Assembly (NCBI GenBank): GCA_028868305.1
Contig: JAGWUS010000012.1
Span: forward strand, 1 to 64,000
From: Burkholderiales bacterium
GTDB taxonomy: Bacteria > Pseudomonadota > Gammaproteobacteria > Burkholderiales > Burkholderiaceae_C
Direction of reading: 5' to 3'
DNA length: 64,000 nt
Below the pieces are notes generated by a model that made no database searches, was not told the DNA's origin, and worked only from the letters and a program-made list of their open reading frames with translations. The position numbers and the translations under genes are program-made. Shown in pieces: positions 1-64,000 of the stretch (the stretch's first letter is position 1; each line of letters begins with the position of its first letter).

Positions 1-263
1 CCGGCAACTTATCCAGACCGTTGCCAGGATTGGCCAGCACCGGCACGCGGCGCTCGGTATTTTCGATCGGGGTCAACTTGCCCGCCCGCAGCAATAGGGG
101 ACGCAAGCCCTGGTAGGACCACAAAGTGGCGCGGGTGCGAGGAACGGGCTTTCCTGGGGGGGCGCACCGCACGCAAACTGGGCCACAGGGGCACCAGGTT
201 CTGGGCGGTCAGCGCATCGCGGTACTCCTGCGGGAGGTCTTCAAGGCGTCCGAGTTCTTGCAT
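1..263 (-). pseudogene. gentisate 1,2-dioxygenase, N-terminal part, frameshifted and cut by window edge
   Basis: The start is the ATG at 263, preceded by an AGGA ribosome site seven bases upstream; the first residues are MQELGRLEDLPQEYRDAL, then LVPLWPSLRAV, typical of gentisate 1,2-dioxygenase, the cupin Fe(II) enzyme that opens the gentisate ring to maleylpyruvate. The frame then meets a run of seven G on the + strand (156-162). Past it the family sequence continues only in another frame, where PRTRATLWSYQGLRPLLLR and then ERRVPVLANPGNGLDKLP can be read. Removing one base of the run restores a continuous protein. This is either a real inactivating indel or a base-calling error in a homopolymer. 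The gene is last in the catabolic operon, just after the MarR gene, and its C-terminal part lies outside the window. Confidence 0.8.
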
Positions 264-302
264 GGCAATTCCTAAGTCAGGTTTTATCCGCACGAAAAAC
301 AG

Positions 303-767
303 CTATAGATAAACTTTCTGAAGCAAACGCATCAACGTCTTGCGCTCGGTGGCCGTCAGCCGGGACGCCACATCGACTTCCAGTTGTGCGGCATCATTTT
401 CCGCCTGCTCCATCAGCTTGAGACCTTCCGGCGTGGGGTGCAAGCCCATGGCCCGGCCATCGTTGGGATGCGGACGCCGCTGAATGAGCCCCCGTTTCTC
501 CAGGCCATTGACCACGCCCACCAGATTCGGCGGCAAGATGCCCAGTACCGAGCACAACTGCCGCGATGTAATGCCCGGGTTGTGAACAATTAGCGATGCC
601 ACAGAAAAATCCACCACGGAATGAAAGTCGTGGACCACCATTCGCTGCAAGAACACATCAATCACCGCCAGCGCAGTACGCCGTGCGTTGTAGCCAATCA
701 GAGTTTCAAGAAAACTGGTGTCCACCCGGTCTACAGAAGGGTCTGATGTTTTTTGCTGGGTCGCCAT
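303..767 (-). CDS. MarR family transcriptional regulator
   Basis: A 154-residue winged-helix regulator of normal MarR length. The recognition-helix region reads GITSRQLCSVLGILPPNLVG and the wing carries the family-typical RRPHPNDGRAMGLHPT segment, followed by a C-terminal dimerisation helix. It lies 17 bases after the acyl-CoA dehydrogenase gene and 40 bases before gentisate dioxygenase on the same strand, so it is probably cotranscribed. MarR proteins in aromatic catabolic operons commonly repress the operon and release it when a CoA thioester or phenolic ligand binds; that role here is inferred from position. No operator palindrome was identified with confidence. Confidence 0.9.
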   Translation of the reverse strand: MATQQKTSDPSVDRVDTSFLETLIGYNARRTALAVIDVFLQRMVVHDFHSVVDFSVASLIVHNPGITSRQLCSVLGILPPNLVGVVNGLEKRGLIQRRPHPNDGRAMGLHPTPEGLKLMEQAENDAAQLEVDVASRLTATERKTLMRLLQKVYL

Positions 768-783
768 GAATCAACACCTGGTT

Positions 784-2493
784 TCAAAGCGCGACAGGCC
801 CACAGGCTCGGTCCACGATACCCACGCGCATCGCAAACTCCGGCATAACCCAGCGCTGCATCGCCTGCGCAGGCTGCACCCAGCGCACGTCGGCTCCAAC
901 TGCACTGCGTTCAATCTGTGCCCAGGCCCAGTCCATCAAAACCATTGCCACCGCACGCAAATAGTCATCTGCCACCCAGAACGCCAATGACGCGTCCTGT
1001 GCGGCCGAAGCCGCCAGCTTGCGGGTAAGCTCTTCGAGCACTTTCAAACGCTGCGCAACACGTGCCGAAGACGGGGCGTCCGAAGGCATCGCGTCTTGAA
1101 GTTCATTCAACAATGTGAAGAAGCCTCGTCCCCCGTCTGCCAGGACCTTGCGCACTAGCAAATCAATCGCCTGAATTTCGTTGGTGCCCTCGTAAATCAT
1201 GGCAACCCGCGCATCGCGAATGTTCTGCTCAATGCCCCACTCGCGCACATAACCATGCCCGCCAAATACCTGCAGACACTCACTCCCACCATAAAACGCC
1301 TGTTGGGTGAAGGCTGCCTTGATGGCGGGCGTCACGAAAGTGCACCAGCGTTGGGCAGCCTCTTTGCGCACCGTATCGGGATGGTGCTTGAGCATGTCGA
1401 GCTCCATCGCCGTGCGATAGGCCAGCACACGGGCACCATCAATCCAGGCACGCTGGGTGTCCAGAATACGCCGCATGGCGGGATGCTCTGCAATCAGGTC
1501 TGCCTCAGCGGCCGACTTGCCACGCCCGGGGGCACGCATCTGGCGACGCTCCTTTGAATAGGCATCAGCCTTTTGCCAGGCAGCCTCCAGCAAACCCACG
1601 CCCTGCAGAGCCACATGCAAACGCGCCGCGTTCATCATCACGAACATGGCGTTCAAACCACGTCCCGGTGCGCCGACCATCCAGCCTATAGCTGCATCAA
1701 AGCGCATCACGCAAGTGGGGCTGCCATGCAGGCCCATTTTTTCTTCAATGCGTTCGCAGTGCGCTTCGCTGCGGCTGCCGTCCGCATAGAACTTGGGCAC
1801 CAAAAACAGCGACAAGCCCCTGGGTCCGGGCGGTGCATCGGGCAGGCGCGCCAGCACAAGATGCACGATGTTGTCGCTCAGGTCGTGCTCACCGCCTGAA
1901 ATAAAAATCTTGGTTCCGCTGATCTGGTAGCTGCCGTCTGCCTGCCAAACGGCTTTGGTACGTGCCAGCCCCAGGTCACTCCCCGCATGGGGCTCGGTCA
2001 GGCACATGGTCGCCAGCCACTCGCCAGTTGCCACTTTCTCCAGGTACTGCGCCTTTAGCTCCTCACTGGCATGGTGCTTGATGCATTCATAGGCGCCGTG
2101 CAAGAGTCCCGGTGCCATGGTCCAACCGTGGTTGGCCGCACTCAGCATTTCATACAAAACCGCTTCCATCACTGCTGGCAATCCCTGGCCTCCGTCTTCG
2201 GTCGCCGATGCCAGCGCAGGCCAGCCGGCCTGCCAGAAGGCCTGGTACGCGTCCCGAAAACCGGGTGGCGTTGTGACCTTGCCGTTATCAAAGCGGCATC
2301 CAGTTTCGTCGCCATTACGGTTGAGGGGCGCAATGACCTCACCCACGAACTTACCCGCCTCCTGCAGCACCTGCAGCACCAGGTCTGGATCCACCTCGCT
2401 GTAGTTTTGCAAAGCCTGCAACTGGGCGGGGGCGTTGAGCACCTGCGACAACAGCAGGTGAATATCTTCCGTAGCGGGCTGGTAAGCGTTCAT
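784..2493 (-). CDS. acyl-CoA dehydrogenase (probable arylpropionyl-CoA/acyl-CoA type)
   Basis: A FAD-dependent enzyme that would put the alpha-beta double bond into an acyl-CoA. From the ATG at 2493 it has 569 residues. The flavin-site motif CLTEPHAGSDLGLARTKA, the strand GTKIFISGGEHDL, and near residue 430 the segment VFGGHGYVREWGIEQNIRD followed by IYEGTNEIQAIDLL, which holds the catalytic Glu, are all visible. About 120 extra C-terminal residues put it in the long (~590 aa) acyl-CoA dehydrogenase subfamily. The frame stays open to 2565, but that would overlap livF, so the internal ATG is chosen although no strong ribosome site precedes it. In the operon it would supply the first oxidation of the side chain when the substrate is saturated. 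Confidence 0.92.
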   Translation of the reverse strand: MNAYQPATEDIHLLLSQVLNAPAQLQALQNYSEVDPDLVLQVLQEAGKFVGEVIAPLNRNGDETGCRFDNGKVTTPPGFRDAYQAFWQAGWPALASATEDGGQGLPAVMEAVLYEMLSAANHGWTMAPGLLHGAYECIKHHASEELKAQYLEKVATGEWLATMCLTEPHAGSDLGLARTKAVWQADGSYQISGTKIFISGGEHDLSDNIVHLVLARLPDAPPGPRGLSLFLVPKFYADGSRSEAHCERIEEKMGLHGSPTCVMRFDAAIGWMVGAPGRGLNAMFVMMNAARLHVALQGVGLLEAAWQKADAYSKERRQMRAPGRGKSAAEADLIAEHPAMRRILDTQRAWIDGARVLAYRTAMELDMLKHHPDTVRKEAAQRWCTFVTPAIKAAFTQQAFYGGSECLQVFGGHGYVREWGIEQNIRDARVAMIYEGTNEIQAIDLLVRKVLADGGRGFFTLLNELQDAMPSDAPSSARVAQRLKVLEELTRKLAASAAQDASLAFWVADDYLRAVAMVLMDWAWAQIERSAVGADVRWVQPAQAMQRWVMPEFAMRVGIVDRACGPVAL

Positions 2494-2527
2494 GAGGACA
2501 ACAAATGGTGAATAGGCGACAGGGATA

Positions 2528-3265
2528 TCAGGCGGCCTTCTTGGCAGCACCCAGGTAGGTGTCAATCACCCGCGGATCCTGAGCCAGATCGGCTGCAGGG
2601 CCGTGCAGGCCAATCTCGCCCATTTCGAGCACATAGCCCTGATCAGCCACCGCCAGTGCTGCACGGGCGTTTTGCTCCACCAGTACGATGGTTACACCGG
2701 TTTGGCGCAAGGTCTCAATGATGGAAAAAATCTCCTTCACGATCAGCGGAGCAAGACCCAGACTGGGCTCATCGAGCATCAGCATTTTGGGTGCGGACAT
2801 CAGCGAGCGACCTACGGCCAGCATCTGGCGTTCACCACCCGACAGCGTACCGGCCTCCTGCACACGGCGCTCCTTGAGACGTGGAAAAAGGGAGTACACA
2901 TCGTCCAGCCGGCTGCGCCACTGGGCGTTGCCCAGACGCATCTGGCGGTAGCCACCCAGCACCAGGTTGTCTTCCACACTCATGGTGCCGAACAGCTCGC
3001 GCTTTTCGGGTACCAGGGCAATGCCGAGCATCACGCGCTCTTCGAGCGTAAGTTCTTCAATCGCCTGCCCTTCAAAATCAATGCGTCCTTTGCCAGGCAG
3101 CAAGCCCATCAACGTATTGAGGAAGGTGGACTTGCCGGCACCGTTCGGTCCGATCACAGTGATCACACTGCCCTTGGTGGCTTCCAGACTCAGGCCGTGC
3201 AAGACTTCAGCCTTGCCATAACCGGCGCGCAGATCGCTAACTTTTAGCATGGGGGTTGTGTTCAT
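2528..3265 (-). CDS. livF: branched-chain-type ABC transporter ATP-binding protein LivF
   Basis: The second ATPase subunit of a LivFGHMK-type importer, 245 residues. Walker A ([16 protein letters not shown]), signature (LSGGERQML) and Walker B (MLMLDEPSLGLAP) are intact. The C-terminal stretch ADLAQDPRVIDTYLG is characteristic of LivF. The ATG at 3265 is preferred because GAGGA lies five bases before it; a GTG at 3277 is possible. It follows the fused LivM-LivG gene by 18 bases. Because it sits among aromatic acid catabolic genes, the importer probably carries an aromatic acid rather than an amino acid (inference). Confidence 0.95.
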   Translation of the reverse strand: MNTTPMLKVSDLRAGYGKAEVLHGLSLEATKGSVITVIGPNGAGKSTFLNTLMGLLPGKGRIDFEGQAIEELTLEERVMLGIALVPEKRELFGTMSVEDNLVLGGYRQMRLGNAQWRSRLDDVYSLFPRLKERRVQEAGTLSGGERQMLAVGRSLMSAPKMLMLDEPSLGLAPLIVKEIFSIIETLRQTGVTIVLVEQNARAALAVADQGYVLEMGEIGLHGPAADLAQDPRVIDTYLGAAKKAA

Positions 3266-3283
3266 GTCAGTCCTCACTGCGGG

Positions 3284-5050
3284 TCAATGTTCGGTACCCA
3301 GATAGGCGGCACGCACAGCGGGGTTGGCTTGTACTTCAGCAGGTGTTCCGCGGGTCAGCAAGGTGCCAAACTCCATTACCACCAGCTGATCGCACACATC
3401 CATTACCAGATCCATGTCGTGCTCTACCAGCAAAATACTCATCCCTTCGCCTTGCAGTTGCCGCAACACTTGCGCCAGCGCCTGCTTTTCCTTGTGGCGC
3501 AGGCCAGCAGCCGGCTCGTCGAGCAATAGCAGGGCCGGGTCGCAGCACAATGCACGGGCGATTTCCATGAGCCGTTGCGGGCCCATGGCCAAGTTGCCGG
3601 CTTGCTCGTGCATGAACTCCCCCATGCCGATACGTTCGAGCTGGCGCTGGGCCTCTTTCATGAGGCGTTGCTCTTCAAGCTTGTTGGTACGCAGCATCGA
3701 AGAGACCACACCGCTTGCGCCGCGGGTATAGGCGCCCATGGCCACGTTCTCCAGCACCGTCATATCGGCGATCATCTTCACGTGCTGAAACGTCCGGGCC
3801 ATGCCTTTGCGCGAAATGTCGCGGGAAGCCAGGGCGCTGATGTCGTCGCCTCGGAATGTCACCTGACCGCTGGTTTTTCCGAGCACACCGGTAATCAGGT
3901 TGAACGTGGTGGACTTGCCCGCGCCATTGGGGCCAATCAAGCCAACAATCTGGCCGGCAGCGATATCGAAGCTGATGTCATTCACCGCCACCAGACCACC
4001 AAACTGTTTGCGGATCTTGTCCACATGGAGCACCAACTCGCCCATGGCGGGCTTGCTGCGCGCAGGCAGGTCTACCGCATTCTGCCAGTCCACGGTGCGC
4101 GGCGGACGAGGCAGCCTGCGCGCAACCACCGACCACAAGCCGTCAGGCAGGTATTTGAGTACCAGTACCAGGGCGATGCCAAACACAATGACCTCGTAAC
4201 TGCCACTGGTACCAATCAATGCGGGCAAGGCAACCTGCAAATAGTCGTCCAGCAACTTGACCAGACCGGCGCCGACGATGGCACCCCACACGTATCCGAC
4301 CCCACCAATCACCGTCATGAACAGGTACTCGATGCCCATCTTGAGGCCAAAGGCCGACGGATTCACCGTGCGCTGGAAGTGCGCCAGCAGCCACCCTGCG
4401 ACAGACGCGAACAGCGCAGCAATCAGAAAGATGGTGACCTTGTAGCGGAAGGTGCTGATGCCCATGGCCTCGGCCATTTGCGTTCCGCCCTTGAGCGACC
4501 GGATGGCCCGCCCCGGACGGGAGTCCAGCAGATTCAGCAGTGCCACGGCACCCGCGATCACGATGGCCCAGGTCAGCACGAAAAAGAGGCGCCCCTGGCC
4601 AATGTCAACTGAACCGATGGACAGACTCTTGAGCCCCAGCAAACCATCGTACTTGCCCAAGGCATCAAGGTTGCCCATGAGGTAATACAGCGACAGGCCC
4701 CATGCGATGGTTGCCAGCGGAAGGTAGTGTCCCGACATGCGCAGGGTGATCAGGCCGACGATGACGGCACTCACCGCAGTGAGTCCAAGCCCCACGAATA
4801 CCGTGAGCCAGGGCGACAGACCGGTATTGAGTGTGAGCCAGGCGGTGGTGTACGCGCCGATGCCGACGAAGGCTGCCTGGCCAAACGAAGTCAGACCACC
4901 AACCCCTGTCAGCAGCACCAGGCCCAGGCACACCAGCGCATACAGGCCGATGTAATTGAGCTGCGCGATCCAGAAATCAGGCAAGGGAAGCAGCGCGATG
5001 ACCGGAACCGCGGCAGCCAGCAGGAGGATAGGGATGTTTCTTTTCAACAT
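3284..5050 (-). CDS. livM-livG: fused LivM permease - LivG ATPase of ABC importer
   Basis: One 588-residue protein joins two subunits that are usually separate. Residues 1 to about 325 are a LivM permease: several hydrophobic segments, the [17 protein letters not shown] motif and the EAMGIST cytoplasmic loop. After a short linker rich in Arg and Pro, residues about 345-588 form a LivG ATPase with Walker A ([16 protein letters not shown]), signature [15 protein letters not shown] and Walker B ([11 protein letters not shown]). The order matches the inner-membrane complex in which LivM contacts LivG. The start at 5050 lies two bases after the LivH stop, so the genes are translationally close. 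Such fusions are known in Burkholderiales. Confidence 0.95.
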
Positions 5051-5052
5051 AG

Positions 5053-6093
5053 TCAGTGTTCCTCGTCAGAGTGGCCACTGTGCAGAGAGCGAACCAGCAG
5101 GATGGGCAGAATTAAAGTGAACACGATCACTTCCTTGAAGGCACTGGCCCAGAAGGCACCAAAAGCCTCGACGATGCCCACGAAAAGTGCACCAACAAGG
5201 GCACCCGGATAGCTGGAAAGACCCGCGATCACCGCGGCCACAAAGCCTTTGAGACCGATCAAAAAGCCGGAGTCGTAGAACACCGTGGTGGTGGGACCAA
5301 TCAGAAGGCCTGAGAGCGCACCGATCAGCGCTGCCATCAGGAAAGTCAGCTGGCCAGAAGCGTGGGTGGAGATGCCCATGAGGCGCGCTCCAGTTCGATT
5401 GACGGCCGTAGCACGCAAGGCCTTGCCCCGCAGGGAGCGCTCAAAGTACAGCCACAACAACACAATCAATGCCAGCGATACGCCGAAAATGATTACAGTC
5501 TGGCCACTGAGACTGACTGGTCCCAGTGCGAACCGCGCATCCCAGAACGAGGGATTGCGAAAGCCCTCGGCGCCAAAGAACAGCAGGCCCAAACCGGTCA
5601 TGGCGAAATGCACACCGACCGAAACAATCAGCAGCACCAGAGGTGTCGCCGATTCAAGCGACTGGTAGGCCACACGGTACACCAGCGGCCCGAAGGCGGT
5701 AACGATGGCAACGCTCAGGGTTGCTTGCACCCACAGCGGAAATTGCAGTGGAGCGGCCCAGATCGCAAGCCCCGAGATCAGCATGGGGAAAACCGCACCC
5801 TTCAGCGCTGGCTTGAGTGCGCGTACGGCATTGCCATGGTGGCGCCAGCGCTCGACCAGCTCCATCAACGCGGCTACACCCGCCAGCAGCAACAGCAGCC
5901 AGACCGTGCCCGGCGTTTTTCCGGTTTGCAACATGGCCAGGGTGAGTGCGCCATAGGCGACAAATTCACCTTGCGGAATGAAGATCACCCGTGTGACGGT
6001 GAACACCAATACCGTGGCCAACCCGAGCAGGGCATAAACCGCGCCATTGGTCACGCCGTCCAGTAGCAGGATGCTGGCGATGGAGAAGTCCAT
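5053..6093 (-). CDS. livH: branched-chain-type ABC transporter permease LivH
   Basis: An inner-membrane permease of 346 residues, about 50 longer than typical LivH. It opens with [20 protein letters not shown], the usual LivH N-terminus. The extra length is an insertion after the second hydrophobic segment, around [20 protein letters not shown], apparently adding membrane helices. The conserved [13 protein letters not shown] loop, the segment [16 protein letters not shown] and the closing GGLSS-like [20 protein letters not shown] motif are present. It lies about 100 bases after the binding-protein gene and directly before the LivM-LivG fusion. Confidence 0.93.
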
Positions 6094-6195
6094 GGTGAGC
6101 CTTGGAAGAATTCAGGAGAGGCCACGCGGGGTGGCGAAGAGCTGGGGCGTTACTTCCACAGCAGAAGCAACGCCCGCACAGAGCGCTTAGGCGGC

Positions 6196-7329
6196 TTATT
6201 CGACCTTGAACTTGCCGTCAACCACCTTGGTCATGACGCCGGTTTCCAGCGTGTAGCCCCAGTGGTCATCCTTGGTCCAGTTCATCACACCGTGGGAAAA
6301 CACGGTGCGACCCATGGTTTCCAGGCTGTCACGCATGGCAGCACGGAACTCAGGGGTGCCGGGCTTGGCCTTTTTCAGCGCCATGGGAATGGCTTTTTCC
6401 ATGGCGATCTGGAAATCGTAAGAGTGACCGGCAAACTGGTTGCGGGTGTTTGGCCCAAACTCCTTCTCGTACTTCTGCACAAAATCGAGTGCAAGTTTCT
6501 TGGAAGGATGGCTGTCGGGCAGTTGGTCACCCAGCAGCGCAGGGCCGGACACCACGTAGGTGCCTTCAACCGCTTTGCCACCTATGCGGGGAAGGTCTGG
6601 TGTGGCAGCAGCATGCGTCTGGTAAACCTTGCCCTTGTAGCCGCGCTCGACCAGTGCCATTTGCGGCATGGCAGCGCCAGAACCGGACGCCACCACAAGA
6701 ATTGCGTCAGGGTTGGCAGAGGTCAGCTTCAGTGCCTGGGGAGTCACACTCGTGTCGGTACGGGCAAAGCGCTCGGTGCCCACCAGCTTGATGCCAGCCT
6801 TGTCCAGCATAGGGGTCACCGCATCCAGCCATTGTTGACCATATGCGTCGGCGTAGCCCAAAAAGCCCACGGTCTTGACGCCCTGCTTTTTCATCAGTTC
6901 AACCACGGCGTGGCCCATCACAATGTTGGACTGCGGCATCCGAAACAACCAACCATCTTTACCTGGGGGAACACCCACAGGTGAGGCGGCCACCTGCACG
7001 GTGCCAGATTCACTGGCGACATCGGTCATCGCAGCAGCAACAGGAGTGGCGCAGGAACCAAAAATTAGGTCCACCTTGTCTTCCGTCACAAAACGACGTG
7101 CATTAGCCGTTCCTTTGCCGGGGTCTGAAGCGTCGTCGAGAACGATCAGTTGAACTTTCTCTCCTCCGATGGTTTTGGGGAAAAGTTGCAATTGCTTCTG
7201 CATGGGGATACCCAGTCCAGAGGCTGGACCTGTCAGCGATAGGCTCACGCCTATCTTGATATCGGCAAAAGCCGCAGTGCTGGTGATAGTGGCGATTGCC
7301 AGTGTCAGCAGGGTTTTCTTGAGTTTCAT
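6196..7329 (-). CDS. periplasmic substrate-binding protein of the ABC importer (LivK-like)
   Basis: A type I periplasmic binding protein of 377 residues. The ATG at 7329 follows an AGGAG ribosome site and gives a Sec signal peptide (MKLKKTLLTLAIATITSTAAFA) with cleavage expected near AFA-DI. The mature protein starts with IKIGVSLSLTGPASGLGIPM, the usual opening of this family. It would capture the substrate in the periplasm and hand it to LivH and LivM. The closest relatives by motif are aromatic-acid and branched-chain binders; the true ligand cannot be read from sequence. A longer frame to 7392 is open but would bury the signal peptide. Confidence 0.92.
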   Translation of the reverse strand: MKLKKTLLTLAIATITSTAAFADIKIGVSLSLTGPASGLGIPMQKQLQLFPKTIGGEKVQLIVLDDASDPGKGTANARRFVTEDKVDLIFGSCATPVAAAMTDVASESGTVQVAASPVGVPPGKDGWLFRMPQSNIVMGHAVVELMKKQGVKTVGFLGYADAYGQQWLDAVTPMLDKAGIKLVGTERFARTDTSVTPQALKLTSANPDAILVVASGSGAAMPQMALVERGYKGKVYQTHAAATPDLPRIGGKAVEGTYVVSGPALLGDQLPDSHPSKKLALDFVQKYEKEFGPNTRNQFAGHSYDFQIAMEKAIPMALKKAKPGTPEFRAAMRDSLETMGRTVFSHGVMNWTKDDHWGYTLETGVMTKVVDGKFKVE

Positions 7330-7382
7330 GCTTGTCTCCTTAGATAGTTGGATTGGACAGGGGGTACACGGGGGAAAATGAA

Positions 7383-7802
7383 TCAGCTGCACTTGGACTT
7401 GATGTCTTCAGGCACCGGAATGGCTTTAATGCGGTCGGGTTCGCCTTCGGGGTGCACCACAAAGGCACGGGTTTCGCGCCCCTCGCACAGCACGGTATCC
7501 CCGCGCATGACGACGTGCTTCTGCACAAAGGTCTTGGCCGCCCAGGACTCGATGCTGGTGTGCACATGCAGCGTCTCGCCATAGGTCGCCGGGCGCATGA
7601 ATTTGGTGTGAATCTCCAGCAGGGGCGTGCCGATGATGCCGGTGTTTTTTTTGAGCTCGCGCCAGGGCGGGATGCCGCATTCCATGAAGAAATGCAGCGA
7701 GGCCGCATCCATCCATTTGGAAAAATTCGGAAAGAAAACGATGCCGGCAGGGTCGCAGTCGCCAAACTGAACCTTGATGTCGTAAACGGTGGTCTTGGTC
7801 AT
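7383..7802 (-). CDS. 4-hydroxybenzoyl-CoA thioesterase family protein
   Basis: A 139-residue hot-dog fold thioesterase. VQFGDCDPAGIVFFPNF near residues 11-27 matches the 4-hydroxybenzoyl-CoA thioesterase active site, where the Asp of the DPAG segment is the catalytic acid. In this operon it could hydrolyse the hydroxybenzoyl-CoA left after thiolysis, giving free hydroxybenzoate for ring hydroxylation. It lies 15 bases after the SDR gene. Substrate assignment is inferred from context and motif. Confidence 0.9.
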   Translation of the reverse strand: MTKTTVYDIKVQFGDCDPAGIVFFPNFSKWMDAASLHFFMECGIPPWRELKKNTGIIGTPLLEIHTKFMRPATYGETLHVHTSIESWAAKTFVQKHVVMRGDTVLCEGRETRAFVVHPEGEPDRIKAIPVPEDIKSKCS

Positions 7803-7817
7803 AGAGGCTTTCAGTAT

Positions 7818-8582
7818 TTAACGCGGCGCCATGCGCAGTGCGCCATCCAGGCGAATCACTTCGCCATTGAGGTGGCCATTGGTCACGATGTGGGAAGCCA
7901 ATTGGGCAAATTCTTCCGGTTTGCCCAGGCGCTGTGGAAACGGAATGCTGGCCGCCAGCGACTGTTGCACCGGCTCAGGCAGCGTGCGCATCAAGGGGGT
8001 GGCGAACAATCCGGGGGCAATCGTACAGACGCGGATGCCGTGCTGCGCCAGATCGCGCGCCATGGGGAGCGTCATGCCAACAACACCGGCCTTGGAGGCA
8101 CTGTAGGCTTGCTGCCCCACCTGGCCGTCAAACGCAGCAACCGAGGCGGTGAACACCATGGCTCCGCGCTCGCCGTCTTCCATGGGCTCCAACTTTGCGC
8201 AGGCCGCCGCAAACAGCCGCGCCACGTTGTAGGTGCCAATCAGGTTCACGTTGACCACTCTGGCGAAGTCTTCCAGCGGCGCCGCGTTGCCGTCCTTGCC
8301 CACTACGCGCTTGGCACTGCCGATACCCGCAATCTGCATCAGAATGCGGGCCGGGCCGTGGGCCGTAGTGGCCTGGTCGATGGCGTTTTGCACGCTCTCC
8401 GGACTGGTCACATCGCACTGCACTGCGATACCACCAATCTCCGCGGCCACTTTTTGCGCAGCCGCCAGATTCACGTCCAGAATCGCCACCCTGGCGCCCT
8501 GGCGTGCCAGCTCACGCGCGGTTGCTTCGCCCAGTCCGGAGCCACCACCGGTGACCAACGCTGCATGTCCTTGAATATTCAT
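7818..8582 (-). CDS. SDR family 3-hydroxyacyl-CoA dehydrogenase (HSD10-like)
   Basis: A 254-residue short-chain dehydrogenase. The NAD-binding motif TGGGSGLGEATA is at residues 10-21, an acidic residue follows beta-2 (AILDVN), which favours NAD(H), and the catalytic YSASK follows the serine in FTASVAAFDGQ. The insert and the closing MAPR-type tail resemble type II 3-hydroxyacyl-CoA dehydrogenases. It would oxidise the 3-hydroxyacyl-CoA formed by the hydratase. It lies between the thiolase and thioesterase genes; a 98-base gap without a visible gene separates it from the thiolase gene. Confidence 0.9.
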   Translation of the reverse strand: MNIQGHAALVTGGGSGLGEATARELARQGARVAILDVNLAAAQKVAAEIGGIAVQCDVTSPESVQNAIDQATTAHGPARILMQIAGIGSAKRVVGKDGNAAPLEDFARVVNVNLIGTYNVARLFAAACAKLEPMEDGERGAMVFTASVAAFDGQVGQQAYSASKAGVVGMTLPMARDLAQHGIRVCTIAPGLFATPLMRTLPEPVQQSLAASIPFPQRLGKPEEFAQLASHIVTNGHLNGEVIRLDGALRMAPR

Positions 8583-8680
8583 TCCTGCTTCCTTCTGCCA
8601 CTTATTGCTACATTTTTTATAGCTGTTTGTACATACTATTCGGGGGCTGGAGGCCGATTTGGCTTGTGTTCATCTGAAAT

Positions 8681-9931
8681 TCAACGAGCCTGGGGGTTTT
8701 CCAGCAAGAGGGCAATTCCTTGCCCGCCGCCAATGCAGGCACTGGACACGCCGTAGCGCAAACCGCTGCGCTGCAACTCACGCCCCAGGGTGAGCGTCAG
8801 GCGCACGCCCGTAACCGCCAGAGGGTGGCCCAGGGCGATGGCGCCGCCGTTGACATTGAGTTTGGAGAGGTCCAGCCCCAGCTCACGGCCCACCGACAGG
8901 GTTTGCGCCCCCTGCGCTTCATTGATCTCGAAGCGGCCAATGTCGTCCAACTTCAGGCCGGCGCGTTCCAGCAGCAGCTGGATGGCGGGTGCCGGGCCAA
9001 TGCCCATGATTTCGGGCGGCACACCGACCACCGCTGCAGCCACCACGCGGGCCAGCGGCTTTTTGCCCTCAGTGCGCACATAGTCACCCGAGGCCACGAT
9101 GGCCGCCGCCGCCGCATCGACCAGCGCCGCGCTATTGCCACCGGTTTGCACCCCACCCGCGTGCACGGCGCGCAGCTTGGCCAGCACCTCCACCGGGGAA
9201 AGGCGGGCATGGGTGTCCTTGTCGACGGACGTGGTCTTGCCCTGCAGCTTGATGCCGCGGGTGGCGTAGCCTTCAAGTTCAAATTGCTCGCTAATCACCG
9301 GGGTGATTTCGCCGGCCAAAAAACCGCTTTCCTGCGCCGCCACAGCTTTGGCAAACGAGGCGGAAGCAAACGCATCCACTTCCTCGCGGCTGATACCGTA
9401 TTTTTTAGCCAGGTTTTCAGCCGTCTGGATCATGTTGATGCCGCAAGCGGAATCGTTCAGCGCTTCCCACATGAAGTCCTTGAACTCCACCGGCGCACCC
9501 AGCTTGAAGCCGGTGCGGTGGGTGAACGCCGCAATCGGGTTGCGTGTCATGCTCTCGGCGCCCACCACCAGGGCCACATCTGCGCAGCCATTCTGAATCT
9601 GCTCACCGGCCTGGCGGAACAACTCAAAACCTGTGCCGCAAATGCGCTGTGTCATCAGTGCAGGCACCGCTTGCGGTACTCCGGCATACAAACCGATATG
9701 GCGCGGCAGCATGAACTGCTCAAAGTCGCCAGGCGCCATGTTGCCGGTGACCACGGTGTTGATGTGCCCGGGCGACACGCCGGCTTTATCCAGGGCTGCG
9801 CGCGCGGCCTTGATGCCCAGATCGGTGGGGGAAATATGTCCCAGCGCGCCGCAATAGTCCACCATGGGGGTGCGCATGCCGTCGATCATCCAGATGTCGT
9901 CGAATGCGTTGAAAAATCCTTTGGATGCCAT
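8681..9931 (-). CDS. thiolase family acetyl-CoA acyltransferase
   Basis: A 416-residue thiolase. The acyl-accepting cysteine lies in QRICGTGFELF near residue 97. The His motif NVNGGAIALGHPLAVTG and the second active cysteine in SSACIGGGQGIALL are intact, so all three catalytic elements are present. The enzyme would cleave the 3-ketoacyl-CoA to acetyl-CoA and an acyl-CoA two carbons shorter, aroyl-CoA in the proposed pathway. It follows the ligase gene by 31 bases. The N-terminal extension before IDGMRTPMVDYCG is slightly longer than in FadA proteins. Confidence 0.92.
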   Translation of the reverse strand: MASKGFFNAFDDIWMIDGMRTPMVDYCGALGHISPTDLGIKAARAALDKAGVSPGHINTVVTGNMAPGDFEQFMLPRHIGLYAGVPQAVPALMTQRICGTGFELFRQAGEQIQNGCADVALVVGAESMTRNPIAAFTHRTGFKLGAPVEFKDFMWEALNDSACGINMIQTAENLAKKYGISREEVDAFASASFAKAVAAQESGFLAGEITPVISEQFELEGYATRGIKLQGKTTSVDKDTHARLSPVEVLAKLRAVHAGGVQTGGNSAALVDAAAAAIVASGDYVRTEGKKPLARVVAAAVVGVPPEIMGIGPAPAIQLLLERAGLKLDDIGRFEINEAQGAQTLSVGRELGLDLSKLNVNGGAIALGHPLAVTGVRLTLTLGRELQRSGLRYGVSSACIGGGQGIALLLENPQAR

Positions 9932-9962
9932 GTGAGTGTCCTTGGTTGGGGTCGTCGGTGCG

Positions 9963-11834
9963 TTACTTGGATTGGGGTGTCAGGGTGTTGGGCAGAGACC
10001 CGTCATGCAGGGCGTCCACCATGGCGGCGCGGCAGGCCAGCACCGCGCGCTGGTTGATGGAGCCCTTGTCAGTCACCTCACCCCGATCCAGCGACGGCAG
10101 CTCCTCGAGCAGGCACAGCTTGGCAATGCGGTTGGCACTGCCGGTGGCCGTAGCCGCCAGGGTGTTGAGCATGGTCTGAAAATGTGCCACCACGGGGGCA
10201 GACGCCAGTACCGCGTCTACGGCGGCCTCTGCAGGCAGCCCGCTCAACTTGCGGCAGGCCATCACATTGGGGAACACCATGGCGCCCACTTCGTGCATGT
10301 TGAGACCGGTAATCACCACGTCCTGAATGCAGGGCGCACCGGCCGCAATGATCTTGCCGCGCAAAGGGCCCACACTCACAAACGTGCCGGTGGCCAGCTT
10401 GAAGTCTTCCGCAATGCGCCCGTCGAATTTCAGCCCGAGGTGGATGTTGGCATCGTCAATCCACTTGACCGCATCGCCAGTGCAGAAGAAGCCTTCTGCA
10501 TCGAAATGCGCTGCCGTTTCTTCCGGCGCACGCCAGTAGCCTTGGGTGATGTTGGGGCCGCGGTAGCGCACCTCAACCTTGCCTTCGTTGGGCACCAGCT
10601 TGAGTTGCAGGCCGGGCGCCGGCAGACCCAGGTCACCGGAGCGCACCTCGGGGTTGGTCACAAAAATACCGAAGGGTCCGGACTCGGTCATGCCCAGACC
10701 GGTACCCATCACAATGCGCTGGCCCAGTTCGGCTTCTTCGCTCTCAAACAGGCTGTCCCACACCGGCTGGGCCATGGCGGCACCGGCATAGAAGAACATG
10801 CGGGCACGGGAGAGGAAATTCTTGCGCAGCGCAAGATCTGTTTTCATCGCGGTGGCGATTGCCTCAAAGCCGGTGGGCACATTGAAATAGACGGTGGGGG
10901 CAATCTCGCGCAGGTTGCGCAGCGTCTCGCCAATCAGCGCGGGCACAGGCTTGCCTTCATCGATGTACAGCGTGCCCCCGTTATAGATCACCATGCCGAA
11001 GTTGTGGTTGCCGCCAAAGGTGTGGTTCCAGGGCAGCCAGTCGACCAGCACAGGTGGCTCCTCGGTCAGCACGGGCATGCTCTGCGCCATCTGCTGTTGG
11101 TTGGCGCACCACATGCTCTGGGTGTTGATTACCGCCTTGGGCAGCTTGGTCGAGCCACTGGTGAACAAGAATTTGACAATCGTGTCCGGACCGGTGGCCG
11201 CCATGACCGCATCCACCGCCGGGGTTGACTGCGTCGCCAGCAAGTCGGCAAACGCGGTGCATTTACGGTCATCCACACTGCCATTGGCAAACACCACTTC
11301 CACATCCGGTGCCACCACCGCCTTGATGGCCTGGCAGTAGCGACTGGCATCGTTGGCAAACACCAGGCCAGGGGTCAGCGTGTTGTAGACGTGGCGCAGC
11401 TTGGAGTAATCGGTGCTGATGGTGGAGTACGCCGCGGATGCCGGGCACCAGGGCACACCTGCCAACAGACAACCGAGCGACAACAAGGCATGGTCCAGAT
11501 CGTTTTCGCTCAAGATCAGCACCGGACGATCGGCGCTCAGGCCACGCCCCACAATCGCCTGGGCGATATTGCGCGCACTGGCCAGAGCCTGCCCATAAGT
11601 GATGCGACGCCAGTCGCCTTTGGAGCCGTCGGCATTGCGTACGCGCTGCGCCATCCAGACACGGTCGGGGACGGTGTTCGCCCAATGCACCAGACGGTCC
11701 GTCATGCGGGTCGGAAAGTTCTCAAGTGCCTGTTCGGCCTGCAGGTATTGAACGCCTGTGTCTCCCTGGGACAGCACACCGCGGGTAACGCCAAACTTCA
11801 GAGGGCGGTATTGATGATGGGTTGTTGTCGTCAT
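9963..11834 (-). CDS. feruloyl-CoA synthase-like AMP-forming aryl-CoA ligase
   Basis: A 623-residue member of the adenylate-forming superfamily. The P-loop FLFTSGSTKLPKAV is near residues 226-239. GTGLGMTESGPFGIF is the A5-type motif, and the segment FFCTGDAVKWID followed by LKFDGRIAEDFKL holds the A7/A8 hinge. It lacks a conventional C-terminal A10 lysine segment in the usual place but ends with DRGEVTDKGSINQ, as feruloyl-CoA synthases do. The enzyme would activate a cinnamate or arylpropionate to its CoA thioester with ATP. The neighbouring hydratase, dehydrogenase and thiolase favour a beta-oxidative rather than a retro-aldol route. Exact substrate unknown. Confidence 0.87.
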   Translation of the reverse strand: MTTTTHHQYRPLKFGVTRGVLSQGDTGVQYLQAEQALENFPTRMTDRLVHWANTVPDRVWMAQRVRNADGSKGDWRRITYGQALASARNIAQAIVGRGLSADRPVLILSENDLDHALLSLGCLLAGVPWCPASAAYSTISTDYSKLRHVYNTLTPGLVFANDASRYCQAIKAVVAPDVEVVFANGSVDDRKCTAFADLLATQSTPAVDAVMAATGPDTIVKFLFTSGSTKLPKAVINTQSMWCANQQQMAQSMPVLTEEPPVLVDWLPWNHTFGGNHNFGMVIYNGGTLYIDEGKPVPALIGETLRNLREIAPTVYFNVPTGFEAIATAMKTDLALRKNFLSRARMFFYAGAAMAQPVWDSLFESEEAELGQRIVMGTGLGMTESGPFGIFVTNPEVRSGDLGLPAPGLQLKLVPNEGKVEVRYRGPNITQGYWRAPEETAAHFDAEGFFCTGDAVKWIDDANIHLGLKFDGRIAEDFKLATGTFVSVGPLRGKIIAAGAPCIQDVVITGLNMHEVGAMVFPNVMACRKLSGLPAEAAVDAVLASAPVVAHFQTMLNTLAATATGSANRIAKLCLLEELPSLDRGEVTDKGSINQRAVLACRAAMVDALHDGSLPNTLTPQSK

Positions 11835-11861
11835 TCTTTTTGTCTCCTGGGCCCGGATGGA

Positions 11862-12644
11862 TCAGGCCTTCTTCACTTTGGCGGCCTTGCCATCCAGAAA
11901 CGCTTTCACCCGCGCTTTGGCCTCGGGTGCGCTCTGGGCAATGGCCGCCATCATGGCTTCGGTGAAAAAGCCCTGGTCGGCAGGCTGCTCGGCAATGCGC
12001 GGCAGTGCGTGCATCAGGGCATAGTTGGTCAGGGGGGCGTTGGTGGCAATGCGCTGGGCCAGTTCAAAGGCCTTGTCAAACGCTGTGCCAGTGGGCACCA
12101 GATACTGCGCCATGCCAATGCGTTCGCCGTCCTGGGCGTTGTATACGCGACCGGTCAACATCATGTCTGTCATGCGCGCGGCGCCAATCAGACGTGGAAT
12201 GCGCACCGCGCCGCCCCCCCCCACAAAAATGCCGCGGGTGCCTTCGGGCAGCGCGTAAAACGTGGAGTCATCGGCCACACGGATATGACAGGCACTGGCC
12301 AACTCCAGTCCACCGCCAACAACCGCGCCGTGCAAGGCCGCAATTACCGGCACCGGGCCGTACTGCACACGCTCCAGCGCGGCATGCCACATGCGGGAAT
12401 GGTGCAAGCCCTGGCCCGCATCGCGCTCCTGCAACTCGGACAAATCCAGACCGGCGCAGAAGTGCTCGCCTTCGCCATCAATCACCGCTGCACGTACCGA
12501 GTCCGGCAAAGTCTCGAATACATTGCGCAGCGCCAGAATCAGGCCGTCGTTAAGCGCGTTGCGTTTTTTGCCACGCGTCAGGCGGATAACGGCAACTTCC
12601 TGGTTGTCACCGCGAATGTCAAGCTGAAGGTCTTTGGATGGCAT
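11862..12644 (-). CDS. enoyl-CoA hydratase/isomerase (crotonase) family protein
   Basis: First gene of the operon. The ATG at 12644, with GAGGA eight bases upstream, gives 260 residues; the frame is open to 12713 without a better start. The oxyanion-hole segments EHFCAGLDLSEL and HGAVVGGGLELASACHIRVA are present, and a Glu in ALPEGTRGIFVGGGGAVR matches the catalytic region of crotonases. The C-terminus is Lys- and Ala-rich. It would hydrate the cinnamoyl-CoA-type intermediate; a hydratase/lyase role cannot be excluded. A G9 run (C9 on the + strand at 12214-12222) encodes part of the four-glycine stretch and is in frame here. Confidence 0.9.
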   Translation of the reverse strand: MPSKDLQLDIRGDNQEVAVIRLTRGKKRNALNDGLILALRNVFETLPDSVRAAVIDGEGEHFCAGLDLSELQERDAGQGLHHSRMWHAALERVQYGPVPVIAALHGAVVGGGLELASACHIRVADDSTFYALPEGTRGIFVGGGGAVRIPRLIGAARMTDMMLTGRVYNAQDGERIGMAQYLVPTGTAFDKAFELAQRIATNAPLTNYALMHALPRIAEQPADQGFFTEAMMAAIAQSAPEAKARVKAFLDGKAAKVKKA

Positions 12645-12814
12645 GGTCGGGTTCCTCAATGTGGCTGAATTATGGTTATAAAAAATAACCAATTCAAGCA
12701 CCAGAAACGCCAATTTAGTAAGTGTTTACCCGTACTCCATACACACACAGCGTCTTCACACGGACGTGCAAAATCCGCCGCTCCGGCCACACGACCGGCA
12801 GCGTCAAGAATGAA

Positions 12815-13138
12815 TCAGGGTTTGGCGGGACGCCCGGGAACCCCGGGGGGTGCGTCAAGCACCTGCAACGCGTTGTCCTTGGCGAAGTTCATGCAGAAGT
12901 CCCAGGCCATGACTTCGTAGTCACGCAGATCCCTGTGCACGATTACACACTTCACTTGCCCAAAAGATGTGGGCACACACCAGGGTGAATATCCCAGATG
13001 GCTTCCCGGTTGCGGACCACCGGGACGGAACTGGCTCATCACACCCGCCAGACGCTCGGCCCAATCGCTGGGGCGAAAGGTTTTTCCCTGGAGGGTTACT
13101 CCCAGAATAAAAAGCTCTTTGGCGGGTGAATCAGTCAT
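12815..13138 (-). CDS. DUF3579 family protein
   Basis: A 107-residue soluble protein recognised as the DUF3579 family of Betaproteobacteria from the opening ELFILGVTLQGKTFRPSDWA followed by ERLAGVMSQF, and the later KCVIVHRDLRDYEV and FAKDNALQVLDAPP segments. No catalytic motif or membrane segment is visible, and the function is unknown. It lies on the opposite strand to argD. In related genomes this family is commonly found near arginine biosynthesis genes (recalled, not searched). Confidence 0.85.
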   Translation of the reverse strand: MTDSPAKELFILGVTLQGKTFRPSDWAERLAGVMSQFRPGGPQPGSHLGYSPWCVPTSFGQVKCVIVHRDLRDYEVMAWDFCMNFAKDNALQVLDAPPGVPGRPAKP

Positions 13139-13252
13139 CGAATAGATAGGTGTCGCAACAATTACAGGGATACCGCAATGGCATTGCTGCGTCGCAACAC
13201 GATTCTATCTGAGACACCCCGCCCTTTTCTGACAGGGTGCAATGACGGGCGA

Positions 13253-13978
13253 TTAGCCAAATTTCAGGAACATCTTGCTGTAGGGTCCCTTGATTTTTCC
13301 AATTGCAGCCTTCGTCGCCGCCGCATCCTGGGCCAGCAAAGCCGCTTTCAAATCCGCGACCGACTGCTGCACTGCTTTGAGGCTGCCCATGAATTCCGGA
13401 TTGGATGTCAGGGAAGCGGGGGCCTGCGTTCCCATTTGGCTCGCCAGATATTCCAGCGCCCCGACTTGGGCCAAAAGCTGCAATAAGCCCTGGGGTTGGT
13501 CCATCAACTTCACCCCTTCAATGAGCACATGCTCCATCTGTGCGTGGTATGCATTCATGTGGTCACTGAACACAATCACGTTGTTGCGCTGGCGCATTTC
13601 AGCCATGACGTCGCGTGCACGCTCCAGGGTTTCGTGGGCATTTGAAAGTTGATTCTTGCTAACTTCATCCGCCGCTTTGGCGTACACGGCAGTCACTTCG
13701 GAAAGTGAAGCTACGAACTTGGTATCCCGGTCATAAGGAGCAGCTGGCTTGCTACCGAACTGGCTCACAATCTGTGACCACGTGGCCTGGGCCTGAGCAA
13801 TGGCCTGCTGCGACTCGGCAACTGATCCGCTATTGGTTCTGAACAGTGCCACACGATAGGGGCCATAGGCTTGCTGCATGGCATCCGTGACCGGGTCAGC
13901 CGCCCACACCGAAGCACCGGATCCTATGGACAGCGCGATGAACGCTGCAAGCGACATTGAACGGGGAATTGATCTCAT
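13253..13978 (-). CDS. exported helical protein of unknown function
   Basis: A 241-residue protein with a Sec signal peptide of about 27 residues ending near ASVWA-AD. The mature part is alanine- and glutamine-rich and mostly predicted helical, with repeated amphipathic stretches (SVAESQQAIAQAQATWSQIV, ALLAQDAAATKAAIGKIKGP). Its build resembles periplasmic four-helix-bundle proteins such as cytochrome c-prime, but no CXXCH haem site is present. The closing PYSKMFLKFG is a distinctive tail. It lies divergently upstream of argD with about 180 bases between the starts. Function not recognised. Confidence 0.75.
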   Translation of the reverse strand: MRSIPRSMSLAAFIALSIGSGASVWAADPVTDAMQQAYGPYRVALFRTNSGSVAESQQAIAQAQATWSQIVSQFGSKPAAPYDRDTKFVASLSEVTAVYAKAADEVSKNQLSNAHETLERARDVMAEMRQRNNVIVFSDHMNAYHAQMEHVLIEGVKLMDQPQGLLQLLAQVGALEYLASQMGTQAPASLTSNPEFMGSLKAVQQSVADLKAALLAQDAAATKAAIGKIKGPYSKMFLKFG

Positions 13979-14157
13979 AGCGACTCCTATATAAGTGATT
14001 ACGCAATTACATCATACGTCGTTTATGTAAACACCCTGTGAAGCACCCCGTGAGGAGTCATCCCGGCGATGGCCCTAGAATTACCATTCAACGGCCCAAC
14101 TTGCATAGCCTTTGCGTTGGGCCGCCTTGTTTTGTGCAACCCCGGGAGCTTTTTCTC

Positions 14158-15378
14158 ATGACCGCCGCCACGCCCAACGCCCAGCCATCTTCACCCCACG
14201 TGATGAACACTTATGGCCGACTGCCTATAGCCCTGTCGCATGGCCAAGGCTGCCGCGTCTGGGACACCAATGGCTGCGAATACCTGGATGCGCTGGGCGG
14301 TATCGCGGTTAACACCCTGGGCCACAACCACCCCAAGCTGGTGCCCGCATTGCAGGATCAGATCTCCAAGCTGATCCACACCTCCAACTACTACCACGTG
14401 CCCAACCAGGAAGTGCTGGCCCAGATGCTGGTCGAGCGCTCAGGCATGACCAATGTGTTCTTCTGCTCAACCGGACTGGAAGCCAACGAAGCCGCTCTGA
14501 AGCTGGCCCGCAAGTTTGGCCACGACAAAGGCATAGCCTGCCCGGAAATCGTGGTGTATGAGAAGGCATTTCATGGCCGATCCATCGCAACCCTGAGCGC
14601 CACCGGCAACCCCAAGGTGCAGGCCGGCTTTGGCCCGCTGGTGGAAGGCTTCATCCGCGTGCCGATCAACAACATCGAGCAGCTCAAGGCAGCCACCGCC
14701 AACAACCCCAACGTGGTGGCAGTTTTCTTTGAAGCCATCCAGGGCGAAGGTGGGGTCAACCCCATGCACATGGACTACCTGCGCGATGTGCGTGCCCTGT
14801 GCGACGTGCGCGACTGGCTGCTGATGATTGACGAAGTGCAATGCGGCATGGGTCGCACCGGCAAGTGGTTTGCACACCAGTGGGCAGGCATTACCCCCGA
14901 CGTCATGCCCCTGGCCAAGGGTCTGGGCTCGGGCGTGCCGATTGGAGCGGTGGTAGCCGGCCCGCGTGCTGCCAGCATCTTCCAGCCCGGCAACCACGGC
15001 ACCACCTTTGGTGGCAACCCGCTGTCCATGCGGGCCGGAGTGGAAACCATCCGCATCATGGAAGAAGATGGGCTACTTGCCAACGCCGCGAAAGTTGGAG
15101 AACACCTCAAGGCTGGGCTGGAGAAAGCCCTGGGGGCCGAACTGGCCCATGGCGGCGTTAAAGAAATCCGCGGCCAGGGCCTGATGCTCGGCATTGATCT
15201 GTCCAGGCCCTGCGGCGCCCTGGTACAACAGGCGGCGGACAAGGGTTTGCTGATCAGTGTCACCGCAGACAGTGTGGTGCGTCTGGTGCCCCCGCTCATT
15301 CTTACCGTGGCACAAGCCGATGAAATCATCGCCATCCTCTGCCCACTGATCATTGCATTCCTCAAGGACGCCGCATGA
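14158..15378 (+). CDS. argD: acetylornithine aminotransferase
   Basis: A class III PLP aminotransferase of 406 residues that converts N-acetylglutamate semialdehyde to N-acetylornithine in arginine synthesis; the same enzyme often serves as succinyldiaminopimelate aminotransferase. The start at 14158 is preceded by GGGAG and opens with MTAATPNAQ; the longer frame from 14038 lacks a family match. Key segments: FCSTGLEANEAALKLARKFG (phosphate site), LMIDEVQCGMGRTGKWFA (PLP-binding Asp), and MPLAKGLGSGVPIGAV with the Schiff-base lysine. Its last codons overlap argF by four bases, so the two are coupled. Confidence 0.95.
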   Translation: MTAATPNAQPSSPHVMNTYGRLPIALSHGQGCRVWDTNGCEYLDALGGIAVNTLGHNHPKLVPALQDQISKLIHTSNYYHVPNQEVLAQMLVERSGMTNVFFCSTGLEANEAALKLARKFGHDKGIACPEIVVYEKAFHGRSIATLSATGNPKVQAGFGPLVEGFIRVPINNIEQLKAATANNPNVVAVFFEAIQGEGGVNPMHMDYLRDVRALCDVRDWLLMIDEVQCGMGRTGKWFAHQWAGITPDVMPLAKGLGSGVPIGAVVAGPRAASIFQPGNHGTTFGGNPLSMRAGVETIRIMEEDGLLANAAKVGEHLKAGLEKALGAELAHGGVKEIRGQGLMLGIDLSRPCGALVQQAADKGLLISVTADSVVRLVPPLILTVAQADEIIAILCPLIIAFLKDAA

Positions 15379-16349
15379 ACCCCAACACCAAAGGCATTCC
15401 CAGCACTTTGCCCAAGGGTGCGCCTCCGGTACGGCATTACCTGCAGTTTGCCGATTTCAGCACAGAAGAATATGGCTACCTGCTGGAACGCACCGCTTTC
15501 ATCAAAGCCAAGTTCAAGCGCTTTGAGCGCCACCAGTCACTGGTGGACCGCACTCTGGCCATGATCTTCGAGAAAGCCTCCACCCGCACGCGCGTGAGCT
15601 TCGAGGCGGGCATGTACCAGTTGGGCGGCAGCGTAGTGCACCTCACCACCGGCGACAGCCAGCTGGGTCGCTCGGAGCCGATTGAAGACTCGGCCCGCGT
15701 CATCAGCCGCATGACCGATATCGTGATGATCCGTACCTACGAGCAGACCAAGATCGAACGCTTTGCTGCACACAGCCGCGTGCCCGTCATCAACGGCCTG
15801 ACCAACGAATTCCATCCCTGCCAGATCCTGGCCGACATCTTCACCTACATCGAACACCGTGGCCCTATCGCCGGCAAGACGGTGGCATGGGTGGGCGACG
15901 GCAACAACATGGCCAACACATGGTTGCAGGCCGCCGCCATGCTGGGCTTTCATTTGCGCGTCAGCACCCCCAGCGGTTATGAACTGAATGAAAAAGTAGC
16001 CGTTACCCCGCACGGAATGGGAACGGGCAGCTATAAAACCTATAGCAACCCGATGGATGCCTGCAAAGGTGCTGACCTGGTCACTACCGACGTGTGGACC
16101 AGCATGGGCTACGAAGCCGAAAACGAGGCTCGCCGCAAGGCCTTTGCCGCTTGGTGCGTCAACCGCGAGATGATGGCAGCCGCTGCACCGGACGCGCTCT
16201 TCATGCACTGCCTGCCCGCCCACCGTGGCGAAGAGGTCGAAGCCGAAGTGATTGACGGCCCGCAAAGCGTGGTGTGGGACGAGGCTGAAAACAGAATGCA
16301 CGTGCAAAAGGCACTCATGGAGTACCTTTTGCTCGGTCGCTTGGCATGA
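15375..16349 (+). CDS. argF: ornithine carbamoyltransferase
   Basis: A 324-residue enzyme that makes citrulline from ornithine and carbamoyl phosphate. The carbamoyl-phosphate motif FEKASTRTRVSFE, the segment HPCQILADIFTYIEH, and the ornithine-site motif FMHCLPAHRGEEV, with the catalytic Cys, are complete. It starts in an ATGA overlap with argD and so belongs to the same operon. N-terminal length is slightly above the E. coli enzyme owing to the PNTKGIPSTLPKGAPPVRHY segment, common in Betaproteobacteria. Confidence 0.96.
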   Translation: MNPNTKGIPSTLPKGAPPVRHYLQFADFSTEEYGYLLERTAFIKAKFKRFERHQSLVDRTLAMIFEKASTRTRVSFEAGMYQLGGSVVHLTTGDSQLGRSEPIEDSARVISRMTDIVMIRTYEQTKIERFAAHSRVPVINGLTNEFHPCQILADIFTYIEHRGPIAGKTVAWVGDGNNMANTWLQAAAMLGFHLRVSTPSGYELNEKVAVTPHGMGTGSYKTYSNPMDACKGADLVTTDVWTSMGYEAENEARRKAFAAWCVNREMMAAAAPDALFMHCLPAHRGEEVEAEVIDGPQSVVWDEAENRMHVQKALMEYLLLGRLA

Positions 16350-16398
16350 AATGCCAAGCGGTGGCCCGCCAGGGCCAGCATTCTGTTTCGGCGCAGGC

Positions 16399-16420
16399 TA
16401 ACTTCGCATTGGCGAAGTTA
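16399..16420. repeat. inverted repeat hairpin after argF
   Basis: TAACTTCGC and GCGAAGTTA form a 9-bp perfect stem around a four-base loop, 50 bases after the argF stop. No T run follows, so it is not a standard intrinsic terminator; it may be a processing or stabilising hairpin between argF and the YkgJ gene. Confidence 0.5.
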
Positions 16421-16458
16421 AGCAAAGCGGCCGTAGCCAAAACCGCCCACACCCTGAC

Positions 16459-16776
16459 ATGACCGCCTGCACCACCTGTGGAGCATGCTGTGCCTGCTTT
16501 CGGGTGGATTTTTCCGTCTATGAAATGCAGGATGCCGGTGGCAGCGTGCCCTCGGGTCTTGCCGTCGAGGTCAACGGCAGTACCTGCCGGATGCGTGGCA
16601 CCGACCATGTTCCTATCCGGTGCGCGGCACTGACGGGCAAGGTGGGCGAAAGGGTGGGCTGTGGCATTTACGAATGGCGCCCGTCCCCGTGCCGGGAGTT
16701 TGAAGAAGGTAGCGATGCTTGTGACCGTGCACGTGCCCGACACGGTCTGCCCTCACTCAACCAGGAGACACCATGA
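16459..16776 (+). CDS. YkgJ family cysteine-cluster protein
   Basis: A 105-residue protein beginning MTACTTCGACCACFRVDFS, a dense cysteine cluster typical of the YkgJ/CxxCxxCC family, with further Cys in STCRMRG, IRCAALTG, GCGIYEWRPSPCREF and DACDRA. The IYEWRPSPCREFE block is the most conserved family signature. The cysteines probably bind Zn or an Fe-S cluster; the biochemical role is not established. It ends in an ATGA overlap with the next small membrane protein, so the two are probably translated together. Confidence 0.88.
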   Translation: MTACTTCGACCACFRVDFSVYEMQDAGGSVPSGLAVEVNGSTCRMRGTDHVPIRCAALTGKVGERVGCGIYEWRPSPCREFEEGSDACDRARARHGLPSLNQETP

Positions 16777-16970
16777 GCCAGAATGACGAAGAGCCCCCGC
16801 TGTGGCTCACGGTCCTCAAGCTGGTCGTTGTAGCCGTTGTTCTGATCGGTGGCGTGGGACTGGCCTTGTGGTGGGTGGATCAAAAGCAGAGCCAGAACCC
16901 CTCACCGGCCGTCAAGCCGGCAGACCCCTGGGGCATCGTCAACGACTCGCCCATCCGCTTTCGCCGATGA
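16773..16970 (+). CDS. small single-pass membrane protein
   Basis: A 65-residue protein with an acidic N-terminus (MSQNDEEPP), one strong transmembrane segment (residues about 14-34, LKLVVVAVVLIGGVGLALWW) and a polar C-terminus. It overlaps the preceding YkgJ gene by four bases and ends 21 bases before kynU. No recognised family. Coding potential is supported by the coupled start and the clear membrane helix. Confidence 0.7.
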   Translation: MSQNDEEPPLWLTVLKLVVVAVVLIGGVGLALWWVDQKQSQNPSPAVKPADPWGIVNDSPIRFRR

Positions 16971-16991
16971 AGCGCCAAAAAGAGGACCGCA

Positions 16992-18314
16992 ATGCCCACC
17001 CTTCAAGACTGCCAGCAGCGCGACGCCGCTGATCCCCTGCGCCCGCTGCGCGACCTGTTTTCCATTCCAGCAGGCGTCATTTACCTGGACGGCAACTCCC
17101 TGGGCGTGATGCCGAAAGCGGCGGCAGCGCGAGCTGCGGAAGTCGTTACGCAGGAATGGGGCCAGGGCCTGATCCGCTCCTGGAACACCGCTGGCTGGTT
17201 CAACCTGCCCCAGCGCCTGGGCAACCGCATTGCACCGCTGATTGGCGCGGACCAGGACGAAGTGGTGGTCACCGACAGCACCTCGATCAACCTGTTCAAG
17301 GTGCTCTCTGCAGCGCTGTCCATCACCGCGCAGGACAGCCCCAGCCGCCGCGTAGTGGTGAGTGAACGCAGCAACTTTCCCACCGACCTCTACATTGCTG
17401 AAGGCCTGTGCAAGGAGCGCGGCTTTACCCTCCAGCTCGTGGAGCCGCAAGAGATTGCCGGTGCACTGACCGGTGATGTGGCAGTGCTGGTGCTCACCCA
17501 TGTGAACTACCGCACCGGTGCCATGCACGACATGCCCACAGTCACCGCAGCAGCGCACGCTGCGGGTGCCCTGATGGTCTGGGATCTGGCCCACAGCGCG
17601 GGCGCGGTGCCAGTCACGCTCAAGACAAGCGGGACCGACTTCGCGTCATTCGGATCATCAAAATCTGCGGATTTTGCTGTGGGCTGCGGCTACAAATACC
17701 TCAATGGCGGCCCCGGCGCACCGGCCTTTGTGTGGGTCCACCCGCAACACGCCAACCGCTTCTGGCAGCCGCTGTCGGGCTGGTGGGGCCATGCGTCCCC
17801 GTTTGCCTTTACGGCGGACTACCAGCCCGCGCCTGGCATTTCCCGTTACCTGTGTGGTACCCAGCCGATCGTGAGCATGTCGCTGCTCGCATGCGGTCTG
17901 GAGGGCTTTGAAGCCGCCGACAAGCTCGGCGGCATGGCCGCATTGCGCGCCAAGTCGCTCGCACTGACCGACCTATTTATCCAGCTGGTGGAAGAGCGCT
18001 GCCAGGGCTACGGCCTGGGCCTGGCCACACCACGCGACCATGCGCAACGCGGCTCGCAGGTGTGCCTGACACGGGAGCACTCGGCCGAAGGTTCCGGCGC
18101 TTTTGCCATCGTGCAGGCACTCATCGCGCGCGGTGTGATTGGCGACTTCCGCGCGGGCGATGGTGGCGCCCACAAAGATATCCTGCGCTTTGGCTTTACA
18201 CCGCTGTACATCGGTTTCGAGGATGTATGGAACGCGGTGGAGCATCTGCGCCAGGTGCTGGAGACGGCGCAGTGGAAGATGCCGGAGTTCAACCAGAAAC
18301 ATGCGGTGACCTGA
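16992..18314 (+). CDS. kynU: kynureninase
   Basis: A PLP enzyme of 440 residues that cleaves kynurenine to anthranilate and alanine. Recognised from the N-terminal [18 protein letters not shown], the segment [32 protein letters not shown] with the PLP-contacting Asp, and [18 protein letters not shown] holding the Schiff-base lysine. FSIPAGV precedes the first motif as in bacterial KynU. The start is preceded by AGAGGA. Neither tryptophan dioxygenase nor kynurenine formamidase is in the window, so it acts with genes elsewhere. Its 3' end converges with the hydrolase gene. Confidence 0.95.
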
Positions 18315-18357
18315 GTTTTTTGCGTTCGTACGAGGTGACCGTCGCCCCGCAGGAACT

Positions 18358-19077
18358 TCAGCAGCGCCGCAACCAGCGTGTGAAGCATTGCGCCACTGCT
18401 TCAGGGCGCTCCATCGGCGCCATGTGGCCCGCGTTGTCCACCACATCCAGCACTGCCCCAGGTACCAGGTTGCACATCTGCTGGTGCTGTTCTGGCGACG
18501 ACCAGACATCCTGCGCCCCGCACAGGAACAGTGTGGGCACTGCAATTTTGCGCAACACTTCCGAGGCATCCGGCCGATGCAAAAGCGCTTCAATCTGGGC
18601 AGCGAATGCATCTGCGCTTTTGCGTGCGAACATGGTCACAATGGCGTCGATCAAAGCGGCGTCATGCAGACGGTCCGGATGGACCATGCCTTGCACCCAG
18701 GCATGGGCCATGGCAGCCACCCCTTGTGTTTGCGCCACCTGCAGCAATGCATAGCGCTTGGCGGCTTCCTGATTGCCCGCCGTGCCTGCCGGACGCGCCA
18801 GATGACCGGTATCCAGCAAGGCCACCCGCAGCACGCGCTCAGGTGCCATTCGCACAACCTCCATGGCAACCCTGCCACCCATGGAGTGACCTGCCAGCGC
18901 GAACCTGGCCGGGGCGCGCTCCAGCACCTGCTGCGCCATGGCCGTGATGCGGCTGGCCGCGCCGTAGTCGATCACCAGCGTCGCCAGCCCGAAGGGCAAA
19001 TGCGGGTACAGGGGCGACCACACATCGACGTCGCACATCAAGCCGGGCAGAAGCACCAGTGTTTCGGTTTTAGTCAT
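18358..19077 (-). CDS. alpha/beta-fold hydrolase
   Basis: A 239-residue hydrolase from the ATG at 19077; the frame extends six codons further to a GTG at 19095. The nucleophile elbow is FALAGHSMGGRVAMEVV near residue 82, with an acid in LFLCGAQDVWSSPEQHQ and the catalytic His in VVDNAGHMAPMERPEAVAQC. LVLLPGLMCDVDVWSPLY precedes the oxyanion region. It resembles esterases or lactonases of the BioH/PcaD type, but the substrate cannot be named. It converges with kynU. Confidence 0.85.
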   Translation of the reverse strand: MTKTETLVLLPGLMCDVDVWSPLYPHLPFGLATLVIDYGAASRITAMAQQVLERAPARFALAGHSMGGRVAMEVVRMAPERVLRVALLDTGHLARPAGTAGNQEAAKRYALLQVAQTQGVAAMAHAWVQGMVHPDRLHDAALIDAIVTMFARKSADAFAAQIEALLHRPDASEVLRKIAVPTLFLCGAQDVWSSPEQHQQMCNLVPGAVLDVVDNAGHMAPMERPEAVAQCFTRWLRRC

Positions 19078-19102
19078 TGCGCAATCTTCACACACTCGTA
19101 AT

Positions 19103-19455
19103 CTATCGGATGCTGGTGGATGCCCATTCGGCTTCGCTCAGGATCGTACCAGCGGGGCTGATGCGGTGGCCCGCGAGCTCGCCAATTTTGCGGTGGAAGC
19201 CCTTGTACGGCTGGGTGACCTTCAAGTTGATGGCGCGCAATGCAGGAACCTCTTGATCCACCGGCTTGGCTTCATTGAACCGGCCTTTCAGACCGGAGCT
19301 GAAGGACTCGGCACCGTTGCTGAATACCGGCCGGCGCCTTGGCTTTCCGGGGTGCGCAGCAACTGGTAGTCGCTGGAGAGGTCCATATTGTTGGGAATGG
19401 CGCCGCCGTTATGGACCAGTGCGTTATCTTCGACCAGGGTGACTGCTTGGCTCAT
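19103..19455 (-). pseudogene. frameshifted small gene of unknown family
   Basis: A GGAGA ribosome site lies five bases before the ATG at 19455. The frame reads MSQAVTLVEDNALVHNGG, then IPNNMDLSSDYQLLRTPES with codon use like real genes, and is interrupted near 19330. From there a second frame carries on to a TAG at 19103, reading PVFSNGAESFSSGLKGRFNE and later VTQPYKGFHRKIGELAGHR. One lost base near 19325-19340 would explain the switch, giving an original of about 117 residues. I do not recognise the family. A base-calling error is possible; so is true decay. It accounts for most of the 470-base gap between the hydrolase and the EamA gene. Confidence 0.55.
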
Positions 19456-19549
19456 GCATTTCTCCGCGCGAATTTCGATGATCTAACCCAGGTCTGACAG
19501 ACAACCCATAATCCAACGCTCCCTTTCACTATCAACTGATTTCCTTCCC

Positions 19550-20356
19550 GTGACCACTCGCAAAGCCATTGATCCCCAAGGCATGGGCATGATGCTCGCC
19601 CTCTCCATGCTCTGGGGCCTGCAGCAGGTCGCCCTCAAAGCCACTGCGGCCGACATGGCGCCAGTACTGCTCATCGCGGTGCGCTCCGGCCTGGCAGCCG
19701 CGCTGGAGTATTTGCTGGTGGCCGAGGGGTTACGGCACACCAGTGCTGCCCACATTGTGGTGTTTCTGTACACCGCGCCCCTGTTTGCCGCGCTGGGCTT
19801 GCACCGCAAACTGCCGGCGGAGCGATTGCAACTGCTGCAATGGGCCGGCATTGTGCTGGCCTTTGGTGGCATTGCCCTGGCTTTTTTTGGCCGTGCGCAG
19901 GGCACTGCTACCACCTCGGGGGACAGCATGCTCTGGGGTGACCTGCTGGGTCTGCTGGCCGGTGCTGCGTGGGGCGCCACCACCGTGGTGGTTCGCACCA
20001 CCACACTCTCCTCTGCGTCCGCAACCAAAACCCTGCTCTACCAGCTGGTGGTCGCCTGTGTGATGCTGCTGGTCGCCGCCATGGTGTTGGAGCAAACCCG
20101 CGTCAACCTCACGCCGCTGGTGTGGGCCAACCTGTTCTTCCAGGTGGTGATCGTGTCGTTCGCCAGTTTTCTGGTGTGGTTCTGGATGCTGCGCCACTAC
20201 CTGGCGTCGCAGCTGGGCGTGTTCTCGTTCATGGCGCCGCTGTTTGGCGTGGCTTTTGGCGTATGGCTGCTGGGTGAGCCGCTGGAGCCCCAGTTCCTGA
20301 TGGGTTCGATTCTGGTGCTCGCCGGTATTATTCTGCTGGTCAACAGCCATGCTTGA
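19550..20356 (+). CDS. EamA/DMT superfamily transporter
   Basis: A 268-residue inner-membrane protein with about ten hydrophobic segments arranged as two EamA repeats, opening with the typical MMLALSMLWGLQQVALK. The second repeat begins at WGDLLGLLAGAAWGATTVVV, and the final segments hold FMAPLFGVAFGVWLLGEPL, the classical end signature. It starts from GTG at 19550. Proteins of this type export amino acids or other metabolites; the substrate is unknown. Confidence 0.9.
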   Translation: MTTRKAIDPQGMGMMLALSMLWGLQQVALKATAADMAPVLLIAVRSGLAAALEYLLVAEGLRHTSAAHIVVFLYTAPLFAALGLHRKLPAERLQLLQWAGIVLAFGGIALAFFGRAQGTATTSGDSMLWGDLLGLLAGAAWGATTVVVRTTTLSSASATKTLLYQLVVACVMLLVAAMVLEQTRVNLTPLVWANLFFQVVIVSFASFLVWFWMLRHYLASQLGVFSFMAPLFGVAFGVWLLGEPLEPQFLMGSILVLAGIILLVNSHA

Positions 20357-20406
20357 TTGGGCCAGCTCATACGGTCTGCGCGCTGAGGCCACTGTCCATC
20401 ACACGT

Positions 20407-21597
20407 CTATGGTGTCGGGCCTGAATACAGCCAGGGCACATCGAGTAGTTTCTGCCCCAGCAGCCTGAGCGACAGATCGCGCCCCAACTGCATGGGCCCC
20501 TGCAGGTGAAAGATTTCGCCGTTGCGAATGGCGCGCGCCTGCACCCGGGCATTGCGCTGCCAGCGCTGGCTGGCGTAGGCCTGCAAGGCTGCTGGCACAT
20601 CGGCAGGCAGCGCATCCAGGGCGTTCATCAGCACATTAGCCAGCGCATCCGCGTCCTCAATCGCCATTCCGGCGCCTTGCGCCAGGTAGGGACGCATGGG
20701 GTGCGCTGCATCACCCAGCAAGGCAATGCGGCCACGCGCGTGCTCGGCGGCGCTGCGCATGGGCGGGCGGTCACTCAGGGCCCACAGGCGCCAGGCTGGA
20801 ATGGCGGCCACCAGATCACGCAGCGCGGTGCTGGCGTCGGCCAGCCGGGTGCGCAGCTCAGCGGCGTTGGCGCTGTGGTCCCAGTGTTTGGGGTCGCCCT
20901 GAACCTTGCCGTGCACGATGGCCACCACGTTCAGCATTTCTCCGCGCCGCACCGGGTACTGCACCACATGAAAATCGCGTCCCATCCATGCTGTCACCAC
21001 CTGGGAACGCAACCGTTCAGGCAGATCGGCCTGCGGCACCAGGGTGCGAAACGCCAGATGCCCGGTCACGCGCGGTGGGCCGTCATCGACCACCTCCTTG
21101 CGCAGCCGACTCCACACACCATCAGCCCCCACCAGCACCGGTGCCCGGTAGGTCTGGGTCAGCGTGCGCACGCGCACTTCATGGCTGTCCTGCTCCACCC
21201 CGGTGACTTCACTGGACAGATGCAACTGCACGCCCGCCTGCCCCCGCACAGCTTCCAGCAGCAGACCATGCATGTCCGCCCTGGCAATGGTGGCGTAGCT
21301 GGCGCCATAACGCTGCACCATCGCTTGGTCCAGCGGCAGTTCGCCCAGCACGCGGCCATTCATGGCGTTGCGCACCCGCAAACACTGCGGAAATGCCGCT
21401 ACGCTCCGCAGGGCATCGCCCAGCCCCCAGGACTCCAGCACCCGCACCACATTGGGTCCGAGCTGGATGCCCGCTCCAACCTCGCCAAACTCGGGAGATT
21501 GCTCCAGCAGTTGCACCTGCGCTCCAGTGCGTGCGCAAGCCAGCGCCGCAGCCAAGCCACCGATGCCACCACCCACAATCAACATTTCATTGTTCAT
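20407..21597 (-). CDS. FAD-dependent monooxygenase, salicylate/3-hydroxybenzoate hydroxylase-like
   Basis: A class A flavoprotein hydroxylase of 396 residues from the ATG at 21597. The dinucleotide motif LIVGGGIGGLAAALA is at the N-terminus, the DG motif in VLVGADGVWSRLRKEV, and the FAD-ribityl GD motif in IALLGDAAHPMRPYLAQGAG. EFGEVGAGIQLGPN, after the first strand, is characteristic of the salicylate and 3-hydroxybenzoate 6-hydroxylase group. The latter produces gentisate, so it could supply the ring-hydroxylation step missing from the catabolic operon 8 kb away; this is inference. The frame stays open far upstream to 22038, but that would run through the trhP gene and is rejected. Confidence 0.85.
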   Translation of the reverse strand: MNNEMLIVGGGIGGLAAALACARTGAQVQLLEQSPEFGEVGAGIQLGPNVVRVLESWGLGDALRSVAAFPQCLRVRNAMNGRVLGELPLDQAMVQRYGASYATIARADMHGLLLEAVRGQAGVQLHLSSEVTGVEQDSHEVRVRTLTQTYRAPVLVGADGVWSRLRKEVVDDGPPRVTGHLAFRTLVPQADLPERLRSQVVTAWMGRDFHVVQYPVRRGEMLNVVAIVHGKVQGDPKHWDHSANAAELRTRLADASTALRDLVAAIPAWRLWALSDRPPMRSAAEHARGRIALLGDAAHPMRPYLAQGAGMAIEDADALANVLMNALDALPADVPAALQAYASQRWQRNARVQARAIRNGEIFHLQGPMQLGRDLSLRLLGQKLLDVPWLYSGPTP

Positions 21598-21690
21598 ACG
21601 CGGATTGTGAGGGGGCCAGGCTGACATGGAACTGAGCCAGATCAGACAAATCCAGCGGGGGTCAACCCATTGGTAGGAAAATACGGCTCC

Positions 21691-23061
21691 ATGAGCCTTA
21701 AATCCCCCGAACTTCTCCTGCCCGCTGGGTCCCTGGACAAAATGCGCGCGGCCTACGACTTTGGCGCCGACGCCATTTATGCGGGACAGCCCCGCTACTC
21801 CCTGCGCGCCCGCAACAACGAATTCCGGCTGGAGCAGATCGGCATCGGCATTGCAGAAGCGCATGCACGGGGCAAGAAATTCTTCGTCACCAGCAACCTG
21901 CTGCCGCACAACGACAAGGTGCGCACCTACATGCGCGACATTGAGCCGGTGATCGCCCTCAAGCCCGACGCACTCATCATGGCCGATCCCGGACTCATCA
22001 TGCTGGTGCGCGAGCAGTACCCGGACATGCCCATCCATCTCTCAGTGCAGGCCAATACGGTGAACTACCAGGCGGTGAAGTTCTGGCAGCGGGTGGGCGT
22101 GGCACGCATCATCCTGTCGCGCGAACTCAGCCTCGACGAAATTGAAAAGATCCGCCAGGAATGCCCGGACATGGAGCTCGAAGTCTTTGTGCATGGCGCG
22201 CTGTGCATCGCCTATTCGGGCCGCTGCCTGCTCTCGGGCTATTTCAACCGCCGTGACCCGAATCAAGGCACCTGCACCAACGCCTGCCGCTGGAACTACG
22301 CCACCACCGAAAGCGCGGTGGACGCCAACACTGGCGAAGCCATCGCAGTCAAGATGGACCAGGGCTTCAACTTCAACGCCGCGCAGGAAGAGGCCGAACA
22401 ATCGTTCGCGGCCTGCGGCGGCAGCGCCCGCCATCCAGACGCCGACAAGGTCTACCTGCTGGAAGAAGCCGGACGCCCAGGCCAGCTGATGCCCATCATG
22501 GAAGACGAGCACGGCACCTACATCATGAACAGCAAGGACCTGCGCGCGATCGAACACGTGGAGCGTCTGGTCAAGATCGGCGTGGATTCCCTCAAGATCG
22601 AGGGGCGTACCAAGAGCCTGTACTACGTGGCCCGCACCGCACAAACCTACCGCCGCGCGATTGACGATGCAGTGGCGGGCAGGCCCTTCAACCCCGCACT
22701 GATTACCGAACTCGAAGGCCTGGCCAACCGCGGATTTACCAGTGGTTTTCTCGAGCGTCGCCCCTCACAGGACTACCAGAATTACGAAACCGGCCACTCC
22801 AACATTGGCCATAGCCACTTTGTCGGCGAAGTACGTAGCGCTGCCGACGGTTGGGCCGAGGTTGAGGTGAAGAACAAGTTTGCCGTGGGCGACCAAATCG
22901 AGGTGATTCACCCCACTGGCAACCACATTGTCACGCTTGAAGACATGCGCAACCTCGATGGTGAGTCCATTGCCATTGCCCCGGGCAGCCCGCTGCAGGT
23001 GCGCATACCGCTGGAGGCGCGCTACCAGGGTGCGCTGCTGGCCAAGCTGATGCCAGCCTGA
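21691..23061 (+). CDS. trhP: tRNA 5-hydroxyuridine modification protein TrhP (YegQ, peptidase U32 family)
   Basis: A 456-residue protein, the same length as E. coli YegQ. It opens with PELLLPAGSLDKMRAAYDFG and carries the U32 signature ELEVFVHGALCIAYSGRC followed by cysteines in GTCTNACRW. These cysteines are thought to hold an iron-sulfur cluster. TrhP takes part in prephenate-dependent formation of 5-hydroxyuridine at the tRNA wobble position. The ATG at 21691 is chosen over an ORF start 21 bases upstream because the family begins at MSLKSPELLLPAG. The gene is divergent from the monooxygenase, with about 93 bases between starts. Confidence 0.92.
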   Translation: MSLKSPELLLPAGSLDKMRAAYDFGADAIYAGQPRYSLRARNNEFRLEQIGIGIAEAHARGKKFFVTSNLLPHNDKVRTYMRDIEPVIALKPDALIMADPGLIMLVREQYPDMPIHLSVQANTVNYQAVKFWQRVGVARIILSRELSLDEIEKIRQECPDMELEVFVHGALCIAYSGRCLLSGYFNRRDPNQGTCTNACRWNYATTESAVDANTGEAIAVKMDQGFNFNAAQEEAEQSFAACGGSARHPDADKVYLLEEAGRPGQLMPIMEDEHGTYIMNSKDLRAIEHVERLVKIGVDSLKIEGRTKSLYYVARTAQTYRRAIDDAVAGRPFNPALITELEGLANRGFTSGFLERRPSQDYQNYETGHSNIGHSHFVGEVRSAADGWAEVEVKNKFAVGDQIEVIHPTGNHIVTLEDMRNLDGESIAIAPGSPLQVRIPLEARYQGALLAKLMPA

Positions 23062-23093
23062 ACCCCGGGGGCCATTGCGCTGGCAGGGATCAG

Positions 23094-23405
23094 CTAGTAG
23101 GTGATGGAGAGCGCGTCCGCGTCGATGTTGACCACGGGCTTGCTTAACACCGTCGCTGTTGCCCGGGCAAAAGCCAACGCCCAGGCGGTATCGGCAAATT
23201 TTGCGGGGCCAGCGGCTTGCGCCACCACCACCACACGGTCGGTTGTCAGCAACTTGCCGGTGGGGCGCAGGGGTTCGCAGTCCATGGCCACAAACTCCCC
23301 TTCCAGCCACAGGCGTGCTGCTTCGCGGTCCATTGCGGGCTGGCCCACCAGATCAACGCGGACCGGGGCCTGGTTATTGAAGGTAACGCTGACATAGCTG
23401 TGCAT
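23094..23405 (-). CDS. hypothetical protein, 103 aa
   Basis: A small soluble protein opening MHSYVSVTFNNQAPVRVDLV with no cysteine cluster, signal peptide or membrane segment. It has a conserved-looking middle (DREAARLWLEGEFVAMDCEP) and a final alanine-rich helix. Codon use resembles the neighbours and GGAG lies a few bases before the ATG at 23405. It converges with trhP. No family recognised. Confidence 0.6.
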   Translation of the reverse strand: MHSYVSVTFNNQAPVRVDLVGQPAMDREAARLWLEGEFVAMDCEPLRPTGKLLTTDRVVVVAQAAGPAKFADTAWALAFARATATVLSKPVVNIDADALSITY

Positions 23406-23608
23406 GGGAACTCCTGTAATCTTGCGGCCATTGTTTCCGGGCTCGCCCTAGGGGGTCTTGATGGACGTCAAGTTATCCGTGTTTACCCTTGGTTTATGCA
23501 GACCAGACATTCTGTGTCACCAGTGTGCCCTGCAGACCGGGCCCGCCTGTGGCATAAACCGCCCTCACCCCCACGATGGCCACCGCGACTGATTACGAGG
23601 AAACACCC

Positions 23609-25828
23609 ATGACCGAGACCACCCACCACCGCATCTGCCCCCTGTGCGAAGCCTGCTGCGGGCTGGAAATCAAGACCCAGGGCAACAAGGTCATCAGCAT
23701 CCGTGGGCACGACGCCGACGTCTTCAGCGCTGGCTACATCTGCCCCAAGGGCGTGGCCCTGAAAGACCTGCACGAAGACCCCGACCGACTGCGCACGCCG
23801 TTGATCAAGCGCGATGGCGTATTCGTCGAGGCCACCTGGGACGAGGCCTATGCCGAGATCGAGCGCCGCCTGCTGCCTATCCTTGCGACCCATGGACGCA
23901 ATGCTGCGGGTGTGGTGGTGGGCAACCCTTCGGCCCACAAGATCGGCCTGCTCACCTACTTTGGCAAGCTGGCGCGTGCACTGGGCACCAAAAATGTGTT
24001 TTCCGCCTCTACCCTGGACCAGATGCCCAAACAGCTCGCCAGTGGCCTGATGTTCGGCCACTGGTTGACCGTCGCTTTGCCCGACATTGCCCGCACCGAC
24101 TACCTGCTGGTGCTGGGTGCCAACCCGCTGGCCAGCAATGGCAGCATGTGGACCGTGCCCGACTTCAAGGGCAAAGCCAAAGCCATGCAGGCACGCGGCG
24201 GCAAGCTGGTGGTGATCGACCCGCGGCGCACCGAGACCGCAGCCATGGCCGATGCCCACCACTTCATCCGCCCCGGCGCCGATGTATTCCTGCTCGCGGC
24301 CATGGTGCAGACCCTGTTTGCTGAGAAGCTGGTCAGCCTTGGCAAGGTGGCCGAATGGGTGGTGGGTACGGACGCCGTAGGCCAGGCCGTGGCACCGTTT
24401 ACACCCGAAGCTGTGGCGGCGCGCTGCGGCATCGATGCCGACACCATTCGCAGCCTGGCGCGCACCCTGGCCACGACCCCGCGCGCTGCCGTGTATGGCC
24501 GCATCGGCACCTGCACCCAGCAATACGGCACGCTGGCGAGCTGGCTGATTGATGTGCTCAACACCCTGACCGGTCATCTGGATGTGCCCGGCGGTGCCAT
24601 GTTTGCCAAGTCCGCCGCCTTTGCCACCAACACCACCGGAAAACCCGGTATCGGCAAGGGCGTATCCACCGGACGCCACCACGCCCGGGTCAGTGGCGCA
24701 CCCGAGGTGTACGGCGAGTTGCCCATCACCTGCCTGAGCGAAGAAATCGAAACACCCGGCCAGGGCCAGATCAGGGCTCTGTTTACCGTGGCGACCAACC
24801 CGGTGCTATCCAGCCCCGACGGTCCGCGCCTGGCCCAGGCGCTGGACCGGCTGGATTTCATGGTCAGCATGGACATTTACCGGAACGAAACCACGCGCCA
24901 TGCGGATGTGATCCTGCCCGGCGTATCGCCACTGGAAGACCTGCACTACGACGTGGCGTTTCCGCAGCTGTCCTGGCGCAACCATGCGCGCTACAGCCCG
25001 CCCGTGTTTGCACGCGCTGCGAACCAGCCTGAAGAGTGGCAGACCCTCCTCAAGCTCGCCGCCATCGTGCAGGGCAAGGGTGCTGCTGCCGACGCGGACG
25101 CCCTGGACGATGCACAATTTGCCGAAGACGCCCAGCGCCTGTTTGGCGAACATGCCGATGCGGTCCTGGCCGCCACTGCGCACTACAAAGGCCCGCAACG
25201 CGGGCTGGACATCGCGCTGCGTTCCGGCCCCTACGGCGACCAGTTCGGCCGCAAGCCCGATGGCCTGAATCTGGCCAAGGTGATGGCCTCGAATGCCAGC
25301 GGCGGCATTGACCTGGGCGAACTGCAGCCGCGTGTGCCTGAAGTGCTGCGCACACCAAGCGGCAAGGTGGAGCTGGCGCCCGCGCTTTTGCTACAAGATT
25401 TGAAGCGCGCTGTGGACGATCTGCGCGGGCTGGCGCCCGATTTGGTCATTATTGGCCGGCGCGATGTGCGCACCAACAACAGCTGGATGCACAACCTGCC
25501 CGTGCTGGCCAAAGGCCCGTTTCGCTGCACCGCGCTGGTCCACCCGACCGATGCCGCCCGCTGCGGCGTGGCCGATGGCGCCATGGCCACCCTGCGCAGC
25601 GGCCCGCGCAGTGTGCAGGCCCAGGTGCACATCAGCGACGAGATGATGCCCGGCGTGGTCAGCCTGCCCCACGGCTGGGGGCACAACCTGCCCGGCGCCC
25701 AACTGCACGTGGCCGCCGAGCGCCCCGGCGCCAACCTCAACGCCCTGCTGGACGACCAGTTGCGCGATCCCCTGTCGGGCAATGCGGTCCTGGGCGGGGT
25801 GGCGATCACGATGGAGGCAGCTGCCTGA
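23609..25828 (+). CDS. molybdopterin-dependent oxidoreductase, solitary large subunit
   Basis: A 739-residue member of the DMSO reductase superfamily. The N-terminus carries an Fe-S binding pattern, CPLCEACCGLEI followed by YICPKG about 30 residues later. Next are bis-MGD binding segments (ARTDYLLVLGANPLASNGSM, LVVIDPRRTETAAMADAHHF), VSMDIYRNETTRHADVILPG, and the C-terminal MopB domain with IIGRRDVRTNNSWMHNLP and GVVSLPHGWGHN. The start at 23609 has GAGG seven bases upstream. No Tat signal is seen, so it is cytoplasmic. No Fe-S, cytochrome or chaperone genes adjoin it. Substrate unknown. Confidence 0.9.
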   Translation: MTETTHHRICPLCEACCGLEIKTQGNKVISIRGHDADVFSAGYICPKGVALKDLHEDPDRLRTPLIKRDGVFVEATWDEAYAEIERRLLPILATHGRNAAGVVVGNPSAHKIGLLTYFGKLARALGTKNVFSASTLDQMPKQLASGLMFGHWLTVALPDIARTDYLLVLGANPLASNGSMWTVPDFKGKAKAMQARGGKLVVIDPRRTETAAMADAHHFIRPGADVFLLAAMVQTLFAEKLVSLGKVAEWVVGTDAVGQAVAPFTPEAVAARCGIDADTIRSLARTLATTPRAAVYGRIGTCTQQYGTLASWLIDVLNTLTGHLDVPGGAMFAKSAAFATNTTGKPGIGKGVSTGRHHARVSGAPEVYGELPITCLSEEIETPGQGQIRALFTVATNPVLSSPDGPRLAQALDRLDFMVSMDIYRNETTRHADVILPGVSPLEDLHYDVAFPQLSWRNHARYSPPVFARAANQPEEWQTLLKLAAIVQGKGAAADADALDDAQFAEDAQRLFGEHADAVLAATAHYKGPQRGLDIALRSGPYGDQFGRKPDGLNLAKVMASNASGGIDLGELQPRVPEVLRTPSGKVELAPALLLQDLKRAVDDLRGLAPDLVIIGRRDVRTNNSWMHNLPVLAKGPFRCTALVHPTDAARCGVADGAMATLRSGPRSVQAQVHISDEMMPGVVSLPHGWGHNLPGAQLHVAAERPGANLNALLDDQLRDPLSGNAVLGGVAITMEAAA

Positions 25829-25932
25829 AAAGCGTGTGGCTGACAGAGGTGCTTTCGCAGCATGCAGAAAAGTGGCAGTATGCTTACTGGCGTGCTCAGG
25901 CACGACTCTGACTCACCATAGGGATACACACC

Positions 25933-26553
25933 ATGAAACATCGCATCCTCTTTGCAGCGGCGCTCCTGTGCGCAAGCAGTTCTTTCGCTGTCACAACGGC
26001 CACAGGCACCAGCGCAGCGAAGGCGCAGTACACCGCCGACACCAAGAAGGCCGCCACCCAGTACGAAGCTGACAAGAAAGTCTGCGCCGATGAAACCGCG
26101 TCCGAAGCCCGCCTGCAATGCCGGCGCGACGCCAAAGCTGTCTACGACAAAGCGGTGACTGCGGCCAAGGCCACCATGACGGCGGCCTCTGCCACACCCG
26201 CAACAACCAAGGCGGCAGCCTGCGCAGACTGCGGCACGGTAGTGTCGGTTTCCGTCTCCGAACGCGACGGCGAAGGCTCTGCCGTGGGCATGATTGCTGG
26301 CGGTGTAGGTGGCGCATTGCTAGGCAACCAGGTGGGCGGCGGTATTGGCAAAGACCTTGCCACTGTCGCTGGTGCCGTAGGTGGCGCCTTCGCAGGCAAG
26401 AAGATCGAAGAAAAAGTTCGCGCCCACAAGGTCTGGACGGTCACAGTGCAATACCCGGACAGCAGCAAGATGAACTTTGAGTTCAAGGAAGATCCCGGCT
26501 ACAAGGCCGGCGACGCCGTGAAGAATTCCGGCGCCAGCATCGTGCGGCGCTGA
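25933..26553 (+). CDS. glycine-zipper 2TM domain protein (17 kDa surface antigen type)
   Basis: A 206-residue exported protein with a signal peptide ending near SSSFA-VT. A lysine/alanine-rich helical region with CADETASEARLQCRRDAKAV follows. Residues about 115-155 form the glycine-zipper domain (GMIAGGVGGALLGNQVGGGI then GKDLATVAGAVGGAFAGKKI), found in Rickettsia 17 kDa antigen-like envelope proteins. No lipobox is seen. A terminator-like hairpin lies about 100 bases downstream. Probably outer-membrane associated; role unknown. Confidence 0.87.
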   Translation: MKHRILFAAALLCASSSFAVTTATGTSAAKAQYTADTKKAATQYEADKKVCADETASEARLQCRRDAKAVYDKAVTAAKATMTAASATPATTKAAACADCGTVVSVSVSERDGEGSAVGMIAGGVGGALLGNQVGGGIGKDLATVAGAVGGAFAGKKIEEKVRAHKVWTVTVQYPDSSKMNFEFKEDPGYKAGDAVKNSGASIVRR

Positions 26554-26574
26554 TATAAAAGGTTTTTTTAAGGG

Positions 26575-26604
26575 GCCTGCCTTAGCCGGGCCCCGCGGGC
26601 AGGC
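26575..26604. repeat. GC-rich inverted repeat
   Basis: GCCTGCC (26575-26581) pairs with GGCAGGC (26598-26604), with further self-complementary CCGGGCCCCG inside. No T run follows. Lies just after the glycine-zipper gene in the 266-base gap before the efflux operon. Confidence 0.45.
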
Positions 26605-26654
26605 GCCCAGCGCACTGGCGACGGCCAGCAGGACGCCACAACCCGATGGTATTC

Positions 26655-26685
26655 AGCGCCCGCTCACGTAGCCTGGGCGCTTTTT
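26655..26685 (+). terminator. intrinsic terminator-like hairpin before RND operon
   Basis: AGCGCCC (26655-26661) pairs with GGGCGCT (26675-26681) around a 13-base loop and is followed by a short T run (26681-26685) and TCTT. It is placed to end transcription of the glycine-zipper gene before the efflux operon. Confidence 0.5.
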
Positions 26686-26819
26686 CTTCTTTGGGCTACC
26701 GGATTTACAGGGGTTTTACTCACGGAGGAAACATTCATTCCGCTGTGTATTTACACTCAGCCCCAATCCCCACTGCGCCCCCATCCCTCCGGTTCCACCG
26801 GCTCCTACAAGGAAGTTTT

Positions 26820-28064
26820 ATGCCACGGCCGCCCGTATTTTCCAGCCCAGCACGCCCCCGCAACACGCGATTTCCTCTGGCCCTGCTCGCCGCCTTGGGT
26901 GCTGCCACCCTGGTCGCTTGTGGCGCCAAAGAGGGCCCGCCCGCTGCTGGCGGTCCGTCGGGTCCACCGCCTGCCACAGTGGGCGTGGTCACCGTGACGC
27001 CGCAATCGGTCGCCCTGCAAAGCGAGTTGCCGGGTCGGGTCAGCGCGGTGCGTGTGGCCCAGGTGCGTGCCCGTGTGAATGGGGTGGTGCAGAAGCGGAT
27101 GTTCCGCGAGGGCAGCGAGGTCAAGGCCGGCCAGGTGCTCTACCAGATTGACGATGCGCCCTACCTCGCAGCCTTCGAGAGTGCCCAGGCCAGCGTCGCC
27201 AAGGCCCAGGCCAATCTGGCGCAAGCCAGCGCCCAGGTGGAGCGCTACAAGCCGCTGGTAGAGGCCAATGCCATCAGCAAGCAGGAGTTCACCGCACTGG
27301 TGACTGCGCAGAAGCAGGCCGAAGCCGACGTAGCCACCGGCAAGGCCGCAGTGCAAACCGCACGCATCAACCTGGACTACGCCACTGTCAAGGCCCCCAT
27401 CTCCGGGCGTATTGGCCAGGCCCTGGTAACTGAAGGCGCACTGGTGAGTGCGACCGAAGCCACCCAACTGGCCCTGATCCAGCAGACCGGCACTGTCTAT
27501 GTGAACTTCACCCAGTCCACCACCGACATACTGCAACTGCGCAAAGCCATTGCCGCCAAACAGCTGCGCGCCTCCGGCGATGGTTCGGTGCCGGTGCGCA
27601 TCGTGCAGGAAGACGGCAGCGAGTTGCCCCGCGCCGGCAAATTGCTGTTTACCGACCTGACGGTGGACGCCACCTCAGGCCAGGTCACACTGCGCGCTGA
27701 AGTACCCAACCCCGACGGCATGTTGCTGCCGGGCCAGTATGTGCGCGTGCGCCTGTCCCAGGCCGAGCTGCCTTCGGGCATCCTGCTGCCGCAGCAGGCA
27801 GTTACCCGCAGCAACCAGGGCGATACGGTGCTGGTCGTCGGCCCAGAGAGCAAGCCCATGCCCCGCCCGGTCAAGGTGGGCAGCGCGCAGGGCAACCAGT
27901 GGGTGGTCCTGAGCGGTCTGCAGCCGGGTGACCAGGTCATCGTGGATGGCTTCCAGAAAATGATGGTGCCCGGCGCCCCGGTCAAGCCGGTGCCGTGGAG
28001 CCCCAATGCCCCAGCAGCGGCAGCTTCTGCACCGGCTGCACCAGCCTCTGCGGCAGCCAAGTAA
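26820..28064 (+). CDS. RND efflux periplasmic adaptor lipoprotein (AcrA/MexA-like)
   Basis: A 414-residue membrane fusion protein. The ATG at 26820, preceded by AAGGAAG, gives a lipoprotein signal with lipobox LVACGAK; a longer frame from 26646 lacks this. After the signal come the barrel and lipoyl halves (SELPGRVSAVRVAQVRARVN, DYATVKAPISGRIGQALV), a coiled-coil hairpin (about residues 120-170, rich in Ala/Gln) and the beta-barrel and membrane-proximal domains. The Pro/Ala-rich tail is low complexity. It links the inner-membrane pump to the outer-membrane channel; the three genes form one operon. No regulator gene adjoins it. Confidence 0.95.
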   Translation: MPRPPVFSSPARPRNTRFPLALLAALGAATLVACGAKEGPPAAGGPSGPPPATVGVVTVTPQSVALQSELPGRVSAVRVAQVRARVNGVVQKRMFREGSEVKAGQVLYQIDDAPYLAAFESAQASVAKAQANLAQASAQVERYKPLVEANAISKQEFTALVTAQKQAEADVATGKAAVQTARINLDYATVKAPISGRIGQALVTEGALVSATEATQLALIQQTGTVYVNFTQSTTDILQLRKAIAAKQLRASGDGSVPVRIVQEDGSELPRAGKLLFTDLTVDATSGQVTLRAEVPNPDGMLLPGQYVRVRLSQAELPSGILLPQQAVTRSNQGDTVLVVGPESKPMPRPVKVGSAQGNQWVVLSGLQPGDQVIVDGFQKMMVPGAPVKPVPWSPNAPAAAASAPAAPASAAAK

Positions 28065-28076
28065 GGGGCACAGTCC

Positions 28077-31000
28077 ATGGCCCAGTTCTTTATCAACCGC
28101 CCCATCTTTGCGTGGGTGATTGCACTGTTCATCCTGGTGATGGGTGGTGTGGCCATCACGCAGTTGCCCGTCTCGCAATACCCGCCGGTGGCACCGCCTT
28201 CCATCGTGGTCACCGCCGGCTATCCCGGCGCCTCTGCCCAGACGCTGGAGGACAGTGTGCTCTCGGTAATCGAACGGGAAATGAATGGCTCGCCCGGCCT
28301 GATCTACATGGAATCGGTGGCCCAGGCCAACGGCACCGGCACCATCACCATCAGCTTTGAGCCCGGCACCAACCCCGACCTGGCCCAGGTGGACGTGCAG
28401 AACCGCCTGTCGCGCGCCACACCGCGCCTGCCTGCTGCAGTGACCCAGCAGGGTGTGCGTGTGGACAAGGCACGCTCGAACTTTCTGCTGTTCACCATCC
28501 TGTCCTCGGACAACCCGAACATCGACATCGTGGCACTGGGTGACTTTGCCTCGCGCAACGTGCTGCCCGAAATCCAGCGCCTGCCCGGCATCGGCCAGGC
28601 CCAGCTCTTCGGCACCGAACGCGCGATGCGCATCTGGATTGACCCGGCCAAGCTCACCGGCTACAACCTGTCGGTGGCCGAAGTGAACGCCGCCATCCGC
28701 GCACAGAACGCCCAGGTGTCCTCCGGCGCCATTGGCGACCTGCCCAACATCACCGGCCAGTCCATCGCAGCCACCGTGGTGGTGGATGGCCAGCTTGGCA
28801 ATGTGGCGCAGTTTGGCAACATCGTGCTGCGCGCCAATACCGATGGCTCCACGGTGCGTCTGAAAGACGTGGCACGTATCGACCTGGGCGCGCAGACCTA
28901 TGCCACCTCGGCGCGCCTGAACGGCAAACCATCCGCCGGTATTGGCGTACAGCTCTCGCCCAGTGGCAATGCCATGGCCGCAGCCAAGGCGGTGCGCGAA
29001 CGCATGGCCGAACTGCAGCCCTACTTCCCCAAGGGCGTGACCTGGAACATCCCCTACGACAGCTCGCGCTTCGTGAAGATTTCTATCTCGCAGGTAGCGG
29101 AAACACTGGTGATTGCCGTCATCCTGGTGTTCCTGGTGATGTACCTATTCCTGCAGAACCTGCGCTACACCATCATCCCGACCATCGTCGTACCCGTGGC
29201 CCTGATGGGCACCTTTGCCACGCTGCTGGCGCTGGGCTTTTCCATCAACGTGCTGACCATGTTCGGCATGGTGCTGGTGATCGGCATTGTGGTGGACGAC
29301 GCCATCGTGGTGGTGGAAAACGTGGAACGCATCATGAGCGAGGAAGGCCTGCCGCCGTTGCAGGCCACGCGCAAGGCCATGGGCCAGATTTCGGGCGCCA
29401 TCATCGGCGTGACGGTGGTGCTGATTGCGGTGTTTGTACCGCTGGCATTCTTCAAGGGCTCGGTGGGCAATATCTACCGCCAGTTCTCAGCGGTGATGGT
29501 GAGCTCCATTGCGTTCTCGGCCTTCATGGCGCTCTCGCTCACCCCCGCCCTGTGCGCCACCCTGCTCAAGCAGGTGGAAGCCGGGCACCACCATGCCAAG
29601 GGCGGTTTCTTTGGCTGGTTCAACCGCGGCTTTACCCGCACCGCCAAAGGCTACGAGAACCTGGTGGCGCGCATTCTCAAACGCGCTGGTCGCTACCTGA
29701 TCATCTACGCGGCCATTCTTCTGGTGGTGGGCGTGGTCTATCTGCGGCTGCCCACCTCATTCCTGCCGGGCGAGGACCAGGGCAATATGCTGGTCAATGT
29801 GCAGTTGCCCCCCGGCGCCACCCAGGAGCGCACACTCAATGTGATGCAGCAGGTAGAGGCTTTTATCCTCAAGCAACCCGAAGTGCAGAGCATGGTGGGT
29901 GTGCTGGGCTTCTCTTTCTCCGGACAGGGGCAGAACGCGGCGCTGGCTTTCGTGACACTCAAGGACTGGTCGGACCGCGCCGGTGAACAGCACTCTGCCC
30001 AGGCGCTGGCTGGCCGTGCCTTTGGTGGACTGATGGGCATCCGCGATGCCTTCATCTTTCCTCTGAGCCCGCCACCTATTCCCGAGCTGGGCACGGCATC
30101 GGGCTTTACCTTCCGCCTGCAGGACCGCGGTGGCAAGGGCCACGAGGCCCTGGTGGCCGCCCGCAACCAGTTGCTGGGCATGGCCTCCAAGAGCAAGGTG
30201 CTCGCCCAGGTGCGCCCGGATGGTCTGGAAGATGCACCCACATTGCAGATTGATATTGACCGGGACAAGGCCAGTGCGCTGTCGGTGGGCTTTGACGCCA
30301 TCAACACCACGCTGTCTACCGCGCTGGGCTCGACTTACATCAACGACTTCCCCAACCAGGGTCGCCTGCAGCGCGTCGTGGTGCAAGCCGATGCCACGGC
30401 GCGCATGCAGCCGGACGATATCCTGCGCCTAACCACCTCCAACACGCAGGGCAAACCGGTGCCCCTGTCGGCGTTTGCCTCCACCCGCTGGATCAAGGGC
30501 GCCATGCAGACCGTGCGCTACAACGGCTACCCGGCCATGCGCATTGGCGGTTCTGCTGCTCCGGGCTTCAGTACCGGCGACGCCATGGACGAAATGGAGA
30601 AACTGGCAGCCCAGTTGCCGGAAGGTTTTGCGTTCGAGTGGACCGGCCAGTCCCGCGAGGAAAAAATCGCCGGTTCGCAAGCCGTGGTGCTGTATGGCTT
30701 TGCCATCCTGGCAGTGTTCCTGTGCCTGGCGGCGCTGTACGAGAGCTGGTCCATCCCGCTGGCGGTGATTCTGGTGGTGCCACTGGGTGTGCTGGGCGTG
30801 CTGCTGGCCACGGTGATGCGCGGCTATGCCAACGATGTGTACTTCCAGGTGGGCCTGATCACCATCATCGGCCTGTCGGCCAAGAACGCCATTCTGATCA
30901 TCGAGTTTGCCAAGGACCTGCAGGCCCAGGGTATGAGTGCCATTGACTCGGCACTGGCTGCGGCGCACCTGCGCTTTCGCCCGATCCTGATGACCTCCAT

Positions 31001-31232
31001 GGCCTTCATGCTGGGGGTGCTGCCGCTGGCCATTGCCACTGGCGCCGGCTCGGCAAGCCAGCGTGCCATCGGCACCGGTGTGATTGGCGGCAGCCTGCTG
31101 GGCACCGTGCTCGCCGTTTTTTTTGTACCCATCTTTTTTGTGGTGGTGCGCAGCCTGTTCAAGGTGAGCCAGCGTGAGCACGACTTCGATGTCGAACACG
31201 CCCACCAGCCCGGAGTCGACACCCATGCATAA
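28077..31232 (+). CDS. RND multidrug efflux transporter, inner-membrane pump (AcrB/MexB-like, HAE1 family)
   Basis: A 1051-residue protein of the length expected for HAE1 pumps, starting MAQFFINRPIFAWVIALFIL. The proton-relay pair is in GIVVDDAIVVVENVERIM (TM4), and the second-half motif GLSAKNAILIIEFAKDLQ is intact. Periplasmic porter loops start with SQYPPVAPPSIVVTAGYPGA. It exports hydrophobic or amphiphilic drugs using the proton gradient. It follows the adaptor gene by 12 bases and overlaps the outer-membrane gene by eight bases, so all three components are coordinated. Confidence 0.96.
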   Translation: MAQFFINRPIFAWVIALFILVMGGVAITQLPVSQYPPVAPPSIVVTAGYPGASAQTLEDSVLSVIEREMNGSPGLIYMESVAQANGTGTITISFEPGTNPDLAQVDVQNRLSRATPRLPAAVTQQGVRVDKARSNFLLFTILSSDNPNIDIVALGDFASRNVLPEIQRLPGIGQAQLFGTERAMRIWIDPAKLTGYNLSVAEVNAAIRAQNAQVSSGAIGDLPNITGQSIAATVVVDGQLGNVAQFGNIVLRANTDGSTVRLKDVARIDLGAQTYATSARLNGKPSAGIGVQLSPSGNAMAAAKAVRERMAELQPYFPKGVTWNIPYDSSRFVKISISQVAETLVIAVILVFLVMYLFLQNLRYTIIPTIVVPVALMGTFATLLALGFSINVLTMFGMVLVIGIVVDDAIVVVENVERIMSEEGLPPLQATRKAMGQISGAIIGVTVVLIAVFVPLAFFKGSVGNIYRQFSAVMVSSIAFSAFMALSLTPALCATLLKQVEAGHHHAKGGFFGWFNRGFTRTAKGYENLVARILKRAGRYLIIYAAILLVVGVVYLRLPTSFLPGEDQGNMLVNVQLPPGATQERTLNVMQQVEAFILKQPEVQSMVGVLGFSFSGQGQNAALAFVTLKDWSDRAGEQHSAQALAGRAFGGLMGIRDAFIFPLSPPPIPELGTASGFTFRLQDRGGKGHEALVAARNQLLGMASKSKVLAQVRPDGLEDAPTLQIDIDRDKASALSVGFDAINTTLSTALGSTYINDFPNQGRLQRVVVQADATARMQPDDILRLTTSNTQGKPVPLSAFASTRWIKGAMQTVRYNGYPAMRIGGSAAPGFSTGDAMDEMEKLAAQLPEGFAFEWTGQSREEKIAGSQAVVLYGFAILAVFLCLAALYESWSIPLAVILVVPLGVLGVLLATVMRGYANDVYFQVGLITIIGLSAKNAILIIEFAKDLQAQGMSAIDSALAAAHLRFRPILMTSMAFMLGVLPLAIATGAGSASQRAIGTGVIGGSLLGTVLAVFFVPIFFVVVRSLFKVSQREHDFDVEHAHQPGVDTHA

Positions 31233-32628
31233 GCAACGCCTTGCAGCCCTGAGCGCTGCGCTCTGTCTTGCTGGCTGCAGTTTCATTCCCACCTACGAAC
31301 GCCCGGCCGCGCCAGTGCCTGCCAGCTTCGCCGCCGAAGCCCAGCCGGCAGCGCCTGCCAGCGCCAACCTGGCAGCGGACACCGAGTGGCAGGCATTCTT
31401 CAAGGACGCCCGCCTCAAACGGCTGATTGACCTGGCCCTGCAAAACAACCGCGACATGCGGGTTGCCGTGCTCAATATCGAACAGACCCGCGCCAAACTG
31501 CAAGTAGTGCGTGCAGACGAGTTGCCCACTGTGAACGCAGGCATCGCCGGTGCACGCGGCCCCGTTGCGTCGGGTGCCATCAGCAGCACCTACACCGCAG
31601 GACTGAGCGTAACGGCCTATGAGCTGGACTTCTTTGGCCGGGTGCGCGCACTGAGTCAGGCTGCACTGGCCCAGGTCCTGGGCACCGAAGAAGCCCGCAA
31701 GACGGTGCAGATGTCGCTGATTGCCTCGGTGGCCAACACCTACTTCAGTCTGCTGGCCGACGACGAACTGCTCCAAGTGACGCGCGAAACCCTGGTCACA
31801 CGCCAGGAGTCGCTGCGCCTGACCCAACTCAAGTTCGACAACGAGGCCGCGTCCAGACTCGATCTGAGCCAGGCCCAATCGCTGCTTGAAGGCGCGAAGG
31901 TGGCGTTGGCCCAACTGACCCGCCAGCGTGCGCAGGACGAGAACGCCTTGATGCTTCTGCTGGGCCAACCCTTGCCCACCGACCTGCCTGCGGGCCTGCC
32001 ACTGGCTGCGCAGGGGCTGATGCCGGATCTGCCCACTGGCGTGCCATCGGAACTGCTCACACGCCGCCCGGACATACGCCAGGCAGAGCAGCAATTGCTG
32101 GCCAACAACGCCAGCATCGGCGCGGCACGGGCTGCGTTTTTTCCGCGCATCACCCTGACCGGCAGCGCTGGCGTGGCCAGCAGCGACCTGGAACAACTGT
32201 TCACCAATGGCACGTCGGCCTGGACCTTCGTGCCCCAATTGCTGACGCCCATTTTTGACGCCGGCCGGAATAAGGCGAATCTGGAAGTTGCCAAGGTCAA
32301 CCGCGACATTGCGATTGCCCAGTACGAAAAGTCTATTCAGAGTGGCTTCAGGGAAGTGGCCGACGCCCTGGCTGGCCGCGCCACGCTGGGCGAGCAGCTT
32401 CGGGCCCAGACCGCACAACTGCAGGCCGAGCAGACCCGCATGATGCTGACCAATATGCGATTTGCCCAGGGTGCGGCCAATTCGTTTGACGTGCTGGACG
32501 CACAGCGTTCCCTGTTTGCTGCACAGCAGGCCGTCGTGCAGGTACAGGCCCTGCAGGTGCAGAACCTCGTCACCCTGTACAAGGTGCTGGGCGGTGGCTG
32601 GACCGAAGGCAGCCACCCGAAATATTAG
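31225..32628 (+). CDS. outer-membrane efflux channel lipoprotein (OprM/NodT family)
   Basis: A 467-residue protein from the ATG at 31225, with lipobox LCLAGCSF at the N-terminus; an upstream in-frame start at 31174 would place the lipobox too deep. The two repeated outer membrane efflux protein domains are recognisable from ELDFFGRVRALSQAALAQVL and LTRRPDIRQAEQQLLANNAS, followed by ARAAFFPRITLTGSAG. It forms the trimeric channel with the two preceding products. The start lies inside the last codons of the pump gene. Confidence 0.94.
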   Translation: MHKQRLAALSAALCLAGCSFIPTYERPAAPVPASFAAEAQPAAPASANLAADTEWQAFFKDARLKRLIDLALQNNRDMRVAVLNIEQTRAKLQVVRADELPTVNAGIAGARGPVASGAISSTYTAGLSVTAYELDFFGRVRALSQAALAQVLGTEEARKTVQMSLIASVANTYFSLLADDELLQVTRETLVTRQESLRLTQLKFDNEAASRLDLSQAQSLLEGAKVALAQLTRQRAQDENALMLLLGQPLPTDLPAGLPLAAQGLMPDLPTGVPSELLTRRPDIRQAEQQLLANNASIGAARAAFFPRITLTGSAGVASSDLEQLFTNGTSAWTFVPQLLTPIFDAGRNKANLEVAKVNRDIAIAQYEKSIQSGFREVADALAGRATLGEQLRAQTAQLQAEQTRMMLTNMRFAQGAANSFDVLDAQRSLFAAQQAVVQVQALQVQNLVTLYKVLGGGWTEGSHPKY

Positions 32629-32737
32629 TCAAACAAGGCTGTTGGCCGCACACAGCCTGCACAAGCAGCTATTGAATTGGTAGCAACTCCATAGGCCATG
32701 TGGGAGTAACCTGCCGGCAATGTACTGCCGGTGGCCG

Positions 32738-34735
32738 CTATTGCTTTCTGCGCACTAGTCTAGATAGCCGCTCGACGCCGACCGGCGGCTCTGCCAGCCA
32801 TGGCAATACAAAGGTCTTTTTTGCCAGCCCGTTGGCAATGCGATCCACCTGACGCGCCTCGCCGGAAAGTCGGGCCCGGAGCAATGGATCACGTGTGCCA
32901 GACGCCAGCACGCTTTTGTTGATCACCCAGGCAAAGGGTTCTATTTTGGCCCTGCGCAGGTCGTTCTGCAGGGCCTCGGCCTGCAGCACCGGTGTCACCT
33001 CTGGTAGCGCGACCAGAATGATCTTTGTGTATTCGGGGTCCTGTAAACGCATCAGCGGTGTGATGATGCGCCCTGACGTGTGGCCTTCAAACTCCCGCAG
33101 CATCTGGCGATGGTAGGCCCCGGTGGCGTCCATCAGCAGCAGGGAATGCCCCGTGGGTGCGGTGTCGAGCACCACAAAGGCACTGCGGGCCTCACCCACC
33201 ACCCGGGAAAAGGCATGAAATATGGCGACCTCTTCGGTGCAGGGTGAGCGCAGGTCTTCCAGCATCAGCGCACGTTCCTGTGCATCCAGACCAGCGCCCT
33301 TGGTCGCCATGATTTTGTCGACATAGCGCTGGGTTTCCACGACAGGGTCAATACGGTCCACCCGCAGGCCCTCCACCGCCCCGTTGAGGGTACCCGTCAG
33401 GTGTGCTGCAGGGTCGGTGGTACTCAGGTGCACCGACTTGCCGCGCTGAATCAGCCCCAGGGCCAGGGCCGCAGCGATGGTGGTCTTTCCCACACCACCT
33501 TTGCCCATGACCATGATCAGACCGTGCCCCGCCTGCGCCAGTGCGTCGGCCAGCGCGTCCAGTCCATGGCCACTGGCGAAGTCCGGCACCACCGGCAGCG
33601 TGGCGGTGCCAACTGGAGGCCTGGCGTCCACCAGCAAGGTCCGCAACGCCGGCACACCCACGGTGTCAAAGGGGCGCAGCGGCACCTGGTCCTGGGGCAG
33701 CGCCTGGAGGTTCGCCGGCATGGCCGCCAGTGCCTGCGCCCCCAGGGCCTCCAGGGCGCAGGCCACTGCATCCTGGTGGTCGCTGGCGTGGAAAACACCG
33801 TTGACCACCAGCCTCTGGTTGTGCAAGCCCAGCGTCTGCAACTCGTCCGATGTGCGCGAGGCTTCCACAATGGCGCCCGCGTCGGGTCGGGTCACCAGCA
33901 CCACCGTGGTCAGTGCCGGATTGCTCAGGGCCTCCAGCGCCGCCTTGAAGCGGACTTCCTGCATCTTCAGGCCGGAGTGCGGCCCCAGACAGGAGGCGCC
34001 CCGGTCATTTCCGGCCAGAAAGCCGCTCCAGGCTTTGGGCAGGCTCAGCAGTCGCAGCGTGTGTCCTGTGGGGGCGGTATCAAAAATGATGTGATCGTAG
34101 TCCTGCGTGGTCGCTGCCAACAGCGAGGAGAACTCATCAAAAGAGGCAATCTCTGTGGTGCACGCTCCCGACAACTGCTCCCGCACGGTAGCGATGTCCG
34201 TGTCACTGGCATCAGCGTCCATTTGCGCCACCACACGTTGCCGGTAGGCCTCGGCGGCGTTGTCCGGATCGATGTTCAGAACGGACAGACCCGTCACGCC
34301 AGGGACAGGCACCGGCTGGTTGCTGAGTGCAACGCCCAGCATTTCATCCAGATTTGACGCGGCGTCGGTACTCACCAGCAGCACCTTACTGCCCGTGTCG
34401 GCCAAGCGCAAGGCCACCGCCGTTGACAGGGATGTTTTACCCACCCCACCCTTACCGGTGAAGAACATGTGGCGGGTCGGGTTCTTGAGCAGTTCCAGGG
34501 GTGCAGGTGTCAGCCAGGCCTGCACTTTTTCGTGCGACGGAATGCCGCCGGCGTGGACCAGTTTTCCATCCACCATGACCGCTGGGGTGGCGTGAACACC
34601 ATGCAGCCTGATCTCATCCCGGTTTTCAATTTTGGACAATGCAATGGAGACGCCCAAATCCGCTGCAACCCGCTCAATCATGGCCGTCATTGCCTGGCAT
34701 TTGCTGCATCCTGTGCCTAAAACAATGACCTTCAT
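32738..34735 (-). CDS. arsA: thioredoxin-fold domain fused to ArsA arsenite ATPase
   Basis: A 665-residue two-part protein. Residues 1-77 are a small thioredoxin-fold domain with a CxxC at C10/C13 (GTGCSKCQAM) and the cis-Pro segment HATPAVMVDGKLVHAGG; it is clearly related to the separate 77-residue protein encoded just upstream. Residues about 86-665 are a full ArsA with two ATPase halves: Walker A at 94-101 and 411-418 (GKGGVGKT in both) and DTAPTGH at 219-225 and 524-530. The three arsenite-binding cysteines known from E. coli ArsA are conserved here as C192 (GACTTEIASF), C249 (GASCLGPHSG) and C499 (SPCTEEVAIF). ArsA energises arsenite export through a membrane carrier, here presumably ACR3. 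No arsD gene is present, and the fused domain may take over its chaperone role (inference). Confidence 0.92.
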   Translation of the reverse strand: MKVIVLGTGCSKCQAMTAMIERVAADLGVSIALSKIENRDEIRLHGVHATPAVMVDGKLVHAGGIPSHEKVQAWLTPAPLELLKNPTRHMFFTGKGGVGKTSLSTAVALRLADTGSKVLLVSTDAASNLDEMLGVALSNQPVPVPGVTGLSVLNIDPDNAAEAYRQRVVAQMDADASDTDIATVREQLSGACTTEIASFDEFSSLLAATTQDYDHIIFDTAPTGHTLRLLSLPKAWSGFLAGNDRGASCLGPHSGLKMQEVRFKAALEALSNPALTTVVLVTRPDAGAIVEASRTSDELQTLGLHNQRLVVNGVFHASDHQDAVACALEALGAQALAAMPANLQALPQDQVPLRPFDTVGVPALRTLLVDARPPVGTATLPVVPDFASGHGLDALADALAQAGHGLIMVMGKGGVGKTTIAAALALGLIQRGKSVHLSTTDPAAHLTGTLNGAVEGLRVDRIDPVVETQRYVDKIMATKGAGLDAQERALMLEDLRSPCTEEVAIFHAFSRVVGEARSAFVVLDTAPTGHSLLLMDATGAYHRQMLREFEGHTSGRIITPLMRLQDPEYTKIILVALPEVTPVLQAEALQNDLRRAKIEPFAWVINKSVLASGTRDPLLRARLSGEARQVDRIANGLAKKTFVLPWLAEPPVGVERLSRLVRRKQ

Positions 34736-34807
34736 GGCAAATTACCTTCCAGCGAATTAAGAAAACGATTCGTGCCCACGCAGTACGCTGATCTGTTCAG
34801 GGCGACT

Positions 34808-35041
34808 TCATGCGGCCAACCATTGCTCAATTTTCCCCCGATTGGGCACGCCACCAGCATGAACCACCTTGCCGTTGATAACAACCCCGGGTGTACTCAT
34901 GACGCCGTAGCGCATGATGTCCTGCAATTCTTCGACTTTTTCCAGTCTGACCGTTACGCCTTTAGCCCTGGCGACCTGATCGATCAGTGCGATGGTGTTT
35001 TTGCAATTGGCACATCCGGTGCCAAGTACTTTGATATCCAT
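34808..35041 (-). CDS. small CxxC thioredoxin-fold protein (redox-active disulfide protein 2 family)
   Basis: A 77-residue protein of the MTH895/TM0996 type. CxxC is at C10/C13 (GTGCANCKNTIALI), and the cis-Pro region reads MSTPGVVINGKVVHAGGVP. It is homologous along its whole length to the N-terminal domain of the following ArsA fusion, including GTGC and KVVHAGG, so one arose from the other by duplication. An AGGAG site precedes the ATG. Proteins of this family are usually found beside permeases of the DUF318/ArsP type, as here, and are thought to act as redox or metalloid-handling partners. Confidence 0.9.
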   Translation of the reverse strand: MDIKVLGTGCANCKNTIALIDQVARAKGVTVRLEKVEELQDIMRYGVMSTPGVVINGKVVHAGGVPNRGKIEQWLAA

Positions 35042-35043
35042 GA

Positions 35044-35136
35044 TTACTCCTGTTCCATTTCGAGTAAAGCGGCGCTCTGTGTGGCCCGTGTACTAAGCAG
35101 GGCCAGGGCCAAAGATTTTGCGGATCCGAGTTTCAT
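35044..35136 (-). CDS. possible 30-residue ORF between permease and thioredoxin-like genes
   Basis: A short frame MKLGSAKSLALALLSTRATQ ending LEMEQE. A purine-rich GGAAGAG stands about ten bases upstream, 25 bases after the permease stop. Its stop is three bases before the thioredoxin-like start, and the ribosome site of that gene lies in its last codons, which would allow coupling. The sequence has a weak signal-like hydrophobic stretch but no family. It may be a leader peptide or chance. Confidence 0.3.
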   Translation of the reverse strand: MKLGSAKSLALALLSTRATQSAALLEMEQE

Positions 35137-35160
35137 TTTTTTAATTCTCTTCCGCTGAAA

Positions 35161-36213
35161 TCAAAGTACCGCATTGAAGACATATCCCACCAGCAGGATT
35201 CCGGTGGCCACCACAATGACAAATGTGGCAATCAGGCGCAACTTGAGCACCTTGCGCAGAATGATCATTTCCGGCAAAGAGAGCGCGATTACGCTCATCA
35301 TGAATGCCAGCACCGTTCCCAACGCTGCGCCCTTGGCCAGAAGAGCCTGGACGATTGGGATGACGCCCGCTGCATTGGTGTACAGCGGCACACCCAGCAC
35401 CACCGCCACAGGAACCGACCACCAGACATCTTTACCCATAAAAGACGCCATGAAATCTTCTGGCACATAGCCGTGAATCAAGGCACCCATTGCAATACCG
35501 ACCAGGATGTAAGGCCACACCTTGCCAACAATTTCACGTACGGAAGAAAAGCCGCCTTCAATCCGGTCGCCAAGGGTTGCACCCGCATCCTCGAACTGCA
35601 CTGACGTTCTGGGCATATCACGGACCCAGTCTTCCAGATAGTCTTCCATCCCCAGTCGGCCAATAATCCAACCGGCCACGATGGCAACACTCAAGCCCAG
35701 TCCCATGTAAAGCAGGGCCACTTTCCAGCCGAACATGCCAAAAAGCAATGTCAGAGCCACCTCATTGACCATCGGAGCCGAGATCAGGAAAGAGAACGTG
35801 ACCCCCAGCGGAACTCCAGCCTGAAGAAATCCAATAAACAAGGGTACTGCGGAACAGGAACAGAAGGGCGTGACGATGCCCAGGGTGGCAGCCATCACGT
35901 TGGCCACTCCCTCGGTTCGGCCTGCCAGAAGCGCACGTGTACGCTCCGCCGTGAAATAGCTGTTAACCATGCCCATTACAAAAACCACGCCCGTCAAAAG
36001 GAGGAGTACCTTGGGGGTGTCATAGAAGAAAAACTGCAAGGCCCCACCCAAATGGCTGTTGCGATCGACCGGCAGCCAGCCCGCCATCGTCTCGGAGAGC
36101 GGAATTAGGGTTTGGTACAACCCCAACCAGGTGATTGCGGCAAGGAATAAAAAGACAAGGGGCCGACGAACGGGCCAGGCTTTCAGGGAAACAACATGTG
36201 TATTCATAACCAT
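35161..36213 (-). CDS. permease of the ArsP/DUF318 family
   Basis: A 350-residue inner-membrane protein with about eight to ten hydrophobic segments. The signature TPFCSCSAVPLFIGFLQAG and the second-half repeat GVPLYTNAAGVIPIVQALL identify the PF03773 permease family, including ArsP, which exports trivalent organoarsenicals. The paired cysteines in FCSCS are conserved in this family. It is cotranscribed with an ECF sigma gene upstream and the thioredoxin-like genes downstream. Whether it moves organic arsenic, arsenite or another metal is not readable from sequence. The start may be ATG 36213 or 36207. Confidence 0.88.
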   Translation of the reverse strand: MVMNTHVVSLKAWPVRRPLVFLFLAAITWLGLYQTLIPLSETMAGWLPVDRNSHLGGALQFFFYDTPKVLLLLTGVVFVMGMVNSYFTAERTRALLAGRTEGVANVMAATLGIVTPFCSCSAVPLFIGFLQAGVPLGVTFSFLISAPMVNEVALTLLFGMFGWKVALLYMGLGLSVAIVAGWIIGRLGMEDYLEDWVRDMPRTSVQFEDAGATLGDRIEGGFSSVREIVGKVWPYILVGIAMGALIHGYVPEDFMASFMGKDVWWSVPVAVVLGVPLYTNAAGVIPIVQALLAKGAALGTVLAFMMSVIALSLPEMIILRKVLKLRLIATFVIVVATGILLVGYVFNAVL

Positions 36214-36295
36214 GGAGACGAAAAAAAATCCAAAAGGATGCAGGCTTGGGAAAATATCTTCATGGACCCGTCTGCCGGACTCGCCCCATACAAGC

Positions 36296-36838
36296 CTAGT
36301 TTTTTGGGTCTATCGGGGAGCGTGGCACGAAATCGTCCACCCGGCCAACTTCATCAAACTGGACTTGGCAAGCTTGCGTCATACGCTGACGCAGTCTCTG
36401 GCGTGCGCGCAGCAAACGCGATTTTGTCGCGCTGAGGGTAATCCCAGCCTGGGCGGCATAGGCTGTTTGCGGGAGCCCCTGCAAATCGCACAGTACGATC
36501 ACAGCCCGGTCCTCGGCACTGAGCTCCGAAAGTACACGTGGCAGGCACTCTATAAGGTTGTCTACCGCTTCCACCGGATCACTGAGAGACGGAAGATCCT
36601 CCGGCAATTCGACCATCTCACGCTTGACGCGCATGCGATCCGCTACTGCGTTGCGAGCGACTTGAAATAGCCACGCCCTTGTATTCAGGATTTCACAAAA
36701 TCTATTTCCCTGCTGCAGGGCTTTGAGATACAGATCCTGCATCATGTCGTCTGCATCCTGTGCCTGCCCCAGCCTGTGAAGCAGCCAGGATCTCAGCTCT
36801 GCGGCGTGCTGCTCCCAGGCAGTGTTGAGGCAATGCAT
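36296..36838 (-). CDS. sigZ: ECF RNA polymerase sigma factor, SigZ-like
   Basis: A 180-residue extracytoplasmic-function sigma factor. Region 2 covers residues about 8-75 (AQDADDMMQDLYLKALQQG, TRAWLFQVARNAVADRMR), and region 4 follows (LSAEDRAVIVLCDLQGLPQT, TLSATKSRLLRARQRLRQRM). The tail ACQVQFDEVGRVDDF resembles the C-terminal Cys-FD-G-V-D element of SigZ proteins. No anti-sigma gene is adjacent. It lies inside the ars operon, 13 bases after the glutaredoxin-type arsC, and its position suggests activation of metalloid-stress genes; targets are unknown. Confidence 0.88.
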   Translation of the reverse strand: MHCLNTAWEQHAAELRSWLLHRLGQAQDADDMMQDLYLKALQQGNRFCEILNTRAWLFQVARNAVADRMRVKREMVELPEDLPSLSDPVEAVDNLIECLPRVLSELSAEDRAVIVLCDLQGLPQTAYAAQAGITLSATKSRLLRARQRLRQRMTQACQVQFDEVGRVDDFVPRSPIDPKN

Positions 36839-36851
36839 GGACGCGATTTAC

Positions 36852-37289
36852 CTAGCAAGCAACGGTATTCACGCGTCTTCCTGTTGCATCCACAACCGGC
36901 TCTCCATCTTCCTTGGTGAATGCACCCCGCTGCGGCTGCGGCAGAATGTCCAGCACGACCTCGGAGGGACGACACAAGCGAGTTCCCAGGGGGGTAACCA
37001 CGATAGGCCGATTGATCAGAATCGGGTGTTGCAGCATGAAGTCCACCAAGTCTTCATCGGACCACCTGGCGTTGTCGAGGTCAAGCTGTTCGTAAGGTGT
37101 GCCCTTTTTGCGAAGCACATCGCGCACAGCCAGCCCCATGGCAGCGATCAGTCCAAGCAACTCGGCCCGGCCGGGAGGTGTCTCCAGATAGAGCACCACA
37201 CGCGGTTCTTCTCCCGTGTTGCGGATCAGCGCCAATGTGTTACGCGAGGTGCCGCACTTGGGGTTGTGGTAAATCGTGATGCTGCTCAT
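36852..37289 (-). CDS. arsC: arsenate reductase, glutaredoxin-coupled type
   Basis: A 145-residue ArsC of the Spx/ArsC family. The catalytic Cys is C12 in IYHNPKCGTSRNTLALI. The arginines that hold arsenate lie in PILINRPIVVTPLGTRLCRP. The enzyme reduces As(V) to As(III) using glutathione and glutaredoxin. It is 12 bases downstream of the ACR3 gene in the same operon, and a second, unrelated arsenate reductase lies on the other side of ACR3. It is slightly longer at the C-terminus than the E. coli plasmid enzyme. Confidence 0.95.
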   Translation of the reverse strand: MSSITIYHNPKCGTSRNTLALIRNTGEEPRVVLYLETPPGRAELLGLIAAMGLAVRDVLRKKGTPYEQLDLDNARWSDEDLVDFMLQHPILINRPIVVTPLGTRLCRPSEVVLDILPQPQRGAFTKEDGEPVVDATGRRVNTVAC

Positions 37290-37301
37290 GCGGAATCCAT
37301 C

Positions 37302-38369
37302 CTAAGTGCGCTCGTACCAGTTTTTGCTGTGGTTGACGATATACACCACCAGCAACATGACCGGAACCTCAATCAATACCCCCACCACCGTCGCAAGCGC
37401 TGCGCCGGAGTTGAAACCAAACAGGCTGATGGCCGCTGCCACCGCCAACTCAAAAAAGTTGGAGGCGCCGATCAGGGCAGATGGGCAGGCGATGTTGTGC
37501 TTTTCACCCACCGCACGATTAAGCCAGTAAGCCAGGGCAGAATTGAAAAACACTTGGATCAGGATGGGAACGGCCAGCAAGGCAATGACCAGTGGCTGCT
37601 TCAGTATGGCCTCTCCCTGAAAGGCAAAGAGCAGTACCAGTGTGGCCAGAAGCGCGGCGATGGACCAGGGGCCAATTTTCGCCATCGCAGCATCGAATGC
37701 TGCAGTGCCCCGGGCTAGCAGCGATTTGCGCAACCACTGCGCCAGAATCACCGGTATCACGATGTACAGCACCACTGAGGTGAGCAGCGTATCCCACGGC
37801 ACCGTGATGGCGGAGAGTCCCAGTAAAAAGGCGACCAGTGGCGCAAACGCAATGACCATGATGCTGTCATTCAGGGCCACTTGCGACAAGGTGAACAAGG
37901 GGTCTCCACCGGTCAGTCGACTCCAGACAAACACCATGGCGGTGCAGGGGGCTGCTGCGAGCAGGATCAGTCCCGCGATGTAGCTATCCAGTTGATCCGG
38001 CGGCAACCAGGGCGCAAACCACTGGCGTATGAACAGCCACCCCAGAAACGCCATGGAAAACGGCTTGACCAGCCAGTTGACAAACAGCGTAACGCCAATG
38101 CCCTTGACGTGCTTGCGCACCTCACCGAGCGCGCCGAAGTCGACCTTCACCAGCATGGGGATGATCATCACCCAGATTAGCAGGCCGACGGGCAGATTGA
38201 CCCGTGCCACCTCCATGCGGCCAATGGCCTGGAAGACGCCGGGAAACACTTGTCCCAAAGCAATTCCCGCTACGATACAAAGAAAGACCCAGACCGTCAG
38301 ATAGCGTTCAAACACGCTCATGGGGGCACCCGTCGCCTGCTTGGCGGTCACTTCACATTGCACACTCAT
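37302..38369 (-). CDS. arsB: ACR3 family arsenite efflux permease
   Basis: A 355-residue membrane protein with about ten hydrophobic segments. LILLAAAPCTAMVFVWSRLT holds the essential Cys of TM4 in ACR3 carriers, and NFFELAVAAAISLFGFNSGA followed by VGVLIEVPVMLLVVYIV holds the conserved Glu-bearing late segment. It exports arsenite by proton exchange and may be energised by the ArsA subunit encoded further along. The full-length start at 38369 opens MSVQCEVTAKQATGAPMSVF, with an internal ATG as a possible alternative. It lies 12 bases downstream of the LMW-type arsC. Confidence 0.95.
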   Translation of the reverse strand: MSVQCEVTAKQATGAPMSVFERYLTVWVFLCIVAGIALGQVFPGVFQAIGRMEVARVNLPVGLLIWVMIIPMLVKVDFGALGEVRKHVKGIGVTLFVNWLVKPFSMAFLGWLFIRQWFAPWLPPDQLDSYIAGLILLAAAPCTAMVFVWSRLTGGDPLFTLSQVALNDSIMVIAFAPLVAFLLGLSAITVPWDTLLTSVVLYIVIPVILAQWLRKSLLARGTAAFDAAMAKIGPWSIAALLATLVLLFAFQGEAILKQPLVIALLAVPILIQVFFNSALAYWLNRAVGEKHNIACPSALIGASNFFELAVAAAISLFGFNSGAALATVVGVLIEVPVMLLVVYIVNHSKNWYERT

Positions 38370-38381
38370 ATCGGTCCTCGA

Positions 38382-38888
38382 TCAGGTTTTTGCCAATTGA
38401 CGGGCGCTGGTTTGCAGCACCGTTTGTGCCAGCTTCTCTGGTGGCAGGGAAACGAGCAATTCAAGACGGTGCTTGATGGCGTGCATGGTTTTACGGAACG
38501 CCTCCAGCTTCTGCCCCTCAGGTGCATTGCCATGGGAAGGATCGGGATAGCCCCAATGTGCCGTTGCCGGGTGACCCGGCCAGATGGGACACATCTCTTC
38601 CGCAGCGTTATCGCACACGGTAATGATGAGGTCCATTTGCGGAGCGTCTGCCCCGGCAAACTCGTCCCAGCTTTTGCTACACAAACCTTCGGTGGAGATG
38701 CCTGCCGTTTGCAGCACAAGCAAGCCCAGCGGATGGGGTTGCTGGTTTTCACGCGGACTGCTTCCAGCGGAATAGGCCTTGAACCGGCCATCGCCCAAGC
38801 TGTTGAGCAAGGCTTCTGCCAGGATGCTGCGGGCAGAGTTATGGGTGCACAGGAATAGGACGTTCAGGGGCTTGGTGTTGTTTGTCAT
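38382..38888 (-). CDS. arsC: arsenate reductase, low-molecular-weight phosphatase type
   Basis: A 168-residue protein of the LMW-phosphatase arsenate reductase group. The P-loop is LFLCTHNSARSILAEAL with the nucleophile C14. Further cysteines for the disulfide cascade are in STEGLCSKSWDEF and TVCDNAAEEMCPIWPG. The segment GHPATAHWGYPDPS is typical. It reduces arsenate with thioredoxin or mycothiol-like donors, mechanistically unrelated to the other ArsC in this operon. It is the second gene of the operon, seven bases after arsR. Confidence 0.93.
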   Translation of the reverse strand: MTNNTKPLNVLFLCTHNSARSILAEALLNSLGDGRFKAYSAGSSPRENQQPHPLGLLVLQTAGISTEGLCSKSWDEFAGADAPQMDLIITVCDNAAEEMCPIWPGHPATAHWGYPDPSHGNAPEGQKLEAFRKTMHAIKHRLELLVSLPPEKLAQTVLQTSARQLAKT

Positions 38889-38895
38889 GGCAGTG

Positions 38896-39219
38896 TTAGC
38901 ACTCGCATTGCGTGGCTGACTCGGTCAGGCAAGCCTGACCCTGACAGCAGTTCCGGGTGAGGTAAGCCAACACCGCATTCATGCGGTCGTACTGGGCACG
39001 GTAAATCAGATTGCGGCCGTTACGCTCTTGTGTCACCAAGTCGGCATGCACCAGCTCTTTCAGGTGAAAAGAGAGCGTGGTCGCAGCCACACCCAATGCC
39101 TCCGACAGGGCGCCTGGCGTCAAGCCGGCTTCTCCGGCGACGACAAGTGCACGAAATATTTCCAGGCGTGAAGCCTGGGCCAAAGCGGCAAGGGCTTTCA
39201 CCACAATTATTGATTCCAT
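38896..39219 (-). CDS. arsR: ArsR family arsenic-responsive repressor
   Basis: A 107-residue winged-helix repressor. The recognition helix region is GALSEALGVAATTLSFHLKE and the wing is LVTQERNGRNLIYRA. The E. coli-type Cys pair in helix 3 is missing. Instead cysteines cluster at the C-terminus: C91, C92, C97, C105 and C107, an arrangement like the Acidithiobacillus ferrooxidans ArsR, in which C95, C96 and C102 bind As(III). It is first in the ars operon and probably autoregulated through the operator directly upstream. No clear ribosome site precedes the annotated ATG. Confidence 0.93.
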   Translation of the reverse strand: MESIIVVKALAALAQASRLEIFRALVVAGEAGLTPGALSEALGVAATTLSFHLKELVHADLVTQERNGRNLIYRAQYDRMNAVLAYLTRNCCQGQACLTESATQCEC

Positions 39220-39221
39220 AT

Positions 39222-39237
39222 TTCAATGATACTTGAA
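39222..39237. promoter_or_regulatory. probable ArsR operator
   Basis: TTCAA (39222-39226) and TTGAA (39233-39237) form a perfect inverted repeat around TGATAC, three bases before the arsR ATG. The shape and AT-rich arms fit ArsR-family operators, and the site would block transcription of the ars operon. A suitable -10 may lie within or next to it. Confidence 0.6.
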
Positions 39238-39298
39238 TTGTTAACCCTTTCCCAGCGCGTCGGATAAACTTGTTTCTGATTTACTGCACACGCCCCAC

Positions 39299-39700
39299 AT
39301 GCTTGATGAACTGGCCCCCTTTCTGATCCACTGGCTGATCACGTCCATCTCCCTGTGGGTGGCCAGTCACCTGTTTCGGGGCATTCGATTCGCAGATACG
39401 TCTTCTCTGGTGGTGGCTGCACTACTGCTGGGTCTGGCCAATGCGATCGTCAAGCCCCTGCTCATTGTGTTGACCTTGCCGCTGACAATTCTGACCTTCG
39501 GGGGTTTTTTGCTGGTGATCAATGCACTAATGCTCAGTCTGGTCTCCTGGCTGGTCAGCGGGTTTACCGTATCGGGCTTCTGGACTGCCTTTTTTGCCAG
39601 CATCTTCCTCGCCCTCTTCAGCTTTGTATTGAGCGCATACCTTCTGGGCGGCAGTTCATCCCACCAAATTGAAATGCCGCACAGCGGCATGTGGCTCTGA
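39299..39700 (+). CDS. phage holin family 4 / YvlD-like membrane protein
   Basis: A 133-residue membrane protein with four hydrophobic segments. The repeated blocks VVAALLLGLANAIVKPLLIV and LTLPLTILTFGGFLLVINAL are the signature of the PF04020 family. Despite the family name it is not evidence of a prophage; these are common chromosomal envelope proteins of unknown role. It is divergent from arsR with 79 bases between them. Confidence 0.87.
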   Translation: MLDELAPFLIHWLITSISLWVASHLFRGIRFADTSSLVVAALLLGLANAIVKPLLIVLTLPLTILTFGGFLLVINALMLSLVSWLVSGFTVSGFWTAFFASIFLALFSFVLSAYLLGGSSSHQIEMPHSGMWL

Positions 39701-39707
39701 CGCTTCC

Positions 39708-40285
39708 ATGACAGCTGCACCAACCTACCCCTCCGAACCGCGCCCTCCCGGCGCAGGCCCCGATGAAGGCTCACTGCAGCCTTTCAATCTGGTGGACGCT
39801 GACCATCTTGCCTTAGTGGCGTTTGCGCACGCGCATGCCAGAGGTTCCGATGAACGTGAACGCGCTGTAGCGCTGTAGCGCTGTAGCGCTGTATTACGCC
39901 ATACGTGACGGTTTCCGCTGCGACCCCTACCGCCTGGACCTTTCAGACAAGGGCATGCGCGCGAGCACGGTGCTTGAAATTAGCGTGGGCTGTTGCGTAC
40001 CCAAGGCAACCCTGCTAACGGCGGTGTGCCGCGCGGCTGGTATCCCGGCACTTCTGGGCTGCCACACCGGCGTTCAACCTGAGCCTGTGCGAGAAGTTTG
40101 GCTTTCTGCCACTGGAGTTCAACGGCGTGGACGACTCCAATTACCACCCCTTTGACCAGAGCGGGCAACGGCACACGGAGTACCTGCGTCGGCATGGAAG
40201 CTTCAATGAGGTGCCACTGGAACGTCTGATCGACGACTTTGCTAAGTACTACCCTGGCCTGGGCTACAAGGCCAGCGCGCTCTAG
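39708..40285 (+). pseudogene. degraded transglutaminase-like superfamily gene
   Basis: Starts MTAAPTYPSEPRPPGAGPD and follows the family up to GSDERERAVAL, where a tandem 8-bp repeat brings a stop at about 39878. The family sequence resumes in another frame as YYAIRDGFRCDPYRLDLSDK, where the expected Trp-Cys active-site segment reads VGCCVPKATLLTAVCRAAG. It jumps again to ATPAFNLSLCEKFGFLPLEF and ends YHPFDQSGQRHTEYLRRHG, then YPGLGYKASAL. Compared with intact members about 40 codons between GIPA and ATPAF are missing. Three separate lesions (repeat expansion, deletion, lost aromatic residue) make real decay much more likely than sequencing error. It lies between the YvlD gene and parC. Confidence 0.8.
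39862..39893. repeat. tandem repeat, four copies of GCGCTGTA
   Basis: Four perfect, directly abutting 8-bp units. An intact gene would need two (encoding Ala-Val-Ala-Leu-Tyr); the two extra units add 16 bases and break the frame of the transglutaminase-like gene. Probably slipped-strand expansion. Confidence 0.85.
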
Positions 40286-40331
40286 GACGCCGAATTTGAT
40301 GCCGACGTGGCCAGAGAAGTGCAGCCTGGCC

Positions 40332-42713
40332 TTACTCCACGCGGGTGATGGCGTTAGGCTTGAAGCCCAGATCGGCCGCCTTGCCCTTGCGCCCACGGGC
40401 CGCACGCGCATTGTTGAGGCTGCGGATTTCCAGCGTTTCGTCGCGCTCTTTCGCACCGCGGCCGATGCCGTCGATACGAATGCTGCGGGTGTAGGCCGCG
40501 GCGCCCGCCAGCGTGTCCTTGGCCTCCAGGTCAATCAGCATCAGACCGCGGCCGCCATTGGCCATGGATTTGAGTTCGCCGATCTCGAAGGTCAGGATGC
40601 GGCCACCGGTGGACGCGCAGGCCACGTGGGTGGCAGGAGCCACCAGTGCAGCCGGAGTTCCTGCAGTCACAACCTTGCCTTGTGCACCCGCTACGAGCGA
40701 TGGGCGGCACAAGGTTTCGCCATCGCCCATGGTGACAAAAGCCTTGCCGGCCTTCTGGCGCGAAATCATGTTTTCGACCGTGGCCATAAAGCCATAACCA
40801 CCGGTGCTGCTGAGCAACAAGGTGGCCGCTGCAGGGCCCGCAAAGTAGTACAGCAACTGGGTACCCGATTCCAGTTCAATCAGCGTGGTGACCGGCTGGC
40901 CATCGCCACGCCCACCTGGCAGCAATGACACAGCCACCGAATAGATACGTCCGTTGGAGCCAAACGCCAGCAGCGTATCCACGGTGCGGCACTCGAAGGT
41001 GCCGTACAGGCCATCGCCCGCCTTGAAGGCAAAGGTGGATGCCTCGTGGCCATGGCCGGTGCGTGCGCGCACCCAGCCCTTCTGACTGACCACCACGGTA
41101 ACGGGTTCGTCCACCACCTTGACTTCGGCCACGGCTTTTTTCTCGGTCTGGATCAGGGTGCGGCGCGCATCGGCAAACACTTTGGCGTCGGCCTCAATTT
41201 CCTTGACCATCAGACGGCGCAAGGCGGCAGGGCTGCCCAGAATTTCTTCGAGCTTGCCCTGCTCGGTGCGCAACTCAGAGAGCTCCTGCTCGATCTTGAT
41301 AGCCTCCAGCCGCGCCAGCTGGCGCAGGCGGATTTCGAGGATATCTTCGGCCTGGCGATCACTCAAGCGAAAGCGCTCGATCAACGCGGCCTTGGGTTCG
41401 TCCGACTGGCGGATGATGGCGATCACTTCGTCGATATTCAGTAGAACGAGCTGGCGCCCTTCCAGAATATGGATGCGGTCCAGCACCTTGCCCAGACGGT
41501 GGCGGCTGCGCCGCTCAATAGTGCCCTGGCGGAACGCAATCCACTCCTGCAACATCTGGCGCAGCGATTTTTGCGTAGGCCGCCCGTCCAGCCCCACCAT
41601 CGTCAAGTTGATGGGCGATGAGGTCTCCAGGCTGGTATGGGCCAGCAAGGCAGTGATGAGTTCTTGCTGTTCAATGCGGCTGGTTTTGGGTTCGAACACC
41701 AGGCGCACCATGGCGTCTTTGTTCGACTCATCGCGCACCACATCGAGCACACTGAGGATGCTGGCTTTGAGCTGAGTCTGTTCCTGGCTGAGTGCTTTCT
41801 TGCCCGCCTTGACCTTGGGGTTGGTCAGCTCCTCAATTTCTTCGAGCACGCGCTGGCTGCTCACGCCAGGGGGCAACTCGGTCACCACCAACTGCCACTG
41901 GCCACGCGCCAGGTCTTCAATCTTCCATCGCGCACGGCATTTCAGCGACCCGCGGCCGCTGCGGTAGGCGTCGGCAATGTCGCCGGAGGTGCTGATGATC
42001 TGGCCACCGCCGGGATAGTCGGGGCCGGGGATCAGCGTAAACAGCTCTTCATCGCCCAGCTTCTCGTTCTTGATGAGCGCCACGCAGGCATCGGCAATCT
42101 CGCGCAGGTTGTGGCTGGGGATTTCGGTAGCCAGACCGACGGCAATGCCGCTGGCGCCATTGAGCAGGCTGAAAGGCAGGCGTGCCGGCAGCCGCCTGGG
42201 CTCTTCGGTGGAGCCGTCGTAGTTGGGCTGGAAGTCCACCGTGCCCTGGTCGATCTCATCGAGCAGCAGGCTGGTAATTTTTGACAGGCGTGCCTCGGTA
42301 TAACGCATGGCTGCGGCACCGTCACCGTCGCGCGAGCCAAAATTGCCCTGGCCGTCCACCAGCGGATAGCGCTGCGAGAAGTCTTGTGCCATGCGCACCA
42401 GTGCGTCGTAAGCCGACTGGTCCCCATGCGGGTGAAAGCGGCCCAGCACATCGCCCACCACGCGGGCGCTCTTGACCGGCTTGGCACCGGTGTTGCCGTT
42501 GGGGCCACCAAAACCCAGCCCCATGCGGGACATGGAATACAGAATGCGCCGCTGCACCGGCTTGAGGCCATCGCACACGTCGGGCAAGGCGCGGCCCTTG
42601 ACCACGCTGAGCGCATATTCCAGGTAGGCACGCTGGGCGTAGGTCGCCAGATTGAGCTGGTCGTCGCCCTCTGGGGCAGTTTCTGCGAAATCGAGAATGG
42701 GTTGGTCAGTCAT
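40332..42713 (-). CDS. parC: DNA topoisomerase IV subunit A
   Basis: A 793-residue type IIA topoisomerase subunit that decatenates daughter chromosomes together with ParE. The N-terminal breakage-reunion domain holds [20 protein letters not shown], and the catalytic Tyr is in [19 protein letters not shown]. The quinolone-determining segment reads [18 protein letters not shown]. The C-terminal part has beta-pinwheel blades such as [15 protein letters not shown]. It lies downstream of the lytic transglycosylase gene by nine bases, so parE, the transglycosylase and parC appear to form one unit. The last residues ([18 protein letters not shown]) are standard for Comamonadaceae. Confidence 0.96.
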
Positions 42714-42722
42714 GCAAGTCAG

Positions 42723-43628
42723 TTAATCAACAGCAACAGAATATTCGGAATCAGAAGGAGAAGTGGAAGGCGCGGCGTTGCGAATGGGCTGCACCATATT
42801 GCCCCGCCCGGATGGCACCAGGGTGTAGGGCTCGCGGGGGGTGTTCAGCACAAAGCCGGAACCGTAGCGTGGGCCGGGCTTTGCAGTGCCCCTGTCAGTC
42901 ACTACTGGTGGTGGCTTGAGTACCCTGTAAAGCTGGGTGACCATGACCACGTAATCCTGGGTTTCCTTGAAGTTGGGAATGGCATTGCCTGCTTTTTGTA
43001 CTGCACCCTCACCCGCGTTGTAGGACGCCAGCGCCAGGTCCAGGCGGCCAGGGAACATGTCGATCAGCATCCGCAGGTAGCGCGCACCCAGCTGCAGATT
43101 CAGACGCGGGTTCTTCAGCTTGGTTTCCACCGACGACCAGCGGTCGCTGTCCACTCCCAGACGCCGCGCCGTATCGGGCATGACCTGCATCAGACCGATG
43201 GCTCCCTTGTTGGAAATGGCTTCGGGTTCGAAACCCGACTCGGCCGCAATCAGGGCCTGCAACAGCTCATAGTCCACCCGGTGAATGCGCGCAGCCTCCT
43301 GAATAAACGACTGTATCTGCTTGTAGCGCGGTGAAGAAGCAAAGAACTGCGCCAGCCTGGGCTTGAGGTCTTTCAGCGTGGGCAATGGCACAGCGACCTG
43401 CTCTACAGGCGCATCAGAGGGCACTGGTGCAGCAGCGGTTGGGCCGCGGTAAAAAATTTCGTACCGTTCATCCAACCGCTCCGGTGCGAAGTGGGCCACG
43501 CCCTGGGCATCCACATGCACCCACACATCGGCTTTGGCCTCCAATGTGACGGAAGCCCCCGCCAACATTGCACAAGCAGCTACTGTTTTAATAGCAATTT
43601 GGAGCAGGTGACGGGCAGCGTTCATCAC
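42723..43628 (-). CDS. lytic transglycosylase, SLT domain, with DUF4124-like N-terminus
   Basis: A 301-residue exported protein. The signal peptide ends near residue 33 (EAKA-DV). A short DUF4124-like region (VWVHVDAQGVAHFAPERLDE) follows. The SLT domain holds the catalytic Glu in LIAAESGFEPEAISNKGAIG followed by LMQVMPDTARRLGV, and the ASYNAGEGAVQKAGNAIPNF segment. It cleaves peptidoglycan with 1,6-anhydro end formation. The start overlaps the parE stop by four bases (ATGA), an arrangement that couples it to topoisomerase IV genes. The tail is Pro- and Ser-rich. Confidence 0.93.
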   Translation of the reverse strand: MMNAARHLLQIAIKTVAACAMLAGASVTLEAKADVWVHVDAQGVAHFAPERLDERYEIFYRGPTAAAPVPSDAPVEQVAVPLPTLKDLKPRLAQFFASSPRYKQIQSFIQEAARIHRVDYELLQALIAAESGFEPEAISNKGAIGLMQVMPDTARRLGVDSDRWSSVETKLKNPRLNLQLGARYLRMLIDMFPGRLDLALASYNAGEGAVQKAGNAIPNFKETQDYVVMVTQLYRVLKPPPVVTDRGTAKPGPRYGSGFVLNTPREPYTLVPSGRGNMVQPIRNAAPSTSPSDSEYSVAVD

Positions 43629-45595
43629 ACATCAATCTCCACCGAGTCGCCGTGGAGCTCCATCAACTCCCGCCTGGCAGCCGCTTCGCCCTTGCCCATG
43701 AGTTTGGTGATCAGCGCCTCGGTGGCACCGAAATCAATGGCCCCCAGTTCCACCGGCAACAGACGACGGGTGTCGGGGTTGAGGGTGGTGTCCCACAATT
43801 GTTCGGCATTCATTTCGCCCAGGCCTTTGAAGCGGCTGATGGCCCAGGCGCCTTCGCGCACGCCCTCCTTGCGCAGCTTGTCCAGAATGGCGGTGAGCTC
43901 GCCTTCGTCCAGCGCATAGGCCTTGCTGGCTGGCTTTTTGCCACGCGCCGGGGCATCGACACGGAACAGCGGCGGGCGTGCCACAAACACATGGCCGGTC
44001 TCAATGAGTTTGGGGAAGTGACGGAAAAACAGCGTGAGCAGCAGCACCTGAATGTGTGAGCCGTCCACGTCCGCATCACTCAGAATGCAGACCTTGCCGT
44101 AGCGCAGGCCACTCAGGTCGGGGGTGTCGTTGGGGCCATGCGGATCCACGCCAATGGCGACCGAGATATCGTGGATTTCGGTGTTGGCAAACAGGCGGTC
44201 GCGGTCTACTTCCCAGGTGTTGAGCACCTTGCCACGCAGTGGCAGGATGGCCTGGTTCTCCTTGTCGCGGCCCATTTTGGCGCTGCCGCCAGCCGAGTCG
44301 CCCTCAACCAGGAATACTTCGTTGTAGGCAATGTCGCGGCTTTCGCAGTCGGTCAGCTTGCCAGGCAGCACCGCCACGCCAGAACTCTTGCGCTTCTCCA
44401 CTTTTTGCCCAGCCTTCTGGCGGGTCTGCGCGGCTTTGATCGCCAGTTCGGCCAGCTTCTTGCCGTACTCCACATGCTGGTTCAGCCACAACTCCAGCGC
44501 AGGGCGCACAAAGCTGGACACCAGACGCACCGCGTCGCGCGAGTTCAGGCGCTCCTTGATCTGGCCCTGAAACTGCGGGTCCAGCACCTTGGTGGACAGC
44601 ACATAGCTGGCGCGGGCAAACACGTCCTCGGGCATCAGTTTCACACCCTTGGGCAGCAGGCTGTGCAGCTCGATAAAGCTCTTGACTGCGGTGAACAGGC
44701 CGTCACGCAGGCCGCTCTCGTGGGTACCTCCCGCGCTGGTGGGAATCAGGTTCACATAGCTCTCGCGCATCGGCTGGCCGTCTTCGGTAAAGGCTACGCA
44801 CCAGGAGGCACCCTCGCCGTCGGCAAAGTTGTCGCTCTGGCTGTCGGCAAAGCCTTCGCCTTCAAACAGCGGAATCACCGGGTCGCCGTTCAGGGTCTGC
44901 ATCAGGTAGTCGCGCAGGCCACCCTTGTAAAGCCAGTTCTGGCTTTCCTTGCTTTTCTCATTGACCAGCGTGACGCTCAAGCCCGGCATCAGCACTGCCT
45001 TGCTGCGCAGCAGATGGGTGAGCTCGCCCATGGGCAAAACCGGCGACTCAAAATATTTCGCATCGGGCCACACGCGCACAGTGGTGCCGGTCTTGCGGTC
45101 GCCCTCGCCTGCTTTTCGGGTTTGCAGTTGCTCGGTCACATCGCCGTTTTCAAATACCAGCGCAGCTACCTGCCCTTCTCGGTAGGACGTGGCCTCAAGG
45201 CGCTTGGCCAGCGCATTGGTCACGCTGACACCCACACCGTGCAAGCCACCAGAGAAGCTGTAGGCACCCCCAGTGCTTTTGTCAAACTTGCCACCGGCAT
45301 GCAGGCGGGTGAAGACCAATTCAATCACTGGGGCTTTTTCTTCGGGGTGCAGACCGAAGGGAATGCCACGGCCATCGTCCTCAATGGACACCGAGCTGTC
45401 GGTGTGCAGGGTGACCTTGATCTTCTTGCCGTGGCCGGCCAATGCTTCGTCGGCCGCGTTGTCCAGTACTTCCTGGATGACGTGCAGCGGGTTGTCGGTG
45501 CGGGTATACATACCCGGGCGCTGCTTCACGGGCTCCAGGCCCTTCAGGACGCGAATCGAACCTTCAGAATATTCAGGGGTGGGTTTGGTTGCCAT
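43625..45595 (-). CDS. parE: DNA topoisomerase IV subunit B
   Basis: A 656-residue GHKL ATPase subunit. ATP-binding segments include EVLDNAADEALAGHGKKIKV, ISIEDDGRGIPFG-like VSIEDDGRGIPFGLHPEEKA and YSFSGGLHGVGVSVTNALAK. The TOPRIM domain holds FLVEGDSAGGSAKMGRDKEN, LPLRGKVLNTWEVDRD and SDADVDGSHIQVLLLTLFF. It pairs with ParC, encoded two genes downstream. The spacing to the Bug-protein gene upstream is 52 bases. Confidence 0.96.
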   Translation of the reverse strand: MATKPTPEYSEGSIRVLKGLEPVKQRPGMYTRTDNPLHVIQEVLDNAADEALAGHGKKIKVTLHTDSSVSIEDDGRGIPFGLHPEEKAPVIELVFTRLHAGGKFDKSTGGAYSFSGGLHGVGVSVTNALAKRLEATSYREGQVAALVFENGDVTEQLQTRKAGEGDRKTGTTVRVWPDAKYFESPVLPMGELTHLLRSKAVLMPGLSVTLVNEKSKESQNWLYKGGLRDYLMQTLNGDPVIPLFEGEGFADSQSDNFADGEGASWCVAFTEDGQPMRESYVNLIPTSAGGTHESGLRDGLFTAVKSFIELHSLLPKGVKLMPEDVFARASYVLSTKVLDPQFQGQIKERLNSRDAVRLVSSFVRPALELWLNQHVEYGKKLAELAIKAAQTRQKAGQKVEKRKSSGVAVLPGKLTDCESRDIAYNEVFLVEGDSAGGSAKMGRDKENQAILPLRGKVLNTWEVDRDRLFANTEIHDISVAIGVDPHGPNDTPDLSGLRYGKVCILSDADVDGSHIQVLLLTLFFRHFPKLIETGHVFVARPPLFRVDAPARGKKPASKAYALDEGELTAILDKLRKEGVREGAWAISRFKGLGEMNAEQLWDTTLNPDTRRLLPVELGAIDFGATEALITKLMGKGEAAARRELMELHGDSVEIDV

Positions 45596-45647
45596 AGGCC
45601 GTCATTGTAAACGGCCAGACCCATTTAGCTGTATATTTATACAGATT

Positions 45648-46649
45648 TCATATTTTACTCAACCCCAGGCGCTCGATCGTGGTTTTCTCGGTGGCAAAGG
45701 TTCTGACTGCGTAGGCTGCGTAGTCGGTTGTGCTCATATAGATGGTGGGCATGTAGAACTTGTCCAGCGTCTCCTGTACTTTCACGTCTTCCAGGGTCTT
45801 CTTGAAGGCGTCGTGCAGGATGCGCACGACCGCCGGATCCATGTTTTTAGGCCCCCCAATGCCAAAAGGCGACTCGGTTATGGTGTCCCAGCCGCTCTCC
45901 TTGACGGTAGGCACATCGGGAAAGGCCTTGTTGCGTACCCGGCCCAGGGTCGCCAGAAAACGCAGTTTGCCGGACTTGACATGGGGTAGAAATTCGGTAG
46001 TGCCGCTCATCAGGGGAATGTGGCCGCCCAGAATGGCCTGCAAAATTTCCGCCGAGCCCTTGAAAGGAATGTCCTGCAACTGGATGCCCGCCTTGCCGGC
46101 GAACTCCTCAATCGCGAGGTGCGGCGTGGTGCCAGTCCCGGTGTGGCCATAGTTGACCTTGCCCGGATTGGCGCGCGCATAGGCCACCATCTCCTGCAGC
46201 GTCTTGTAGGGTGCATCCGTATGGGCTGCCAGTCCAAAGGTGTAGCCAGTCAGGCAGACGATGTGCGTAATGTCTTTCACCGGATCGAACTGCATCTTCT
46301 GCATGTGCGGCAGGCGGTAGATACCCAGCGGAAGCTGGGTCAGGGTGTAGCCATCCGGCTTGGCCTGCACCATGGCGGTAGCTCCCAGCGTTCCGCCAGC
46401 ACCGGGCTTGTTCTCGATAACGACTGTGGCTCCCAGGGCACGGCCCGCGCTCTCGGCAAACGCACGCATGACGGCATCGCTGCTGCCCCCTGGGGGCCAC
46501 GGGGCAATCAGGGTGATGGGGCGGTTGGGAAATTTGTCCTGTGCCAGCACATGCGATGAAACAATGGCCGGAGCCGCCAGGGCGGCAGTACGGGCAAGCA
46601 GCTTGCGGCGGGTCAAATCTAAAGCACCAGAGGCGGGGAACTGGGACAT
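45648..46649 (-). CDS. Bug/TctC-type tripartite tricarboxylate transporter binding protein
   Basis: A 333-residue periplasmic protein. The ATG at 46649 has GGAG eight bases upstream. The N-terminus has a twin-arginine-like signal (TRRKLLARTAALAAPAIVSS) ending near VLA-QD. The mature part begins FPNRPITLIAPWPPGGSSDA and has IENKPGAGGTLGATAMVQAK, both diagnostic of Bug receptors. No TctA or TctB genes adjoin it, as is usual for the numerous orphan Bug proteins in Burkholderiales. Ligand unknown, likely a carboxylate. Divergent from the MFS gene. Confidence 0.92.
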   Translation of the reverse strand: MSQFPASGALDLTRRKLLARTAALAAPAIVSSHVLAQDKFPNRPITLIAPWPPGGSSDAVMRAFAESAGRALGATVVIENKPGAGGTLGATAMVQAKPDGYTLTQLPLGIYRLPHMQKMQFDPVKDITHIVCLTGYTFGLAAHTDAPYKTLQEMVAYARANPGKVNYGHTGTGTTPHLAIEEFAGKAGIQLQDIPFKGSAEILQAILGGHIPLMSGTTEFLPHVKSGKLRFLATLGRVRNKAFPDVPTVKESGWDTITESPFGIGGPKNMDPAVVRILHDAFKKTLEDVKVQETLDKFYMPTIYMSTTDYAAYAVRTFATEKTTIERLGLSKI

Positions 46650-46761
46650 GGGCATATCTCCGAATGACATCGTTGTGGAACAAACAGGCGGCAAAGTAGC
46701 AGCAGGGGTCTTTCCACTCGCGTCTCCGGGGTGACAGGTCGAATTGGCTACATTTAAGCCC

Positions 46762-47979
46762 ATGCAAGCCTCTCAACCCCGCCTGTCCATCACCCAGCTA
46801 CTCGTCTGCGGCGCCGCTATTGTCACGCTATCCATGGGCGTGCGCCATGGTTTTGGTCTCTGGCTGCAACCCGTCACCCAGGCCAGGGATTGGAGCCGGG
46901 AGACCTTTGCATTCGCGATCGCCATCCAGAACCTGGTGTGGGGCTTCGCTGGCATTTTTGCCGGCATGGCCGCCGACCGCTTTGGCGCATTCCGTGTCAT
47001 CCTGACAGGTGCACTGCTGTATGCGCTCGGACTGGTGGGCATGGCCAACGCCACCACCCCCTTGCTGTTCTCCCTGTCCAGCGGCGTACTGATTGGCATG
47101 GCACAGGCCGGTACGACGTACGCCGTAATCTATGGGGTAATTGGCCGCAATGTCAGTGCTGAAAAGCGTTCCTGGGCCATGGGGGTGGCCGCTGCTGCTG
47201 GGTCGTTTGGCCAGTTCCTGATGGTTCCTACAGAAGGCTTCCTCATCAGTCACTTTGGCTGGCAGCAGGCACTGGTGCTTCTGGGACTTGCCGTAATGCT
47301 GATTATTCCGCTGGCGTGGGGACTGCGGGAGCCGGGCTTTGTCGGGGCAGGCACCGTCCAACGTGACCAGACCGTCCTGCAGGCCTTGAGAGAAGCGTTC
47401 AAATATCCCAGCTTCCAGTTGCTGATGGCAGGTTACTTTGTGTGTGGATTCCAGGTGGTTTTCATCGGCGTACACATGCCCAGCTACCTGAAGGACAAGG
47501 GCATGTCGCCCCAAGTGGCCAGCTATGCATTGGCACTGATTGGCCTGTTCAATGTATTCGGCACCTACGCCGCAGGTGCGCTGGGGCAGCGCATACAGAA
47601 GAAAAACATTCTGGCGTTCATCTATTTCGCACGCTCGGCAGCGATCACGCTGTTCCTGGTCGCACCCCTGACACCCACCAGCGTCTATCTCTTTGCCAGC
47701 GTGATGGGTCTGCTGTGGCTCTCCACCGTGCCGCCAACCAACGCCACGGTGGCCCAGATATTTGGTGTGACGCACCTCTCCATGCTCAGCGGTTTTGTAT
47801 TTTTCAGCCATCAGATCGGGTCCTTCATGGGCGTCTGGCTGGGTGGCTTCCTCTATGACAAAACCGGCAGCTACGACGTGGTCTGGTACATCGCCATTGC
47901 ACTGGGTATTTTTGCAGCCCTCATCAACCTGCCGGTCAAGGAAATGGCCATTCAAAGGACACGCGTTGTGGCGGTGTAG
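46762..47979 (+). CDS. MFS transporter (monocarboxylate/OFA-like)
   Basis: A 405-residue carrier with about 12 membrane segments. The conserved loop after TM2 is FAGMAADRFGAFRVILTGAL, and TM1 carries GVRHGFGLWLQPVTQARDWS, typical of the monocarboxylate and oxalate:formate antiporter branch. The frame is open 18 bases upstream to a TTG, but the ATG at 46762 is preferred; no strong ribosome site is seen for either. It is divergent from the Bug-protein gene, with overlapping upstream regions. Confidence 0.9.
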   Translation: MQASQPRLSITQLLVCGAAIVTLSMGVRHGFGLWLQPVTQARDWSRETFAFAIAIQNLVWGFAGIFAGMAADRFGAFRVILTGALLYALGLVGMANATTPLLFSLSSGVLIGMAQAGTTYAVIYGVIGRNVSAEKRSWAMGVAAAAGSFGQFLMVPTEGFLISHFGWQQALVLLGLAVMLIIPLAWGLREPGFVGAGTVQRDQTVLQALREAFKYPSFQLLMAGYFVCGFQVVFIGVHMPSYLKDKGMSPQVASYALALIGLFNVFGTYAAGALGQRIQKKNILAFIYFARSAAITLFLVAPLTPTSVYLFASVMGLLWLSTVPPTNATVAQIFGVTHLSMLSGFVFFSHQIGSFMGVWLGGFLYDKTGSYDVVWYIAIALGIFAALINLPVKEMAIQRTRVVAV

Positions 47980-47986
47980 TAGCAGC

Positions 47987-48112
47987 ATGAATACCGCGCG
48001 CCGCATTGGATTGGGTCTGCTGGTAACCGCTGCGCTTGTCTTCGTCTTCCTGATGTACACCCGACCTGACTTTCTGTTTCAGATGGCCAACCAGTTGTGG
48101 GCCTGTTTTTAA
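47987..48112 (+). CDS. 41-residue single-pass membrane protein
   Basis: MNTARRIGLGLLVTAALVFV is followed by a short periplasm-facing tail, FLMYTRPDFLFQMANQLWAC and F. One membrane helix covers residues about 8-23. The ATG is seven bases after the MFS stop and the stop 26 bases before the SDR start, fitting an operon. It was not long enough for automatic calling. Function unknown. Confidence 0.6.
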   Translation: MNTARRIGLGLLVTAALVFVFLMYTRPDFLFQMANQLWACF

Positions 48113-48138
48113 CCGCCGAGTAAAGCAATTTCATCCTT

Positions 48139-48954
48139 ATGAACACCACCATCATCCTCACCGGCGCATCGGACGGCATAGGCGCCGAAATGGCACGGCA
48201 ACTGGCACGCCAGCATGGCAAGACCCTGAATCTCGTACTTGCGGCCCGCAACGCCAGTGCCCTTGCGCAGGTCGCACAACAGTGCAAGGCTGTGGGAGCG
48301 AACATTCTGGTCGTGCCGACCGATGTCTCAATAGAAGCGCAGTGCCGGGCATTGATTGCCGCCACTGTGGATGCATTTGGTCGAATCGACGCGCTCATCA
48401 ACAACGCGGGCATATCAGCCCAGGCACTGTTCAGCGAGGTGAAGGCTGAAGACCTGGGCTGGTACGAGCAGCTCATGCGCGTCAACCTCTGGGGCAGCGT
48501 GTGGTGCACCCATGCTGCGCTGACGCACCTGAAGGTCAGCAAGGGGCGGATTGTTGCGGTGTCATCACTTGCCGGGCTGGTGGGAGTGCCCGGCCGCACG
48601 GCCTACAGCGCGTCCAAATTCGCCATGTCCGGATTTTTCGAGGCATTGCGTGCCGAGATGAAAAGCGCAGACGTCAGCGTCACCACGGCGTACCCCGGTG
48701 TGGTGCTCACCAACATCCGCAGCCACGGCCTAAACGCTGCCGGGAAAGCGGCCGGCACCAGTGGACTCAAGGAAGACGACGCAATGACTGTCGAGGAATG
48801 TGCACGGCTAATCCTGGAAGGTATGGAACGGCGCGAGCGCGAAGTCGTCATGACCTCCCGAGGCAAACTGGGCCGTTTTCTGAAACTGCTGGCCCCTGGC
48901 ATGGTCGAGCGCATGGCTCTGGCAGCGCTCAAGGACGAGGTCAAGCCAAGATGA
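48139..48954 (+). CDS. SDR family NAD(P)-dependent oxidoreductase
   Basis: A 271-residue classical short-chain dehydrogenase. LTGASDGIGAEMARQLARQH is the cofactor motif, the segment LVLAARNASAL favours NADPH, DALINNAGISAQALFSEV holds the NNAG motif, and YSASKFAMSGFFEALRAEM holds the catalytic pair. The long C-terminus (RREREVVMTSRGKLGRFLKL) resembles DltE/short-chain dehydrogenases of the SDR7C type. Overlaps the next gene by four bases. Confidence 0.9.
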   Translation: MNTTIILTGASDGIGAEMARQLARQHGKTLNLVLAARNASALAQVAQQCKAVGANILVVPTDVSIEAQCRALIAATVDAFGRIDALINNAGISAQALFSEVKAEDLGWYEQLMRVNLWGSVWCTHAALTHLKVSKGRIVAVSSLAGLVGVPGRTAYSASKFAMSGFFEALRAEMKSADVSVTTAYPGVVLTNIRSHGLNAAGKAAGTSGLKEDDAMTVEECARLILEGMERREREVVMTSRGKLGRFLKLLAPGMVERMALAALKDEVKPR

Positions 48955-49526
48955 TCGCCTTGACCTGTGGTCATGCCACGCGCGGCGCCCCCTCACCCTG
49001 GATTGTTCGCTGGTCGCATCTGGTCAAGCCCGGTGACACGGTGCTGGACGTCGCTTGCGGCGCGGGGCGCCATCTGGTTTGGTTTACGGAGCGGGGCCAC
49101 CCGTGCACCGGCATTGACCGCGATCTAGCCCATGTACAAGATCTGGGCAAAAAGGTCGCTCTGCACTGTGCAGACATCGAATGCAGCCCGTGGCCACTGC
49201 TGTCTAACGGGCTTCCCGCGCTGTTCGGCGCCATTGTGGTTACCAACTATCTGTGGCGCCCGCTGATACCGACGCTGCTGCAAAGTCTGTCTCCGGGCGG
49301 CGTTCTGCTCTACGAGACCTTTGCACAGGGCAATGAAACCGTAGGACGACCAGCACGGGCTGATTTTTTGCTGCGCCACGGTGAATTGCTGGAGATATGC
49401 CGAGGAATGCACACGGTAGCCTATGAAGACGGTTACCTGGACCATCCGCCACGCTTTGTTCAACGCATTGCGGCCCTGCGCCGTGAAGTTGATGCCAACG
49501 GTCCTCCATTGCTTTACACACTCTAG
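48951..49526 (+). CDS. class I SAM-dependent methyltransferase
   Basis: A 191-residue protein with motif I VLDVACGAGRHLVWFTERGH, an acidic residue after beta-2 (TGIDRDLAHVQ) and post-I segments (ALHCADIECSPWPL, AIVVTNYLWRPLIPTLLQSL). ATGA overlap with the SDR gene indicates coupling. Similar stand-alone proteins are annotated as tellurite-resistance-like methyltransferases; the substrate is unknown. Ends 43 bases before dapA. Confidence 0.87.
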   Translation: MIALTCGHATRGAPSPWIVRWSHLVKPGDTVLDVACGAGRHLVWFTERGHPCTGIDRDLAHVQDLGKKVALHCADIECSPWPLLSNGLPALFGAIVVTNYLWRPLIPTLLQSLSPGGVLLYETFAQGNETVGRPARADFLLRHGELLEICRGMHTVAYEDGYLDHPPRFVQRIAALRREVDANGPPLLYTL

Positions 49527-49569
49527 GTAAAATGCCCGCTTACCTTACACCGATTGATTTGAGCCAGAC

Positions 49570-50463
49570 ATGAACTCCTCACAAGGTCCGATTCGGGGCA
49601 GCATTGTTGCCCTCGTTACTCCCATGCTCGATGATGGCTCGGTGGACTACCCCGCGCTGCGCACGCTAATCGACTGGCACATCGCTGAAGGCACAGACTG
49701 CATCGGAGTTGTTGGCACGACGGGCGAATCGCCTACAGTCAGCGTAGAAGAGCATTGTGAAATCATCCGCGTGTCGGTCGAGCAGGCCGCCAGGCGCGTG
49801 CCCATCATGGCTGGCTGCGGAGCGAACTCGACCAAGGAAGCCATTGAACTGGCTCGCTTTGCCAAGAAGGTGGGCGCCGATTGTCAATTGCAGGTTGTGC
49901 CTTACTACAACAAGCCAACCCAGGAAGGCCAGTACCAGCACTTCAAGGCGATTGCCGAAGCAGTGGACCTGCCCGTAGTTCTTTACAACGTCCCTGGTCG
50001 CTCGGTTGCGGACATGCAGCACGACACTGTGTTGCGTCTGGCACAGGTGCCTGGCATCGTCGGCATCAAGGAAGCCACCGGCAACATCGAACGCGCCCAG
50101 TGGTTGATCAAGGAAGCCCCGAAGGACTTTGCCATTTACTCTGGCGACGACCCCACCGCGGTGGCCCTGATGCTGTGTGGCGGCCATGGCAATGTCAGCG
50201 TGACAGCCAATGTAGCCCCGCGCCTGATGCACGAGTTGTGCGTTGCAGCCATGGCCGGTGATGCCAAGGGCGCCATGGAAATCCAGTTCAAGTTACTACC
50301 TTTGCATAAATCACTGTTTATCGAATCCAATCCGATTCCAGTGAAATGGGCGGTTGCCCGCATGGGCCTGAGCAAGGGCGCATTGCGCCTGCCGCTCACC
50401 ACGCTGTCAGACTCTAGCCAGAAAGCTCTGGAAAACGTTATGCATTCTGTGGGGCTGATTTGA
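49570..50463 (+). CDS. dapA: 4-hydroxy-tetrahydrodipicolinate synthase
   Basis: A 297-residue TIM-barrel aldolase that condenses pyruvate with aspartate semialdehyde in lysine and peptidoglycan synthesis. Motifs: [14 protein letters not shown] (substrate site), [14 protein letters not shown], the Tyr in [14 protein letters not shown] and the Schiff-base lysine in [14 protein letters not shown]. It directly precedes bamC, the order found in other Proteobacteria. An imperfect 6-bp inverted repeat AGGTAA/TTACCT (49525-49530, 49540-49545) lies upstream. Confidence 0.96.
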
Positions 50464-50489
50464 GCGCCCCTCATTTTTCGAGGATTTCT

Positions 50490-51572
50490 GTGAATTCATT
50501 ATCCAAACTGGGGCTGGTGGGCGTCGTTGTGGCCCTCTCCGCATGTTCGACACTTGAAACCGACAAGGTGGACTACCGGAGTACTGGCAAGGCGCCGACC
50601 CTGACCGTCCCGCCTGACTTGACACAATTGTCAAAGGACACACGCTACGCCGTTGTCGACGGCGGTGTCTCTGCGGCCGGCTCCCAGGCAGCACAGGCCA
50701 CTGCACCCAAAACTTCGATTGCCGCCATCACTCTGGGGGATGTGCGCATTGAGCGCTCTGGCAACCAGCGCTGGCTGGTGGTCAAGCGTCCTCCAGAAAA
50801 GCTATGGGAACCTATCAAGGATTTCTGGCAGGAAAATGGATTCCTGCTGTCCATGGACCAAAGCAATCTGGGCATTATGGAAACCGACTGGGCTGAAAAC
50901 CGCGCCAAGATTCCGCAAGACTTCATCCGTTCGTCCTTGGGCAAACTGCTGGACTCGCTGTATTCCACCGCAGAGAGGGACAAGTTCCGTACCCGCCTAG
51001 AACGTAACGCCAATGGTGAAACAGAAATTTTCATTAGCCACCGGGGCGTGATTGAGGTGTACACCTCTGAGCAACAAGGCTCCACCGTGTGGCAGCCCCG
51101 ACCAACCGACCCGGAACTGGAAGCCGAGTTCTTGCGCCGTCTTATGGTCAAACTGGGCATCAGTCAGGAAGAGTCCAAAGCGCTGGTTGCCAACAGCGTG
51201 TCGAAATCGGTAGCCACTGTTTCCAGTATCAATGGGCAGCCGGCCGTGCTGATTGAGGAGAACTTTGACCGGGCTTGGCGTCGTGTCGGACTGGCATTGG
51301 ATCGCACTGGTTTTACGGTGGAGGACCGTGACCGCAAGCAGGGTCTGTACTTTGTGCGCTACGTCGCACCAGGCTCCGAGAACTCCGAGCCCGGTTTCTT
51401 TGCAAAGATATTCAAGAAGGACACCAAGGTGAGCGGCCCCAGCAAATACCAGATTGCTGTGCGTAGCCAGGGCGACTCGACAGTCGTCTCAGTCCTGGAC
51501 GCAATGGGTAGTCCTGAAAGTTCCGCCAGCGCTCAACGGATCGTCAAGGTCATTGCCGACGACATCAAATAG
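50490..51572 (+). CDS. bamC: outer membrane protein assembly factor BamC (NlpB/DapX)
   Basis: A 360-residue lipoprotein of the BAM complex that inserts beta-barrel proteins. A GTG at 50490, preceded by GAGGA at five bases, is the best start; it gives the lipobox VALSACSTLE, whereas the open frame extends to a TTG at 50460. The mature N-terminus VDYRSTGKAPTLTVPPDLTQ is the BamD-binding unstructured region typical of BamC. The helix-grip domains follow (RWLVVKRPPEKLWEPIKDFW and AWRRVGLALDRTGFTVEDRD). Its 3' end is followed by a bidirectional terminator. Confidence 0.93.
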   Translation: MNSLSKLGLVGVVVALSACSTLETDKVDYRSTGKAPTLTVPPDLTQLSKDTRYAVVDGGVSAAGSQAAQATAPKTSIAAITLGDVRIERSGNQRWLVVKRPPEKLWEPIKDFWQENGFLLSMDQSNLGIMETDWAENRAKIPQDFIRSSLGKLLDSLYSTAERDKFRTRLERNANGETEIFISHRGVIEVYTSEQQGSTVWQPRPTDPELEAEFLRRLMVKLGISQEESKALVANSVSKSVATVSSINGQPAVLIEENFDRAWRRVGLALDRTGFTVEDRDRKQGLYFVRYVAPGSENSEPGFFAKIFKKDTKVSGPSKYQIAVRSQGDSTVVSVLDAMGSPESSASAQRIVKVIADDIK

Positions 51573-51608
51573 GTAGCCAGGGACGATGTCCCCATCGCAC
51601 AGACAAAA

Positions 51609-51632
51609 AAAAGCCACCTTGCGGTGGCTTTT
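51609..51632. terminator. bidirectional intrinsic terminator
   Basis: AAAAGCCACC pairs perfectly with GGTGGCTTTT around a TTGC loop, with an A run before and a T-rich stretch after, so it can end transcription from bamC on the + strand and from the small lipoprotein on the - strand. Confidence 0.85.
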
Positions 51633-51646
51633 TCTTTGGGAGCAAA

Positions 51647-51838
51647 TTACTGCTTGGCTGGCTCAGAAGCGGCAGCGGCAGGTGCCGCTGCGGGAGCAGC
51701 AGCTGCTGCAGAAGCGTCCGCAGCGGGTGCGGGAGCCGCAGCGGGAGCAACCACGGGAGCAGGAGCTTCTTCTTTTTTACCGCAAGCAGCCAGGGCAGCA
51801 GCAGCGATAACAGCTGCCAGAACGAGAGTTTTGTTCAT
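51647..51838 (-). CDS. small Ala/Pro-rich lipoprotein
   Basis: A 63-residue peptide. MNKTLVLAAVIAAAALAACG is a lipoprotein signal with lipobox LAAC; the mature part is KKEEAPAPVVAPAAAPAPA followed by alanine-rich low complexity. It is presumably anchored in the inner or outer membrane and may be a peptidoglycan-spanning or structural lipoprotein; no function recognised. An alanine-rich frame on the opposite strand is an artefact of composition. It shares the terminator with bamC. Confidence 0.75.
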   Translation of the reverse strand: MNKTLVLAAVIAAAALAACGKKEEAPAPVVAPAAAPAPAADASAAAAAPAAAPAAAASEPAKQ

Positions 51839-51999
51839 GATGATGAAAGACTAAAGTGAGTTAACGAAACAATTTCCGGAAATTGTCTTGGCGGCACGCC
51901 ACCAAAACCCTGACAAGAAGCATTCGATCTCTTTTTGCCAGAGCTGCTAATTATACAATTTTTTGCAATAACTACCCGGGGAAACCCTAGGCGCGCATC

Positions 52000-52512
52000 T
52001 CAAAGGCCCAGTGTAGTGGACGGGAACCCCGGCCCGCTGTTGCGCCGGCACTCCTCCAGTTCCTCCCGTAGCAATACGCGGCGCTGTGGCTCAGAACCCG
52101 CTTGTCCGGTCGACCGCACCGTGTCCAGACGGCGCATGGCCCAATACGGACTCCACAATGCACTGGGCACTTCACTCGCATCCAGATGCCTGCAGACGCG
52201 ACATTCGATGATATGGTCCCACAGCACGCGCCAGCGCACAAACCTGGGCTGGAAACGAATGATCGCGTCGAAATTGTGCGCCAGCAGGGTAAGCCTGCGG
52301 CCACTGCGGGCCCAGGCCTCCAGGGAATCCACTACTGCCTTCTCCCGTAAAGGCCAATCTTCAAAACTAGCATCACTCCAGACCATTTCCTTCCAGCCCT
52401 GCGCAGCAGCAGTGGCCAGCGCATCGCGCACCAATTGCGCGAACTCGGTCGGTCCGCTGAATGCACCCTCCAGCAGTGGCGCCAAATCGGATGGTGTGTC
52501 ATTGCTCTGCAT
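52000..52512 (-). CDS. conserved hypothetical protein, 170 aa, coupled to roxA
   Basis: Begins MQSNDTPSDLAPLLEGAFSG at the ATG 52512, which overlaps the end of the cupin gene by 14 bases. Trp-rich in the middle (GWKEMVWSDASFEDWPL) and has RLTLLAHNFDAIIRFQPRFV. It has no signal or membrane segment. The upstream in-frame start at 52563 is inside roxA and unlikely. Overlap with roxA suggests a functional link. Family not recognised. Confidence 0.7.
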   Translation of the reverse strand: MQSNDTPSDLAPLLEGAFSGPTEFAQLVRDALATAAAQGWKEMVWSDASFEDWPLREKAVVDSLEAWARSGRRLTLLAHNFDAIIRFQPRFVRWRVLWDHIIECRVCRHLDASEVPSALWSPYWAMRRLDTVRSTGQAGSEPQRRVLLREELEECRRNSGPGFPSTTLGL

Positions 52513-53629
52513 ACAACCACCCCGCTTCGCACCAGTCCGATACCAGGTCACGTGCATCTTCACTCAAACGCGCCATATCTCCAGCCTGCAAGTAACGCTG
52601 GTCAGCCAGTGTTCGTATGAGTTGGGCATCACGCCCACCGGCCCGAAAGCTCTCGCCATTGATGAATATGTGTTTTGCGTCGTACAGCATGCGGGTGCGG
52701 CGGTCAAGCCGAACACCGCCAGTCGGCAATTCCGCACCGCCAGCAAACCACACATTCGGTTTGGGCTCCGAGAGGTATTCACCCAGCGCCCGCTGCAGCG
52801 CCAGCGGGTCCCGCAGGGCCGCCCGCATGGCATCCACGGCGAAGTCCACCATGGCCTGCGGAACCTCTGCACTATGGGTCAGCGCTTCCTGTTTTGGATC
52901 GCGATAAATAGCGTCACCCGCCTCGTCTTCGGCTTGCTCTGCCAAGCGTTGAAGCACTTCGCGCGCCACTTCCCCTTTGCAAGGCGAGCGAAATCCGATG
53001 GAATAGGTCATACACTCGCCTTCTGCAATACCATCATGTGCCCAACGCGGCGGCAAGTACAGCATGTCACCGGGCTCCAGCACGAACTCCATCTCGGGTT
53101 CGAAGTTAGCCAGTATCTTCAGGGGCATGTCAGGCACCAGGCTCATGTCTTTCTGGCGTCCAATGCGCCATCGCCGGCGACCATGGGCCTGCAGCAAAAA
53201 AACATCGTAGCTGTCAAAATGCGGGCCCACGCCACCGCCGTCGGTGGCATAGCTGATCATCAGATCGTCCAGGCGCGCATCCGGCACAAAACGGAACTGG
53301 TTCATCAGTGTGTGAATACGCTCGTCGTGCAGATCCACACCTTGCACCAGCACCGACCAGGCACGCTGCTTGAAAGGCGGCAAGGATTTTCGGGCCAGGG
53401 GCCCGTGGCGCATGCGCCAGGCTTTTTCCCTGCCAGGCACGGCCTGCACCACCAGACGGGATTCCACATCGTCCATGGCCGCCAGATCCAGCAACTCGGT
53501 ACGGTCCAGAATGGGCTGAAAACCGGGGATCGCCTGGCGAATCAGCAGCGGTTTCTTCTCCCAGTAGCGGCGCATAAAGGTTTGCGGTGACAGTCCACCG
53601 AGCAGTTGCAGAGGTTCTTGGATGTTCAT
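52499..53629 (-). CDS. roxA: JmjC-type ribosomal protein hydroxylase (RoxA/YcfD-like)
   Basis: A 376-residue Fe(II)/2-oxoglutarate oxygenase of the cupin_4 family; E. coli RoxA hydroxylates an arginine of ribosomal protein L16. FMRRYWEKKPLLIRQAIPGF is the typical start. The metal site H-x-D is in GGGVGPHFDSYDVFLLQAHG and the distal His in YLPPRWAHDGIAEGECMTYS. The C-terminal winged-helix region follows. It is divergent from the FKBP gene with 14 bases between starts. Confidence 0.93.
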   Translation of the reverse strand: MNIQEPLQLLGGLSPQTFMRRYWEKKPLLIRQAIPGFQPILDRTELLDLAAMDDVESRLVVQAVPGREKAWRMRHGPLARKSLPPFKQRAWSVLVQGVDLHDERIHTLMNQFRFVPDARLDDLMISYATDGGGVGPHFDSYDVFLLQAHGRRRWRIGRQKDMSLVPDMPLKILANFEPEMEFVLEPGDMLYLPPRWAHDGIAEGECMTYSIGFRSPCKGEVAREVLQRLAEQAEDEAGDAIYRDPKQEALTHSAEVPQAMVDFAVDAMRAALRDPLALQRALGEYLSEPKPNVWFAGGAELPTGGVRLDRRTRMLYDAKHIFINGESFRAGGRDAQLIRTLADQRYLQAGDMARLSEDARDLVSDWCEAGWLYAEQ

Positions 53630-53643
53630 GGGACAATTCTCCT

Positions 53644-54177
53644 ATGGAAATCTCTCAACAATGCGTCGTTGCCCTCACCTGGACGCTGAAAGATACTTTG
53701 GGCGAAGTACTGGATGTTCTGGATGAATCGGTGGAATTTTTGGTCGGCGGCCAGGATTTGCTCCCTGTCATTGAGGAAGCTTTGCAGGGTCACAGCGCCG
53801 GAGAAACGGTTCAACTGCAAATTGAACCCGAACAGGCATTTGGCGACTTTAACGACCAATTGATCTTTCTGGAACCCCGCAATCTGTTCCCCCCGGAACT
53901 TCAGGAAGGCCTGACCATGGAAGGGCACGCACTGCCCGCCGGATGCAATCCCGATGCCCCCAAAGATGCGCTCTATACGGTGACGGACATCTATCCTGAG
54001 CACGTGGTGCTGGACGCCAACCACCCGCTGGCCGGCATTGCTATCCGCATCACCATGAAAGTGGAAGGCGTGCGTGAGGCCACCGAAGAAGAGATCGGGC
54101 GTGGTTCAGCCGGAACAGGCTTTTTCCGGATTCAACCCTTCCACGCTGAAACACCTGGCAACGACACGCTGCACTAA
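53644..54177 (+). CDS. FKBP-type peptidyl-prolyl isomerase, SlyD-like
   Basis: A 177-residue protein from the ATG at 53644, inside a longer frame that starts at 53587 within roxA. FKBP segments: FLVGGQDLLPVIEEALQGHS, VQLQIEPEQAFGDFNDQLIF. The insert-in-flap domain follows (VTDIYPEHVVLDANHPLAGI) and the end FFRIQPFHAETPGNDTLH lacks the His-rich tail of E. coli SlyD. It assists folding and possibly metallochaperoning. Faces the roxA gene. Confidence 0.9.
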   Translation: MEISQQCVVALTWTLKDTLGEVLDVLDESVEFLVGGQDLLPVIEEALQGHSAGETVQLQIEPEQAFGDFNDQLIFLEPRNLFPPELQEGLTMEGHALPAGCNPDAPKDALYTVTDIYPEHVVLDANHPLAGIAIRITMKVEGVREATEEEIGRGSAGTGFFRIQPFHAETPGNDTLH

Positions 54178-54187
54178 CCAGTGCTGG

Positions 54188-54637
54188 CTATTTTCTCCCC
54201 GTGGATCCGTAACCGCCCTCACCACGCTCTGAGGTCGCAGCAAATTCATTCACCACGTTGAACTGGGCCTGCACCACCGGCACGATCACCAGTTGGGCCA
54301 GGCGCTCCATGGGTTGCAGCGTGAAAGCCACGTCGCTGCGATTCCAGGCGCTCACCATGAGCTGCCCCTGGTAATCGCTGTCGATCAGGCCGACCAGATT
54401 CCCCAGAACAATTCCGTGCTTGTGCCCCAAGCCCGAGCGCGGCAAGATGAGCGCCGCGTAGGCCGGGTCGTCCAGATGAATCGCCATCCCCGTAGGCACC
54501 AGTTGCCAGGCGTTGGGCTCCAACGTGAGTGGCGCGTCCAGGCAGGCCCGCAAGTCGAGTCCGGCGCTACCGGGGGTTGCGTAGGCAGGAAGGTTGTCGT
54601 TCAGACGGCTGTCGAGGATTTTGACGTCAATTTTCAT
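54188..54637 (-). CDS. dut: deoxyuridine 5'-triphosphate nucleotidohydrolase
   Basis: A 149-residue dUTPase from ATG 54637. All five motifs: [73 protein letters not shown], and [12 protein letters not shown] at the end. Hydrolyses dUTP to dUMP, keeping uracil out of DNA. Follows coaBC by four bases, as in many Proteobacteria. Confidence 0.95.
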
Positions 54638-54641
54638 GGGT

Positions 54642-55865
54642 TTATCGGGCAGGTGCATGCAAGCGGGTAGCAATCTCGGCGACCAGTTGCCGCGCCAGCG
54701 CCAGTTTGTTGTTACGGGGAAGTTCTCGAACGCCGTGGGCGTCGACCAGCATCAGGGCGTTCTCGTCCTGCCCAAAAGTGGCAGGTCCAATGTTGCCCAC
54801 CAGCAGCGGCACACCCTTGCGTTCGCGCTTGGCGGTCGCGTGGGCCAGCAGATCGTGGCTCTCGGCGGCAAAGCCAACGCAGTACAGGGCTCCACTGGCA
54901 GCGCGAGGAGATCGGGCAATGGTCGCCAAGATGTCGGCGTTCTCTACAAATGCCAGCTGGGGTGCTGCACCGGAGCCATCTTTCTTGATCTTGTGGTTGG
55001 CAGATGCCGCGGGCCGCCAGTCGGCCACCGCCGCAGTTGCTATAAATACAGTAGCTGCACGTGCAATATCTACGCAGGCTTCAAGCATATTGGATGCCGA
55101 ACGCACATCCAGCCGCTCCACGCCACGGGGCGTTGGAAGACTTACCGGCCCGGCCACCAGCGTGACGCGTGCACCCGCCTCGCATGCCGCCCGGGCTATG
55201 GCAAAGCCCATCTTGCCACTGGACAGGTTCGTGATGCCACGTACCGGATCAATCGCCTCATAGGTCGGGCCGGCACTCACCAGCACATGCTGACCCGCCA
55301 GCACCTTGGGCTGAAAGAAAGCCACCACATCCTGCAACAGTTCGTCGGGCTCCAGCATGCGGCCATCACCGGTTTCACCGCAGGCCTGCTCGCCGGTACC
55401 GACGCCAAACACCGTGGTGCCATCTGCCTGGAGTTGCGCGAGGTTGCGCTGGGTAGCGGGGTGCGCCCACATTTCGCGGTTCATGGCGGGCGCCACCAGC
55501 AGGGACACCTTGTCGATGGGACGTGCCAGGCACATCAGACTGAGCAGATCGTCAGCGCGGCCATGCAGCAGCTTGGCCATAAAGTCAGCGCTACACGGGG
55601 CAATCAGGATCGCATCGGCCTCACGGCTCAGGTTGATATGCGCCATGTTGTTGCCCTCGCGCGCATCCCACTGCGAGTCATACACCGGGCGGTTGCTCAG
55701 GGCCTGCATCGTCACCGGGGTGATGAACTGCGCAGCCGCCTCCGTCATCACCACCTGGACCGTAGCACCCTCCTTGATCAGGGCCCGGCACAACTCGGCC
55801 GCCTTATAGCAGGCGATGCCACCCGTCAGTCCAAGGACAATATGTTTTCCAGCAAGGTCATTCAT
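54642..55865 (-). CDS. coaBC: bifunctional phosphopantothenoylcysteine decarboxylase/synthetase
   Basis: A 407-residue CoA-synthesis enzyme. The FMN-dependent CoaC part holds [36 protein letters not shown] and [20 protein letters not shown]. The CoaB part holds [20 protein letters not shown] and the later [20 protein letters not shown]. The ATG at 55865 lacks a clear ribosome site; a TTG at 55874 with GAGG nine bases upstream is a plausible alternative start. It overlaps the promoter region of pyrG, which is divergent. Confidence 0.95.
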
Positions 55866-55887
55866 GGGAGGCAATGTAGCAGACCTC

Positions 55888-57601
<1,714 letters not shown>

Positions 57602-57602
<1 letters not shown>

Positions 57603-58456
57603 TGAACCTCTGTGGCTTCGAAGTCGGCCTGCACCGCCCCATCTTCCTGATTGCAGGCCCCTGCGTCATCGAATCCGAGCAGTTGCAGATGGATACGGCG
57701 GGCACGCTGAAGGAAATCACTTCCGCGCTCGGTATCCCTTTCATCTTCAAAAGCAGTTTTGACAAGGCCAACCGCTCTAGCGGCTCCACTTTCCGTGGTC
57801 CGGGCCTGGAAAAAGGTCTGGAAATTCTGGCCAAGGTCAAAAAAGAACTGGGCTTGCCGGTGCTGACCGACGTGCATGACGAGTCCCAGATTGCCCAGGT
57901 CGCTTCGGTGGTGGACGTGCTGCAAACCCCTGCGTTCCTGTGCCGCCAGACCGATTTCATCCGCGCCGTGGCGCAAAGTGGCAAACCGGTGAACATCAAG
58001 AAGGGCCAGTTCCTGGCCCCCCATGACATGAAAAATGTCATCGACAAGGCCCGTGCCGCAGCACGCGAGGCAGGACTGCCAGAAGACAGTTTCATGGCCT
58101 GCGAACGGGGCGCCAGCTTTGGTTACAACAACCTGGTCAGCGACATGCGCAGCCTGGCCATCATGCGCGAGACCGGCGCTCCCGTTGTGTTTGATGCGAC
58201 CCACTCAGTGCAACTACCGGGTGGCCAGGGCACCAGCAGCGGTGGCCAGCGCGAGATGGTGCCGGTACTGGCCCGTGCAGCCGTTGCGGTGGGCGTGGCC
58301 GGCCTGTTTATGGAAACCCATCCGGACCCGTCCAAAGCCATGAGCGACGGCCCCAACGCCGTTCCCCTCAAACACATGAAAGCTCTGCTGGAAACGCTGG
58401 TTGCGCTGGATTACGTCACCAAAAAAACTCCGTTTTTGGAGAACAGCTTCCACTGA
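57602..58456 (+). CDS. kdsA: 3-deoxy-8-phosphooctulonate synthase
   Basis: A 284-residue TIM-barrel enzyme that condenses PEP with arabinose 5-phosphate to make Kdo-8-P for lipid [21 protein letters not shown] opens the protein, the segment [20 protein letters not shown] follows, and the end region has VFMETHPDP-like [20 protein letters not shown]. Cys and acid positions of metal-dependent KdsA (AGPCV) suggest the metal-dependent class, tentatively. TAATG overlap couples it to pyrG. Confidence 0.96.
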
Positions 58457-58479
58457 TTCCGTTTTTAATGTTCCATTGA

Positions 58480-59781
<1,302 letters not shown>

Positions 59782-59808
59782 ACGTAAAACCGCACCTCCC
59801 GCCATTCC

Positions 59809-60084
59809 ATGAGTACCCGTCTGGTCCCCATTGCATTGATTGCCTTGCTGGTAATCCTGCATGGGCAACTGTGGTTTGGCAGGGGCAGTGTCCCCAATGT
59901 CTCGAAGTTGCAAGGGCAACTAGCAGAACAAAAACACAAGAACGCCCTGGCGGTACAGGCCAATGAGCGCCTGTCTGCGGAAATTCATGATCTGCGCGAA
60001 GGTCTGGAAATTGTTGAAGAAAAGGCGCGCTCCGAGTTGGGCATGGTGCGCGCCAACGAAATCTACGTCCAGATTGCCAAATAA
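59809..60084 (+). CDS. ftsB: cell division protein FtsB
   Basis: A 91-residue bitopic protein. The membrane segment (LVPIALIALLVILHGQLWFG) is followed by VPNVSKLQGQLAEQKHKNAL, the start of a coiled coil of about 35 residues, and ends with ARSELGMVRANEIYVQIAK, the typical FtsB end. It joins FtsL and FtsQ in the division complex. Position directly after eno is the classical order. Confidence 0.93.
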   Translation: MSTRLVPIALIALLVILHGQLWFGRGSVPNVSKLQGQLAEQKHKNALAVQANERLSAEIHDLREGLEIVEEKARSELGMVRANEIYVQIAK

Positions 60085-60105
60085 CCATCACGCCTTCGTC
60101 CGGCC

Positions 60106-60594
60106 ATGCGCATAGCCATTCTGGGCGCTGTGTGCACCGGAAAATCCGCTCTGGCTCAGGCATTGGCGCGCAGCGGCATCTTGACGATCGCAGATACCAC
60201 TCCCTTGATGACGGCGATTTACAGTGACGTGCTGTTTCAGGACACCTCACGGTATGCTGAAGCCCTGTCGCACCAACGCAGCTACGATCTGACACTGGTC
60301 ACCGCCACAGACCTCCCCTGGGTTTCGGTCGGAGTTCCGCATGATGGGGAAACGACCCGGACAGCCGTAGACCGCAAACTGCGTGCGGTACTGCAGGCCC
60401 ACCAGATTGCCCACACTGTCATCTGTGGGTCGGAGCCGTCACGAACCCTGTCTGCACTGGAGAGTGTTGCCCACTGGCACAAAAAACCACTACCACGCAG
60501 CGCCCATGATACGGACTGGAAATGGGCATGTAACAGCTGTTCAGACCCGGAGTGTGAACACCGCCTGTTCAGCCAGTTGCTGTCAGCGCCCTGA
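60106..60594 (+). CDS. NadR-like P-loop nucleotide-binding protein with C-terminal cysteine cluster
   Basis: A 162-residue protein. Walker A is ILGAVCTGKSALAQALARSG at the N-terminus. The middle (SYDLTLVTATDLPWVSVGVP followed by HDGETTRTAVDRKLRAVLQA) resembles the nicotinamide-riboside-kinase domain of NadR. The C-terminus has ACNSCSDPECEHRLF with three or four Cys and a His, possibly a zinc site, unusual for this fold. It follows ftsB by 21 bases. Could phosphorylate a nucleoside or serve as a regulatory ATPase; not established. Confidence 0.75.
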   Translation: MRIAILGAVCTGKSALAQALARSGILTIADTTPLMTAIYSDVLFQDTSRYAEALSHQRSYDLTLVTATDLPWVSVGVPHDGETTRTAVDRKLRAVLQAHQIAHTVICGSEPSRTLSALESVAHWHKKPLPRSAHDTDWKWACNSCSDPECEHRLFSQLLSAP

Positions 60595-60643
60595 GCATGT
60601 TCTGAATAACTCGCAATCAATTGGCGTGGCGAGTCAGTAGTTT

Positions 60644-60736
60644 TCAAATGATGGCAACGATCTTGTCGTCAAAGCCGGTGAAACGGCGCTCATGCTTGGG
60701 GATGAAAACGGGCTCGAAGGTGCCAGAACGGTCAAC
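60644..60736 (-). pseudogene. remnant of IS256-family transposase
   Basis: A peptide VDRSGTFEPVFIPKHERRFT followed by GFDDKIVAII and a stop is recognisable as the conserved N-terminal region of IS256-family (mutator) transposases. Only about 30 codons survive, with no start, catalytic DDE residues or terminal repeats. Confidence 0.75.
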
Positions 60737-60812
60737 GCCTTGCGCTTGCCCGGTCGCATGGCGATATGCCAGGCAACTTCTGATTTTGCATCAAGGCGCT
60801 TTTCAATGCCCT
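60733..60812 (-). pseudogene. remnant of IS5-family transposase
   Basis: On the minus strand EGIEKRLDAKSEVAWHIAMR followed by PGKRKAL is recognisable as part of an IS5-type (IS1106/ISL-like) transposase C-terminal region. It abuts the IS256 remnant within a few bases, so two different elements have been fused and deleted to stubs. The rest of the 438-base gap between 60595 and 61032 holds the terminator and palindrome listed next, and otherwise nothing recognised. Confidence 0.6.
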
Positions 60813-60926
60813 CCTATCACACCCACCACCGGTAGCATGACGCTGGACGGTTCCCGTACCATGGGCATCCGGTAATTCAGAGCCCACCACAAAACCCAAC
60901 TCGAATTTTTTGCTTTCACCTGCTCG

Positions 60927-60954
60927 GAGGGGGCCATGCCCCCCTCTTTTTTTT
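60927..60954 (+). terminator. intrinsic terminator with eight-T tail
   Basis: GAGGGGG (60927-60933) pairs with CCCCCTC (60940-60946), followed by eight T (60947-60954). It isolates the lipoprotein genes from upstream transcription and abuts the palindrome that begins at 60955. Confidence 0.8.
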
Positions 60955-60981
60955 GTACACCCCCCCGAAGGAGGGGTACAC
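60955..60981. promoter_or_regulatory. C-run/G-run palindrome upstream of lipoprotein 1
   Basis: GTACACCCCCCC-GAAGGA-GGGGTACAC: near-perfect palindrome whose right end lies 51 bases before the ATG at 61033. A similar element stands at nearly the same distance before the paralogous gene at 63004, so it is probably a regulatory site or promoter element shared by both. Confidence 0.55.
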
Positions 60982-61032
60982 AAGCCAAAAGTCAGCGCCA
61001 AAAATTGACCCATCTGTTTTCCTGGAGGTTTT

Positions 61033-62877
61033 ATGAATCATTCAATTCGGTATTTATGGACAGCAGGATTGCTCGCCGCTTTGACAGCTTGTGGGGGCGG
61101 TAGTAATAGCGGCAGCACTGCTTCTGTCGTGACAGGCGTTGCAGCGACTGGTTTGGCCATTTCTGGCGGTACGGTTAACCTCAAATGTGTCTCCGGCACA
61201 GCCTCTTACCCCGCGACGGGCACAGACGGCAGTTTCAGCATCGATGTCAGCGGCATGACTCTGCCTTGTGTTGCTCGGGTGGACTTCAAGGACGCTTCTG
61301 GCAAAGCCCAACAATTGCATTCCTTTGTGTCCGCCGCAGGAAATGTCAACATCACTCCAATCACTGATCTGTTAGTTGCAAAGTTGACAGGTGCAGCTGC
61401 AGCCAATGCTTTTGACACATTTAACGCCACTTTTCTGAAAACCATTTCAGCAACACAGTTGTCGGAGGCATCCAAAGCTGTCAAAGCCTATCTGGCAGCA
61501 AATTTGGGCATGACCGTAACCAACTTGCCCGATGATTTCGTCGGCACCAAATTCAAACCCAAAACCGCGACCACCGCTGGTGATGCATTTGACGGGGTGC
61601 TGGATGACTTCAAGGTGAAACTGGGTGCCAAATCACTGACTACGGTGGAAAACGAAGTCATCACCGCCGGCAGCAATGGTGGAACGGCAGGTTACCCCGC
61701 TACGGCGACGTTTACCGGAAAACTCTCTGACGGCTCGGCCTGTACCGTGGATATTGCGGCTGACCACAGTGTGAACGTGACTGCTGCAAACTGGGCGTAT
61801 ACCGGTGGCAACATCAAAACCACACTGGATGGCTTTTACTTTGACAACGCCAGTGGTGAAATTGCTCCCGCTGTGATCTACAGCGGCACACGCCGCTTTT
61901 TTGAATCCAATGCAGGCAATTACCAAGCCGCTACGGCTGCAGCGCCAGCCTACAACACAGGTCTGAGTTTTGATGCCACCAGTGGCAAACTGATCATGGC
62001 AAGCGGCAGTGTGATCACTGACACCTCCTTCACACCAGCCGCAGGAGCCAATTTCAACTTCGTTTGTGCGGGTGACGCTTACCCAACGGGAGCCCCTGTG
62101 GGCATTTCAGAATTTAACAAGGCAACACCTTCACGGTTCAAAGCAAGCACCCTGGTTGGCGGCCCGTACACTGCACCCACCGCCAGCAACCAGGCCTGCA
62201 CTTTCACGGTAGATGCAACCGGCAATGCCAGCATCAACTGGGCCGGTTTTACCACCACGGGCGGCAAGCTTGATCTACCCAATACATGGCTGACAGGGGC
62301 CGCGGATCAAAACACCACTCAGGCCAAATACGACATTTACTACAGCAAAACGACGGGTGCCATTGTTGGAACCAGCATGGGCGGCAGTATCATGCTGACC
62401 CCTAACGAAAGCGCTGGCTCGGACTGGTTCAGTGTCACCATCAGCCAATCTGCTGCCAACAAGCAGGCTGTCGTTTTAGCCAACGGTTTGGCCAGTGACT
62501 CCAAGAGCGTGACCTGTAGCACGGCCAATGACCCTGCGGGCAAATGGGCGCAAGTAGCCAGCTACATCGGCACCTGGAAGGGCACGAAGGACAACAACTT
62601 CCACTTTGGTACCAATGCAACCTGCCAACTGGTTGTGGATGCCAAGGGTGCCATGACTTATACCGATACCGCTGGTGTGGCAACAGCCATTGACAGCACG
62701 GGATGGACAGTAACACCGCCCAACAGTGGTGCCTACTACGACTTTGCCAAAACAGGCACCGCCATCACCTTCAGCATGGACTTCACCGGCACGACCGTCA
62801 GTGGAGCCAAGCCACAGGCTTACTTCTGGAAAAGTGGTGCATCCACAGAATACTGCAACAACATGAGCAAACTTTGA
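61033..62877 (+). CDS. putative surface lipoprotein, 614 aa, paralogue of next gene
   Basis: A secreted lipoprotein with signal MNHSIRYLWTAGLLAALTAC and lipobox LTACGGGS; GGAGG lies five bases before the ATG. An N-terminal domain (VVTGVAATGLAISGGTVNLK with Cys in LKCVSG and LPCVARV, then NVNITPITDLLVAKLTGAAA) is shared with the downstream gene and with other Burkholderiales lipoproteins. The rest is a low-lysine, Gly/Ser/Thr-rich region with several Cys (SACTVDIA, FVCAGD, QACTFTVD, TCSTANDP, ATCQLVVD) spaced as in disulfide-bonded beta domains. No catalytic motif. It lies between two terminators, so it is probably a single-gene transcript. Function unknown. Confidence 0.85.
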   Translation: MNHSIRYLWTAGLLAALTACGGGSNSGSTASVVTGVAATGLAISGGTVNLKCVSGTASYPATGTDGSFSIDVSGMTLPCVARVDFKDASGKAQQLHSFVSAAGNVNITPITDLLVAKLTGAAAANAFDTFNATFLKTISATQLSEASKAVKAYLAANLGMTVTNLPDDFVGTKFKPKTATTAGDAFDGVLDDFKVKLGAKSLTTVENEVITAGSNGGTAGYPATATFTGKLSDGSACTVDIAADHSVNVTAANWAYTGGNIKTTLDGFYFDNASGEIAPAVIYSGTRRFFESNAGNYQAATAAAPAYNTGLSFDATSGKLIMASGSVITDTSFTPAAGANFNFVCAGDAYPTGAPVGISEFNKATPSRFKASTLVGGPYTAPTASNQACTFTVDATGNASINWAGFTTTGGKLDLPNTWLTGAADQNTTQAKYDIYYSKTTGAIVGTSMGGSIMLTPNESAGSDWFSVTISQSAANKQAVVLANGLASDSKSVTCSTANDPAGKWAQVASYIGTWKGTKDNNFHFGTNATCQLVVDAKGAMTYTDTAGVATAIDSTGWTVTPPNSGAYYDFAKTGTAITFSMDFTGTTVSGAKPQAYFWKSGASTEYCNNMSKL

Positions 62878-62899
62878 CTTTCACTGTCGCACACCTGAG

Positions 62900-62923
62900 A
62901 AGCCCGCACTGTGCGGGCTTTTT
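62900..62923 (+). terminator. intrinsic terminator after lipoprotein 1
   Basis: AAGCCCGCAC pairs with GTGCGGGCTT, followed by a short T run (62920-62923), 20 bases after the stop of the 614-aa lipoprotein. Confidence 0.75.
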
Positions 62924-62929
62924 GATTGA

Positions 62930-62950
62930 TACCCCCCCTCAGAGGGGTAC
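62930..62950. promoter_or_regulatory. C-run/G-run palindrome upstream of lipoprotein 2
   Basis: TACCCCCCC-TCAGA-GGGGTAC is a near-perfect palindrome that resembles the one at 60955-60981. Its right end lies 53 bases before the ATG at 63004, and the next 30 bases (GC, AAAAG, GCCA blocks) also resemble those after the first element. Confidence 0.55.
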
Positions 62951-63003
62951 AAATGCAAAAGCAACTGCCAGAGAATGAATTTGTTCACTTTTTTGGAGCA
63001 AAC

Positions 63004-64000
63004 ATGTTCAGATCAATTCAATGGCTAGGCAGTGCAACTGCCCTCTCTGTTGTAGTGGCATGCGGCGGCGGCTCATCCACACCCACGGCCAGTTTACCCG
63101 GCACACTCACTGGCCTGGCCGCCACCGGCGCGGCCATTGAAAGCGGCACCGTTACCGCCAAATGCGCCAAGGGGCCAGACCTTACAGGCACCACGGGTAC
63201 TGGCGCAGCAGCAGGCACCTTTACCCTTACTCTGACATCAGCGCACACGGCTCCCTGCATGCTGCAAGTCACGAAAGTCGGGCCTCCGGCGGTGGAGTTG
63301 TATGGCTTTGCCACAGCGGCAGGGCAAGTGAATATTTCCCCGCTAACAGACTTGGTCGTTGCCAAAGCGTTGGGCAGCGATCCCGCGGCGGCATTTGCCA
63401 GCTTTGACGCAGCCAAGGGCACAACCGTGACGGGTAATTTGACAGCCGCCAAGGCCTATGTTCAAACTCAGGTTACTGCCATTACTGGCTCTGGTACGGC
63501 TGACCCGTTGACCAGTGCCTTTGCAGTCGGCAGTACAGACGACAAGGTTTTGGATGCGCTGGGTTCAGCCATTGCGGCCGCACCTGGCAAGGCCTTTGCA
63601 GACCTGCGAACCGGTGCGCAAAGTGGCGCCTCTTTAGCATCCACTGTGCCCGCATTTTTGGCTGCACCCACGGGCGCTGCAGCCGTGGCAAATGGCGCTG
63701 ACAACATCACCTTGAACTGGTCGGCAGTACCTGGGGCAAGGGGTTACAACGTGTACAGTTCCACCTCGGCAAATGTCTCACTCGTAGCCGGCAACAAGCT
63801 GACAACCACACCAGTCGCCACGGCTGGTGGTTTTTCTGTGACCGGCTTAAGCCCAAGCACCACTTATTACTTCAAGGTGACGGCCACGAACGCCGTGGTG
63901 ACCGAAAGCGCTCCTACAGCTGAGGTGAACGCAATTACAAGTGCTGCAGCCGTACCAGCAGCGCCTACAGGTGTCTCGGTTTCACCAACCAGCGCCACCC
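63004..64000 (+). CDS. putative surface lipoprotein with fibronectin type III domains, 3' end outside window
   Basis: Open from the ATG at 63004 to the window edge (332 codons seen). The signal MFRSIQWLGSATALSVVVAC with lipobox VVACGGGS is followed by the same N-terminal domain as the preceding gene: GLAATGAAIESGTVTAKC, VNISPLTDLVVAKALGS, and two conserved Cys. From about residue 219 a fibronectin type III domain follows (TLNWSAVPGARGYNVYSSTS, LSPSTTYYFKVTATNAVV), and a second begins near residue 316 (VPAAPTGVSVSPTSAT). Such proteins are often outer-surface adhesins or matrix-binding lipoproteins; the role here is unknown. GGAG precedes the ATG by seven bases. Confidence 0.87.
   Translation, partial: MFRSIQWLGSATALSVVVACGGGSSTPTASLPGTLTGLAATGAAIESGTVTAKCAKGPDLTGTTGTGAAAGTFTLTLTSAHTAPCMLQVTKVGPPAVELYGFATAAGQVNISPLTDLVVAKALGSDPAAAFASFDAAKGTTVTGNLTAAKAYVQTQVTAITGSGTADPLTSAFAVGSTDDKVLDALGSAIAAAPGKAFADLRTGAQSGASLASTVPAFLAAPTGAAAVANGADNITLNWSAVPGARGYNVYSSTSANVSLVAGNKLTTTPVATAGGFSVTGLSPSTTYYFKVTATNAVVTESAPTAEVNAITSAAAVPAAPTGVSVSPTSAT

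Follow-up and report, generated by a model that had tools for sequence, protein, structure and literature searches.

Does the gene at 32738-34735 (-) encode an arsenite ATPase with a thioredoxin-like arm built into its own chain, and if it does, where did the arm come from, did it take the place of ArsD, and what might it do for the pump? The gene lies in a window of 64,000 nt, the whole stretch of DNA that was analysed, and is a single uninterrupted 665-codon frame with a GGAAGG motif, spotted by eye, 9 nt 5′ of the ATG. The initial annotation had read it as a thioredoxin-like domain joined to a complete ArsA, and this was confirmed by full-length relatives and by profile matches above cut-off: Pfam Thioredoxin_3 covers residues 1-75 (69.3 bits, cut-off 24.8), the MTH895/ArsE family TIGR00412 covers residues 3-76 (69.6 bits, cut-off 62) with a CxxC at C10/C13, and the ArsA equivalog TIGR04291 covers residues 86-649 (715.4 bits, cut-off 650). 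The thioredoxin-like domain (residues 1-77; 34505-34735 (-)) contains the motif C10-S-K-C13 (34697-34708 (-)) and is followed by a short linker (residues 78-86; 34478-34504 (-)) with a block pLDDT of about 71-74 in the AlphaFold2 model described below. Around codon 80 the frame was checked for a stop and for a frameshift; neither is present. Assigned by profile, alignment and structure match, the ArsA part (residues 87-665; 32741-34477 (-)) has two nucleotide-binding domains (NBDs). It also keeps both P-loops and the three cysteines C192, C249 and C499, as originally noted: in an alignment of 43 rows (the 665-aa protein, 41 of the 42 intact loci of the one-genome-per-species scan described below, without L058, and locus L092), the P-loops at residues 94-101 and 411-418, both DTAPTGH motifs and all three cysteines (43/43) are invariant. 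The source genome is 99.99% complete and has one full ArsA; across the whole genome, two Thioredoxin_3 domains score above cut-off, the fused arm and a free-standing neighbour.

The free neighbour, a 77-aa Thioredoxin_3 protein identified by profile matches (34808-35041 (-)), lies 72 nt from the fusion gene on the same strand. Together they end a one-strand gene order that begins with an ArsR-type repressor (38896-39219 (-), profile matches), an ArsC-like protein of the LMW-phosphatase type (38382-38888 (-), profile matches, under the TIGR02691 cut-off), the arsenite efflux transporter Acr3 (37302-38369 (-), 395.4 bits, cut-off 282.8) and a glutaredoxin-type ArsC (36852-37289 (-), profile matches), and continues with a SigZ-like ECF sigma factor (36296-36838 (-), 155.1 bits, under the SigZ cut-off of 168.65) and an ArsP_1 permease (35161-36213 (-), 255.8 bits). 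No arsD was found near the fusion gene.

The fusion is real and recurs in relatives. In a family sample of 299 genomes, 86 match the 665-aa protein at E ≤ 1e-20, and in 10 of these, the source genome counted, the match runs from residue 1 to at least residue 661 with no stop. When one genome was scanned per species, 395 relatives came up, and 42 of the 80 best have an intact, CxxC-bearing domain, which shows that the fusion is no assembly error; an assembly or frameshift artefact is ruled out by intact fusions in many separate genomes. Four rows with no single ORF holding both P-loops (L084, L100, L106, L157) and eight duplicates were excluded. Record names are mostly Burkholderiales or betaproteobacteria, and the few others, such as Schlesneria (L053), may be binning errors. 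Searches of order and phylum samples with residues 1-139 gave intact fusions in 2/399 and 2/398 genomes, the same two in both, namely the source genome and one other (G091) of the same family. Among the plasmid matches listed (60 of 2263, and 15 of 2229 in a search with residues 1-139), none is an intact fusion; the best listed plasmid match to residues 1-139, on an Ideonella dechloratans plasmid, has the thioredoxin and ArsA as separate genes. Matches on enterobacterial plasmids over residues 3-120 resembled a longer match, and the one inspected was a sigma factor-permease-thioredoxin group without ArsA.

Where the domain is intact, it is under purifying selection. The CxxC, pointed out at the start as a shared feature, is indeed kept, with both cysteines present in 46/47 full-length fused domains and CSKC in 41/47, 45 of the 47 having first been picked by a pattern that requires the cysteines and the other two (L046, L092) having been added by a profile search of the remaining rows. 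In L092, from Massilia, the first CxxC cysteine of the fused domain is lost. Median pairwise dN/dS (Nei-Gojobori, ungapped comparison; 345 non-independent pairs with ArsA dS <1 and domain dS >0.1) is 0.28 in the arm against 0.14 in ArsA, measured there over 250 codons starting at the first P-loop, so that the arm stands at about twice ArsA. An AlphaFold2 model built from 43 sequences (mean pLDDT 77.6, pTM 0.72) gives the arm block means of 79-90 over residues 1-70 and assigns low confidence to residues 239-253, the metal-site stretch that holds C249. The modelled ArsA part superposes on the closed Leptospirillum ferriphilum ArsA (9nbw) with a TM-score of 0.90 by target length, and the closest solved relative of the arm by sequence is MTH895 (1ilo, E=8.4e-14).

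The free neighbour is an obvious candidate for the source of the arm, and the initial annotation proposed that it had been duplicated locally and then fused. Over residues 2-77 the two domains share 43% identity, and their genes are adjacent, as described above. However, a tree of 75 thioredoxin domains places all 47 fused ones in a single clade (support 100/99, present in 200/200 bootstrap trees) on a stem of length 0.71, whereas the neighbour groups with the free rows (28, counting two copies of it), so that the two domains of the source genome are not sisters; moreover, 8/10 fused genomes have no strong free copy (52 of the 86 matching genomes were used for free thioredoxins). Local duplication is thus hardly credible, and the arm's domain has a single origin inside an ArsD-less ArsA clade of Burkholderiales. 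The neighbour belongs elsewhere: of 13 strong free copies in the 50 genomes that the thioredoxin and ArsP searches have in common, 11 have an ArsP match no more than about 1.3 kb away, and in 14/15 thioredoxin-bearing loci drawn from thioredoxin matches, seven of them hand-picked, an ArsP gene stands upstream in the same orientation at a distance of up to about 1.3 kb. As it groups with free, mostly ArsP-adjoining copies, whose CxxC is mostly CANC or a close variant, the neighbour is part of an ArsP module and not the source of the fusion. The idea that the arm couples ArsA to ArsP was also considered and rejected, since ArsP is present in just 2/10 fused genomes (51 of the 86 matching genomes were used for ArsP). 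Similar adjoining domains therefore need not mean recent duplication.

On the Ideonella plasmid, ArsP, thioredoxin and ArsA stand in a row with a thioredoxin-ArsA gap of 7 nt, an order that could be the starting point for such a fusion. The plasmid is no surviving ancestor, because it carries a free-type thioredoxin and an ArsA that is nested within the fused crown. Several Pseudomonadota share a grouping of three genes, for a sigma-70 factor (SigZ-like or other), a permease of the ArsP type and a free Thioredoxin_3 protein; it is present at 34808-36838 (-) here, in L164, L166, L177, L048, L052, L095, L122 and L178, and on a Citrobacter plasmid, and is a separate module. In L044, a short ORF at 4431-4628 (+), upstream of a cation efflux gene and a fused ArsA, seemingly joins the ArsP tail to part of a free thioredoxin and is apparently a deletion remnant of an ArsP-thioredoxin pair. 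The free thioredoxin of L145 has lost its first CxxC cysteine.

The history of the arm was followed on a tree of the ArsA core (106 rows, quick method, LG+G4), on which the ArsD-less clade has a support of 99. Of the 89 rows under the last common ancestor of the intact rows, 46 are intact and 24 show no trace of the domain; the others are nine remnants, seven suspected remnants, L092 with C10 lost, L090 cut by a contig edge, and one with an adjacent free gene. A single-gain model implies 30 losses on this only partly resolved tree, many of them on weak branches, and on supported branches alone the intact state must have changed at least 11 times, although change counts cannot separate gain from loss. 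It is the remnants that tell loss from gain. In a profile test, eight of them score 13.7-55.3 bits against a maximum of 9.5 among the 1467 shuffles scored. Set against the closest intact relatives, 189 nt are missing from L112 and 72 nt from L048, in each case in frame and flanked on either side by DNA that still aligns, and in L111 residues 1-34 survive with a stop between them and ArsA. None of the suspected remnants (L097, L101, L113, L115, L118, L094, L027) scores above the best shuffle, L113, which lacks 138 nt in four pieces of at least 5 nt, being equal to it; in a DNA test with 30 shuffles each, L097, L101, L113, L115 and L118 were above their shuffles (L115 and L118 barely) and L094 and L027 were not. 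Among the counted remnants, L089 was not above its shuffles in the DNA test and L078 was so barely (33 vs 31). Several of the remnants are from metagenome assemblies; L093, which recurs as L022 from a G-numbered genome, is from a named strain. The ArsA genes of two genomes of the same genus as the source (L031 from G217, L040 from G125) fall on basal armless branches apart from the source's branch, which suggests replacement or transfer.

The arm has thus been lost repeatedly, leaving scars, and it follows that the domain is dispensable and that ArsA of this clade manages without it. A stronger reading of the remnants and of the many losses under the single-gain model would be that the arm is a decaying relic that no longer matters and is on its way out. 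This is very unlikely given the dN/dS of the intact domains and their near-universal CxxC; what was found looks instead like a helpful but dispensable thiol arm.

It had been reported from the locus that arsD is absent, and this holds genome-wide, as no match to Pfam ArsD was found anywhere in the source genome. The link drawn between this absence and the fusion did not survive a co-occurrence check. Eighty of the 86 matching genomes were used for ArsD. In 29 of these the sole ArsA type is the classical one (49-55% identity to the query), and 26/29 have an ArsD above cut-off, whereas among the 51 genomes with the ArsA clade of the fusion (at least 64% identity) ArsD is above cut-off in 1/51, the one gene lying 12 nt from that genome's second, classical ArsA. 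Within the clade, the figures are 0/10 for fused and 1/41 for unfused genomes; the unfused G297 has an ArsD match of 22.2 bits, under cut-off and with an internal stop. Lack of ArsD characterises the ArsA clade as a whole and is unconnected to the fusion, which was rejected as its cause. Since ArsD is missing from fused and unfused members alike, the fusion is no replacement for ArsD.

Both parts of the protein have known counterparts. ArsA of E. coli R773 (1f48) and of L. ferriphilum (9nbl-9nbw) shares the two NBDs, the three metal-site cysteines and whole-length homology at 47-52% identity; unlike the fused protein, these have no N-terminal thioredoxin domain, the matches starting at residue 81 of the 665-aa protein, and unlike classical ArsA the clade of the fusion is without ArsD. 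ArsD has a thioredoxin fold, and its metal site is a CC-x4-C motif. It is encoded directly upstream of classical ArsA, so that the arm, directly before ArsA, occupies the ArsD position, and the fused-domain and ArsD (PF06953) profiles align over 37 columns in the C-terminal half with 93% probability. The Pfam Thioredoxin_3 model finds 1/3 ArsD proteins, an Enterococcus ArsD-family member (E=4e-4, 20.8 bits, under cut-off), and the ArsD cysteines, at residues 12-18, are near the place of C10/C13. ArsD is a separate protein, however, whereas the arm is part of the ArsA chain; PF06953 gives no match to the 665-aa protein at E ≤ 0.001, and seven ArsD proteins have an invariant C12/C13 pair and, in 6/7, the third cysteine of CC-x4-C, where the fused domain has only CxxC. 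On the ArsD model and the cysteine pattern, the arm is therefore not an ArsD. It is a member of the MTH895/ArsE family, which also supplies its best solved relative; unlike the arm, other members are free small proteins, in the examined loci mostly beside ArsP_1 permeases. The redox-active disulfide protein 2 that Castillo and Saier (2010, PMC2963123) list in ars operons is of the same small-protein type, and the accessible portion of that text describes no ArsA fusion, 'fused' occurring 0 times and 'fusion' twice, for membrane fusion proteins and in the title of a DsbD reference. In the accessible portions of PMC3954881 and PMC4435449, the words 'thioredoxin' and 'fused' are absent. The view that no protein of this build has been characterised agrees with the full-text literature, a scope with subscription journals mostly outside it, in which no description of a thioredoxin-ArsA fusion was found.

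What the arm does can be approached from these likenesses. A built-in chaperone or reductase arm, as first suggested for this gene, is plausible, and the best reading is an optional dithiol arm that acts in cis for the ArsA cysteine site and resembles ArsD in position and, in part, in sequence. The C10/C13 pair would act on C192/C249/C499 of its own chain, taking As(III) from thiol carriers and passing it to that site as ArsD, according to the portion of PMC2963123 available, hands As(III) to ArsA in trans, and it would raise performance without being essential. Such a hand-over is tentatively favoured over thiol reduction, donation to ArsC and a relic. It would fit the single fused clade with its conserved cysteines and constrained sequence, the invariant ArsA cysteines, the ArsD position and profile likeness, the division of ArsD between classical and fused-clade genomes, and the presence of Acr3 somewhere in 8/10 fused genomes (10 of the 86 matching genomes were used for Acr3 and ArsB). 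Against it, hand-over by an arm is not needed, because arm and ArsD are both missing from the unfused members of the clade; the arm conserves two cysteines and not the CC-x4-C of ArsD, and is less constrained than ArsA; two of the 10 fused genomes, G182 and G192, have an intact fusion and no Acr3 was found in them, ArsB being weak in G182 (25.1 bits, cut-off 22.2) and found in no other of the ten, G192 included. The metal-site stretch of ArsA, which the arm cysteines would have to reach, is modelled at low confidence.

The conserved CxxC and invariant TP motif would suit a redox role equally well. The arm might reduce disulfides among the ArsA metal-site cysteines and so keep the pump ATPase active in oxidising conditions, a doubtful but serious alternative: membership of a thioredoxin-like family with MTH895 as structural relative agrees with it, and a conditional need would explain the repeated loss, yet the partner cysteines bind metal and no sign of their oxidation was seen here.

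A third role is raised by the two ArsC-type genes in the gene group of the fusion. The arm could be an electron donor for arsenate reductases that delivers fresh As(III) straight to ArsA, and thioredoxin-like donors for ArsC in ars operons were proposed by Castillo and Saier in the available part of PMC2963123. This is unlikely in view of the context of the other fusions: among 34 well-flanked intact loci, an ars gene was detected nearby in only 11, and with none detected in 23/34, the arm travels with ArsA rather than ArsC, which again agrees with hand-over to ArsA. Gene content was taken from homology searches over all frames, which may miss a divergent ars gene, because longest-ORF calling in this high-GC DNA yielded false antisense clusters. 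Non-intact loci have an ars gene nearby in 14/24 cases, a difference from the intact loci (Fisher p=0.063) that reached no significance in six independent pairs on supported branches. Scanned neighbours included cation efflux, P-type ATPase, DUF302 and pyridine nucleotide-disulphide oxidoreductase genes. A DUF302 protein recurs near ArsA of the clade (L107 8050-8457 and relatives) in a cluster of six loci, four of them fused by a cruder label.

How ArsA is loaded with arsenite without ArsD is thus a question for a whole ArsA clade, and the clade offers material for it: a conserved arm in cis with a cysteine pair amenable to test, sister ArsAs from which the arm has gone, and natural in-frame deletions as ready-made controls. 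With some reservation, ArsA may twice have been given a thioredoxin-like partner in the same place, ArsD with CC-x4-C in trans and an MTH895-type domain with CxxC in cis, and the fused form would then be a self-loading arsenite ATPase. If so, the natural deletion series of this family, which runs from intact arms through losses of 24 and 63 codons down to traces, would tell when it pays for ArsA to carry its own metalloid-handling arm.
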